Source: Nymphaea colorata (Eukaryota > Streptophyta > Magnoliopsida > Nymphaeales > Nymphaeaceae). Taken from it: a stretch of 64,000 bases of DNA. The notes beneath the pieces are model-generated. The model searched no databases. It was not told where the DNA came from and saw nothing but the letters and a program-made list of their open reading frames with translations. Every line of letters begins with the position of its first letter. Position 1 is the stretch's first letter. The stretch lies in NCBI RefSeq assembly GCF_008831285.2, contig NC_045144.1, positions 25,125,716-25,189,715 on the forward strand, written 5' to 3'. The translations under genes and the position numbers were made by a program. Shown here one piece after another: positions 1-64,000 of this stretch.

Positions 1-59
1 TCTTTGGTATGTTAAGGTGGTTATGCCTTCTGTTTGTGTTTGTTGCAGTTAACTACTTG

Positions 60-185
60 AAATAAAGGAAAACTGGCAGCCCCACCATGCCACTCTGTGC
101 CAGCAGCCATCCAACTCTCTTCTGTTGCTCCTGTTGCTGCAGCTCCTCCCAAGTAAATGTTGCCGCCGAAGTTCAGAGATAATCC
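60..185 (-). repeat. Coding-like dispersed segment, copy 1 (inverted relative to copy 2)
   Basis: The reverse complement reads GGATGGCTGCTGGCACAGA then GGCATGGTGGGGCT. The same words occur in order on the plus strand at 5885-5965. In copy 1 one frame stays open for about 45 codons (EESWMAAGTEWHGGAA), suggesting a gene or transposon fragment. I do not recognise the protein. Confidence 0.45.
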
Positions 186-536
186 ATTCAATATTGACTA
201 ACACATATCTATAAACACAATTTTAAGTGCTTCCATGCTTATAACCAGATTCGTATAATCTAACAGAACTATCTCTATGTCTCTAAAAAACAATAGATTG
301 ACAAATTGCATAATCTGCTCATGAGTAGAAATGGTACATGGCTTTACTTTAATGTCCCTTACAAGTGTTAATTTAGAGTTTTTTTCTTCTATTGCATAAA
401 AAGATGTATTTATGGCATGAGAGATTTTCATTATTCTCCTATTCACTTATTTTCATTCTTTGTAGGCTGCGAAATCTCTTCTAACGATTCTTTTCATCTT
501 TTTCACTTGTCAAAGTAGCAGGCTTCATGTGTCTAT

Positions 537-712
537 CAATCGTTAGGGCCCTTTTCTGCATTGGTAAGAGCCCTCCGCTAATGTCAAAGCCATAGCCGTC
601 GGGCATCCATCTTCCTCAAGGCCTTGTCTGTTCATGGATGCCTGATGCATGTCAATTTGACATTGCCGGAGCCCAAGGGCTCTTACTAATGCAGAAAAAG
701 GCTTTGACTGGA
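537..712. repeat. Foldback (hairpin) element, about 75-bp arms
   Basis: The left arm (TTTTCTGCATTGGTAAGAGC at 552-571) pairs with the right arm (CTCTTACTAATGCAGAAAAA at 680-699). Pairing continues inward through AATGTCAA and GGCATCCAT to a short loop near 616-632, with small mismatches and bulges. This fits a foldback MITE; a MIRNA-like precursor cannot be excluded from sequence alone. No target duplication is clear. Confidence 0.7.
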
Positions 713-802
713 TTGATGACTTTTGTCTGTTGTTTAGTTTAAAATGGTACAACCAAGCTCAAGGCACCAACATAGCTGGTCAGCCTACTGGTATATTGTA
801 AC

Positions 803-2859
803 TGTAATCACCCCAAATTTTTCTAAAAGATTATGATGTTTTATCCAAGTGCGAAACTCAAATTTAAGCACATGATTCAAATCCAAAATACAACTCTTAG
901 ATCCAAATGAAATCCAAAATATAACTTTCAGATCTAAATTATATCCAAAACCCAAGTTCAGATCCAAATCAAGCATTTAAGACCGATTTGTCTCTCCTTT
1001 TGACCAAAAACCTCCTTTTAAAGTATGATTTTAGTCTTTTATGGTAAACAAGACCAATTTGCCCATCTTTTTGACCAAAAATCTCCTTTTATGAGGTGAT
1101 TTTAGTCTTTTTTGGTAAACAAGATCGATTTGCCTTTCCTTTTGACCAAAAACCTCCTTTTAGAAGGTAATTTTAGTCTTTTTGAGTCAAAAAATTCAAA
1201 TTTTGGGTTTTGTCTCTAAAATCTTCTATAAATACCCCCCAATATCCCCCTCTTGGGCAAGGGTCTTAGGGAGAAACTCTAGTGTATTCTAACTTGAAGA
1301 CTTAGAGTTTCTCTTGAGCTCTCTCTCTCTCCCTCTTCCACTCTCCATTGTCTCTCCAACTTAGAGCAAGTTACAACCCTCTTGAGGCATCATCTTAGAG
1401 CTTCACTCAAAGGGGATCTTCAAGTGAAGGTGTTCATCTTCCTTAGATCATTTCTCATTAAAGGTATGTAACCATCATCCATCTCATTTCTCTTTCATTT
1501 TCTCTTTTCATCCTCATCTCCCTATGGCCAAAGGGGATAGCACTCAACCTTTTTTTAGAGACAAGAGGCTATGCTCAAGTGCACCGGGAGCAATGAGAAG
1601 ATGAGATGATATTTTATTTTATGATTAAATCATGTTCTTTAATTTATTCTTGTTGTTGTTGTTCTTTCACTTCATGAATATATTATTGTTATTATTGTTA
1701 TTTCATTTTTTTAATATAGTCTTGTTCTTGTTATTTTATTTTCTCTCTTCCTCATCTTCCCATAGCCAAAGGAGATAGCCAACATGATGACCCCCCATCT
1801 TTCTCTCTCTATGCTTTCACTTTCCATTTTATAAATTTTCATATGTGCATGAATACGTATGTATATGTGCTCCATTTCCTCTCTTTCAAATATTTATTCC
1901 TCTTTTCATGACAAATATCTTCTCTTATAAAATGTCTCATACCCATATATACGTATGATACTCTTCTTTTCCTCTAAAATCTCTCTTTCTCTTCAAATCA
2001 ATATATCTTTTTCTCTTGAGCTTTCATATATGTGTATATGTGATGGTATGTACACATATATGCATGTCTTTTTCTATCTCTCTCTTTCTTTTTATAAGAG
2101 TGTTTTATCTCTTGTATTCTTTTTAACATTCTCCTCTCACGAACTTTCTATTTACCAACTTCATTAAGACCACAAACCAAGTAATGACCCAATATTGGAA
2201 TCATGTTTGATGGTCTACAATCACTATCCCTTTTCAACAACTTTTCCTTCTTATATACAATAATTATAACAACGAAATCTTATACGTATGTTGTGGTAGG
2301 AACGACTTTAGATGAATGTTGTGGTATGAATGTATTACATTCTTTCAATCATATAGGATAAATGCGTCCTTCCATTCTCACCCACTTTATTATACTTATG
2401 ATCACAAGTACCTCTTCAAAAGAACTTAAGCAAGAAGGGATAGAGCTCTAGATAGGTGGTAACCGAATTAGAGCAAAATCTCAAACCTACTTAAAGTCTT
2501 AAGAGAACACTAAAGTGATTTCAAAATGATTTCACAAGTTTTTCACATGATATTTACTAGTTACATTTTTTCCTCAAAACATTTCACATTTTCAAGCAAC
2601 TCTTTAAGAACCTTTTCAAAAGTTTGAAACTTCAAACTTTCAATATTTTCTACACTGCATATAGAATCAAAAAGGTGTTTAAGTTAAAACGAAATGCATC
2701 AATGATAAACATAGCCCTTGGGTTGATTACCACCGGTAAAGGCACCAGGAACGGTAGATCATCGTACCGACGGGCGAGTCCCTTCCTTTCCTTTTTCAAA
2801 ACAAAAACCTCATTTTTCTGGAGCACTCCAAAACCAGTAAAAATTTTGGAATGCAAACA
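803..2859 (+). mobile_element. Solo LTR, probably Ty3/gypsy, about 2.06 kb
   Basis: The element starts TGTAATCACCCCAAATTT, a start typical of plant gypsy LTRs, and ends GGAATGCAAACA, so the termini are TG and CA. It is flanked by the 5-bp direct repeat GTAAC at 798-802 and 2860-2864. A TATA motif (CTATAAATA, near 1228) sits below a threefold tandem repeat, as expected at the U3/R border. No retrotransposon protein is found on either side, so this looks like a single LTR left by recombination between the two ends of a full element. The family name is inferred from the terminus only. Confidence 0.68.
965..1200. repeat. Threefold tandem repeat, about 75-85 bp unit, in the LTR promoter region
   Basis: Three successive units share GATTTG, TTTTGACCAAAAA, CTCCTTTTA and GATTTTAGTCTTTT in the same order, starting near 970, 1050 and 1126. 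They lie just upstream of the TATA motif of the solo LTR, where U3 enhancer repeats are often found. Confidence 0.75.
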
Positions 2860-2864
2860 GTAAC

Positions 2865-4130
2865 TAAACTCTTGTGAGTGTTATTCTATGAATAGTTTAC
2901 AACACATGGGTTGAAGAGTATACTATAGACTAGTCAGGTATCAAAGTAGCTCTAAACGTTAGGGAAAAGAAGGATGAGAGGGGTCGTCAACCTCACTCAA
3001 GTATTGGGATTCCTTCCTGTTCACCCGAAGTTGAGGGCAGGAAGCTTAAGGTTCTCTTGATCAGCATAAACAGCAAGCAAGCGCATCCAAACGAGAAAAG
3101 AGGTAAAACAAGAGTTTCGGGTTGAAAGCTAGCCACTTCCTTTGGTCTCAATATTAAAAAGAGCACCATCCTTATGAAGAAAAGCCCAATGCTGCAAAAG
3201 GTTTCCTGTTTCATGCTCCAGGGCATTGGACTGCTGAGGATCCAAAGAGAGAAAGAGTCCCTGGTCAATGGTGAGTGGAGAAAGAGTTTTGGGAAAATGA
3301 AGGAAAATGGGATGCTCCGTTTTGAATTTTTATGAATATGCAAATTCTTTAGCAAAATGTAGAAACAATATATATAAATTCTTTGCTAAATCTTTTTCTA
3401 CCACCAACTTTAGTGAGTAAAATTATTGTACAGCCTTCATTTTGGATGTCCTGGCTTGACTTGGGAAAGCATGTTAAGTTTATGTAGTCATCATAGATAG
3501 AAGATAAAGATGGAGATATCCGTTGATAAAATCTTGTTACAACAAGTAAAGAAATATCACATCCTTTGAATGAGCTTAAATAGATCTCCCAATATGGTAA
3601 TAGAAGCTTTTGTAATATGAAAATGCCAAGAACTGAAAGCTCATTTTCCAGGAATAGAAAGGTATAAATTTGAAGACGAGACAAGAAGGAAACTAATGAT
3701 AATGATGGAAGAGTATTAGATGCTCTTTCCACTATAGTGAAAATCGTGAAACCTGTAAATTTATTAGCAAATCATAGAAATAGTGTATATAAATGTGATG
3801 CCTAGACATTCACTACGCATTATCTCTCACCTTATATCTCTAGTTGCCAACCATTTCTTTGTTGCTCCAAAATCATTAGTGAAAGGGAAGGTGGGACAGG
3901 TTCTAGGAATTGTATGTTTGCCACGGCAAAAACTAGTGGATTTAAAAAAGTTTCTCCATTTCAAATTTTTGTTTGCATATTAACACTGTTCAGAGCAACG
4001 TTTTACTTGCAAAGGAGATCATTCAACACTGTCATACCATTGTGCCAGTGACCTCATCATGAAAACAATGTCACAGTATGCTGGGTTTTTTGACAACTAC
4101 TCAATGCATGCGCATCTGGTGTTCTTTGTT
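2865..4130. other. Intergenic, 1.3 kb, nothing recognised
   Basis: Two adjoining minus-strand open stretches (2993-3355, 3349-3732) have hydrophobic, low-information translations without known motifs. I see no gene or repeat here. Confidence 0.4.
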
Positions 4131-4871
4131 CATCCTCTTTATTCCTCCTTATGTAACACTGAATCGGCTCGCTCTTCGGCCCATGCTCCCATACCAAAAC
4201 AAAAATGATACTAAAAATTTGTTTACCAAATCGAAAGCAAGGCAAACAAAAAATGAACAAAGGACTAAAAAAATCCACAATCATCTCGTGCGTACGCCCA
4301 AACCAAGAGATATTAACAAAAAAGACGAGATAGATTTTAAGGAAAATGAGAATTGAAAAAGAAAACCTGTTTGAGAGAGAGGGGAAAGGTGAGCTTGGCA
4401 CAGAACTCGTTGCAGATATGACCTCCATGTACATCTGATGCTTGGAGCTACAAACGGCGGCGCAAGCGATGACGTGTTTGCTGGCCAGCCAACGTATAAT
4501 GGTGGTGGTGGCCGGCCCGCAAGCATGTTGTCGCCTGCACCACCGTTTGCCACTCCTGACATTAGATGAGCAAGGAGGTTGTCTCTTCACCCTAGTTCTG
4601 TGCCAAGCTCTCCTTCCCCCTCTCCCTCAAATAGGTTCTTTTCTCTCCTTCTCATTTTTCTTACAATCTATCTCAACTTTTTTGTTAATATCTCATTGTT
4701 TAGGTGTGTGCATAAGGTGAAGGTGGAATTTTTTTTAGTTATTTGTTCAATTTTTATTTGTTTTGCTTTTGATTTAGTCAAAATTTTTAATCTCATTTTT
4801 GTTTTGGGGATATGGCAGCTTGGGCCGAGGAGCGGGCCTATTCAGTGCTACATAAAGAGGAATAAAGATGA
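4131..4871. mobile_element. Long inverted repeat enclosing a coding-like fragment (MULE-like or foldback element)
   Basis: Arm 1 (4131-4408) is the diverged reverse complement of arm 2 (4593-4871). Both share AGTTCTGTGCCAAGCT, TTTTGTTAATATCTC, ATTCAGTG and GAGGAATAAAG in matching order. The 184-bp loop holds a clean 43-codon frame (4438-4569) containing GGASDDVFAGQPTYNGGGGR, with GC content unlike the arms. Long arms around a gene-like insert resemble a Pack-MULE. No 9-bp target duplication was found, so an inverted duplication of a host gene fragment is equally possible. Confidence 0.5.
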
Positions 4872-4924
4872 CTTATTATTAATAATATCATTTTGAACTT
4901 GAAAAGAAGCATGAGGTTACTAGC

Positions 4925-5125
4925 CCATTTTGGAGGGCCTTCCAAAGGCAAACTGGTTTGTCTTCATTGCATCTCATGGGAAAATGCCAACAATGGATCG
5001 ACTGCAAAAGGGAGGGTGGGTGATTGCAAGCGGCTGCTTTATTTGTATCATACAAGAGGAAATAATTTTGAATCACTCGTTTTTTAAGTGCACACTTGCT
5101 ATCATAGTCAGGAAGCATGGCTAAA
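4925..5125 (+). pseudogene. LINE reverse-transcriptase tail (zf-RVT domain) remnant
   Basis: The frame reads KANWFVFIASHGKMPTMDRL, then SGCFICIIQEE and NHSFFKCTLA. This is the C-x2-C ... H-x4-C layout of the zinc-binding domain at the end of plant L1-type reverse transcriptases (typically LAAHGRLLTRDRL, C.LC, H.FF.CP). The normal second Cys spacing is degraded and nothing of the catalytic RT domain is left. It lies directly after the large inverted repeat. Confidence 0.65.
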
Positions 5126-5199
5126 TTTCATAGAAAATGTTCCCTTCGCTCTAACTTTATAAGAGCATTAAAGATGTGGTTCTCGCAGCGGCATAAAAG

Positions 5200-7163
5200 A
5201 AAATGGCTAATAAGATCATCTTTCCTTGATGTCTTTGATTAACACAAATATTAATTTAGGCATAACTAGCTTTAGTTAAGCCTTCTACATATATATTAGC
5301 AAATCTTGCCCACTTAGTAATGAGATAAGATCTCAGGGAGATGACTGAGAGAAGCTTCGCAAACCCTAGGGTTTCTTGGCCTTGGCCGTGTCTGAGTGAT
5401 GTCTGAGCTCTACCAGAAATCCATTGCAGCAAAATCATGGGCAGAGACTTACATAACTCGTCTTGTAATGGAGAATTGAGTTTGAGGTGTGAGGATAAAA
5501 TCAGCCTATGGTTGAATGCTGTGTCAGGCCAAATCTTTGGCCATCTTTCTACAATATCAGATGGTTTAAAAAAGTGGGACAATTCCTCTTGCTTTTGTGT
5601 AAGGCCATGTTTGTTTTTCTGAAGTATAACAAACTAAGAATTTAGAAACCGTGGAGAGGGAGCTGGCAGGGCATTGGCCCCTCCTTCAAAAAAAAAATAC
5701 GTGTGATTTTTTTTAAATATATGTTTTATCCAAAACAAGAATTTTAAAAAATTATATTTGGACGCCTTTGAAAAACTTAAAACTATAATTCTTCTTGACG
5801 AAAAATTATTAACTCCAACCCTAATTACGGTTACATGTACGTGTGCGATGTTGACAACATCAAGTTGATTATCTTTCAACTCCCCACGGCGGCATTTATG
5901 TGGGAGCAAAAGAAGAGAGCTGGATGGCTGGCACAGAATGGCAGAATGGCATGGTGGGGCTACCTAGATCTACTGGGCGAGAATATATGTCAGGATCTAT
6001 TTTGTAATCTCTCTTTCTGGTGTTATGTTTAAATTTTTTTTCTATGATCCTATTCCTTTTACATTTTGTTTTTAAAAAAAAACTGGCCATTCTTTTTTAT
6101 ATTTTTTGTTTTTCATTTCTTATTTTTATTCCCTTTATTTATTTTGTTTTGTTTCCTTTTGCTGATACTGCAAACAAGTAACTGAAGGTCTAGAAAACTT
6201 ATACTAAAAACTTTTTTCAAATACACAAAATCCACGTGAGTGACATGACATCGGTAAAAATGTCAAAAATTTAGTGACAGATTTTCATCAGTAAAAGAAC
6301 AGCTCAAAACTGATTTTCAGTGGTATTTAATCTTGTGCATTGGTAGAAGTCCAATTTTACTGACCTAGTGTGAAAACATCTATGAAAGAATTAGTGATAT
6401 ACTTTTATTGACATCCAATAAAATCGTCAGTAAAGGTTTTACTGATGTTTGGTTTTCACTAATACTTTTTTCGTGCAAGTACAAACTTTGTTTATATAGC
6501 CGGCATGTCTAATGTTAAATTAATTGCTAATATACATGAGCATTCTAGTGGACATAGTATCTGTACATCCCGTATCAATGGAAAGCACAACGATACGGCC
6601 CCCTTTGAATATCGGTTCACCAAACCCGCCAATATCTACTCACATATGTGGCCCTGTATCGATACACACTCATATTTGTTGATGTGCCTGTATTGGCCAA
6701 ACACAGTATCGGCAATGTTTGAGGTAATGGATCGGAGAGATATTCAAAAATAATATGACAAATGACCCTAAATATTTTTTAAATATAAATTATTTTTTAG
6801 TATAAAATTTATTTTTAATAATAAAAATATATATTTTTTAATAATAAAAAAAATTAAGTGTAATCGGGCCCATCGGGCCGATCCAGCAGGCCCATCAGGC
6901 CTAGGCCCCGGCCAGGTACTGACGGTCTGGCCCGACACCCACCCCTCTTAAATCTAAGTGATATGCAGACATAGTTTTTGTTGTCAATTGTAAATTGTAA
7001 TTCGATAGAGGTGTTGAATCTATGCTATTTTAGCATGGAATAGACTATAAGTTAGCCTGATATTTCATGATCAATTCTCAAGGTATTTAATTTGGTTAAA
7101 CTATTATAAAAAGTAAATTGTTCAAGAAGTGCCTCTAAATCCGTTTCTCATCTTGTGACAGTT
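5200..7163. other. Intergenic with repeat debris
   Basis: Apart from the segment at 5885-5965, 6230-6480 has CAGTAAAA and GTCAGTAAA words like the subterminal repeats of CACTA-type MITEs. 6570-6730 has GTATCGG words also seen at 17328-17505. 6858-6950 is a GGGCC-rich patch like a hAT terminus. None could be bounded. Confidence 0.4.
5885..5965 (+). repeat. Coding-like dispersed segment, copy 2
   Basis: Homologous to the reverse complement of 60-185: CGGCGGCA, then AGAAGAGAGCTGGATGGCT, then GGCATGGTGGGGCT. In this copy GGCAGAAT is inserted or duplicated. No protein family is recognised. Confidence 0.45.
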
Positions 7164-7171
7164 ACTTTCAT

Positions 7172-7518
7172 TATTGTCACAAAAAACGCCGTTTTTTTTT
7201 TAAAAATGCGTATTTAAAGCTAAAAACAGTTCTACCGTATAATACCCGTACTATTCCCGTTTTTTAAAAAAAAATGTCAAAAAACAAAAAACGCATATAA
7301 TACTCGTTTAATACCCGTATAATGCCCGTTTTTTGCCGTTATTTTCCTGTTTTTTATTAATTATTATTTTTTATAATTTTTAAGATGTATTAAATGTTTA
7401 ATTTTAAAAAAAAATTGTCAAACTTTTCCCATTTTATTCCCGATATATAAAATTTTGTCGTATTATACTCGTTTTTTTTCTCGCCATTTAATACATGTCT
7501 CCGTTTTTTGTGACAATG
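7172..7518. mobile_element. Non-autonomous hAT-like element, TCACAAAAAAC family
   Basis: The ends are inverted: ATTGTCACAAAAAACG at left, CGTTTTTTGTGACAAT at right. Flanks CTTTCATT and CTTTCAAA are similar, as in a decayed 8-bp target duplication. The interior is T/A-rich with repeats of ATACCCGT and no coding capacity. The copy at 38332-38701 shares the ends. Confidence 0.55.
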
Positions 7519-7643
7519 CTTTCAAATCATTTGGGTAACTGTTGCAACAGGGCCAACTTGAGAACAAGCTTGAATGTCCACGGCAAGATATCTAAAGCTT
7601 AGATATAAGTATCATGAACCATGGTATATTACAACAATACAAT

Positions 7644-8226
7644 CAATGTCACCTGGGTGTGTTTCTGAGGAGCTCGCACCCGCACCGACGCGTTGCGAGT
7701 GCAGGTTCGGGTGCGGGTGCGCTCCAGGTGTGCACCCAATCCGCACCCGATGATGAGGCGCACCCAAACCGCACCCATGGGAGTTGGATCAAGTTTCGAG
7801 TCGAATCCAAATCCAAACCAAGTTCATGCGTGTATGGTTTGAATCTGGATCTGATTTCGAGATGAAACCATAAAAATCCACAAAATCAAATCCCGATCGG
7901 CCGTTGCATCTAATTTAATACATTTATAGATATATTATATGTTCTCTTTTCTCTTTCAAAAAAAACGATACAGGACTAAAGAATGGTGGCTTTCATAAAA
8001 CGATCTGTTTACCTTTTTTTCAAACATTTCTTTTTTTATTTTTTCTCACTATCATAAAAATGTATAATTTTAATTGTGTTATTCAATTTCTATGAAAAAT
8101 TACTAATATTAATATTAATATTAATATTAATAAAATATCTTCACCGCACCGCCGCACCTATTTTTTTTGAGATGTGCCGCACCCACACCAGTACCCGCAC
8201 CCGCACCCCGCATTCGGGTGACATAG
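7644..8226. mobile_element. Non-autonomous hAT element with perfect 8-bp target duplication
   Basis: AATACAAT occurs directly at 7636-7643 and 8227-8234. Between them the element begins CAATGTCACC and ends GGTGACATAG, imperfect inverted termini that fit the hAT YARNG rule at the left end. Both subterminal regions carry clustered CACCCGCAC words, which may be transposase-binding repeats. The middle is AT-rich with (TTAATA)n near 8103-8131. No transposase is encoded. Confidence 0.75.
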
Positions 8227-8691
8227 AATACAATAGAGATGTACTTGTGATTGACAAGTACTGACATGCCTTCCGAATTGAACAAGCACATGCAAGTCAA
8301 GCTTAAGATGAAATGATATTAATATCATTTCAAAAACATGTCAATTTCCTCACAATCCTCATGGATTTACTCTTAATTTAACAAAAAAAATTACATATAA
8401 ATTAAAAAAATATATTTATGCCATATAAAAAATTTTAAAAATTATATTTTCTTGTTTGTCAAAATTCTGAAACTATAATTCCAAAATTCTAATTTCTGCC
8501 CCTGACTGCCTCCTCTCCTTCCTCACTGTATTCCTTGGCCACCTGTTGCCTGAGTTGGCTGTCTGTTCCCTTCTCCGAACTCCTGTTGCCGCAGTGCTTA
8601 CCTTAACAACTAACTTCCTCAGGTCTCTCTGGTCTTCTTGAAACTGACCACCTGTTAGATCCATCTATGACTAAGGCAGCATCGCTATTGG

Positions 8692-8855
8692 CAGGGGCAA
8701 AGCTAGGGGAACTAACAGGGGTTCCTAAAAAAAAAATCATGTAAATTTTAAAAAAATTTATTTATTCTATGTAAAAATTTTGAAAAAATTAGATTTTGAC
8801 CCTCATTAAAATTTTGAAATAATTTGGTCTTCATCATGAAAAATTTCTGACTTTG
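8692..8855. mobile_element. CAGGGGCGGAGC-family hAT-like MITE
   Basis: Starts CAGGGGCAAAGCTAGG and ends CTGACTTTG. The interior has the AAAATTTTGAAA and TCATGAAAAATTT words seen at 31786-31985 and, inverted, at 40604-40776. Flanking octamers match at only 5 of 8 positions, so the limits are approximate. Confidence 0.5.
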
Positions 8856-9101
8856 CCTATAGTTACTGGAAAACCAAACAAATAGCCAAGAATTTTGCAA
8901 CAGCAGAGGTAGAATTCTGGAGTAAGTCTGAATTCTCTGTAATTCTATCTTGTTTTTAAATAAAAAAATTTTACTGTACCAGCCAGCCTCTTTGCATCTA
9001 AATCTGAGACACAGTTATGTGTGCCAATATCCTCAACCATCATGCACGGGGGGTGGACCCTCTACCAACATGTATTAGGTTATTGAAGAAGTATTAGTTC
9101 A

Positions 9102-9490
9102 TTGAAATGTTCAATTATGCAGTTTCTTCTTTCCCAGATAATCTCTGTTGCAATACAGGAGGAAGGATTGGAGGAGGACGGCTGCGGGCAGGGGGGGCGC
9201 CTGGGCCATGGCCCTGGTGAGCACAGGAAAAAAAAAATTATATTAAAAAAATCAATTTTTTTTTTAGTTTGGCCCGGCCCGTCGCTCCTCTTGGCCCGAC
9301 CTGAGGATAGTTTGGCCCGCCCCTGAAAAAAAACCTAGCTCCGCCCTTGGTTGCAGGTGCAAAGCCATGACGGCGTTTGGTCAGTAGTGCTCTGTTTCAA
9401 GTTGTGGCATAGCAACTTGATGTTTCTTTTCAATGATGGCTGGAAGTGTTCTTCGGCCTGACAGGTGTGGTACTTCAGAGACTCTACCAT
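9102..9490 (+). pseudogene. B3-domain-like gene fragment, copy 1 (interrupted)
   Basis: After removing the MITE at 9189-9349, the frame reads LQVQSHDGVWSVVLCFKLWH then LMFLFNDGWK. It resembles the middle of a plant B3 DNA-binding domain (DGR.W.V, then GW..F). It is disrupted after GWK by a deletion relative to copy 2 at 11040-11400. No start, stop or intact exon structure is visible. The B3 assignment is from motif pattern only. Confidence 0.4.
9189..9349 (-). mobile_element. CAGGGGCGGAGC-family hAT-like MITE inserted in a B3-like fragment
   Basis: This 161-bp insert starts CAGGGGGGGCGCC and ends AGCTCCGCCCTTG. It is flanked by GCTGCGGG (9181-9188) and GTTGCAGG (9350-9357), which differ only by two CpG-type transitions. 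The homologous segment at 11108-11115 has a single GCTGCGGG and no insert. This defines the element limits and an 8-bp duplication, which points to the hAT superfamily. The orientation given follows the copy at 10857. Confidence 0.8.
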
Positions 9491-10856
9491 GGCTCTGAAA
9501 AGGACAGATTGGTATAGTTGGAATTATTATATTCTGGTAAAAGGATGCAAATGTTAGTTTTATCCATGTGGACTATAAATGCGTCTCCATGGACATAGGA
9601 ATTCCTTCCAACCACGATAAACACTCCATATGTCTCCATTACATGCATGACACTTCTTCGTTTCAATTAAGCCGGAATCCAACTACTAAACTTTATGCAA
9701 ACAAGATCAACAAAAGCAATAAACTAGCGGAGTTAAAGACTTGATTAAATAGTTTAGCAATTTCTTTTTTACTAGTTTGTCAATTGATTCTTATGTGGGT
9801 TACTTTTTAGCCTGTAAAAGGTTTCATGACACTTAAGTTCACGAGTGTACTATAAGACTATTGACATCCATTGCTCTCTTTTACCAAAATATCATAATTT
9901 CAATTCTCTTTTGGATCCTTGAGTGAATTAACATGGTATTTAATTCAAATTATGCCAAGACTTTGTAACAAGTAATTATAACCAATAACTAGGTGCACTT
10001 TGTTAACAATAAAATGTCTCTGTTAATATGGTGATTTGGGGATTTTTTTTTTTTTTTTTGCTTGGATTATACAAAACAACGTCTCTAGAGTTGTCCATTC
10101 ATGTCTTGACCATTTCGCGTTCTAGCGACATTTCTGCCAAACCTGTGAAATATATGTAAACAATAACAAATTTTGCCTTTCTTCAAAATTTTCTGCAGAA
10201 AAAACTGAGATGACTTTTTCTTTTCTTGAAGGAAAATTTTTTGGTAATATTGATTTTAACACCTATTTCCTTTTCTTTTAATGCATAGTCTGTTTGTCAA
10301 ATCAATTGAAAATGACCTTATCCATATGGTTAAAACAAACGCATTTGCGTCCTTGTTCTTGTACATGGGTGTTTGAGTGTATGTGTGCATAACAAATGTT
10401 CTACATATGTTTCAGACTAATATTCCTTTGATTGTAATAAAGGCCTAATCCTTTTCAAAGAAAACAATATTTTAAGTTTTGCAAGATCTTCAACCAGTTC
10501 TAGACCTCTCTTATGGCTTGTAAAATTACCAGACAATGGTTGTAAGCATCCTACCTCGTTTTCCATCTGATCACAACCTCTATATCCTTGCTGACGCTGC
10601 TGTCACCTTGCTCCAGCAGCAGCAGCAGCAGATTAACGCGCGAAGCAGGGCCACCAGTAGCAGCAGCAGAAGAAAAAGAACGTGAAGCAAGGCCAGCAGA
10701 AGAAGAAGGTGAAGAAGGCTAGAAAGAAAACGCAGAAACAGCCATCTCCACTTAAACATTGTAGGGTGCAGCTGCAGCAAAGGGCTCCTGAAGCATGGCT
10801 GCTAGAGCTGGTGGCTGAGCATGGAGGCACAGGCCCACCGGTGTTCCCGTGTGCGA

Positions 10857-11030
10857 CAGGGGCGAAGCCAGGATTTTTTCTAGTGTCGGGCCAAGACGAT
10901 TTGCGGGCGGGGCCAAGGTCGGGCCAAGAGGAGCGACCGGTCGGGCCAAACTAAAAAAATTTGATTTTTTCAATGTAAAAAAAAAAAATTTTCAGGGCCA
11001 TGGCCCAAGCCGGGCCATTCCAAGGAACAT
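10857..11030 (+). mobile_element. CAGGGGCGGAGC-family hAT-like MITE, second copy in the B3-like region
   Basis: Starts CAGGGGCGAAGCCAGG and contains GGGCCAAGAGGAGCGACC and GGGCCATGGCCC, also present in reverse complement at 9189-9349. The right end lacks the expected terminus, so the boundary is uncertain and no target duplication is seen. Confidence 0.6.
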
Positions 11031-11039
11031 CGCCTACTG

Positions 11040-11400
11040 CACCCTCTTATGGACGATGAAGAATGGAAGTAGGTCTGCTATACTGGTGGACGGATTGGAG
11101 GAGGAGGGCTGCGGGTGCAAAGCCATGATGGCGTTGGGTCAGTAACGCTCTCTTTCAAGTTGAGGCAGAGTAACTTGATGTTTCTTTTCAATGATGGCTG
11201 GAAGCTCGTCGCCGAGCGCAATGATCTTCGGCCTGACAAGGACCTGGTGGTGCTTCAGACATTCTGCCATGGCTCTAGTTCGCCTTTTGTGTCGAAGAAG
11301 AAGAAGGAGGAGGAGGTGTCGTCAGAGGAGGAGGAGGAGAAGAAGAAGGCAGAAAAAATGAAAAGAAGGATGGACTGGTAGAAGATGGCTTAGTGGTATG
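11040..11400 (+). pseudogene. B3-domain-like gene fragment, copy 2
   Basis: Homologous to 9102-9490 but lacking the MITE. The frame from 11115 reads VQSHDG, LMFLFNDGWKLVAERNDLRP, DLVVLQTF, as expected for the end of a B3 domain (GW..F...N.L..GD.V.F). It then runs into a Glu/Lys-rich tail (KKKKEEE, EEEEEKKK) and stops at 11381. Upstream, 10580-10850 has CAG and AAG repeats and a Lys/Gln-rich open stretch (KVKKARKKTQKQP) possibly from the same gene. No complete gene can be built. Confidence 0.4.
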
Positions 11401-11479
11401 AACGATGACAAAATGAAGAAAATGATCGCTGCTGCCATTTGGTGCACAAGAAGCGCAGGACAATCTACGCATGATCTTT

Positions 11480-13478
<1,999 letters not shown>

Positions 13479-14050
13479 CTACTTGGAGCGAAAGAGAGAA
13501 GGAAAGCGTCTTCTTTCTTTCTGCGATAGGGAGGGAATCAGGGAACACGTCTTCTCCCTGTGGGTGAGAGAGAGAGAGAGAGAGCTTTCTCTTCTTTTCT
13601 TTTCTTTCTGCTTATGTTGGAGCCAGCGGGTTGAGGAAGAGCAGCAAGGTGGTGAGACTGAGTTGTGGAGGTAAGGAAGGAACTGCAGAAAGGGGGCCAA
13701 GTTGGTAGCATCACGGCTGTGCATCGAGGAATCCGACCCATTTTCCATGAGCCTTCTCTCCGTTGTCAGGGGAACCGACTACCCACCTTCTCACTGAACA
13801 CCCCTTCCTTCCACGGTGGCCGAGGGGCCCTGCCTTCTGAAGGCGGCCGACCTTCTGACCTCCTCTTCCTCGCCGGAGGTGGCAGCGGCGCCCGTCCTGG
13901 CCTGCCCCTTGCTTGGGGAGGAGTCCGGGAAGGTTGAGTAGTTGTGTAGCCGTGGGTGTTTGCGAGAACCAAAGAAGTCCCAACAAGAGAACAGGAGAGA
14001 AAGGAAGAAAGAGCAGAGGAGCGCGGGAGAATCTTCTACCAAGAGCGAAA
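13479..14050 (+). promoter_or_regulatory. GGP 5' leader region
   Basis: A stretch much richer in GC than the AT-rich flanks precedes the GGP start. It contains a (GA)n tract at 13566-13584, a 6-codon AUG uORF (13614-13634), the ACG uORF frame (13713-13937), and an AUG frame overlapping it out of phase (13747-13797). GAG|GTAAGG at 13666-13673 resembles a splice donor, so an intron within the leader is possible. No clear TATA box was found. The reading frame of GGP itself stays open upstream to 13913 but has no ATG before 14051, which has A at -3. Confidence 0.6.
13713..13937 (+). promoter_or_regulatory. Non-AUG (ACG-start) upstream ORF in the GGP leader
   Basis: A 74-codon frame runs from ACG at 13713 to TGA at 13935-13937, ending 113 nt before the GGP start codon. 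The ACG context is ATC-ACG-G, with A at -3 and G at +4, which is the optimum for initiation at a non-AUG codon. The frame opens after a TGA at 13659 and has no ATG anywhere in it, so it could only be translated from a non-AUG codon. The peptide is rich in Gly, Arg and Pro (for example GIRPIFHEPSLRCQGNRLP and AGGGSGARPGLPLAWGG). Established knowledge: VTC2/GGP mRNAs carry a conserved ACG-initiated uORF that represses translation when ascorbate is high. Assignment here rests on position, start codon, context and length; the peptide was not aligned. Confidence 0.8.
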
Positions 14051-16907
14051 ATGCTGAGCATCAAGCGGGTTCCGACTGTGGTGTCGAATTACCAGGAGGG
14101 TTGCGGGAGGAATTGTCTTGGGAAATGCTGCCTCTTAGGTAATGTTTCTCTTTTCCTTGGAGGTTGCCGCTCTTAGTCAAATTGTTTATTTTGTTGGTGC
14201 TCTGTTAAGCTGCGTAGATCTACAACATAGGTCAAGCTATCGGTTGATTCGATAGGTCTTGATGCTGAGTCCACAGTAGTGCTAGATCGTTAACGGACTC
14301 CATTTCTTTGTTCATAATTTTGCGCTCCCAGACATGCTTATGTTTCTTCATTTGGGGAGTAGGTAGATTATGTTGCTTCATTTTGATTGAGGCAATTTGC
14401 TAAGAAGAATGACTGAAGAGTTTCAGGATGTATTAGCCTGTTGGATGGCTTGTCTTGCTTTCATCGAAGTTCTCCACAGATGGGTTGTTAGAGATTCCTT
14501 GGTTATGTTTATCCAGGAGCGAAGTTTCCTCGGTATACTTATAGGGGAGAGAAAGGCAGGAAGTATGTGGAGAACGACGGCCTCTCAGACAGGACCGGCG
14601 AGATGTCCCTGTTCGACACTCTTCTGATGGGAGAGGTATCTTAACATCAAATCATGGAGACGTTTTTCATACGTTTCCACGTTATCCTGACTTTCTAATT
14701 TCGGCGGTTGTTTTATTAAAAGTTTGATACCATATTTTTTTGTATATGATTTTCAGTGGGAAGATCGGATGAGCAGAGGCCTTTTTAGATATGATGTCAC
14801 TGCTTGCGAGACGAAGGTACCTTTTCCCTTCGGCAGCTTCTTCTTTTTCTGTTTTTTTCTCAGGGCTGATAGACCCCACAATTATGCATTAATCAGTTAT
14901 GGCTGGCTTGTTGTGGTAGCTGAACTTCTAGAATCACTGTTTTTGAGCTCTACCCAGACATTGATATCCCCAAGTCTCCTAGTTAAGATCAAACCAAACT
15001 TAAAAACAAAATAAAATGAGCTACAAGACTCCTTTGTAAAAATTTAAAGCATGAAATTTGCTTCTTATAATTCTGTTTGGAAGTTTTCCATTGCTTTTAT
15101 AGTTTAACACAAAGAGGATTAACACAAAAAAAAGTGCAAGTGGAGGCATTATTCATCTGTTCTTACGTTTGGCGTGTTTCGGTTTGTTGATAACAGGTGA
15201 TACCTGGCAAGTATGGCTTTATTGCACAGTTGAATGAGGGGCGTCATCTTAAGAAAAGGCCAACGGAGTTCAGAGTTGACAGGGTCCTGCAACCATTTGA
15301 TCCCAGTAAGTTCAATTTCACTAGGGTGGGACAAGAAGAGGTGCTCTTCCGCTTTGAAGAAGATACTGGAAGTGAAGATCATCATGCAATACAGTTCTTC
15401 CTCAACCCTCATGTATCTGCTTCTGCGAGTCCAAGTGTGATAGCGATTAATGTAAGGAACCCATTCATCATAGGCATTTATTTATTTATTTATTTTTCCT
15501 TATGGTACATTTAGGATCACTGGACAGAAGGATCATAGGATCCAATTTTCCAATCAAACTAGGATGCATGTGGCACAAAGGGAAAAACATGTGCATAGAT
15601 CAATTTGTAATGGGCACCGTATGGGGAAGCATTTGAAAAGGGAAAGATGAATTTATATCTTTTTGGATTGCTGAACAATGAGAGCAGATTGTAACTCTTC
15701 TCTGTTGCATATGGTTTTTAAAACTGCAAATATGATGCATTACAATGAATGTCTTGAGGGCATTCTTGGTATGTCTACATTTAATATTTATTGCCTTTGC
15801 AGGTTAGTCCAATAGAATATGGACATGTGCTGCTTATTCCCCGTATCTTTGATTGCCTCCCTCAAAAGATGGATAAGCAGAGTCTGTTACTTGCACTCCA
15901 CATGGCTGCAGAGGCAGCAAATCCGTTCTTTAGAGTGGGTTACAATAGCTTGGGTGCTTTTGCCACCATCAATCATCTTCACTTTCAGGTTCGTTAACAT
16001 GTACTTCATTAACTTGTGTGGTGGCTATCCTGCAATTGTTGAGCTATAGTGGTTAAGGTGTTGAATTCAGAAGCATAAGGAGGCTCTATTCATGTATGGT
16101 CACTCTTTATAGATAGTGAACCTCGTTCTGTGCATCTTGTTGATTGTCCTATTCAGTATTTTTATGGACCATCTTGTGAGTTGTGCCTGAGCACCTTCCT
16201 GGATATATGCAGGCTTACTATTTCAATATGCCTTTTCCTGTTGAGAAAGTACCAACCAGGAGGCTCTCTGGGAAATCCAAGAATGGTGTTGAGGTGCATG
16301 AGCTCCTCAACTATCCAGTTAGGGGCTTAGTTTTCCAAGGTGGAGACACTCTGCAAAACATTTGCAACCAAGTATCTTTATGCTGCATTTATCTTCAGGA
16401 AAACAACGTCCCGTTTAATCTCCTGATCTCAGACTCTGGCAAGCGTGTTTTCCTCTTCCCTCAGGTAAATAAACAATTGTTTTGATCATTACTTTGTTGT
16501 GATTCTTTTGCCCCAGAGTATTGAGAAGCAATAAAATCCTTTCTGTTAAAAAATAGTGCTATGCTGAGAAGCAAGCATTAGGAGGGGTCAGTCAGGAGTT
16601 ACTGGAGACTCAGGTGAATCCTGCTGTCTGGGAGATCAGTGGCCACATGGTGCTCAAGCGGAAACAGGACTATGAAGATGCATCTGAAGAATATGCATGG
16701 AAGCTGCTTGCTGAAGTCTCCCTGTCACAAGAGAGATTCGAAGAGGTAAAGTCGTCTGTTATGGAAGCAGCATTTGGAGACAGTGATGACACTCTGGCAA
16801 TTGAAGCGTCTGAAGAAACAGAAAGTATGTGCTTGCTCAAGGAAGTTGCAGCCAATGGGGTGCCTGGCATGGCAAGTGACGAGAAAGGGTGCCTTGTGCA
16901 TCAGTAA
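14051..16907 (+). CDS. GGP/VTC2: GDP-L-galactose phosphorylase (ascorbate biosynthesis), 7 coding exons
   Basis: Coding exons are 14051-14138, 14517-14635, 14757-14816, 15197-15451, 15803-15988, 16213-16464 and 16557-16907. They join in frame to 436 codons plus TAA, and every intron is GT-AG. The protein starts MLSIKRVPTVVSNYQ and carries CGRNCLG, RGLFRYDVTACETK, VIPGKYGF and EFRVDRVLQPFD, all typical of VTC2/VTC5. The HIT-type motif HLHFQ ends exon 5 (about residues 232-236); the middle His is the expected nucleophile. Known role: GDP-L-galactose + Pi to L-galactose-1-phosphate + GDP, the main control step of the Smirnoff-Wheeler route, in cytosol and nucleus. Length is close to the 442 residues of Arabidopsis VTC2. 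Exon 2 (GAKFPRYTYRGEKGRKYVEN and on) is the least conserved part. The intron 6 acceptor (AAAAATAG) has a weak pyrimidine tract. Regulation is probably through the leader uORF frame at 13713. The 3' end probably uses AATAAA at 17127. Confidence 0.95.
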
Positions 16908-17126
16908 TATGATATATAGGTGTCTGGGTGTCCCTTGTTCTGTTGATGTTAATGTGTGCTCTTGTAGGTAATGTTCCTCCTTGGTAGATAGATATGCATG
17001 TTGTCTTTGTGCATTCACATGCTTTCTCTTTTGACCTTATGGCCCTCTGCTCTAGTGGCGTGGCCTCTTATCGCTGGAAGTCTTTGTTGACTTCTCAAAC
17101 TTGGCTGTGACTATGGCTGATGTATA

Positions 17127-17132
17127 AATAAA
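17127..17132 (+). terminator. Candidate polyadenylation signal of GGP
   Basis: AATAAA lies 220 nt after the GGP stop codon, in sequence with no other feature. This is the usual distance for a plant 3' UTR, but the cleavage site cannot be seen. Confidence 0.45.
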
Positions 17133-17439
17133 ATGGCTGCTAAATGGTGTGGTTTCATAGTACAAGTATGTATACGATTATTGGTTGGTGGTAATTCCCC
17201 AGTACCTTTAATAAGCTGACATGTTTTCCATTTAGAAATGGTGGCATTTCTTTTTCTTTTTTATGTCTCTTTCACAGAGAGCCTAGCTGCTCCTTTAAGC
17301 TTGTAATGGTGTTGGTCTCAATGTTCAGTATCGGTTCTGCATCGTATCTTTTGTCGTATCGGCTGAGAGAGGACGATGATTTTTTTGCCATTATTAGCGG
17401 TACGTTTTGGTATGTAAAAATATAAATAATACTATTTTG

Positions 17440-17472
<33 letters not shown>

Positions 17473-17984
17473 GAGTCTATGCAAGGCTGTATCGGCTGAT
17501 ACGGATCAATATGGGAGGAAAAGAGGTCCCATATAGGCTTGAGATTCAGAAGGGGCCTTTTCTGGAATGGGGCTTTCCAGGCCTCTTCTGTTTTGTTTTA
17601 CAGATAAGAGCCATGTAAACATCCGTTCGTTTTAGCTGCAGACTTGAGGAGATGATTCATGGGTTTAGGAAATTCAGTAAGTCGGTGTAATAATTGGATG
17701 TTACTCTCTTGTGAACAGGATGGAAGTTATGTTTATATTGATCAAATGTTCGAAACAGATCACAGCATTGACTCTCTTCTTGTCAGGAAGTGCCAACAAT
17801 TTTGTAGTAATTTAGTTCTAAACTTTTCTGTTCACACTTTCTTGTTGGACTGAACTGTGATATTGTGATGCTGGCATTCTAAGGAGCGTACAACATCTGA
17901 GATGAAGATCCTCATGCTTTTAACACAAGGATTTAAAATTATACCTTCTTAAACAATACACCGAACATATCAAGTCTGAGATGA

Positions 17985-18100
17985 GATCCTTAGCATGTGT
18001 TTGACTTAGAGGAACGCAAGAGAGGAGATCCTTAGCATGTGTTTGACTTAGAGGAACGCAAGAGAGGAGATCCTTAGCATGTGTTCGACTTCTTGGAACG
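17985..18100. repeat. 42-bp minisatellite, 2 full copies and a diverged third
   Basis: Units begin at 17985, 18027 and 18069, each with GATCCTTAGCATGTGTT. The first two are identical over 42 bp; the third changes after 18 bp. Confidence 0.92.
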
Positions 18101-18295
18101 TGCTGGAATGGAATGGCCCGTCTGATGTTCCCAAAAACAGAAATCAAACATTCCTTTAGGTTCATTAACCGGAGATCCTTAGCTTGACAGATGATCAATT
18201 GTGGTTTGAATCTCTTGCAACATCATATCCATCGACTTAAGATCCTTGGCTTTCAAATGCCGGTTTCATGTTCGACTTTTGTCCTGCCCAAGGGT

Positions 18296-18722
18296 TAGGG
18301 CTGCACACAAGCTGAGTCGAGCTCGAGTTTGGCCTAACTTGAGATCAATTCGTCTCGGAAAAATCAAACCCAAGTTGAGCTAGATAAAACAAGCTCGAGT
18401 TCAACTCGATGTACAACGTCGAGTTCGAACTCAAGTCGTTTAATTTGTTTAACTCATTTATATTAAGCATATTTCATTTCTTTGAACTCGTTAACTGGAT
18501 TAACTAGTTTAGTTGTTATTCATTTAACTATTCTCTGATTATAATTCATCATTCATTATATAGTTGAGCTGAATCGAGTTTTAAACGATTTGAGTTCTTA
18601 CAACTCAAACTCTACTCATTTACCATTTTCAGCATACATTTGAACTCGATTTTGACTCTTTTATAAATGAGTCGAGTTTTGACGAGCGAGTTCTAGTCAA
18701 GCTCGAATTGGCTCAATTCAAG
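18296..18722. mobile_element. GAGCTCGAG-family hAT-like element, degraded
   Basis: Starts TAGGGCTGCACACAAGC, matching the left terminus of the element at 41951, and has many internal GAGTCGAG and CTCGAGTT words. The right end (GGCTCAATTCAAGCACTA) is degraded and no target duplication is seen. Confidence 0.55.
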
Positions 18723-19207
18723 CACTAACTTACTGTAATGGAGTCTCATCTTGCATTCCAGTGTATTTTGTGCTTAAATAATGAGTAAACCAAGGCAAGA
18801 AATGAGAATCCAATTATATAATATTTTGGTAGATTACCCCAACTTTTTGCACTTCGTAAATGAGTAAGATTCTGATTTGTCAAAGACATATGAAATCAGA
18901 TCTTGTATAGTTGAAGAAGCACTTAACGGCAAACTGATTATATTCTTTGGCCATTTCACGAGCACCACACATTTATTTTTAGCTACTTTTTAAAATATTT
19001 TAGGATCTTTATTTGTTATTATTTTTTATTTATTTTGTGTTTTCAAAACTAAACTTTTCACCGATCACCTCAAACAGTGAACCGGCCGATTCACCGAATC
19101 TGCAGCTTCACCGATTTGATCAAGGAACCGACTTTTACATTATTAGACCTACCTCATATTGGTGGACCTTCTTTTCTAAAGCTAATTATGCAATCAGCAG
19201 AATTTTA

Positions 19208-19451
19208 CGGGGGCGTTTGATTACTCTGGATTTAAAATCCATGGTTCCAATGTACCTGTCATGTTGTCATGGCAAAAAGATCTATGGTGAAACCCATGGT
19301 TCATCAAACTAATAGGACAAACGTAAGATCAACACTTAAAAGGTCCTTTTTTTTATTCGAAAAATGTTGGATTTAAGATAAGAAAGAGAAGGGCTTGATC
19401 TTAAATCCACGGTTCTAAAATCTTAATGACATCAAATCAGAGGTTGTCAAA
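19208..19451. mobile_element. GGCGTTTGATTA MITE family, copy 1
   Basis: Begins GGGGGCGTTTGATTACTC and shares ATCCATGGTT, AAGATC and CTTAAATCCA words in order with 20198-20570 and 41879-42654 (inverted). Ends are approximate. Confidence 0.5.
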
Positions 19452-19645
19452 CTCTCTTTGAAATTTTATTATTATTATTATTTACATTTGAGTGTTGAAG
19501 CACATTAGGCCAAAATTTTTAGACTGCTCGGAGTCGTGTAGTGCAATTGGTTAGGCCGGTGGCTGGTAGACGGCAAGTCACACATTTAAGTCTATATTTT
19601 GGCGTTGGAAAAGTTGGCTCGAATGGACATGAATTAGCAAATGCC

Positions 19646-19647
<2 letters not shown>

Positions 19648-19703
<56 letters not shown>

Positions 19704-19714
19704 TATATATATAT
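19648..19714. repeat. (TA)n microsatellite, interrupted
   Basis: A TA run broken by two TT steps near its right end. Confidence 0.95.
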
Positions 19715-20197
19715 GTCCTACTTATTAACACTGTCGGCCTCCATTATTACAGAAGATACATGATGAAATATGGCACCAAGATCTGTGCGCACTATAATTC
19801 CGACCACTTGAGAATGCCGGAACTTGGGCCGGAGAAGTTGCCTTCAACGACTAAAGAATTCCGGCCAAGTTGATGAAAACGAGATCAAACGCAAGGGTCC
19901 ACGGAGACGGAAGGAACAAGGAAAGTTCATGGGGGCACAGCGATTGCAGTACGGATGAGTTGGTCTCCTGCTGAGAAAAGGGCGGACAATTTTCTTGATC
20001 TTCTAGAAAGATCAACACCAATTATGGTTCCCTATAACGAGCATCTCTGCCTTAGTGCCTTGCTGTTTTGTCGCTTGATTTTTAGGTTCTAATGGAAGCA
20101 ATAAAGTTTTGTCAAGTAATAATTGTTCCAACTAAGTAGCCGGGAAGATAACTTGATGAATTAGCTTGATTACTTTAACAAAGAACTTTGCTTACGA

Positions 20198-20570
20198 GGC
20201 ATTTCATTACTCCGAGTTTGAAACCTATGGATCTGATGTGGTATGATTTAGTTGATACGACAAAAGATCCATAGTAAAATCTATTGTTCATCACACATTT
20301 TTGCATTGAAAAAAGGTCGGATTAAAAATTGGAGGGAAAGGCTCTGATCTTAAATCCATGGATTTCAAATACAGGGATCTCAAATCCAAAGCTATTAAAT
20401 ATCTCATTCCGGTGTGTCGCAGTGATCTGGACCTCAAATCCATGGATTTAAGGTCACCTCCTCATCCTCCTAGTCTGACCTTAAATCTGCAGGATTTAAG
20501 ATCAACGATCCTCAGTTCATTTAAAATAATGAGGATCTTACAAAGCACACCACCTTTTAATGCAGCCTAG
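20198..20570. mobile_element. GGCGTTTGATTA MITE family, copy 2
   Basis: Starts GGCATTTCATTACTCCGAG, then AAAGATCCATAGTAAAA and TCTTAAATCCATGGATTT, parallel to copy 1. The tail has extra repeats of AAATCCATGGATTT. No target duplication was identified. Confidence 0.45.
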
Positions 20571-22030
20571 AATATGAGACCCAAAGCTAAATCAAACGCT
20601 ATCTTAATATATTGAGAGGGGGCATTGGTTAATTCAAAAAAAAAAAACACCAAGGAGCATCTATAACACAGAATTTTATTAGTAAATAAATTATTAATAT
20701 ATACGAGTTTAATATGTTGAGCGATTAACTGACATGAGTTTAAGGATTGCTGGATGTTTAAACTGGATTTTAAAAACTATGTTTCATATGTCGTTTTAGT
20801 TTTCTTTCAAAGCTGAAACCCAAAAAAAAAAAATTATCCCTTTTACTTTTTTGATTAAAATTAAATTTGATTTTAATAAATCTTTTGAAAAAGATAATCA
20901 TGACATTTCAACATATTTCTAGTTATATGTTTTAAAATATGACAATATAAGTAAATATTAGGACTATAAAAATATAATAATACTAATAATTAAACCTGCA
21001 AAACTATATTAGACTTTATAAAGAACATGATATTCAAAGCAGACTGTCTCCATCAAACTATTTTAAATACATTGTCTATTACCAACTCACTTTGATTGAA
21101 GCTTTGAGGGTCAGAGGACAAAATCCCAGGCCCAGCGACTGTCTCCATCCTACTGCAACGGTGCCCGCGGCCTTTGGAGATATTATCTCACAGCTTCCTC
21201 CAAAAAAAAAAAAAGAAAGAAAAAAACTAACAGAAAGCAAGGTGATGAGGTTAGTCAGAAAAGCGTGGCTCCCTCCTGCTTCACTTTTTCACATTGGATT
21301 CCCAAGATGTGAACAACCATGGCAGAGAAGGCTGCTCTATCTTTGGCTTCTTACATTTGACCCCACCTTAAGATCAGTTGTCTCTGAATCTCGCTACCAA
21401 CATTGGATGCTTGAAGAAAGCAATAAGCAGCTTGATAGATTTTGCTGCGGCTGCTTCTGCTGCTGCTGCTGCTGCTTCTCTCTCTCTCGATCTATCTATC
21501 TATCTATATCATGCACATAATTCATGTTTATTATGCTTATAAGATATGATTTCTACATTGATTTTCTATAGTTTTTCTCCTAATGCACACAGTTTTTGAC
21601 GTTCATTAAGCAATGAGCATCCTTCTCTACAATTGGCTTCGCGGGAAGTAGCTGGAGAATAGATGAATCAACTTTAACTTTAAAGCTAAGAAGACTCAAG
21701 TTTAAAGCTCCAATTCGAACAACTTTGGACAAATCTTTCTGTTTCTATGATGTTGAAATGGTGAGAAAATATAAGTAGGAAGAGTTATATATCCTAAAAG
21801 CAATTAGGTCAAGGACAACGATATCAGCGGCTTAAATTCTATTATGGTAGTGCTTTTTATGAGATTTATCTAGGTATGATCATGACAGTGATTCCTTAAT
21901 TAAAAAACATATATTAACTCGACCTTTTTTCAAGTTTAAATATGTTTTTTGGTCACAAATGTCTCAAGAAACCAACTTGAATTAAAACATGATCTTGTGG
22001 ACATGCAATTAGCAAGTTTACTTTTTATTG

Positions 22031-22061
<31 letters not shown>

Positions 22062-22832
22062 CATGTAATTTGCATGTTTATATATAGTTACATGATTTTC
22101 AGTGCTGTAACTGGCATAAGTGCAGCAGGCCGGTTAAATTAATGCCAGTCAAAATGGGTTTTCTCAGTCAAAAAATTAATAAAAAAAAAAAAGACATCAC
22201 ATTTCGAGGAGGATTACTGATGAAGTCCTCGAATTTAAAGAATTTAAATATTAAAAGGAGATTTATTATATGGGAACCTTGCCAATGTCTGGGTTTATTA
22301 GAACTAATTAAATGACTAGTAAATGTTATGTGTTTCATTGTTTAATAGTAAAACAAATCTTTTATAACTTCTATGGTCATGGTGTGTTTCTAGAGGCACA
22401 GTGTCTAATAGAAATTGTTTTTTACTTTTCACTCTTGGTAAGGACTTTGAAAGAAATAGATGAAGACTTCTTTGACCGATCAAACTTACCAGCAAAGGGC
22501 CCGCCGAGAGTTGAAATATTATTTTTTAAACTAATTCTTGCACGTTATTTGTTTGCTTTTTTAAAATAATATTTGTCAGTATTTTTGGCCCATTTGCAAT
22601 TGATTCAGATTAATTGGTCAATTGCTAAATTTTCAGTCCTGCTGATTTCAGCCCTGCAGATTTTACCGAGACTTCCGATGTGATATTTTTTTTATAAATT
22701 TTTATGCAATATGTGCCAAAAATCAATTAGGATAACTACTACAAGTTTATTGCACCATATTATGGAAATAAAATATAATAATGCTCATGTATTAAAAATA
22801 AACTTGTAAAGCTGCATGCCTAAAAATCAATT
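20571..22832. other. Intergenic, no gene supported
   Basis: AT-rich with short TA and CT runs. The open stretch at 21092-21520 ends in a CTG repeat and CT tract and has no known domain. Confidence 0.4.
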
Positions 22833-23767
22833 TGTGACGCCCCACAAAGGGTTTTGAAAACCCTCTCCATATTTCTTTGTTCCCCCTGCTTTCTCTTTCT
22901 CTCTCTTTATCTGTATATATATATATATATAAAAGTGACGTGTGGCTATCAATTCAAATTGGTTTGCTAGTTCAACCCGACTCTTGTAACACTTCTTCAG
23001 AAAACCCTAAGGGGTGGTAGCGTACTGAGCCGTAAGGTGGTTTGACTCTTCTGAGAACTCAAGTTTGAGTTTTGGTATAGTCACTGTCACGTCTCAGTGC
23101 ACTTTACCTGTAACCTATAAAAGGGTCCGAAGCATACTGTATGAAAACCCATACAAGCAAACACAAGAAGGACCAGTGACCTCTCTTAAAGGCGGTGGAA
23201 TCAATCACTCACCGTTAAAAAAAAAAATACTTCATGACAGAATTAATTCCCCATTAAATAGATTCAATTATGATATTTTCTCCGTCTGTACCATTATTAC
23301 CGACCTAGATTCGAACGAGATCTTGTTACATCAACTTGGAAGTGGTAAGTTATTCATGAGATATAATACAAACAACTGCTTTATATTTTAATATATAAAA
23401 GAAGTGTTAGTTTAATAATAATATATGCAACAAATAACTGATTCATATATATTAATATTTAGAAATACAATCGTTCATAAAGATGCTGGGGATGTTTATT
23501 TATCTAATGAATCTTTGAGCTTAGCACGGATTCAGATAAAATATGATTATTATTTTGTTTTTTTGTGTTCGTACCTAATATGTGGATATGTTTTCTCCTT
23601 TTCTTTTGTGGGGCGCACGGTACTCATGTGAAGCAAACAGAGGATGCCTGTCATGGTCGTTCGACCCATCCAGCTATCTCCTTCAATATTTAATACCATT
23701 GTTGTTTCCTTGTTTTGTTTTTTTTATTCGTAAAGAAAAAAAAAACAAATATTTTAGTTCAGCAACA
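22833..23767 (+). mobile_element. Candidate solo LTR, 935 bp
   Basis: The segment starts TGTGACGCCCCACAAAG, a gypsy-like LTR start, and ends GTTCAGCAACA. CAATT flanks it at 22828-22832 and 23768-23772. CTATAAAAG near 23116 could be the TATA box. A 5-bp match can arise by chance over this distance, so the right end is provisional. Confidence 0.45.
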
Positions 23768-23919
23768 CAATTCGTACTTATGAATATAATTTAAAAAATG
23801 ACGGCTCATCGACAATAATGCAGGGAAAGTTATATATGACTCGAATGCCTGGTAAGAAATATTTGACGAAAAAACACTTTTTTTAATTGAGATGAATAAT
23901 AATATGCAAATATCTACAC

Positions 23920-23957
<38 letters not shown>

Positions 23958-24148
23958 TGAGTGAAAGATAGCTTTGGTTATGTAAAGACACTCAATCATT
24001 TAACCAAAACGGTTCATTATCGTTCGAAAAAAAAGTGTAAACTAATATTAGATTTTTTCTTAGATTTCTCTTAACCGTCAATTATGTTGAAATCGAATGA
24101 TGCTAATTAGATTGCTAAGTGCCTTTAAAATGCTAGAGTCGCCATTTA

Positions 24149-24151
<3 letters not shown>

Positions 24152-24205
<54 letters not shown>
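24152..24205. repeat. (TA)n microsatellite
   Basis: A 54-bp uninterrupted run, the longest of several within 22.0-24.5 kb. A (GA)n tract follows at about 24500-24521. Confidence 0.97.
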
Positions 24206-24208
<3 letters not shown>

Positions 24209-24856
24209 CCATTTAATTTGTAAACGAATCTCGGCGGGAAGACAATTTATTGTCCATGCCGACATGCACGCTCTCTCCTCTTAACCTTATCGGTTTCAGT
24301 ACGTGGTGTTCTTAAATATTAAAAAAAAATACGAAGAATAATTTGTTAAAAAGTTGTATATGTAATTCTCTCAACTATCCATCTGCTTTACATGTACGGC
24401 TTTGGTTAAATGGTTGGGTAATTGTAGATAACTGGAATCATCATTCACTTAACTATATATATATATATATATATTATAGCATGCAACTTGAAGGATATAA
24501 GAGAGAGAGAGAGAGAGAGAGAAAGCCATCTTGTAACCCTAAAAATGTCCAATAGACTAAGCATTTTTTTTTTAGTTTTCTTGGCTGTAATGAGAAGCAT
24601 GTGGGCAGCATTGTCGGGTTTGGTGGAATCTCATAACATCTGCTTATCTAATTGTCATTATTATAAGTTCTGCTCCATTATCTGAATCAAGGCCCACTTT
24701 ATGAGGTGCCCAAAGTCCAGGGAAAGCCCACTTTGCCTGACCCGACAACTGGGTAGGGTTTTGCTTCAACGGTATAATAGCATCCACTCATATGGTGAAG
24801 ACCTGCGTGGACCCAGATCAAGTTTTTGTTTGGATCTGAGTTTGGTCTCAATTTGG

Positions 24857-25364
24857 CTTGCAAAGTGCTTGTGAGCAAAATGAGCATGAAGAGAAACTTA
24901 TACCTAAATCCTCTTTGGGAACAGCACTAAAACCACTTGGGCATGTTTTCCGACCCTCTTTTATGTTTGTGACTCGAAGAAACTGCACCCTGGTCGAGAA
25001 ATTTTGTTGCTTATTGGTGACGTAAAACCCTCAAGCTAGCCCCTCTATCCCAAGAGGCTTTATTTGTCTGCTTAGGACTTATAACACCCATGAGAATCGA
25101 ATCAATGACTTGGTGCCGTTTCTAACTTTAGATTGTATACTATAGCATTCAGCTTGCAAAGCATGTGTAAGACTAAAATAAGCTTGAAGGGAAGATTGGA
25201 TCTAATGAAAAAGAGCAGTTGAAGTCACTTAGGTGTATTTTCTGACCTCTTTCCATTTATGACTCAAAAACCCGCACTCATGCCTGCTTGTCCGGTGGTA
25301 CAAAACCCATATACACCCATTTCGGGTTATATAAAGGGTTTGATGCCCATGAGAATTGAACTCT
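24857..25364. repeat. Tandem imperfect duplication, about 250-bp unit
   Basis: Copy A (24857-25110) and copy B (25152-25364) share GCTTGCAAAG, GCTTGAAG/GCATGAAG, CACTTGGGCATGTTTTC/CACTTAGGTGTATTTTC, TTATGACTC and CCCATGAGAATNGAA in order. No coding capacity was recognised. Confidence 0.7.
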
Positions 25365-25369
25365 TCTAT

Positions 25370-26671
25370 ACACACATAGAAAATGAGTTCCAGCAAGAAC
25401 TTGGAAAATGTGTTTGTTGTTGAGATCTTGTTAGAACTGTTGAGATTTCCTTTAAGACCCAGGAATAATTTTTCGGAGGGGGTGTCGGTATCCGAACCCG
25501 CCGCGTTTGCATGCGATCAGGGAAACACAAGCAGAAAAACACACACAAAGTCTAGACTGCAATACTAGGTGGCAGGAACTATCCATGTACATAGATTCAG
25601 TACTCCTTTTGAGGAGTATATACTCAATGTCTGTGAAAAACAATTTTCTTAAAGAACACCATCCATGCTTACAAGCTTTACTCTGCAAGCACTTTTTCTT
25701 GGTAAAGTTACATCAAGCAATCAACTTTCTTTAAAGCATGCCACATATGTTTACAAGTTTACTTTGGCAACCCTTTTTAGCCAGTAAAGTCATGCCAAGG
25801 GAGAAGAAGTCCAAGCAATGAAAGCTCCCTCATCTGCTTTTCCACAGTAAGTTCAAAGTTCAAACCCTAGAAAAGAGAGAAAATTGATTGTTTTTTGCCC
25901 ATTCATGGGCAAGCATTACAACTGAAGCTCTTTCCCTGGTGGCAACATGTGGGGAACAAGGGGACCCATCACATTATGAATTCAAAATCACAGCCAGGGA
26001 GGCTCCTCCATTAAAAGGGATGCTGCCATTGGAGGGAAGCTTCCTGACAAGCAAGGGAAAGGTTATTTTATCAGCAAGTTCAATTGTTCTGCAATTCTCT
26101 CCTCTTAAATGTGTACTGTATCTGTCACATTCAAAGACAGTTTTTCTTCTGCTTTTGCCCTTTTCTCTGCTGATATTCAATGTGGGGATGCTGGTTTTTC
26201 TCTTCTTCTCACAGCTTCTTGTTTGTGATCTTCCTTGGTGGGTGAGAGAACACCAAACCTTTTTCATGATCTTCCTTTGAATTTAAAAAATGTCTCTGCA
26301 ACTGCATATCCAGATAAAGGATAACAGGACCATCTTGGTTGGTGCAGCACATGGGTTCAGACCCTCTTTTCTTCTAAGATATTAGGAATCCTTTAGGTGA
26401 AGGAGGGGATGGTGGTATCTTTTTTGTAGCAGTGGATGTCATATGGCCACTCATAAGTTTTGTCCTGTTGAAGAAGACGAATGGGATATTCTTAAAAAGT
26501 AGGAAATGGCAGAAAATGCTGGGTTGTGGTTGGGGTCATCCCTCTGTGGCCAAGGTTAAAACAGTTTCACAGTTCAAGGAATGCCTGCATCTTGATCAAC
26601 TCATTCTGCTGTAAAAACCAACAGAGTCGATTTGTCGGTGGCATGGCACGCGAACGATCGCAAGAGGCATA
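25370..26671. other. Intergenic, no gene supported
   Basis: Less AT-rich than its surroundings. A 130-codon open stretch at 25888-26280 starts from a non-AUG-like context and has no recognisable domain, so it is not called a gene. Confidence 0.35.
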
Positions 26672-26679
26672 CTCAAGAA

Positions 26680-26832
26680 CAGTGGCGGAGGCACGTGTGG
26701 GCTGGTAGGAGCGATTGCACACACGAGATATTCAAATCTCTGTAACTCGCAATTATTTGTGTACAGGCGTCCATTAAAGCTCAAATGTTCAACTGTTGTT
26801 GTTGGTGCCAAAAATTTCTAGCTCTGCCGCTG
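26680..26832. mobile_element. CAGTGGCGGAGC-family hAT MITE, 153 bp, with target duplication
   Basis: Starts CAGTGGCGGAG and ends CTCTGCCGCTG, short inverted ends that fit the hAT YARNG rule. The flanks CTCAAGAA (26672-26679) and CTCAACAA (26833-26840) match at 7 of 8 positions. Confidence 0.72.
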
Positions 26833-27581
26833 CTCAACAATGTCAACTTAAGTGTAAAATGCCTATTTAATTTACTATGGTAGTTATAAAAATGAAGCTA
26901 AACACATCTTAACAATCATTTTTATGTAAATTTTCTGTTTATCGTACTTTAATTGGTAGATGGCATGATATGTGAGAAATTTTTGACGCAAATACGAACT
27001 TCCTAGAGAAACTGCGGATTAATATATAGTTGAGATCACATTAGACCTTGAAGGTAAATGCTTCAATTTTTTTACTATATTAAATTGATGAATCTGAAGT
27101 ATGTAAATAAAATAATTGTTGAAAATATATCTGCAGTGAGAGAGAGAGAGAAAGATTCGTTAGGTAGGCACTCAACTGCAGCGGAAGCATAAAAATCCGG
27201 TGTCATGTCCATTTCACTAAGATTTCAGGTTTCCACTTTTAAGGCTTTTTCTTTTCACAATTTTATGGGCCATCCCGTTGTGGAACTGTGAATGTCGACC
27301 ATGTGATTCTGTTCACTGCCAACCTTTTTTTTCCTTCGATATAATATAAATATATTATGATATCATGTTAATATAATATAATATAATATTGCCAATTGAA
27401 TATTGGGTTCTCAGAAGCAACTGAATGTTTGGCGCTCAAAACCATGAAAAGAAAAGAACAGTTCTCTCTCTCTAGGTGTTATTTGTGCTTGCAGACTGCA
27501 GAGTGAAGAAGACACCAAATACTTATTTTGCTATGCTCCATTAAAGCCTACCGGTTCAACTGCACTGGCTAACCCCCAGTG

Positions 27582-28283
27582 CAGTGGCCAATCACAAGGG
27601 GGCTTGTGTGGGCAATTGCCCACACAGATGCACATGAGTTACTATTGATGCATTTCAGCCATTGAATTTTCAAAAGATTTATCCTTTGAATAGAAACTTT
27701 TGGCTTCTGTCGAACTTAAGTCCAATTCATTAATATTAAGTGCGGACCACATGTCCTTTCGGTAGAAAAAAGGCTCAATGCTTGAGTGTTCATAATTTTT
27801 CACTACATTTTTGAGTGATATGGACCCAAAATGATATCATTTATAGGATGGAGAAACTTCAAATTTTGAATCAAATCTATGCATACTCTCTCTCATTGGA
27901 CCTCACTTTTGGAGTCGCTTCGGAGATCCAGTTGTAAAAATATGTGCATTTTAATCTCTTAACATTTCCATAATCTTTTTATTTTCTTTCTTTTAAAAAT
28001 CTTTGTTTTTTTAACTTTTTATCAAAGATATTTTAGTCATTACACATCTTTATGGTAAACAGTTTTGATGTCTTTGAGCTTGTAGTGAAATCAACTTATG
28101 AGAAGAAACATCATCAAGATGTTGCTGGGGAGCTTTTAGTGGCATTCAATACATTTAATTTCCTTAGAGCATTTGTATATATAACTATTAAATATATCAA
28201 AACATTAATATATATATTAAATTAACTTTATAAGACTAGTGTGGGCAACTGCCCGCACCAGCCACCATATGGCTACGCCATTG
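27582..28283. mobile_element. CAGTGG/TGTGGGCAATTGCCCACA-family element
   Basis: Starts CAGTGGCCAATCACAAGG and ends GGCTACGCCATTG. Near each end is the palindrome GTGTGGGCAATTGCCCACAC or a variant, also present at 31333-31350 and 56123-56140. No target duplication was seen. Confidence 0.5.
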
Positions 28284-28745
28284 CTTGCTGGATTTAGAGA
28301 TCTTGATCCACCCATAGTGTGAAATGCAGGATATTATGTCTGCTGTTGTGGGGTATTTCATCTAATTTTCAAGTTTTTATAATAATATTTTTGTCCTCTC
28401 TCTCTCTTCTGAGACGGGGAGAGAGAGAGAGAGAGAGAGAGGTGCAGGCAGACAGACAGTCTGCATTGAGATCGCCATTGATAAGCTCGAAGAAGTACGG
28501 GCGGAGGTCACAGGCGAAGGCTTTTAAAAAAATGACAGGTCGGTGTGGTGGGACTGCGCAGGGCGAGACGAGGGGCAGGCAAAACTCCAAGACCATTGCT
28601 TTGTACAGACTCCTAAAAAACCTCAATCAACGTCTAATTTGACCGGACTTAGGGATCCACCACCAGATAACGCGCTTTCACGCCACGCCCTCCCCTCTCA
28701 CCCGGTCAACATGCATCTTTCTTCTCACTCAATAATTTACTTACA

Positions 28746-28812
<67 letters not shown>

Positions 28813-31785
28813 ATGTTGAAGTTAATTCAATCTAAATAAACACGTAGGTTGAATATATATATATATATATCATATGTACACTATATATATATAAAAAAAT
28901 TAATATGTGTGTTGATTTTTTTGTTTTATGAGTCTTTTAAAGATTTTTTGGAACCACTTTTTTACCAATCTACTTAATCATTTGCATCGATTGATTGTTG
29001 AGGATCTGATTGGTGTAACTTGATTTCATGTTATAGTTAGTTAATACGGTTTTAAACTGTTTTATTGTACACACAAAAAAAGACTCTAAAAATTGAAATA
29101 AATCAATTTTTTCAATATCAAAAACGTAATTCAAGTATCTGTTCTTAAAGAATGTTCATGAACTGTTTCACAATGTTAAATTTGTGAGAAAAAAAGAAAC
29201 TGAAATTTCGTGAGAATGAAGATCAGAATGAATCATTATATTTCAGTTTGTCATTTACTAGTGATACAAGACTATCTCGGAAACACATTTTGTTCAAAAG
29301 AAAGTTAGTTTGATACATTTTGAATAAGGTCTAACGTATATATACCAAAAAAAAATCATGCACTGTTTTAAATATTGATTTAAAATTTTTATACTATTTT
29401 TACAAAGAAATAAAAGTTATATAAAATAACTAAGAAATGCAGAAAATCTTAAAATATTTTTTAAAATAATAACAGCCGGCATGCTGCACCTATCACATAG
29501 ACAGGTACCAAATCGAATCGGTTACCATCGAATCCAAACTCGGTAGCAACGAAGAACGTCTCGGATTATTTGTCTGATCCAATTAGTACACGGATCTCTA
29601 CTTACTAGACCCGGATCTCGCTTGAATTCTTAATATCATATATTTTGCCTTCATCGATGATGCATAATATGCGGCCAAAGTGATCTCCATCAGGCTCACA
29701 TGTGGTCTGTTTTTATGTTAGGTCCAGACCCAGATGCAACTCGTTTCATGAAATCAGAGTAACCCGACCCGACCCGTTTTTGGATTCCGTGCACCAAACT
29801 TCGGGTCGTACCAACTGAAAAGAAAAAGCTGATCCACACAACATCAAATCCAAAGATCCTCCCATGCTTGGGTTCCTATTCATGGGACCCACCCTTGGGC
29901 CCCACTTGATCAACTCATTACACATTTTTTAGCTACTATTAATGGGACCCACTTTTTTTAAGTGGCTAGTCATAAGTCCCATGGGTATTTTAGTAAGATC
30001 TTTCTGTCATTTATTTGAACCCATTGAGATATTGTATAGTTGGCAAACTCTTGACTCGGACTTGCATACACCGATGATGATCGGGTTATCGGGTCAGCGC
30101 GTTGGCTCGTCGACTCGTCGAGTTTTAAAATAACCTGAATTTAGTGAGTCATGATGAGTCAGGCCAAGTAAGGGGAGAGTTGGACCAAGCTTTTCTCGTG
30201 GTCAAGCTTTCTAGCGACCCGAAATCGAATTGACTTCGGTGATTTTTGGACAAACTTGGCAAGCCCGCGAACTACTCATTTGGATATTTGTAGCTCGAAA
30301 TTAATCCAAACTATTTAATTTTACTTGATTTATTTGTTTTCTAATTCAGTTTCATTATATCTTTTAGAGTTATTATTAATTAACTTAATGCTTTTATTTG
30401 TTTCATTTGTTTTTTTAAATATTTTTTTTAATTTTTTATGTTATTTTGTATATAGATATATATATTAATTTTCTAAACTTACCACAAGAAGCCCACTATT
30501 GACCCTCCTCATTCATGGGATTAATTAATTTTAAGTTCTAATTTGGGTGAATTGGCCAATTCATGAATTTCTAGAATCGAATCAATTTGGTACCAATTCG
30601 ATTTGATTCGACCGATTCAGAATTTCAGAACAATTCTCAAAAAAATTATTTATTTTATAATTTCGGCCAAGAATGGGACCCACAATGTGGCTTCTGAGGT
30701 GAAATGACGCCTCAATTCATGCCACACTTGTTCCTTTTGTATGGCTGTGTTGTTCGTTTTCAAAGACTACGGCCACAAAAAGGGCACCTTATAAACTCTC
30801 AAAATATAAAATTTATTATGGAAAAATATAAAATTTACTATGGTAAAAAAGATAATGAATAAGGATGATAAGAAATGAGAAAAAGAAAAAATTTCCAGCA
30901 AGGGACTGACAATTTGGCTGGTATTCAAAAATAAGCTTTGCATTTTCCCAGTCTCCCCATCCGTGGCTTAATTCTTTTTTAAGTTTTAATTTCTAGGGAT
31001 ATTGCCCGTTGTCTCTACGTTTCGTTGCTGCCTTGGAATTAAAGGAGAGTAGCGCCCATGAGACAGTTTACAGTTTACTGAATCGGTAAGCAGTGGCTCG
31101 GCCGATTCAATTCGCAGTCTTACATTTACAGCACCAATTCAAACACAAACTATTGAACTTTTTGTCAATTTGTTGCGAACAGAAATTGAAGTTCCCAAAA
31201 AGTTAAAACTGCAGATAGGCGGAGCTTTGGTTGCAGATCAAGAACTTTAAACGAATGCCAAACAGGGTCTTGGTTATGAGAACTAAAACTTATGTAGGGT
31301 GAAATGAAGGGCGGGGACAGGTATGGGCACTGTGTGGCAATTGCCCACACGGATCAACAAAGCATGTTTGTTTTCATATTGATACTTCAGAATATTTTTC
31401 GGGTTTATGTATGAGTGCATGTTAAAAATTTTTAAATTTATAACTAGTGCCCCTTAGCTAGAATTTTCTAGTTCGGCCCTCCGGTGAAATTGATTCTTGT
31501 CTCGATCAAGTTTGATAAATATAAAATTTAGTCCCCTCTACTTCAAATAACAAGGCTGATAATCTTGATAACTTTTTTGTTAACTAGCTCAAGTATTTAT
31601 ATAGTTGTCCCATATTTCAAACCAAATTTATGTATTGTCTAAGAACTTGGAAGAAGTGAGGGGGTTAATTCAATGCAGTAAAATTGAAGTTTATTGTACT
31701 TTTTCTTGTTAGGATGGATCTCAAAGATTTTTACAAATTGTAGGCCAGCCAATGTGCCATTAGTGATGGAAGGTTTTCCTTGGAG
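28284..31785. other. Intergenic, 3.5 kb, repeat debris
   Basis: (GA)n near 28417-28441, (TA)n at 28750, scattered GAATCG and GATCC words (29500-29800, 30540-30620) and one CAATTGCCCACAC palindrome near 31339. A GC-richer patch at 28440-28640 has coding-like composition but no recognised domain. Confidence 0.4.
28750..28809. repeat. (TA)n microsatellite
   Basis: A 60-bp uninterrupted TA run, followed by shorter TA runs near 28854-28870 and 28882-28892. Confidence 0.97.
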
Positions 31786-31835
31786 TAAGGGCGGAGCCAA
31801 GGTAGGGCCCGCTTGGGCCTTGGCCTCACCTCAAC

Positions 31836-31875
<40 letters not shown>

Positions 31876-31985
31876 TGAAAAAATCATATAAAAAAATTTG
31901 AAAAATGATATTTCGGTCCTAATCAAAATTTAAAAACTTTAATTCGGCCTTTTTCATGAAAAATTTTTTGGTCTTTATGCCTTTG
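31786..31985. mobile_element. CAGGGGCGGAGC-family hAT-like MITE
   Basis: Starts TAAGGGCGGAGCCAAGG, with a (TA)n(GA)n tract inside (about 31836-31875), and ends ATGCCTTTG. The flanks are only weakly alike. Confidence 0.5.
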
Positions 31986-32340
31986 CTTTAGGCTATCTAG
32001 AAAGGAAAACAAATGCACATCTTGTGGGTACATTTCAGTTACATGATTCAAGGGAAGATCGAAATGATATGGCCAAGAACCGGAAGTCATCTCAAAATGC
32101 AAAAGGCGTTCATCTTTGCTCTTAATTGAGGGTTTTGTGGTTCAAACTTCAAATCACACTGGAGGACAAAGGAAAAGACAAGAATGTATCCAGTAGCTCA
32201 TGCTCGATGGTATTTGCCAAATAGACTTATTAATGATACTTGTTTGCGCCCTACCACCTAAGCTATGAATTTGTTCTTGAGCTACACTAAGATCCAAGTA
32301 TGACGCTTCAATGGCCTTCCAATGAGCGCATAACAGATGC

Positions 32341-32936
32341 CGCATTCGGTCCTTGGTGGGCCCTGCATAATGATGCAGAAAATGCCAGTATCAGATCTAG
32401 AAATTTTTAGCTAAGGAGCACTAATACGTCAATTGTATCTTTTAAGGAGCAACCAATATGTAAATAAGTAATTTATGTGGCCTTATCTGAGAAATTGCCC
32501 GCACAAGCCCACATGTTTACCAATTTGGCCAAATGGTGGTACTCAATGTGTTGTGCCTTGCGCTTCTTATCAAGCACCTTTTTGTAAACCCAACATTGCC
32601 ACCCACAATTCCTCGCTCAAAAACCCAATTTGACCGCATCATTTCAAAAGTTTAGTCTTGTATCTAAGATTGTGAAGAATCTTAAGGGATGAGGTCGTTA
32701 AGTGATTCTTTGACTTGGTTCTTAACCATTTTAAGGCTAAAACCAAGGTGGGTTGAAATTCGCCAATCTGGGTCGTGACTATAATAACCCGACCCACTCC
32801 TGCGTTCGGGCTCCTTATTCGACAGATCTGACCTACGCCCTTTCAGTTTCGGCTCCAACCTCAAAAAACTAGGAACCAAGATAACCATCTATTCAATAAT
32901 CTCATTTATACATGACTAAATTTTTTGGGTGTTACA
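32341..32936 (-). mobile_element. Possible LTR fragment (minus strand)
   Basis: On the minus strand, TGTAACACCCAAAAAATTT begins at 32936, an LTR-like start, followed by ATGTATAAATGA. GTTAC precedes it on that strand. No matching other end was found, so the left limit is arbitrary and the copy is probably truncated. Confidence 0.35.
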
Positions 32937-33552
32937 GTAACGTTGACCATACATACAACTTTAATATTGGATTTGCTTGCACCATTTTGATTCTGGTTGC
33001 TCTCAAGAACCTTCAACCTAACCCTAGATCAAGACACTGACTGTTCATAGTCCACAATTCATTGAACAATGAAAAAATCCAAGAAATAACTGACATGAGC
33101 TATAGATATCTTGACTTGGGTACCATCAAAAGTGAAGTTTTTCACAAGAAACATGATCACCCATTGAAATAAGGACGCCCCAAAATAACGGCCAAAATAG
33201 TTTGCAGGGCCTTTGTGTTTGAATGCGTTCACATAAATTCCTTCCTCACAAGAAAGTTCCTCGCACATTAACTCCATCCCTTGCCCATAAATTGCTCTAA
33301 TATTTAAGGGCATTCAATACCTCTTACTATTGCTCTTGTTGGGACGCTGGGAAGGCCTATCCCAACTGCTGCCCAGAAAAGTTTATCTCAAGAAAAATTT
33401 TTTCATTTGGAAACTAGTGAACAACTTTTTTGAAAAGTGGGAATCACTTTTCTGGGTTTCATGACATGAGTCCCCCTTTTTGTGGGAAAGGCTTAAGGTG
33501 GCCCTCCAAGAAAACTTTCTTGAGGTTTTGTTTCTCTACTGCTTTAGGTTAT

Positions 33553-33760
33553 ATCTTCTAGGGAACTTCTTTCTCGCCCAAGTTTTATAGGAAAAGCGAG
33601 CTACATCTTCTAGGGAACTTCATTCTCACCCAAGTTTCATAGGAAAAGCGAGCTACATCTTCTAGGGAACTTCATTCTCGCCCAAGTTTCATAGAAAAAG
33701 CGGGCTACATCTTCTAGGGAACTTCATTCTCGCCCAAGTTTCATAGAAAAAGCGGGCTTT
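33553..33760. repeat. 52-bp minisatellite, 4 copies
   Basis: Units begin at 33553, 33605, 33657 and 33709 with ATCTTCTAGGGAACTTC, and include CGCCCAAG and AAAAGCG. The last two are most alike, suggesting recent expansion at the right end. Confidence 0.93.
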
Positions 33761-33825
33761 TCTTAGGAGACAAGATTCACAAATTAGAAGGGCTATTCGT
33801 GTTGTTTAGGCAAGGTGGCGTATTG

Positions 33826-34003
33826 CGGTGGCGGAGCCAAGATTTTTCATCAGCGGGACACTTGTGTAGGTGACACAACTTTGGTGTGGGCACTGCATAT
33901 AGATTTAAAGTCATAACAATGTAAGATTAACATACTATAATGAGATTTTTGATGGGTTGGCATAGGCAGTAGCCTACCCCAACCAACAAGTAGCTCCGCT
34001 GCT
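33826..34003. mobile_element. CAGTGGCGGAGC-family hAT MITE, 178 bp
   Basis: Starts CGGTGGCGGAGCCAAG and ends TAGCTCCGCTGCTG. The flanking octamers GCGTATTG and ACGCGTTG differ only by transitions, two of them at a CpG step, which fits an old methylated target duplication. Confidence 0.55.
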
Positions 34004-34622
34004 GACGCGTTGTAGCCATGTCTTCAACTCGAATCTTAAAAGTTGCTATCCTAATGATATTGAGAAATGTTGATCTTGAGATTATGAATACCTTTATGAA
34101 ACCATGTCCCCATCTTTGCATTGATTTCGGTCTCAATTCTTAGGGTGAGAAAAAGAAAGGGAGACATTTGAACCAACATCCTCTTAGAGTGTTTGATAAA
34201 AATAACATTGTGTTTCACAAAGGTTCATAAAAGTTGAGAAAGGGCCTTTTGGCCTTTTCACTCTCCTAAAGTTTAAACCACATACAGGTGCCCTGTTAAA
34301 AGCAGTCCTTTGTTTGGTAGTTTCCAAGGAAAAGCGAAAAGGTTGGTATCAGAAAATTTAGAAAAGAAGTGCTACCTTTTTCTGAGATTAAGGTCCAAAC
34401 GGTACAGCCAAGGGAAAAATTTTCCATCATATAAAAATCCAAATGTCATATGACTCACAGCGTGGTTTCTCATAAACAGTAAAAAACAAAGTACCCTTCA
34501 CCCTCAAATTTTCATTTATTTTATAACAATTTAAAAAGTTTCCAAACTTTAAAAAAATAATAAATATAAAATATATGTAATAAAAAACATTGACCCACAC
34601 AGTTGGTACGTTTCACTTCCTG

Positions 34623-34630
34623 CTATATAG
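34623..34630 (+). promoter_or_regulatory. TATA-like box of the LRR gene
   Basis: CTATATAG lies 220 bp before the LRR start codon. It is followed by a CT-rich leader with a (CT)n tract (about 34676-34693) and an (AGA)n run just before the ATG, both common in plant 5' UTRs. Transcription would start near 34655. Confidence 0.5.
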
Positions 34631-34843
34631 TCCTCTTGCTCTCAACAGACGAACCAGATGATCCGTTCACGTGAATCTCTCTCTCTCTCTCTCGCAGAGT
34701 AAACACGGCACTCTGATAACGATGGCTGCGTCTTCACTCTCATGAGGCCACGCTCCCTTCAATTCACCTCCTAAAGTCTCAAGCAATCAATCAACAGAAG
34801 AGAAGCAGAGTAGCAGCAGCTACCGGAAGAAGAAGAAGAAGCA

Positions 34844-36073
34844 ATGGTGACCGTTAAGAGCCTTGTGGCTCTGTTCTCCCTCCTCCCCCTGTTCTTTACG
34901 ACAATGGCGCAGCCATTTCCGTTGCACCAACAAGACCTGGAGTCTCTAAGGGAGATCCGGCGCAATTTGGACGACCTCCCGGGCTCCGACTTCTTCTCCT
35001 CCTGGGATTCCACGGGAGCAGACCCATGCTCCTCCTTCGCCGGTGTCGTCTGCCAGCCGGACGTGGGAGGTGGCCTTTACCAGAGGGTCCAGTCCCTCAA
35101 TCTGGGCACCGGGCTGGCGGGTTCCCTCGGCCTTACTGGCTCCCTGAGCCCGGCGCTCGGCAACCTCACGGCATTGCTCCAGCTGGTGGTGTACCCCGGC
35201 AATGTCTCCGGCGACATCCCCGACTCCATCTGCAATTTGCAGTCCCTTCAGTACCTTGAGATCACGAGCAATAGCATCTCCGGCCGCATTCCGGCATGCC
35301 TGGAAAATCTACAGAGCCTTCACACCATAGATCTCGGATACAACAATCTCCACGGGCCGATTCCAGCGAATCTGTCGTCGTCTTCCATGGCACTCAGAGT
35401 ACTGATCCTCACGTCGAATTTCCTTTCCGGCCCGTTGCCGAATTTCGACGCTCAGTTCTTCCACATTGACATCAAGAAAAACCTTTTCACCGGGTTTCTT
35501 CCCCGGTTTCCGGCCTCACTCCGGTACCTATCAGCGTCGCAAAACCGGTTGTCCGGCCCGCTGACGAATCTCGTCCCCCTTCCCCAATTGAGCTTCCTAG
35601 ACATGAGCATGAATGACTTCAATGGCAGCATACCAACAGCCTTATTCAGCTACGACATATCGTCTCTGCTCCTGCAGAGGAACAACCTCTCCGGCCAGAT
35701 CCCTAGCATGAGCCAGCGAGCGAACCTCGCCGCCGCCACCGTCGACCTCAGTCACAATAACCTCACCGGCGAGTTGCCGGTGGGTCTCGCCGGCGTCGAG
35801 AACCTGTTCCTGAACAACAACAGGTTCACCGGGCCGGTCCCCGTTGAGTTCGTCAACAATGTCTACGGTGGGAGCCTGAAGACACTGTATCTGCAGCACA
35901 ACTACCTGACGAGCTTCCCGGTGCCGCCGGGCGGCGGCGCCGGGCTGCCGGAATCGGGCTCGCTTTGCATATCCTACAACTGTATGGATCCGCCCGTTAG
36001 GCCACCCTGCCCCGCAAGCGCCGGGAAGCAGCAGTCGAGGCCGGTTAATCAATGCCCGGCATATAACGGCTAG
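34844..36073 (+). CDS. Secreted leucine-rich-repeat protein, single exon, no kinase
   Basis: An uninterrupted 409-codon frame. Residues 1-22 form a signal peptide (hydrophobic VALFSLLPLFF, then TTMAQ). An LRR N-terminal domain follows (LESLREIRRNLDDLPGSDFF, paired with DPCSSFAGVVC). About ten plant-type LRRs run from roughly residue 85 to 340 (LQYLEITSNSISGRIPACL, VDLSHNNLTGELPVGLAG). The tail is Cys-containing (LCISYNCMDPPVRPPC and PVNQCPAYNG). There is no transmembrane helix or kinase domain, so the product is probably apoplastic or cell-wall associated. Layout, length and tail match the small angiosperm LRR family that includes Arabidopsis At4g03010 and At1g03440; their role is poorly known and none is assigned here. 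The start has good context (GCAATGG). The coding sequence is far richer in GC than its flanks, as is common for such intronless genes. Confidence 0.92.
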   Translation: MVTVKSLVALFSLLPLFFTTMAQPFPLHQQDLESLREIRRNLDDLPGSDFFSSWDSTGADPCSSFAGVVCQPDVGGGLYQRVQSLNLGTGLAGSLGLTGSLSPALGNLTALLQLVVYPGNVSGDIPDSICNLQSLQYLEITSNSISGRIPACLENLQSLHTIDLGYNNLHGPIPANLSSSSMALRVLILTSNFLSGPLPNFDAQFFHIDIKKNLFTGFLPRFPASLRYLSASQNRLSGPLTNLVPLPQLSFLDMSMNDFNGSIPTALFSYDISSLLLQRNNLSGQIPSMSQRANLAAATVDLSHNNLTGELPVGLAGVENLFLNNNRFTGPVPVEFVNNVYGGSLKTLYLQHNYLTSFPVPPGGGAGLPESGSLCISYNCMDPPVRPPCPASAGKQQSRPVNQCPAYNG

Positions 36074-37964
36074 TTTTTCCCCTCCTTAATGCCCTGTTTT
36101 CTCTCTTCCCCTCTCTCTCTCTCTTACTCTGTGTGAGTTTGTTTTTTTCAATTTAATTTATTTATTATAATATTGCCAGATATTATTATTGTGTCTACAT
36201 AGAAAGTGCTGGAAACCAAGAATAATCCCCTCTGAAAATGGTCTCTTGGAACTTGAATCTCTCTCTCTCTCTCTCTCTCTCTCTACATTTCTTTCTTTCT
36301 CTCTCTCCCCATCTGGGCTTGTTTGATCATTTCTCTTGATTTTAGTGAGAGAGAAGATGTGAAACAGTGTTGTATCTTTTAGGGAAGTTTGGTTCAATCT
36401 GAACCGCAGATTTGTAAGATTTTGTGTGGGATGTGATAATCCTCCTTTTCTCACTTTTGTGCTTTTTCTTGAGAATTGCTTGGTGTTTTGTGTGTACAGT
36501 TTTGTTTGGAAGTTATCAAGAAATCTAGTGCTTTGTTGTTCGCATCATTGCTTGTCCCCAAGTGTTTGAATTCGAAAAGAAAATGAAAGGAAAGAAAGAA
36601 CACTTCAGAAGATCATGGTGCACTTCCAAGACATGGAAATCACGATCTTCTTCACGATCTTGAAAGATCAGGAACTTCCTTGTTTTCACAGTGGATCATG
36701 GATGGTCCGGACTCTGATCAAATATGGATCCAAGAACCGGATTCATATGGATCTTGGTCCAGGCCTGGAAGCTGGGGGTCAGGGCTCTGAAGCACTGGCT
36801 TGGTCAGGTTGCCCTGCTCTGATCTGCAAGTGGCTTCTGTCACAAAAACCTGGTCTTCAGTGGTCCATCAAAATTTTCTGATTTTTTTGGGCCTTTGTAA
36901 TTCATTTACATGATATATTAGTTCTTTCCTTGACTTTTAACAATTGGAATTTGTAAGAAATTTATTTATTTTTTATTTTAACAATATTTTTGCATTTATT
37001 TGTTTTAGTTTTTAGTTTTTTTTTTTCCTACTGAAACTTTTGTGTCATTTGATTCCAAAAAAGTATAGAGGGTAGTTTGAAAAGTCCATCTCTGAGATAT
37101 TTGCACTTTCATTATCTTTTCGTTGGTTTCAAACAACTTTACCATAGTCCTCTAGTGCCGCTAGTTCAGCTTTTGAAAAGGCTTCTGTATTCTCTTTAAT
37201 TTCAAGATAATTTATGCAATTTCTTTAAACTAAAAAAAAAAACTTTAAAGGGAAAATGACATGAACGCTAGTACGGAATGTTTGATGTAAGCTTGTATAT
37301 AATGTGTGTAAAAAAAAAGAAAAAAAGTTTTTCTTTCATCTTGGAAGCCAATATATTGAAAATGATTCAAGAAATGAGCATAATTCTAATACATAGCAAT
37401 ATGAACATGCCATATCTAAGCTTTCATTTCTCCATGAAATGGATCGTGAACATGCTTGCAAGCTTTGGCCATTGGTGAAGGCGGCCCTGTTGTTTCAAGT
37501 CAAAGTTATTTGGTAGTTCCTAATTATAATCAGATGATATGGTCATATTCAATTGAACCTTATTCGAGAAGAGAAAATGACTACAGATATATAAGATATT
37601 TCCCCCATGAGTGGGAAAAGCCACTATAAGCCCGCTTTCGGTGCCTCGAGATACCATCTCCACTACGGTTCAAGACGACTTTCTCTTTGCAATATAGAAA
37701 GTTGATGCCCATAACATTTGAAATAGAGACTGACCACCTACCAGCTCTGTCCCAAGCTACTGAGGCAACCCTTTTGAGGACAACACAAGAATCGAACTAT
37801 ATGTGTTTACAAATACATATGGTCTTCAAAGAAGATCATACAAGAATCAATTGTGTCGGCACGGTGAGCTAGCCTCGACTCTATGAATAAAGTTGGTTGA
37901 TGGGCAATTGGTAACAATAAGGCTGCATACAATTGATTTCAGCTGGGCCGGTGACCTAAATAAA
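36074..37964. other. 3' flank of the LRR gene and intergenic DNA
   Basis: A (CT)n tract at 36259-36284 may lie in the 3' UTR. 36680-36800 has GGATC/GATCC words of hAT type. No gene was seen. Confidence 0.4.
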
Positions 37965-38107
37965 GGAGTTGTTTGATAGCATTGACACTCTCCCGAATGT
38001 TAAACCATATTCATGGAATATTAGTTCTAGTATTTTATGAATATATCTTAATCTTTGAGGCAGATTCATGGAATGCTTACAGAGAATCACTGTTACCAAA
38101 CAACCCC
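37965..38107. mobile_element. Small Tourist-like MITE, 143 bp
   Basis: Inverted ends GGAGTTGTTTGATAGCA and TGTTACCAAACAACCCC, preceded and followed by AAA. Ends starting GGG(G)TTGTTTG are usual for PIF/Harbinger MITEs; the 3-bp flank is not diagnostic because it is simple sequence. Confidence 0.5.
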
Positions 38108-38331
38108 AAAAGGATTAGATCTAGCTAGCTAGCTAGCCAATGTCGTAAAGTGGTTAGATCTAAACAAATTACTAGAACCAAGGGTTTAGAACCAGATGTA
38201 TTGTCATCTGTATGTTTTTTCTTGAAATTCATTCCTGACCTTTGGCAAATCCAATTGTCTTATTGTTAATAATAAACTCATTCCTGTCTTTTGCGCTCAA
38301 GTGTTTCCAATTAGCATTTTGGAGTTTGAAC

Positions 38332-38701
38332 CATAGTCACAAAAAACACATTTTTTCAAGAAAAAAAATCTGATAAATTAACTAGCCCTTTAAGACTTAA
38401 AAAAGCACATTTTTTTGAAAAAAATGTTAAAAACGGAAAAACACGTTTTTTTGCATTTTTCCAGTTTTTTTTGTTTTTTAATGTCAAACGGCTTTTTCTC
38501 ATTTTCTAATTTTTATTTGTTGTAAATCTACTTATATTATTAGTTTCTCACTTATTTTACTTGTCTTCATTTATAGATTTTTAATTTTTTTAAAAAAATT
38601 ACCATATTTTTCTTGTTTTTTTTTCCTTCTTTTCAAGCTCGTTGTAATATACCTGAGAAAGACCTCACCGTTTAAAACTTGGGGACATTATTTGGACTAT
38701 G
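38332..38701. mobile_element. Non-autonomous hAT element with perfect 8-bp target duplication
   Basis: GTTTGAAC lies at 38324-38331 and 38702-38709. The element starts CATAGTCACAAAAAACAC and ends TTTGGACTATG. The interior is A- and T-runs without coding potential. Ends resemble those at 7172-7518 and 40262-40560. Confidence 0.75.
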
Positions 38702-39059
38702 GTTTGAACCATCAATACAAATTCTTTTTCTTCAAGTGAATGAAAAAGAGAGGAAGAAATGTGCTATTAGATTCACAGACAATACTTTTTACATGACATA
38801 AACTCATTAAGTTGCTGATCATATATAGTTAGATAATGAATGAATGGATATCTCATCTGCCTCCAATGTACCTTAAAAGTGTAAAGTCAAGGATGAATTT
38901 TTCCTACCACAGTGAGGCAGGGAGGGATGGGGAAAAATCCTGCTGCAACCACAAGTCTTTCTTTCTGTCAAAGTGTGGGGTTAGGCAGAGCCTCATACAG
39001 CCCTAAAATTGACCCTAAAAAGATTTTTGAAAGTATCTTGACCCAATTATAGTTGTATA

Positions 39060-39437
39060 ACGAGTCGAACCAACTTGAGCACTCGAACCCACTTGGTTAG
39101 GCTCAACTCGTGTTCGACTCGGCTGTAAATGCGTCGTGCTCGAGCTTAACTGAAAGCTTGAGCTTATAAATGAGTCGAGCTGAAGTCACATAATCTCGAC
39201 TTGATTAACCTCAAGTGTGCCTGTTAATCTAGGTTATATATATATGTGTGTGTGTATTTCAATCTTAAATCCATAGAAAGAGATCAAGTCAAACAGGGAG
39301 TTGGTTAACGAGACTTGAAGGGGACTTGCTCTATTAAGTCGAGTCTGAGCTGACCTTGTACAGCTCGACTCAAGCTCTAGTGCAGAAATATATGAGTTGA
39401 GTCGAGTTGAGCTTGATTCGGCTCATGCACAGCCCTA
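39060..39437. mobile_element. GAGCTCGAG-family hAT-like element, partial
   Basis: Ends GGCTCATGCACAGCCCTAG, the right terminus of the family, with internal GAGTCGAG and CTCGACT words. The left terminus is missing. Confidence 0.5.
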
Positions 39438-40261
39438 GAATGAATCCAGCTGTATATCTTTTTCTTACCCCAAGTGAAAAGAGTGAAAGAGAGAGAGAGA
39501 GAGAGAGAATGAAAAAAAAAAAAAAACTTTACTGAATCTCATAAAATTGACAAATAAAATACATATAGTGAAAGTATTTTAGTTTTTTTTTTATAAATTT
39601 ATTTTCTTGTTCCCAATTCTAAGTCAAGCTGACAAAATAAAACACCAAAGCCTCTCCAAAGTTGCTTGATGTTTCTCCCAAGTGTGGTTTCTTGGTGTTA
39701 GAAATGGCAAAAGAAAGATTGATCAAAGTTTAAAACTGGGAGTATAGACTGTTTTAGTATCACAAAATTTGGCATAATATCTTTAAAGGTGATCTGATCC
39801 TGTGTAGATTTAGATACAGATTGCTCTGAAATCCAAATCTGTTCTCAATTCCTTTACTGGCTTTGCCTTGTTGACAGTCGAACGTGTTTCAGCACTCATT
39901 TGGATCTGAATCGATTCAAACCTGCACCGACCCATCATCTGATTCGGTACAAATCCTGCCAGGCTTCTACTCAAATCATTCTGCATTACCTTCTTGTTGT
40001 GTTTAGGCATTAAAAAAATTAGTTTAGTTGCAGATAATGTTCTGATTTTGATTTGGTCCTGTTGTATAGACACAGATCCAAATCCATACATAATTCCGAC
40101 ACTGAGAGTTGAGCACTAATTCAACATTCGGATCTGGTCCGAAATGCTGGGCCGGTTTGAACCTTGATCGTCTTATTCCTAGTTTATGGTTATCAAAATA
40201 TGAGAAAGACATTACCTCAATCAAAAGCAAATTGGACAAAATATGTCCGTTCTTTCAAAAG

Positions 40262-40560
40262 CATGGTCACAAATAATATTTCGGAGTTTTAAACGACGAA
40301 GTTTTTCTTGGGTAAAATAAGGTGGGCTTGAAAAATACAAGGAAAATGGTATTTTTAAAAAATTTAAAAAAAAAAGAAAAAAAAAAGAAAGAAATAAAAT
40401 AAGTGAGAAAATAATAACACAAACATCAAAACATAAATAGACTTGTAACAAATAAAAATGAAAAAAAATTGTTTGGCATTAAAAACGTGTTTTTTTAATT
40501 TTAAATGGTATTTCATTTTCTTGCTTTTTTTTTTTAAATAATGCATTTTTTGTGACTATG
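40262..40560. mobile_element. TCACAAA family hAT-like element
   Basis: Starts CATGGTCACAAATAATATT and ends GCATTTTTTGTGACTATG, inverted ends of the same family as 38332-38701. The flanking octamers do not match, so the ends or the insertion site have decayed. Confidence 0.5.
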
Positions 40561-40603
40561 CTTTAGACCCAAATAGGATGAGCATGATCTCACTGCCCAT
40601 AAA

Positions 40604-40776
40604 CATGAGCCGAGCCAAAAAATTTCATAAGGCGGACCGAATTAAACTTTTTAAATTTTTACTAAAGTCAAAATATCATTTTTTTCAAAAAAATTTATAA
40701 AACAAGTGAAATTTTTTAAAAAAAAAAAGTAAGTGGGGCCAAGGCCTATGCAAGTCCTACCTTGGCTCCACCTTTG
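40604..40776 (-). mobile_element. CAGGGGCGGAGC-family hAT-like MITE (inverted)
   Basis: The reverse complement reads CAAAGGTGGAGCCAAGG, matching the left end at 31786. The flanks CCCATAAA (40596-40603) and CCGGTAAA (40777-40784) agree at 6 of 8 positions. Confidence 0.5.
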
Positions 40777-41878
40777 CCGGTAAAGTCTGAAGTATCTCTC
40801 TTTTCCCTGAAGATTACAACACAGAAAGTTGAAATCATGAGAGTTTGAGAAAATTGAAGTCATAAGAGTTTGAAACGAAGATTAACTGCCTACCGGCGCG
40901 AACCGCGCTAACCATTGTGTCAATCCCCTCATCAACAACTAGTCCGAGAAAGGTTAATCAAGTTACAGCCCTAGGCCTAAACTGGGCCCGCTCATATTCA
41001 GTTGACCCATGTCAGACTTTGCCTCACGGTCAACGTTGATTGGGTTAGGTCAACCTAACAACCTAACAGGTCAATCACTCAGCCGTCTAAGCAATGTGAC
41101 ACGCCCTTTCTAGTCAATTTGCTTTGTCAATTCAATTGTATTTTGTATTGATCTTAATTTGAGTGTTCAACTTTTGACCATCTTCAACTCTAATGTCTCA
41201 GCAATCAAGGTGGATAACCTCTTATTAGTTGGTTTCATGAATTTTGGGTATTAGGTAGACGGCAAATCAGAGAAATTTAGAATTTTTTTCGAAAATAAGA
41301 AGATTTTCTCTAAGTTTCTTGAAGATTAATTCTTCACCTTAATCATGTATTATCAGCTGATATTATTAAAAAATATCAACGTCTTACGGTAAACACTTCT
41401 TAAGTACGATATTCTTTTGGAAAAACTAGAAATTATGATATTTCAATACTTTGAGATATTGGTAAATTGCCACATATACAATAACCAGACCCATTAAAAT
41501 TCAACATTGCAGTGTTTTCTTTTTTTTTTAGTCTATCCTTATAAATATGATATTAAGAGTGATTAGATGGGGAAAATGTATTCATTTAGTCATTTTTTTA
41601 ATTTACTAATGGTTTTCTAATTATCAAAAAATGAACTGCTCATATAATATCAAAATTTTGATAGTAGAAAAATCAAACTTTAAAAAAAATAATAATAATT
41701 TGAACTAAAACATGGCCTACATTAAGTTTATCAAAAGGACAGTTGCAAAAATATTGAGTAAGTATGTTTAAGTATGCTTATGTGAAGCATTCATTTTTTA
41801 ACCCAATATTGCTACTAGAAATAGGTATTTCTTTTCAATTCTTTAATCATATAAACAATTTTCTACTGCAGTTCCATA

Positions 41879-42654
41879 TTTGATAGCCTCAGATTTGAGA
41901 TCTTCTACACCTGAGAACCATGGATTTAAGATCACAATTAGACTCTCTTCTAGGGCTGTTCAACAAGTCGACCCAATTCAAGCTCGACTCAAACCCGCTC
42001 GATAATCTTGACAGGTTTATTAAACGAGTCGAGTTTGAGTTAAGAAATGAACTCGACAACCCAAACGAGTCGAGCTCGTGTTAAGTGGGCTCGGCTCGTT
42101 AAATTCAGTTAAGCTCGAGAAAGGAAATATATAAAATGTGCCTCATAAAGTTATCAAAAAGAGTAGATTGCTCAAATGGTTATACATGTGACTAGTATTT
42201 TGGAGGTTTCATGTTTAATTTTATATGTTGCCCCTTTAAAAAATAATTTTTTTAATGAAATGCTTGATTTGGCTCAAGCCAATCTTCGCCTCGAGCTTAA
42301 CCGAGTTGAAATCGAGCCGAGTTTTTGTCTTAAGAACTCAAACTAGAGCTTGAGCTAATGAAACAAACTCGAGTCGAGCTTGAGCCGAGTTCAAGTTCCG
42401 TTCAAACCAAACGAGCCGAGTTCGAGCTGGTTTAACTCGGCTTGAACTCGCTCATGAACAGCCCTACTCTCTTCCCTCCTATCTTAAATCTGATGTTTTC
42501 TCAATGCAAAGAAGTAAACTAAGTGTGGACCATTTGTTTGACCTAAGATCCTTGGTTTGATAAACCATGGATCCTATCACGGATCTTTTCCTAAGTCACA
42601 TCATATCCACATTAAATCCATGAATTTCAAATCTGACCTACCAATGCGCCCGTA
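41879..42654. mobile_element. GGCGTTTGATTA MITE family copy split by a hAT element
   Basis: The outer sequences (41879-41950 and 42475-42654) read together as the reverse complement of the element at 19208: GATTTAAGATAG, ATCCATGGTT and ATGCGCCCGTAATG correspond in order. The hAT element at 41951-42466 sits inside. Confidence 0.55.
41951..42466. mobile_element. GAGCTCGAG-family hAT element, 516 bp, perfect target duplication
   Basis: Starts TAGGGCTGTTCAACAAG and ends CTCATGAACAGCCCTA, inverted termini. CTCTCTTC is duplicated exactly at 41943-41950 and 42467-42474. Subterminal GAGTCGAG/CTCGACTC words are dense at both ends. No transposase is encoded. Confidence 0.85.
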
Positions 42655-44714
42655 ATGTTTTTTACTTATTTTCTCAACTTCATTTTTCAGACTTGAGGAA
42701 GAACCCAACTTTTAAGATCTTCAATCCAATAATCAATTTGAATTGACTTGACGATAATGACGACTCTTTGATTCTTTTGGAAAATGATGCAGTCAAAGTG
42801 CAACACTAATTTAGTAGAAACATGGATAATAGTTTGCATTCAGGCGATGTATTGGATCGGACCGACCGATTCAATATCATATGAGACCCGGATTCATAGT
42901 TAATCAAATATGATTAATTTATAATGGATTAATTTCGGCTTGATTTATAATTTAAATGAGAAACGATTTGGAGTTGCATAATATAATCTGATGTGTAAGT
43001 GTTTAACCATAAAAATTATTCCTGTATGATTTCGGAGCAGGTTATAATAGAAGGGCATAAATGGTATGGGTCAAAAAAATGCCCGTAAAAATTAAAATAA
43101 CCAAACGTTAGTGGAGTTTAAATGTGGAACTCAGTTTTCTTTCTTCTAGCATTAAAAAAAAACAAGGCCCCCTTTTTATAATTTTTTTTTTCAGGAATAC
43201 CCACACTTTCCGTAAAAAGTGCCGAATAAAGATTTTGAACGAATTTTTTGTTAACTTAAGAACAAAAAATATTGGCCGAAAATTATAAGAATGAAAATTA
43301 GTGGTAGATGGTACTATTTACAAAATATCGCAGCTAAAGGTTCTTTCTCTTTCAAATTAACGAAAATTCATTTCAAGCTTTTGTTTGACAGTTGTTACTG
43401 AAAGTTTATCTCTTTTTATAAAAAAGAGTCGTTTTTTTCCTGATTATGAGCAGAAGATAAGCCTGAAAATGAAAATTCCTTATGGAAAACTTTTTCAATT
43501 CCAGGAAAAAAAATATAAACTTTTTTTGCTTTAGTTTTATAAAAGTTTTTAAAACTAAATCTGCTTGGGTCAAGTGGGATCAGGTTGCTTTACTTATTCC
43601 AGCCTCAAGCCTGGCTCCACCTCCGGTCATACTTGGGCTCCATGTTTTCAGCACAAGGCTCGGCTCGAACCCGGCCCCAGCTCAGTCAAACCCTGGCCCA
43701 TGTTCTCGGCAAAAAAGGCTGCGTTCAATTATGCACCCGGCCTGAGCTCAGTGCATCAAACCCAGCATAATTTTGACTTTCATAAATACAATTTAGTGAT
43801 ATCTAAACCATACTCACGTGTAAAAAAATCATTAGTTTCAATTTCTTTTCCCAACCATCCTAAATCAAATTCACATCCAAATTGAGTACCTTCTAAAATT
43901 CCAACGATTAATAGCAGTGCACTATATATGTAGTTTATAAAATATCAAGATTATTTATTGATTTATACATTTTTTAACACGATATATGGATAATTTTATA
44001 CAAAGTTATTTAGATGTGAGTTAGTAATTATATAAAAAATATAGCTGCCGACAATGACTTGATCATTTATAAAAGTTCATTAATTTAACTAGTAGAACCA
44101 AATAATGAAATTGTAATGCCATATAAGTAAGAGCGTCTAAATTTTACTAAGTGTCTTTGTAAAATGATCAAGAAAATTAAATGCAGTATATTTTGGCGTC
44201 CATGATCCTTGCTTCTGCCTTTTAGTATTTAAGATAATTATTAGAAGAGAGGAAACTTGAGCCAGCATTGCTTCGAATTTCCAAGAGAGAAAACAAATGG
44301 GAACACGAATGGTAGATCTCGAGAGAATAGGACCGGAACTGCAAATATTTTGTAGCTTCTCTTCATTCGCTCTCCTTATTATAATACCAACAAAAGATCT
44401 TCGATCGTTTGTGACAGATCTCCTGTTCCTCTTCGGCCCTTCCTGTTTCTCGGTATTGACAGCACCAACCCGGTGAAAACTTGTCGGTCCCTCTCTCTCT
44501 CTCTCGATCTCTCTCTTTAAACTTGGTGGGGGCGGTGGATCTGCTGCCCTTTCACACACCACCGTCATCAAATCGATAGTTGAGAAGCCACACGCGTTTT
44601 CCTTGACGCGAGAAAGAAGAAGCATGTGGTGTGCTTCGAGAGATTGGTGAGATCTAGCTTTTGAAGTAGTGTGTTGCCTGTGTTAGTTGCTTTCCTTCTT
44701 AATTCAGAGAAGAT
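42655..44714. other. Intergenic, repeat debris and DUF1068 promoter region
   Basis: 43560-43760 is a GC-richer patch with AGGCTCGGCTC and CCCGG words like a decayed hAT terminus. 44488-44515 is a (CT)n tract probably in the 5' leader of the DUF1068 gene. No other gene was seen. Confidence 0.4.
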
Positions 44715-47700
44715 ATGGCGAGACAGCAAGTTTCCTGCAACCCCAACCTCTTGAAATCGTTGGTGGTGCTGTTGGGGTTCTGCCTTACCGCCTACATCTT
44801 GGGTCCTCCTCTTTACTGGCACCTGGCGGAGGGATTCGTTGCTCTCTCCCGAACTTCTTGCGCTCCCTGCGTCTGTGATTGTGCCTATGAGCCCATACTT
44901 TCCCTTCCCGCAGGTTAATGTTCCTTCAATTATGGTTTTTTGGTTTCTGTCGATAATCTCTCTATCTTCCTTGGTTTGATTGCTTTGATTTGGATGTTGA
45001 AGGATTGAGATCTGAGTGACGAATATATGTGTTTAGATCCGTTTCTTTTTATTCTGATTTAATTGGTCTTGTAAATTGGTGGTGCATCTCCTTTTCCTGT
45101 TTTTTTTTTTTCTGTACTTTCGTTTGTAAACATTCGATTGAAGTTTCGTCTGTTGCAGAGGGCTGGTTCTGATGTTGCATTTGCTATCTCTGTGACATTG
45201 GTCAGCAGTTACTGAAAACGGCTTTTCGGGTTTCTCTTTAGTTTCTTTACTGATCCCGATGATCTTACGGATTGGCGGTGATTCATTTTTCAGTTGCAAA
45301 ATTAGTGATGAAACTAGCTTTAACATGCCGGGACGACTAGTGATATTGATCAAGTCCTAATTATTTCCTACTATGTCTACCTCCTACCAAAGCTACTTAG
45401 AACTCTATATTTTCAAGTAGTTTGGTGGTAACCTTGTTAATAAATTGTTCATCTCTCATATTTGAATCACTATATAGTGATTTTCATCCTTTAGGAACTT
45501 TTCAGCGTTTGACATCCCCAATTTTCTGATTCTTTCAAGATACTGGCATGGTCAAGATATATGGGAAATTGATCCTCTATCTTGCGTACCATACAGAAAT
45601 AGTGTTCTTGATAGTATTGGTGAAACTTACAAGATTGCAAGGTATCCATCATATGTCTAGTCGAAGATTGTCAGTGCTGCAAATTCTGTTCCTTTACTTT
45701 GGTGGCAATTTCTGAACATTGTCCTAAATGAGGACAGGATAGAGCTGTAGCACACCAACAAGCATGGAAAAACACAATTTAATCCTTGGTCTTTGTCATT
45801 TCCAAACAAACATGTCATGTATGAGCTTACTGATAGATCTTAAAGACACTATAGCTTTGACACATCCAGCATTTTGAAATAACTGCTTATAGAATCTCAC
45901 TCCCAACTCACATCTGCACTATCCTGGGATGGCTTAGGATTTATTTAGCAGCAATTGTCATGGGTAAAGGCTGCCCCCTATTTTCGGTTATATTACGTTG
46001 GTTTAAAATGGCGGGATTTCTGGTAGTTATTGCAGTAGGTCATGATAGCAAGGAAGAAAGTGGAAGCTTCCCTTGGTCCTCCTTTATTTTCACTTATTCA
46101 ATTCTATGGATGTTGTCCTTTATATCTATTTCCACTTTTGTCTCCACGAGCTCTTCATGCTCTGGTTTCTTGTAAAGAAGAATGTCATCACAGTTATTTT
46201 TTGTAGTTTCCCTGGTTGTTCATTCATTCTGGAAATCTAGGGTACTTGAATACTAGCAGAAGGTTCTTATGTTTTTGAAAAGTTGACTGCACACTTTTAT
46301 CTTTTTAAGCATCTCCTGATATTTTTTGTATCAAATCTTGCTCAAAATCATCCAAAACCTTTATTTTTTTTTTCAGCAATTGGTAGTATGGTCAGGTAGC
46401 TGCATCCAAGATCAGGTAACCCATGTTTTTCTTAGTAGTGTGGCTTAGCTGTATGGACCCATCATAGTTTGCAGAACATCATTTGCCTAACAGCTTATCA
46501 TGGTGATCCGATAATGCAGACTACAAATATGTCACATTATTAATAAAAGAACTTCACAGATTCCACTTTTACATTCTTTGTCTAGTTCAATCTTCCTTTT
46601 CACTTGTAGGGGAATAATTTGATATCCTTTGCGTGAAACAGCTTCATATTATACATAATAGCCTGTTCACTTTTCTAGTTCTTTTTCTTGTGGCATTCTA
46701 TTAAGAATTCAATTCTTAGTAAGTATTGTCCTGCAGTTATTCCCTATACTAGTCTTATTTTTCCATGTTTATCTGGGGCTTGGTAGGTGAATGAGGATTC
46801 TTTCACAATTACATGTGGGTTGGTGTCAAATTTCTACCAAGTCTCTTGCCATGGCTGAGACTTTGTAACTAATTTAAATTGGCTTTTGTTCTTTTAGTTT
46901 GCGTTGACCATTATGTGTGGTAGAATTTTCTGTTTAAAAGTGTTTTCATGTGAATGTTACTGGATATAGGCATGCTTGGCTTAAAAGTTTTCCATTTGAA
47001 CTGTATGTCTTGATTGAAACTTTTAGGAAGGTTTTATTGCCATCAGAAACACTTACAAATGTTCTTGAATCGATTTTGTCTGGATTATTTTTCCACAACA
47101 GGAAGCACAAAATTCTCACAATTACATGCCTAACTGCCTAACACTAACCTTTCTTTCGAAGATATGATGATATCATTAAAATCCCGTGTCTTGCTACCCT
47201 GTACGGCCAATTAATTCCAATTTGCTTTCCAGAATGCAACCTGACAACCTTATAGTTCACTATCTAGACTCCTGGAGTCACTTAACAAGGAGATATAGTT
47301 TTCCCTCTGTAAGTCACTGAAGTTTTTGGGTTTTTGAATTGTATTCTCTTTCCCTGTCCCCTATCATCCACAGTACAGCAAGATCTGGAGAAATGTTACA
47401 TCAAATTATAGATGCATGGGTGATGATCCTGATTTGACAGACATGATCATGGCTAATCTACTGGAATGAGCTGCCATTTACTCTATTCTCAATTATGGGT
47501 TGGTGTTCAACTTGTGACACAATCTCGAGTCACAGTTAAAAACTTAATCTCTATAAATTGAAAATGTGCATTGTACTCAATTAGGTTGCTTGGAAGGTAA
47601 TCATTCTACGGCTTAAATATTGCGACGACTATGTACTGATTATGCCGGCAGATTTTCATGTATCTTATAACACCATCATCGTGTGAGGCTTTTGGTGGAT

Positions 47701-48845
47701 ACTTGTCTAGTGAAGCATCTGTTTTTTTCTCTATAAGTTGTTTTCCACGCTTATAACCCATTTTATTTCTGTTGATGCTATTATCTTGTCAATAACTTTG
47801 TTCATATTTTTTTCGACTCTCTGATTACTATATCATCTGCAATAATGTACTCGAACTAATGCATTATTTCAGAAGAAAGATATTGGAGAGTCCTTCTGTA
47901 GCTCCTTACGCTTGGTTGGCTTTCCTAATCAGTGAAAATGGCATTCCTTTGAACTGTGTTTTTCATTTTATTTTGCTGTGTATTATTTTACAATTCATTG
48001 CTAGGCACTTTCCTTGTTTCAAAGTTTGATTATATATTTCTTTTGCAGGTTTCAGCAATGCAACTTTTACAGGTAATACTTCTTTCTATTAGTTAGTGGC
48101 AACCGACACATCCATTTTAGTGGTAATCTTGAACTAGGATCATCATACACCAAATCAGACTTGAGCACAAAATATTGCCATCACGTAGGGTTTAACCGAC
48201 TTTTGAACCTTAATGCAGCACAGCCATTTTCTGTCAGAGTCTTGACCAGGAAGACCTTGTCCTATATGATGTGGGTCAGTCAGGACATTAATCAACCTTT
48301 TCTGGGAGCACCTTGAGCATGAGAACTCGTGCATATGCATAAGATATGGATCTTAATGCTTTCCCGACTGTCTGAGCATAGTCGAATTAGTTACCCATGC
48401 ACAAAATTTTCCTGTTTCATATCTCCTCTGCATTGTCCACTTGTCAGAAAACTTCATAAGTATCTGGTTCTGCTTGTAAGCAAACCATTTATAGTGACTT
48501 TTAACTCCTACTATCTTACTATTGCTCACAGACTGTGAAAAGAAAGATCCTGATGTAAGTGAAGAGATGGAGAAAAACTTTGTAGACCTCCTGTCAGAAG
48601 AATTGAAGTTACAAGAAGCTAATGCATTGGAAAACCAACAGCGAGCAGACATTGCTCTTCTTGAAGCTAAGAAGCTGGCATCCCAATATCAGAAAGAAGC
48701 AGATAAATGTAACTCAGGGATGGAGACATGTGAAGAAGCGAGGGAAAAAGCAGAGACTACCCTGGTTGCACAAAAGAAGCTAACAGAATTATGGGAACAA
48801 AGAGCTCGTCAAAAGGGATGGAAAGATGAGATGGCGAAATCCTAA
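44715..48845 (+). CDS. DUF1068 family protein (ELMO/NKS1-like Golgi membrane protein), 3 exons
   Basis: Coding exons are 44715-44913, 48049-48072 and 48532-48845. Splicing at GT-AG sites gives 178 codons plus TAA. The N terminus (MARQQVSCNPNLLKSLVVLL) leads into one membrane helix at about residues 14-32 (GFCLTAYILGPPLYW), then a Cys cluster (CAPCVCDC, about 49-56). The microexon encodes FSNATFT. The rest is a charged helix likely to form a coiled coil (EEMEKNFVDLLSEELKLQEA, YQKEADKCNSGMETCEEARE, ending RQKGWKDEMAKS). These are the signatures of the plant DUF1068 family. Arabidopsis members ELMO1 and NKS1/ELMO4 are Golgi proteins needed for pectin synthesis and cell adhesion; the same role here is inferred. 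Intron 1 is 3,135 bp and contains short spurious frames. A candidate AATAAA follows at 49317. Confidence 0.92.
48049..48072 (+). other. 24-nt microexon of the DUF1068 gene
   Basis: The segment lies between TTTTGCAG and GTAATAC. It keeps the frame only when joined to both neighbours, splitting codons at each junction (G+GT gives Gly, G+AC gives Asp). It supplies FSNATFT between the Cys cluster and the coiled coil. A gene finder could miss it and would then lose the frame-consistent junction. Confidence 0.85.
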
Positions 48846-51335
48846 GCCCGCAAGCACATAAAAGAGCACAAACACGAGTTAGAGGTCCCTACTGCTGCAG
48901 GTGCCTAAAACGGATATTCTCTTATCGTGAATTTGATGGAGCAATCAGTTACCCATGAAGGGAAGCGACACGTTGAGTTTGGCACTTTCTGCATTTCAAA
49001 GAGATCAGTAAGTGCAAGGACCTGTTTCATTATTAGTAGATCTAAATCAGATAGTCATTCAATCAGCAAGGCCTTTTCCTTTCGTCCCTTTAATTCCATA
49101 CCATAATTATGTGGATTCGAGTGCTGAATGTGCCGAATTTAGATTGCTTTGGTTTTTCCGTTCACCCTCCTCTATGGTTGTTGCGGCTTCGTGGACTCGT
49201 GATTATCCAAAACAAGCACATAAAATGTGTGTGATTCCTATTCTCAAATGCATTTCAAGCTCAAACCTCTAATGGATAAGTTATTATTATCCACATGGTG
49301 CAACTGAAGCTTTCCCAATAAACATACTAATTATATGGAGTAGAAAAATTACTAGTTTGCAGAATTGCATACTTTCAGGGAAGTGGGATGTAATCTGTTT
49401 AAAATGTGCGCTTGGCTCTTTTCGGGTTTTTTTTCTTTTTTCTTTGGAACCGAATCTGATCTTCAATGTTTAGATTGTGGGAAGATATATGAATGTATAT
49501 CTTGTTCAGACGTGAGCACAATGCCTGGCAAGGAGTATTTGTTGCCGTCGCCATACTTGTCAGCATTATAGGTAGTTGTGGTGGAGTATCATCCATTATA
49601 CTGTTAAGATATATGCAAATTTGTCTTTTCATTAGAGTTGTTAAATGCTGCAGATCATTCTTTTGGGTATGGGCAAGCTCGATTTTGTAGACCTAGTTAT
49701 TGAAGTTTCATTAACTCTATAGTTTAAGTCTGACTCATTAGCCTGCTGGATGGATTTTATCGAACTTGCTGGCCATATATGGTAACCGTTCTGATGTTCA
49801 TTAGTCTACCAGAAATTACGAAGAAATATGAGTGGCAATGTGCCCGGCCATGAATCGATCCGATTAACATTATTGCATGTATTAAAGATGGACCCATGTG
49901 AACTAGTTTTTTGAAAGTAGTCACACTGTTGAGAATAGTTACCTATAAATGTGTCCATGTGTGCGTATATGATAACGGACATCCGTACTTCTATTTCGTG
50001 CTACTCATTTCCAAAATTCGTTTCAATATGTTATCAATTAGGGTTATTTTCTGTTTAAAAATATTTGAAGTTGAACGGTGTTCACAAAAACTGATACTTA
50101 AGAAGTGGACTACCCATGACCTTTTATAAAAGGAAAGTAAGTGGTAAAGATGGTGGATACCATTTTCGTAGACATCATTTGGTTTTTCCTTGTAAAAGAA
50201 CTGGGTTTAAGTTTCATGCTCAGTAGTAAAAAAAAATGAAAAGAAGAAACGTGGCTTGATCCTACGTCTCATGTGGCTATGTCCTTTATCACAAGTCGGA
50301 GATGTTGGTTCTCGTCAGTCAGTCAGGATCTTTTGAGACGGTCCATTGTTGTATGTAACAATCATGAGCCATCAACAGGTGGGATTAAATATGCGAACTC
50401 TGTGTGATCAAGTTCAATAGGTTGAAATTCGTATTAGGCTCTCGCACGGCTATGAATAGTGAGCTATTGCTTTGAATGTAGTCGACCCGTGGAGAGACAT
50501 TAATACTTGTCTGAGAGCTCACAGATAGATAGAAATTCCAGTGAACAGATTGTTTAACAACGTACGGTTCCATACATGTCAGAACTTGCGGTGGTGGATT
50601 TACAGGATCAAGTAGAATCAGTAACAAAAGCTGATAAAAAATTTCTCTTAAATACTCAAGTGGATAGGAACGCACCCTCATGCAAACAAGACCTGCTCAT
50701 TCACCTGAGGCAAGGGCTTCTTTTCCTTTCCATGAAGAGAGACCACACAAACTGGATCTTTCAAATGTGCAAGACATTAATACAATGCAAGCGACATTAA
50801 TACAATGCAAGCAGAGGCAGGGCAGGCCCTTATCAGATTATGCTAACAGAAAATTTGATTTGGGTGTTCAACTTTTGAACTAACTTGAGGTTCTAATTCG
50901 CCTTAGCCAGGTGAATAGAGTTCTCATTGGCTTATCAGCTCAATGTCCATAAGATAAAAGTGGACCAGAACTGGGCAGCTTGGATGAGGACAGCGCAGGT
51001 GAGAAAGCCCCAGTCCTCTTGAATCTATCTTGGTTGTGGGAGACCCTTTTCATAACTTGGACTTTCAAGATCAAGGGAACCTAACAGCCCAACTTGCGAT
51101 GAGCTTCCACATGCCCCTGGTTCAAGAACCAGATCCATGCAATATGCACGTCTGTTCTGACATAAGAAACTTCAATTGGAAGAAGGTAAACAAAGCGATG
51201 CTGATTGGCTGACAACATCCTCAAATTTCATAAATCATAGACACCGATTAGCAACAAGCAAATTTAATTTACAGATGAATAAATTCAATTGTATGATGAA
51301 ATTCTACATGTTGCGTTCATAGGTCCACGAGGGTA
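48846..51335. other. Convergent intergenic space between DUF1068 and UFD1-family genes
   Basis: The first 0.5 kb is probably the DUF1068 3' UTR. A 20-bp direct duplication (ACATTAATACAATGCAAGC) lies at about 50775-50814. No gene was seen. Confidence 0.45.
49317..49322 (+). terminator. Candidate polyadenylation signal of the DUF1068 gene
   Basis: AATAAA lies about 470 nt beyond the stop codon. It is the first clear canonical hexamer I saw downstream; the transcript end is not otherwise visible. Confidence 0.35.
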
Positions 51336-54300
51336 TCAATTCTTTTGGTGAACGGCAATCCTGTGTATCTCCATGTCCTTGAGCATGACAGAACGGCCAC
51401 AAGAATCGCAAGGCGCTGTTCTAGACCCACAGACACTCTCATGCTCTGAGAGCCCTCTCATCCTGTCACGAACATCTGAAGGAAAAGTGCCCGCAGGCAC
51501 CATGTCACCACAATAACGGCATGTTATCAAGCGCAGTGGACAAACAGATGACTGATGTATTACCTGTTACAGAAAAGGAATGTGTTATGAAGCAAAGAAG
51601 ATTTGTAGAACTCAATCTATGGAAGAGAATCAATTAAATTATACAATAAAATCAACTTGATGTAGTATTATGCATTCTCTCACCATAGCTTCCTGCTCCA
51701 GAGATACACCACATGCACAATACAGTGGTTCATGGAACACTTTCATGTGTTTCTCCATCTCTTCCCTGTGCAATGCCTTCCCACACTTTGTACAGTGAAC
51801 ATGACTTCTCGCTTCATCTTTTCTCAGAACCACCCCACAACCTTCTTGTGGACAAACAACATTGTGACGGCTGCAGTATGCCTCATGGAGCGCAATTGTC
51901 CTAGTGGGTATGTAATGGTGACAGTTGCTACACATCGAGCAATCAGTTTTGTCTGCAGAGGTGGAAGAAACTGCACGTTCTCCATGCCTTTGGTGGAGTT
52001 TCTCTTGAAGGGAAACTGAAACGTGGTACTTGCTTGATCCCTTGAATCCAAAAATACCAATGCTGTAGGTGCCAGATGTTAGTTCCTTATTGTCACCACC
52101 AAGAATCAATACCTTAGAACCCACATCATGAGATGACCATTCGTGCTGATGCTTGGATGGGAAGAGAACAGGATGCCTAGATACATAAAGATCCGTGTCC
52201 CCGCTGTTGATCTCAACATCTAATTTAACCTCAACAACGACGTTCTCATTGGATAATTTTGAAATAACATTATCACCAATGGAGAATTTGTAGTACTCGT
52301 ATCTTCCTTCCTCCACGGTTCCTGACTCCACCTTGCCTAGCACAAGTGCATTCAACAGGGGTTGATCCACCGATTCTGATGTTGAAGAAGGTTCAACTAT
52401 GTCGACTTCTACATCTGTTTCTAACACCGAAACACTAGAAGAGGGCTTAAGTTCAAGGACTTTCAACTTATAACTTAACCCTCCGTGGTTAACTGTAAGT
52501 ATGTCTCCTTGAGAAAGGGTTGCATGTTGACGAAGACTTGTCTCAAGAACAGCCTTGTGGTTGGGTATATCAGAGAATCCTATGGTATCAGGTTGTAGTT
52601 TTGCATATGTTCCTTTCGGTAACCTCACATAACGAACCTCAATTAAAGGGGTGTTGTCAACTGGAATCGGGAACAAATTGGTCCAAATATGAGGAGGAAG
52701 CTCAACTGAACCTTCTGCAGCAGTAAACTCAAGAACCCCACAGTGAGTAGTTCTGTTGTCTTCGTGTTTGGTGTCCGCTGAACTTAAAGCTTCTGAATTC
52801 CCTTGGTAGATCTTCAAAAGCTGGAAGAACATTGGTCCTTTATCCAGAGCACCTTGATCTGACAATTCTGAGAAGCATGATGGTGGTAGCTTAATCTTAT
52901 CACCATAGCCTTGGTAAGGGGCAGCTTCAAAAATACGGTAGAAAATAACTCCATTCCCAGCACGTAAGTTCTCCTCCATTTGTTGATTTGCCTGAGCGAC
53001 GATGAAAATTCAAAACCCTCATCATTTTAAACATTCAAATTATCAAATTTCATAGTCACAACTCTCAAAGGAAAGGAGTAACTGAAAAAACAAAAGTTTG
53101 AAGGGACCAAAACTTTTTCTCCAGAATATGAAAGCAGATACAATCATTTCAAGCAAAATCCATTAAAAAAATGAACTGAAATTCTGTGGAGATTGGATAA
53201 CAATGCCTTAGCAGGCTACTGAAAGTACCCTTAACTATGTTAGCATGGTCTTTTAGTTAATAAAAGGACCCAGAATAGTACCACTGCTTGTGATGTCGTG
53301 ACTTGGGAGGCCATTACTTAACAGCAAGAGAACATTGACTTCATTATTTAACTTGTAGTCATGGCAGATGAAAAATTCATTAGCACCAACAAGATGCTAT
53401 CCTTGGTTGACTAGGTCAGAAGATACAAAACCTAAAGACAAATGGTGAGGGAGGATCAGCACTCTCTCGTTCATTGCCCTACAAGTAAAGACATGTTTAA
53501 TACATCATTTTGAGAAAAATCTAAGAAACTTAGGTTACTTGTATATCTTTAGCCAGAATTTTCATATGCTTTCAGGTCATCTATTTTTCGATAAAGTCTA
53601 GGTAGCAAGAATACCATCTTAGCTCTCGTTTGCTATCCCGTATAATGAAATTATATTGGAATCTCACTGGAGTGGCTGTAGCCCAGATCTTCAGCTGCAC
53701 CAATGCGATTGACATACAAGAGCATACTTTGCTATAGGATGGAAGCTAGATGTAATCCCCCATATGCAGGGCAGCCTTAAGGCTTTTGCTAACCAGAGGC
53801 CAGCCCATATGCAGTTGATGATGGAACCGTCCTACCCAGTAGTAGCCTAAATCTTCAGCTGCACCTATGTGACTAACATTCAAGAGAACCCTTTACAGTA
53901 GAACAGAAGCTAGGTGTATTCCCCAATGCGGAAAAGGAGACCTCAAGGGATTTACTAAATACTAACCAAAGGTCGACGAATAAGCAGTAGATTGCATAGG
54001 GTCTGCATTTGTAAAACAAACAGTCAAAAAAGGTTACAGGATTCAAACAGATATTTGGTATGGGGTGCCCTTTGATTAGAATGGAAGAATGTTCACACTT
54101 TAACAGTGGTGCAAGGCTCTAACATACAGAACTTTTCACTTTCATTAGCAGCAATTATATTGACCATTAGTCAGTCCAAATCCATGAAAAAGCTCACCGT
54201 TCAGATGAAAACCATGGTGAATTTTCAATTATCTTTAACCCTTGAAAGGTTTTGCTAGCTATCCAGATGAAACGACTGGTTTTTGAGGTGCACTCGATGT

Positions 54301-54940
54301 CCGTCCGGTAAGTTACTCGACTTCTCAGTACATTCTACATATCTTTTCAAGACAGAGTCGCCAGAAGCACGTATGATATTGATCATAAATGCGTAGCAGT
54401 ATTAATATATCGCAATACGCATACATTCGTATTAGGTTAACGGAGAGATCCTCCTATTTTGACAAGGAAAAATGAATACCCAAATCCCATAAACTCCAAA
54501 AAATTCTAAAAGAAGTAAGAAAAATATGGAATTACACACATACCATGAAGGAACTAACAGAACACACGAAGAGGCATCGAACGTTAATCTAAAACAATAA
54601 TTCAACTCGATCACAACTTTCCGGATAAACAATAATTTCTAATGATATCCCAAATTCGAACGACTTGGGGATCAGACGCCATTCATCATCAATCCTGAAA
54701 CGGGGAATTCTTAATCGGGTAGAAGAAGGTGTGGGTGTTGGAAGAGTGCCGTCTTACCACGATCTGTGCTTGGGCGGCTTCGATCCTGCGGGCCCTCTGG
54801 GCGGCCTCGAGGGCGTCGCGCTGTCGGGCGGCCTCGGCCTTGGCCCTCCGCTCGCGCTCGAGTTTCAACCTAGCCTTCTCCTTCCTCTGCCTCTGCTCTC
54901 TCTCCAGCTTCTCCCTCGCCGCCCTCAACTCGAAATCCAT
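51336..54940 (-). CDS. UFD1-domain protein with C-terminal zinc fingers, 3 exons
   Basis: On the minus strand the exons are 54940-54758, 52991-51684 and 51563-51336. All introns are GT-AG in phase 0, giving 572 codons plus stop. Exon 1 encodes a highly charged helix, probably a coiled coil (MDFELRAAREKLEREQRQRK). Exon 2 opens with ANQQ and enters a UFD1 domain (about residues 70-260: GDKIKLPPSCFSELSDQGAL, FTAAEGSVELPPHIWTNLFP). A less conserved middle part follows. From about residue 405 there are repeated Cys/His fingers of TRAF/XAF1 type (CSMCSNCHHYIPTRTIALHE, YCACG, CRYCGDMVPAG, APCDSCGRSVML). Domain order and length match the plant family of Arabidopsis At4g15420 (561 residues). UFD1 domains bind ubiquitin and p97/CDC48 partners in degradation; the substrate of this subfamily is not known. 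Without exon 1 the frame would start falsely at the internal Met at 52979. Confidence 0.92.
53678..53995. repeat. Tandem imperfect duplication inside intron 1 of the UFD1-family gene
   Basis: Two diverged copies of a roughly 160-bp unit (about 53678-53835 and 53842-53995) share ATCTTCAGCTGCACC, then CAAGAG and GAAGCTAG, in the same order. The intron (52992-54757) otherwise shows nothing recognisable. Confidence 0.65.
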
Positions 54941-55050
54941 CTCTCTCTCTCGCTCGCTCGCTCGCTCGCTCGATGAACAAAGGTTTCTTGAAGTTCAAGA
55001 CAAACGAGGCTCCAGAGTGCCAAACAAAAATTCCCTCCCCCTCTCTTATG

Positions 55051-55059
55051 TATATATAT
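55051..55059 (-). promoter_or_regulatory. TATA-like box of the UFD1-family gene
   Basis: On the minus strand TATATATA lies about 110 bp before the start codon, followed by a leader with (CGAG)n at about 54949-54971. Because the region is also a simple repeat (TA next to GA), the TATA call is tentative. Confidence 0.4.
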
Positions 55060-55976
55060 GCAGAGAGAGAGGGAGAGAGAGAGATTAACGTTAGCAAGGT
55101 AGCGCGAGAGAGAAGCTTCTAGACGCTCACTGGTCTTCAATGGCGGTCAAAGATAAGCGAGCTGCTGGTGCGTGGACGGCTCCATCCCTCACTCACGGAT
55201 CGACGCGTTAATCTGGGTTTTGGTGTACAGATTGTGCTTAGAGGAAGGAATCCGTTAATCAATAATGTCAATAAATTTGGTTTAGATCTGATATCTCGAT
55301 CGAACCACGTAAAAGAATAGATATCGTAAAAGCTTTGAGATTTGATTAAAAATTCGAATAAAAATCAGATATAAAAAATAGCATCCAACCGAATTTGGAT
55401 TTAAGCAAATATTGATAAGATTCGGATCTTCTGCTCAAATATATACCAGGTTTGTTAGTTTTTGTATTCAAATTTGACATTTGAGTCCTAACCAAAACAT
55501 TATCACAAAATGGATATTCTAACCTCGCTATATATCTAATTACCTAATCTGGTTCCTGATATGGTTTTTTTGTGAGTAGGAAGAATATTTGATCATATCG
55601 CTTAAAAGAGAGTTGAAGCTCTTATCCAACCTCTTGCCGCAATAGGGTACAAGGCTTACTTTGGTGTTTTGAGGTATCGTCTCCACTATGCTTCAACTTG
55701 CATGTTGGTCATCTCTTAATTGCAGCGCAGAAAGTTAAAGACGTGAATATTCAAAACAAAAATTGACCACCTATATATACACAAAAGTATAAATTGAATA
55801 ATCATAATATTGCTACATTTTTATCCAATACAACCCATTTTCCTTCCTTTTCTTTCACCCCCTTTCCCCCCAAAGCCAACCTCTCTATGAGAAAAAAAAT
55901 TCTTCTTCTCCTTCGCAACAAAAGAAGGCTAGTGGAAGATGTGGGCAATAGACCAAAGGGGTCCGGCGAGGCGAAC

Positions 55977-56149
55977 CAATGGCAGAGCCAGAAATTTTTT
56001 GTTATGGAGTACTGTTATATAAATTCTCATTTTTGAAGGCGCATAACGTATATAAAGAAGTAAATAATTGTAAAAAATCTATTTAAAAATATGTAAAAAT
56101 AAATAAAAAAATTGTTGCTGGCATGGGCAACTGCCCACATGCTCCACTG
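55977..56149. mobile_element. CAGTGGCGGAGC-family hAT-like MITE
   Basis: Starts CAATGGCAGAGCCAG and ends GCTCCACTG, with the GGGCAACTGCCCAC palindrome near the right end. Nearby GAGGCGAA and GAAGCGAA may be the target duplication if the ends are shifted by one or two bases. Confidence 0.5.
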
Positions 56150-56760
56150 CCGAAGCGAAGCTCACGTTAGATTAAGGGGAGGACTCAACACCAAGGGTGT
56201 GCACATAAGGAGGTTCGATTCTTTACATCTCAAGTCTACAAACACCCTAGACGGCTTCATAGCAATTCTTATGGTGTGCTCCTTCGTCTCCTCTGTTGCT
56301 TGGCCATGGAGTCCATTAGGCTGTGATGCAAGACAGATTAAGATTAACGAGTCTAAAACTAAACTTAGCACTAACTGAAACTCAAGCAAATAACTAACAA
56401 AAGGAAGATTAGAAGACAACCAAGAAAGAGCTTGCAATTTCATTTTTTTTCAACTTTCAACTCTTTTACAAAATGAACCCACGTCCTTTTATATGGAGAA
56501 AAGGATAGATTGTGGATCTGGATCCATTAACAGAGGTTCAAACTTATCTAGATCTAGTTACAAAAATATGGATCTTGTATAATGTACATGTAGAAAATTA
56601 GCAGTAAATTTGATGAAGTATTTGGTTCTTGGCTTCTTTCCTCCTATAACAACATAAACATGGATTTTAAAATTGCAAAGAATGTTCTTAATATGAATAA
56701 TAAAATGCAGTTAATGCATTATCAAATAACTCAATGTATCATTAAAGGAGCTTGCTCTAA

Positions 56761-57164
56761 TACGGGGTGATGAGCTTTTTGGGGTGCCCCTCAAGAAACT
56801 CGCTCACAAGAAACTTGTAGGAGCAATATAATCGACAAACTCGTTTGAATAGAATTGGTATTCATCATTAGTTGTTGAGTTCGAGTTCGACAAACTCGTT
56901 TAAACTCAAACTTGACTTTATTAAGGCTCGACAAACTCATAAACGCGTTTGAATATATCGACTTGATTAAGGCTCAACAAACTCAATTAAGGCTCGAGCT
57001 CGACTCGGCAGTTACATGTTGAGTTCGAACTCAACTCGAATATTTGAACGAGTCGACTCATGAACTCAAGCTCGACTCATTAAGCAAATAACTCGGCTTG
57101 AACTTGTTCACGAGCCGAGCTTTAACTAGTTGAGCTCGACTCGTTGTTCACCTATAGTTACTGA
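56761..57164. mobile_element. GAGCTCGAG-family hAT-like element, degraded
   Basis: Ends CTCGACTCGTTGTTCACCTATA, the reverse complement of the left terminus at 63061, with repeated ACAAACTCGTTT words. The left end (TACGGGGTGA) is a guess and no target duplication is visible. Confidence 0.45.
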
Positions 57165-57795
57165 TGTTTGTGTGACATTAGGACCAACAAGTTGATATGA
57201 GCTTCAAGAGGCGTAGCTCAACCGATCAGCGAGACTACTCACACTCAAGGGGATCCAAAGTTTGAACTCATGATTGATGTCACACTTTTGTTTGTTACTT
57301 ATGTGGGTTGTGAATAGTGGCAAACATGACACTCGAGTTGAATGATGTACCATATGTCTACCTAAGCTTGAAGATACAAGGCCAACATTGCCTTGTGGGT
57401 TTTATGCTGAAAGTGGTTTTCAAATATGTAATGAAAAAGTAACCTTTTTTGTTTTTTCATGTGCATCACAATAAGTGAAAGCTTGACACTTTGTAGCACT
57501 GTAAATATTTCTTCTTCCTCTTTAGAATAAAAAAAAATCAATTATATACTTTAAAATTTATGTGTCGTTCATCTATCCATCAAAATTTGGAAATTCACTT
57601 TAAAATTGTTCGTTGGTATCTTTTTGTATACAATGGTAAAACATTTGATGATTAAAACAAAAGCTGATTCATTATTAAAAAATTTATCAACATATTCACA
57701 TATATAAGCTAATTTGATTATATTTTTAGCGTTGGTTCTTAATAGACACTCACAGACTACAAACCATCCCATCCACATACTAATAGAGAGATAAC

Positions 57796-58211
57796 TAAGG
57801 ATGTCAACACATCGGATTCGAATCGAATATATCCTTTTTCGGATTCGAATTCGAATAAAGAAAAGTCATATTCAAATCTGAATCCAAATTCCAATTTTAC
57901 AATCTGAATATGATCCAAATCTAATTTTTATATTTATATCTGAATCCGAATCCGAATTTTGAACTGATTTTTTGTGAATTTTCAAAATTTAATGACATTA
58001 TATACAAGACATTTGTCTAAAAATGAATCTGGTCCAAATCCATACCCGAATCCAATCAGATCTTTATGTATATATGAATCCAAATCCGATCGGATGTCAT
58101 TTATTAAATCTGAATCCGATCCGATTACTTAATCAGATATTAAATTTGTTTTCCATATCCGATGTTTTCAGATTAGTCGGATATCCGATATCGGATATAT
58201 TGACGTCCCTA
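57796..58211. mobile_element. hAT element of the GGATTCGAAT type, 416 bp
   Basis: Starts TAAGGATGTCAAC and ends ATTGACGTCCCTA, inverted termini. The flanks GAGATAAC (57788-57795) and GAGGTAAC (58212-58219) match at 7 of 8. The interior has many ATCCGAATCC and GGATATCC words. A related right end occurs at 60761 (TTGACATCCCCA). Confidence 0.72.
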
Positions 58212-58472
58212 GAGGTAACATCACTTACAAAGAGATTTTTACGAAAGACCGACCTTCCCCAAAACAACCATCATAAATGGCCATAAATCCTGGAAACCAA
58301 CTCTCATTCAAAACTTCTTGTTATGGATGAGAAAAGTCATAAAAAACTGAAAAGTTCAGAATTTTAGGTTGCATTTGATAGTCTCATATCCAAAATTTAA
58401 GGTTGTATTAAAAAATGTACTTTTGAAAGATTCCCACTTTGTATGTCACATTGTAAAAAAATCGTGGACTTA

Positions 58473-58949
58473 GGGTTCGTTTGATTGTCGGGTGAAATTT
58501 GAAGGAAGGGGTGAAATCTGTACGGGCGGGTGAAATTTGATCCGTCTGTCTCACGCCGTATCAAACGGCGTGAAATTTCACATGTTTAAATGTTATTTGA
58601 TCGGGTGAAATTTCACCCGATCGACGGCTCCTAGCCGAACGACGCGCAAAGCCTCTTTCTTCTCCGTGAGCTCCCTGCGCGTCGTCCAGTCGGGAGCTCC
58701 CTGGCTTCAGTGTTCTTGATGTTCCATGGATGTCCAACCAATTCGGGGTTTGATTGATGTTGGATGTCATCCTGTAAATGCTTTCTGAGTTGTTCGTTGA
58801 CCTGGATTCAAGATTGAACATTGCCTTCGTTTGTTTTTTTTATTTGTTTTTCACAATATCGTAATATATGTCCTTTATATTACCAATTATTTGCTTTTTT
58901 CATGATAACTATAATGGACAAGAGGATGTCCTGTGCATCAAACGGGCCC
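58473..58949. mobile_element. Tourist-like (PIF/Harbinger) MITE with TTA target duplication
   Basis: Starts GGGTTCGTTTGATTG and ends GCATCAAACGGGCCC; the 13-bp ends match at 11 positions. TTA lies at 58470-58472 and 58950-58952. Inside is a palindromic set of GGGTGAAATTT and AAATTTCACCC words. The flanks look like another copy of the GGCGTTTGATTA family, so this is probably a nested insertion. Confidence 0.68.
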
Positions 58950-59344
58950 TTAAAGTGATTCAGAGAGGGAGGTTCCGACCTTAAATCCGCACATCTGGAA
59001 CACTAGTGATCTCATATCACTGTGGAAATGACATCCATAATTACATATGTTTCCTTCAACAAGAATATAAAATTATTAGATCATGTATCTTGGAGCATGC
59101 TTTCTAAAGACAAGTTGTTGCTCTTATCAAATGAGATATATATTCTCTCTATGACACTTGTGTCCACCTTCTCTTAAATTATTGGCTTGACCACTAAATT
59201 ATTGCCACACATTTCGCCAACTAAATGGAGTTACCTCACACCCTTGCGCATCCACATATATATACTAAAAGAGAAAGAAAAAGGGGTTGAGATATTTTTA
59301 ATTTTTTTTTACAAATTTTAGGTTTTTAACTTTTTTATAATTCC

Positions 59345-60205
59345 TTTTTGTCCTAAACAATTTTTTTTTGTTACTTAAACGGGCATATTTTGATCAATTC
59401 ACACCCCAATATACAACATATAACCTCAAAAAAAAACTTTTTTTTTTGTTACTTAAACGAGCGTATTATTGATCTTGGATCCCCACCGTTAGATTATTAA
59501 AGGCCGTTAATATCGTCGCGTTGATGTTAACGTTAAATTGACTGTCGGCAAAGGAAAGAAAAAGTTTCACTCGGGGTGTCAACGGACACCCTTTTAAAAG
59601 TACATTTATTTAAGAAAAGGAAGGAAAAAAAAATGGTGCATGACGTGAAGCAATGGGATCCCACACCTTTCCCTTTTTAGAATTCAATAAAAAAAATATT
59701 ATTGAAAAAATAATAAGATAATAATCCAAGTTAAAGTGCAATTTTCTTTCTAATAATCCAAGTTAAAGTGCAATTTTCTTTCCGTGTTAAAGTGAGATAA
59801 AAAAAAAAAGATTTTTGTCCTAAAAAAAAATTTTTTTTGTTACTTAAACGGGCATATTTTGGTCAATATATAACATATAACCTCCAAAACAAAAATCTTT
59901 TTTTTTTTGTTACTTAAACGGCCATATTATTGATCTTGGATCCCCACCGTTAGATTATTAAAGGCCGTAATATGGTCGCGTTGATGTTAACGTTAAATTG
60001 ACTGTCGGCAACAGAACAAAAAAGTATCACTGGGGGTGTCAACGAACACCCTTTTAAAAGTACATTTATTTAAGAAGGGAAAAAAAAGATGCATTACCAA
60101 TGGGATCCCACACCTTTCCCTTTTTAGAATTCAATAAAAAAAATAAAAAATATATTATTAAAAAATAATAGGATAATAATCCAAGTTAAGGTGCAATTTT
60201 CTTTG
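59345..60205. repeat. Tandem duplication, about 0.45-kb unit, two copies
   Basis: Copy A (about 59345-59785) and copy B (about 59815-60205) share long matches such as GATCTTGGATCCCCACCGTT, GTTGATGTTAACGTTAAATT and CAATGGGATCCCACACCTTT. Identity looks high, so the event is recent relative to the surrounding repeats. Copy A ends with its own 30-bp direct duplication (CCAAGTTAAAGTGCAATTTT twice, near 59727 and 59757). No coding capacity. Confidence 0.88.
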
Positions 60206-62284
60206 GAAAGATTAGTCCAACGACCCAACTACATCCTTATCTCACTTGGGTAATTTAATAAATGAAAAAATGTAGTTGAAACTTATGAAAAATGCGAACA
60301 TAATTTGATTTTGGGGTCCAGTAGAGTTTGAACTAAGTCCAATAAAAGAAAAATGTAAACATAATTTGATTTAAAGCTTATGGGCAGATTGTGTGACCTC
60401 CTTCAACTTAAGATCCCAAAATTCGCAAACTTTAATATATTTTATTTGGATGGGATATCCAATCAAATCATCCTGACAAAATTGGATATGAAAAAAAATT
60501 AATATCTAATTAAGAAATCGAGTTTGATTTAGGTTTAAAAAATGATATCATATGGGATTTGGATTCAGACTGTCCATAGCCAATGTTCTTACATTTTGAA
60601 ATTTGGGTAGATTCGATTCAAAATTTGGATTCAGATTCATATATGAATGTAAAATTAGATTCGAATAATGAAATTGAATTTTATATTTGGATATGAATTT
60701 TCTTCATTCGTACGTGGATGTGAATTTGAATTTGAATATATCAATATGTGTATGAACCCAATTCATTGACATCCCCAATCCGAACTCATTTTAGACATCA
60801 GTATCATAATACACTATCTAAATCAAGATGATGTATCACGTGAATGTACAATTGACAAGCATTAATTAAATTAGGGGCAGATAAGGGTCAATTTCATTTA
60901 ACCTTTATGAGAGCATTGGATAGCCTTTTCCAAAGGAATTTTATTTAGAATATAGGAATTTTTTTTGAAAGAGAAAAATTTTCATTTTTCCGCCTGCCCT
61001 TTTTTACAAGAATAACGTGAAAAGCAAAAAAGATTAAAAATTTACAAAAAGACGCTTAGTATTTGAGTGAATAACAAATCCCGTTCAACTTTTTAAAGTC
61101 TACAAATTGATGGTTAACTTTTGAGAGAAATATTAACAAAAACAACATCAATGATCAATTTTGTTAATATAAAATGACAAAACTTTTTCCTGAAAAAAAA
61201 GGTACTTTTTGATAATTTGCGTCAAAAAACTAATATTTTTATTGTAATTGGCTCTTTAAGAATTTCTTTCAAAAAGTCGAGCATGTTGTTAGCTTTTCAA
61301 AGTTGACAAATTATTTGTTAGTTGTCCAAAACTTAAGCCCACTTTTACATTTTTTCCTTCAGAAATATAAATTAAAGTGATAAAATGCAATCTAGCGATA
61401 AATGGGGTAATATTGAAAAGAGAGAGACTACAATTTTTTTTTCTTATTTCTCGAACTAACATAAATTCACTTGAGTCGCTTTTTAACATAATCACAAATA
61501 ACAGCTCTAAGTTTTATAAGCGAGATTTTTTTCGAGTTTTTTCGAGTATAATACCGTGATTTTTTTAAAACAAAAAAAATGCAATAAATTTTTAAAAAAA
61601 TTAAAAAACTAAAAATAAAGAGAAAGTAAAATAAGTGAGAAACTAATAACACAAACATTTGCAAAAAATAAAAAATAAAAAAATGTTTGATATTAAAAAA
61701 AGTGAAAAAAACGCTTTAAAACGCATTTTTATTCGTTTTTTTTTTCAAGAAAACAAAACGGCCATTTGATTTATCACAGTTTTTTCTGTTTTTTTTCAAA
61801 AAAATGCGTTTTTTTATATTTTTCTAAAATTAAACAAAAGGCAGGTCTAAAAATAAAAGAAATCTCAATTTTTTTAATAACAAATTGATAACTAATGTCA
61901 ATCAAGCTAATTAGATATCAAGGATCCAAATGGGGCCTACTCCGCCACGAATCAATGGAAAGAACAATTATTTATTAGATAATGCTGATCCTCATTCCTA
62001 TAAAAAAATTCCAAGAAAACAAAAATGCTTTCCATAGACAGAGACGTGATCGTTTAGAACTCGCAGCATTGTAGGACCAAATCCATGACAAATGGATAGT
62101 GATTGCTTTGGTTCTATCTTCAAACATGAAAGTGCTCCACCAGTAACCCTGATGTTGATACTTTGCAAAAAAAAAAAAAATGTGATTAGTTTTTTATAAA
62201 CAAACAACAATATTATATATAATCATTTCTTTGGTTCTTTAAATAAAAAGTTACATACAGGAGCCTTGTTTATTATTTTAATGG

Positions 62285-62365
<81 letters not shown>

Positions 62366-63060
62366 TATATATATATGCGCGTGTGTGTACGGGTGCGCAA
62401 ATGGTAATGAAATCCAATTAAAGAGCATGAAAACAAAGGGTTTCAAAAGTAAACCAGAAATATTAGGGTTTTTTACATTATCTGATCCATTTTAAACTGT
62501 ATCTATTTAGCAGTTACCATCCCAAGTTCTTGGGTTCACTGTTCCACCAGTAAAGCTGTCAGTCAATTGGATCTGAGCGTGATCTCTGGTCAAATCTGAT
62601 CCAAATTGCTATGTTGAACATTTAAACTCAACATTTGATCCTGACCAGATCGGTAGGACCGTATCTAATAACAGACAGGCTAACCTTTGTTCCAAATCCA
62701 ATTAGCTGATCTGATTTGGATTTACAAGATCAGTTTGCATAAGCAGAAAAATTAGGGGAACAAATATGGTTTTTAGGCTTTGGTCTACCAAGTTCAGTTT
62801 TCATTCAATTTCTCATACAATTCTGATTTGAGTATGAACAATTGACATTCTTTTGACTTTTTAATTGAATCTCACACTTGAACTTGTTTAAATTTAATAG
62901 TTGCCTTATATTTATGTTTCACACATCTCCAAGGGGTTTGGTATAGCTGATCGAGCTAGCAGTTGGATCAATAGTTGTGGGCGTGAACTCTCTGCACAAG
63001 TTGAAGCAGGTAGCGCCCAGAGTACACCATTGGGTGAACCACAAAATTTCTCGTACTAAG
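60206..63060. other. Intergenic, AT-rich with element fragments
   Basis: 60590-60775 has ATTCGAAT and GGATATGAAT words ending TTGACATCCCCA, a right end like that of 57796-58211. 61489-61830 has TCACAAATAAC and T-runs like the TCACAAA family. 62500-62720 has GATCCAAATCC words. A 103-codon open stretch at 63547-63858 is not recognised. Confidence 0.4.
62289..62376. repeat. (TA)n microsatellite with a GTGTGT edge
   Basis: About 85 bp of TA repeats with one GA interruption near 62364, followed by GCGCGTGTGTGTAC. Confidence 0.97.
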
Positions 63061-63487
63061 TAGGGGTGAACAACGAGTTGAACTCTTTAGCTTCTGAACG
63101 AATTTTCGAGCGGAGTCATTTGCTTAACGAGTCAAGTTCGAGTTCATGAATCGACTCATTCAAATAATTGAGTTGAGTTTGAGCTCAGCACGTAATTGCC
63201 GAATCGAGCTTTAATCAAGACGATATAGTCAATTTGTCGAGCATTAACCGAGTCGAGCTCGAGCTCAACACGTAATGATGAATATCAATTCTATTCAAAC
63301 GAGTTTATCGAGCCTTAATTGGATCGTGCTTGAGCTCAACTTGTAACGATAAATATCAATTCTATTCAAACGAGTTTGTCGAGCTCGAGCTGCTTCCATC
63401 GAGCTATTCTCGAGGTCGAGGTTTCATTAGTCGAGCAAAGCTCGAGCTGACTGGACTCGGGCTCAACTCAGCTCGTGTTCACTCCTA
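63061..63487. mobile_element. GAGCTCGAG-family hAT element, 427 bp
   Basis: Starts TAGGGGTGAACAACGAG and ends CTCGTGTTCACTCCTA. The flanks GTACTAAG (63053-63060) and GTCCTAAG (63488-63495) match at 7 of 8. The interior is full of CGAGCTCGAG and AACGAGTT words. Confidence 0.75.
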
Positions 63488-64000
63488 GTCCTAAGTGTGG
63501 TTTTTCCAAGTCAAATCCACATGGCGACGAACACGTGGTGGGATAGGTGACCCAGTATCATGACCAACAAACACATGAGATCCAAACAAATTGGACAGCA
63601 CATCTGATCCGTCAAAGATGGCAATGTATGAATAAAAAGTATACTCCCAATAAGATTCAAAGCTTTTGTGGCTGGTTATTACAAGAAGGTGAAAGAAGCT
63701 GTGACTTCATCTCCGATGAAATTGCATTACTTCCAGGTAAGCAGGAGGTTAAAAACTCACTATATGTAAAAGAGACTCGAAGGTCTCCTCATTCTCCCTA
63801 CGCCAAGTTTGTAGGCTGCGTCGAGACCTACGAGGGGTATGGTACACTCGTCAATTAGAATGTCGTGAACCTATCATTTATAGTACAGATGAGTAGCACC
63901 TATAATAATCGACCGAGAATGCGCCTTTTGTTAGACTGCTGCCCAACCCGCTACACTAGGCTCCTTAGAACAGTAAATCTTGCCATTTTCATTTGATTTC

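Follow-up and report, generated by a model that had tools for sequence, protein, structure and literature searches.

The ascorbate-responsive, conserved-peptide uORF of the GGP/VTC2 genes was reportedly described by Laing et al. 2015. The question raised by the present locus is whether the AUG-less frame at 13713..13937 (+ strand) is a uORF of this kind, at which codon it would start, and which part of its peptide is maintained by selection. The window, i.e., the whole stretch analysed, comprises 64,000 nucleotides of plant DNA (C7:25125716-25189715) from an assembly of 407.8 Mb in 783 contigs. With a probability of about 0.9, the frame would be the conserved-peptide uORF of GGP/VTC2, probably working as an ascorbate feedback by analogy with other plants.

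The GGP gene, its leader and the second copy

The frame lies 5' of a gene on the + strand (14051-16907), in the predicted leader. The gene encodes 436 aa in seven exons (14051-14138, 14517-14635, 14757-14816, 15197-15451, 15803-15988, 16213-16464 and 16557-16907), which have matches within the plant's own genome. The exon ends were placed by hand, with GT...AG introns and an open frame as criteria. The product carries both marks of GGP given in excerpts of PMC6878703, the HphiHphiQ triad (here HLHFQ) and KKRP. Against Pfam the protein gives a single sub-threshold, unrelated match, and against PDB no match at E <= 0.001. The assignment as GGP is therefore based on the motifs, the exon-intron structure and the presence of another such gene in this genome. 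GGP genes mostly have 7 exons in eudicots I, 6-8 in monocots I and 5-6 in monocots II and eudicots II (excerpts of PMC7640755); the seven exons found here equal the commonest number of eudicots I, lie inside the range of monocots I and exceed that of the last two groups.

The frame is opened by the TGA at 13659-13661, is closed by the TGA at 13935-13937 and contains no in-frame ATG. The ACG at 13713-13715 stands in the context AGC ATC ACG GCT, with A at -3 and G at +4, and 74 codons precede the stop. Between this stop and the GGP ATG at 14051 there are 113 nt. The opening stop, the lack of ATG, the ACG context and the spacing had all been given in the preliminary description, and they hold. 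The leader contains, in addition, two AUGs out of frame with the ACG: one upstream of it that opens six codons (MLEPAG, 13614..13634, +), and one within the ACG frame that opens 16 codons (13747..13797, +). To estimate the chance of such a frame, the segment 13560-14050 was shuffled 3000 times with dinucleotides preserved. In 27.6% of the shuffles some stop-to-stop frame reaches at least 91 codons, so the open frame by itself is just suggestive, and in 0.7% there is an ACG frame of at least 74 codons with A at -3 and G at +4, under a criterion chosen post hoc.

Searched against its own 408-Mb genome at E <= 10, the uORF peptide gives two matches, both scored as candidates: the window itself and C7:16605579-16605677. 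The latter is placed in front of the one further GGP gene detected in this genome, 8.5 Mb from the window copy. A search of the same genome with the GGP protein gives 13 matches, all at these two loci, and among them there is no processed copy that records a spliced leader. In the second copy (locus L011), the ATG is at L011:1883 and the ACG at L011:1510, 373 nt before it; the uORF (L011:1510-1737) has 75 codons and ends 145 nt before the ATG. The main proteins of the two copies are identical at 298 of 431 aligned residues, and their coding sequences have an NG86 dN of 0.22 and a saturated dS of 2.79. By these values the duplication is old; excerpts of PMC7640755 place a GGP duplication before the angiosperm radiation. 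The leaders align poorly beyond the uORF (judged by eye on one global alignment). A TATAAAG precedes the second-copy leader at L011:1295, and the same pattern was not found in the window except for a TATAAA at 13051.

A pure TA repeat of 49.5 copies (12291-12389) lies about 1.3 kb upstream of the uORF. Elsewhere the window contains a gene for a leucine-rich-repeat protein with an N-terminal LRRNT_2 domain (about 34844-36073, +), in whose region the most GC-rich kilobase of the window is found (35001-36000, 0.588). About 1 kb upstream of this gene there is a tandem array (33553-33758) of four copies of a 52-bp unit with 96% match. An open frame on the - strand (51639-53009) encodes UFD1 N-terminal domains and also matches the zinc finger Znf_XAF1_N. 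No tRNAs were found in the window.

Probable start codon and candidate leader intron

The codons ATC and ACG stand side by side at 13710..13715 (+). Both are named as start codons of GGP uORFs in other plants, and the choice between AUC and ACG is left open (excerpts of PMC6878703 and PMC7084844); by our own interpretation the two codons would be adjacent in the published alignments too. Twelve near-cognate codons, one base off ATG, occur in the window frame, and two of them have both A at -3 and G at +4, the AAG at 13677 and the ACG at 13713. AAG ranks among the least used near-cognate starts (PMC11062462). The same conserved uORF might begin at another near-cognate codon, e.g., ATC 13710 or GTG 13665, a reading that is compatible with its identity as a GGP uORF. 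The second copy speaks against this. Its ACG likewise has A at -3 and G at +4, AAC stands where the window has ATC, and the frame opens at a stop just two codons earlier. The missing ATC makes AUC a less likely start than ACG, and the stop leaves no in-frame start before the ACG in that copy, AAG and GTG included. A start elsewhere than at the ACG is thus improbable, and initiation at the ACG is the predicted case.

Directly behind the ACG, the N-terminal block TAVHRGIRPIFHE (13713..13751, +) bears a weak similarity to the second-copy block TAILKSVRQHLHD, with 4 of 13 residues identical, several conservative changes and a BLOSUM62 score of 25. This score is reached by 1 of 20000 shuffles. Searched in either direction, the pair ranks first among the leader 13-mers (524 and 513, respectively), and it is tied first among 127,924 in the window. 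The codon differences of the block (6, 5 and 7 by codon position) do not by themselves demonstrate purifying selection.

The out-of-frame AUG at 13747 has a counterpart at L011:1544; in both copies it lies 34 nt past the ACG, within CATGA (His-Glu/Asp codons), and the frames that it opens differ (16 codons in the window, 10 in the second copy). A longer AUG frame of the second copy (L011:1428-1547, 39 codons) overlaps the ACG in another register, so the leader of that copy may be subject to more than one kind of repression. A stable hairpin is predicted directly behind the second-copy ACG (L011:1525-1584, -22.5 kcal/mol). As an aid to ACG initiation it was rejected, being unshared: for 60 nt the z value is -2.7 in the second copy and +1.5 in the window, and for a longer segment -1.5 and +1.1.

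The preliminary description had named an intron that removes the frame as an objection to the uORF, and a candidate was found at 13671-13769 (+), GAG/GTAAGG ... TTGTCAG/GGG. It is an unproven splice-matrix prediction. The matrix, built on this genome's 12 GGP introns, is small, and the real sites were scored leave-one-out. The donor at 13671 and the acceptor, after which the exon would resume at 13770, are the strongest of the leader with 9.9 each, above 10 of the 12 real donors and all 12 real acceptors. They form the only pair of at least 9.5 spaced 70-150 nt on either strand of the window, and a pair of at least 9.5 at 70-400 nt occurs in 0.35% of 2000 leader shuffles, with the cut-off of 9.5 chosen after the pair had been noticed. 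The 99 nt are divisible by three, and their splicing would remove the ACG, the N-terminal block and the AUG at 13747.

If this intron were constitutive, the mature mRNA would lack the ACG and keep the core peptide in an AUG-less frame, with GTG 13665 and CTG 13794 as the near-cognates that precede the core. The splice sites are in favour of it, but the composition of the segment is not: its A+T (about 0.46) is lower than in any of the 12 real introns (0.59-0.72), and so is its T (0.22 against 0.29-0.53). No YTNAY is present at -60 to -14, a lack shared by 2 of the 12 real introns, and the best sites of the second-copy leader score 5.5 and 5.5, which are not comparable. Furthermore, the ACG and the N-terminal block inside the segment have similar counterparts in the second copy, hardly expected after so long a separation. 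The post hoc cut-off and the 12-site matrix weaken the case as well. The objection stands as far as the splice pair around the ACG is concerned, but constitutive splicing is unlikely.

Regulated retention of the segment is a doubtful but distinct case. The unspliced mRNA would carry the uORF, and the spliced one would lose the ACG and the AUG at 13747 and escape repression. Splicing would then toggle the ascorbate feedback in one of the two GGP copies, which would add a control layer to vitamin C synthesis. Reports of GGP-leader splicing were absent from the literature matches listed, which does not amount to a firm negative, and other ascorbate genes are named as alternatively spliced in excerpts of PMC10069634.

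The conserved core peptide

The reading as a GGP uORF started at ACG is carried by a core of 24 codons, HGGRGALPSEGGRPSDLLFLAGGG, at 13812..13883 (+). The second copy encodes nearly the same peptide, and the two-copy core is HGGRGALPSEGG[R/S]PSDLLFLAGGG; this argues for a family member rather than a chance frame. In the core 15 of the 24 codons differ, 14 synonymously and one by replacement, and the differences are distributed as 3, 0 and 14 over the codon positions. NG86 counts 16 changes over 21.3 synonymous sites and a single one over 50.7 replacement sites. Read in either of the other frames, the same alignment has 13 replacement codons and not one synonymous codon. When the 17 differences were placed at random 20000 times, the number of replacement codons never fell to one or below. 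Given the age of the second copy, these values point to strong purifying selection on the core peptide, as judged from one gene pair. In the comparison of the main proteins, 37 of 408 windows of 24 codons have at most one replacement; the constraint of the core is like that of the best-kept parts of the enzyme and does not go beyond them.

Two further explanations can be practically dismissed on this evidence. A functionless open frame in a GC-rich leader would account for the length, which many shuffles equal, but not for the codon pattern kept against an anciently diverged copy, and is refuted for the core. An RNA or DNA element would suit the location within a leader, but the differences fall mostly on third positions with the amino acids kept, and no Rfam family reaches its gathering score within the window.

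Counted from the codon before the ACG, the window has Ile at 1 and Glu at 44 (in PSEGG), and the second copy Asn at 1 and Glu at 41. Excerpts of PMC6878703 describe Ile as the first residue and Glu at consensus residue 45 in non-grasses. The core Glu agrees with this textual description of the non-grass state if the positions correspond, an equation that is our own.

Outside the core, the N-terminal half and the tail appear to be poorly conserved between the copies and could be loosely constrained. The middle block EPSLRCQGNRLP (13749..13784, +) may be colinear with the second-copy stretch ESCLTSKCTRLP; the two have 5 of 12 residues in common, four of the five through synonymous codons. The in-frame reading by MAFFT (E..L.....RLP) is weak, with its score reached by 650 of 20000 shuffles, and a gapped in-frame comparison of the middle region is at chance level (0.59 of shuffles). 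In the MAFFT alignment, six residues are unique to the second copy and nine to the window. The latter, TFSLNTPSF, occupy the nine codons just before the core (13785..13811, +) and are absent from the second copy in the protein alignment. The C-terminal tail SGARPGLPLAWGGVREG (13884..13934, +) is not evidently conserved, and the tails of the two copies have no evident relation. A compensated frameshift between the middles was also considered. The nucleotide alignment that suggested it had a score matched by 61 of 2000 shuffles, but none of the frame pairs was conspicuous (smallest fraction 0.08), and the idea was dropped after the in-frame alternative of MAFFT, itself weak, had been obtained. 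Selection, which the preliminary description had proposed to test, was assessed within the genome against the other GGP copy; the result is clear for the core, and for the N-terminal half it is weak.

The uORF peptide has no match in Pfam, and in PDB it has chance-level matches alone (E 0.79 and 0.94). The uORF pattern occurs in 36 and 27 stretches of viral contigs and in 595 and 492 stretches of prokaryote genome contigs, none of which was confirmed by tblastn at E <= 1e-3. The peptide strings of the uORFs were not found in a literature text search.

Proposed feedback and comparison with known uORFs

The layout of the known GGP/VTC2 uORF, recognized in the preliminary description, is supported by the position in the leader, the HLHFQ and KKRP motifs of the downstream product, the selection on the core, and the presence of the AUC and ACG codons named as starts elsewhere. 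On sequence grounds, the frame is very probably a further member of this family. In other species the uORF represses GGP, and its disruption raises ascorbate (excerpts of PMC6878703, PMC12559526 and PMC11066809). A non-canonical start, repression and a proposed stalling are also treated in PMC11066804 and PMC7084844. The mechanism proposed is that the peptide stalls the ribosome when ascorbate is high; according to PMC11066809, direct evidence for an action of ascorbate on stalling is so far missing.

From these plants we infer that the leader of the present gene is transcribed, that translation of the uORF begins at the ACG, and that stalling and a response to ascorbate follow, which would amount to an ascorbate feedback in this species. 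Some of the scanning ribosomes would start at ACG 13713. When ascorbate is high, the nascent peptide would stall the ribosome, fewer ribosomes would reach the ATG at 14051 and less GGP would be made. On the other hand, when ascorbate is low, the ribosomes would pass the weak ACG start and GGP would be produced. Since the core alone is nearly invariant, it may be the sensing or stalling part, and the N-terminal half would mainly provide the start and the spacing.

The within-genome constraint map is new, as are the candidate intron in the leader and the absence of ATC from one copy. The map was obtained without outside sequence: the 24-residue core is nearly fixed and the remainder drifts. It would narrow the location of the ascorbate-sensing or stalling element, which excerpts of PMC11066809 call unresolved. 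Editing of the uORF raised ascorbate in several crops (PMC6878703, PMC12559526, PMC11066809, in excerpts), and a known biofortification target would be extended to another plant genome.

Compared with the GGP/VTC2 uORF as described in the excerpts cited, the present frame shares the GGP leader, the ACG in good context, the lack of in-frame AUG, the conserved peptide and, if the positions correspond, the core Glu, and both GGP copies found here possess the uORF. The length is different. The frames have 74 and 75 codons, whereas 47-65 residues are quoted: 60-65 in general, 47 and 56 in wheat and 60 in rice (excerpts of PMC6878703, PMC12559526 and PMC7084844). The length of 60-65 residues is taken here as a descriptive and not a defining trait; published lengths vary, and the extra length of both uORFs falls in unconserved parts. 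Further differences are the strong conservation between the copies confined to the 24-residue core, the absence of ATC from the second copy, and the in-frame, intron-like pair around the window ACG. Other uORF peptides respond to other metabolites, namely those of SAMDC to polyamines and of S1 bZIP to sucrose (PMC6878703) and that of XIPOTL1 to phosphocholine (PMC11062462). With these systems, as far as the excerpts describe them, the present uORF would share the principle that a uORF peptide controls translation of the main frame in dependence on a metabolite; the peptides and the genes are different.
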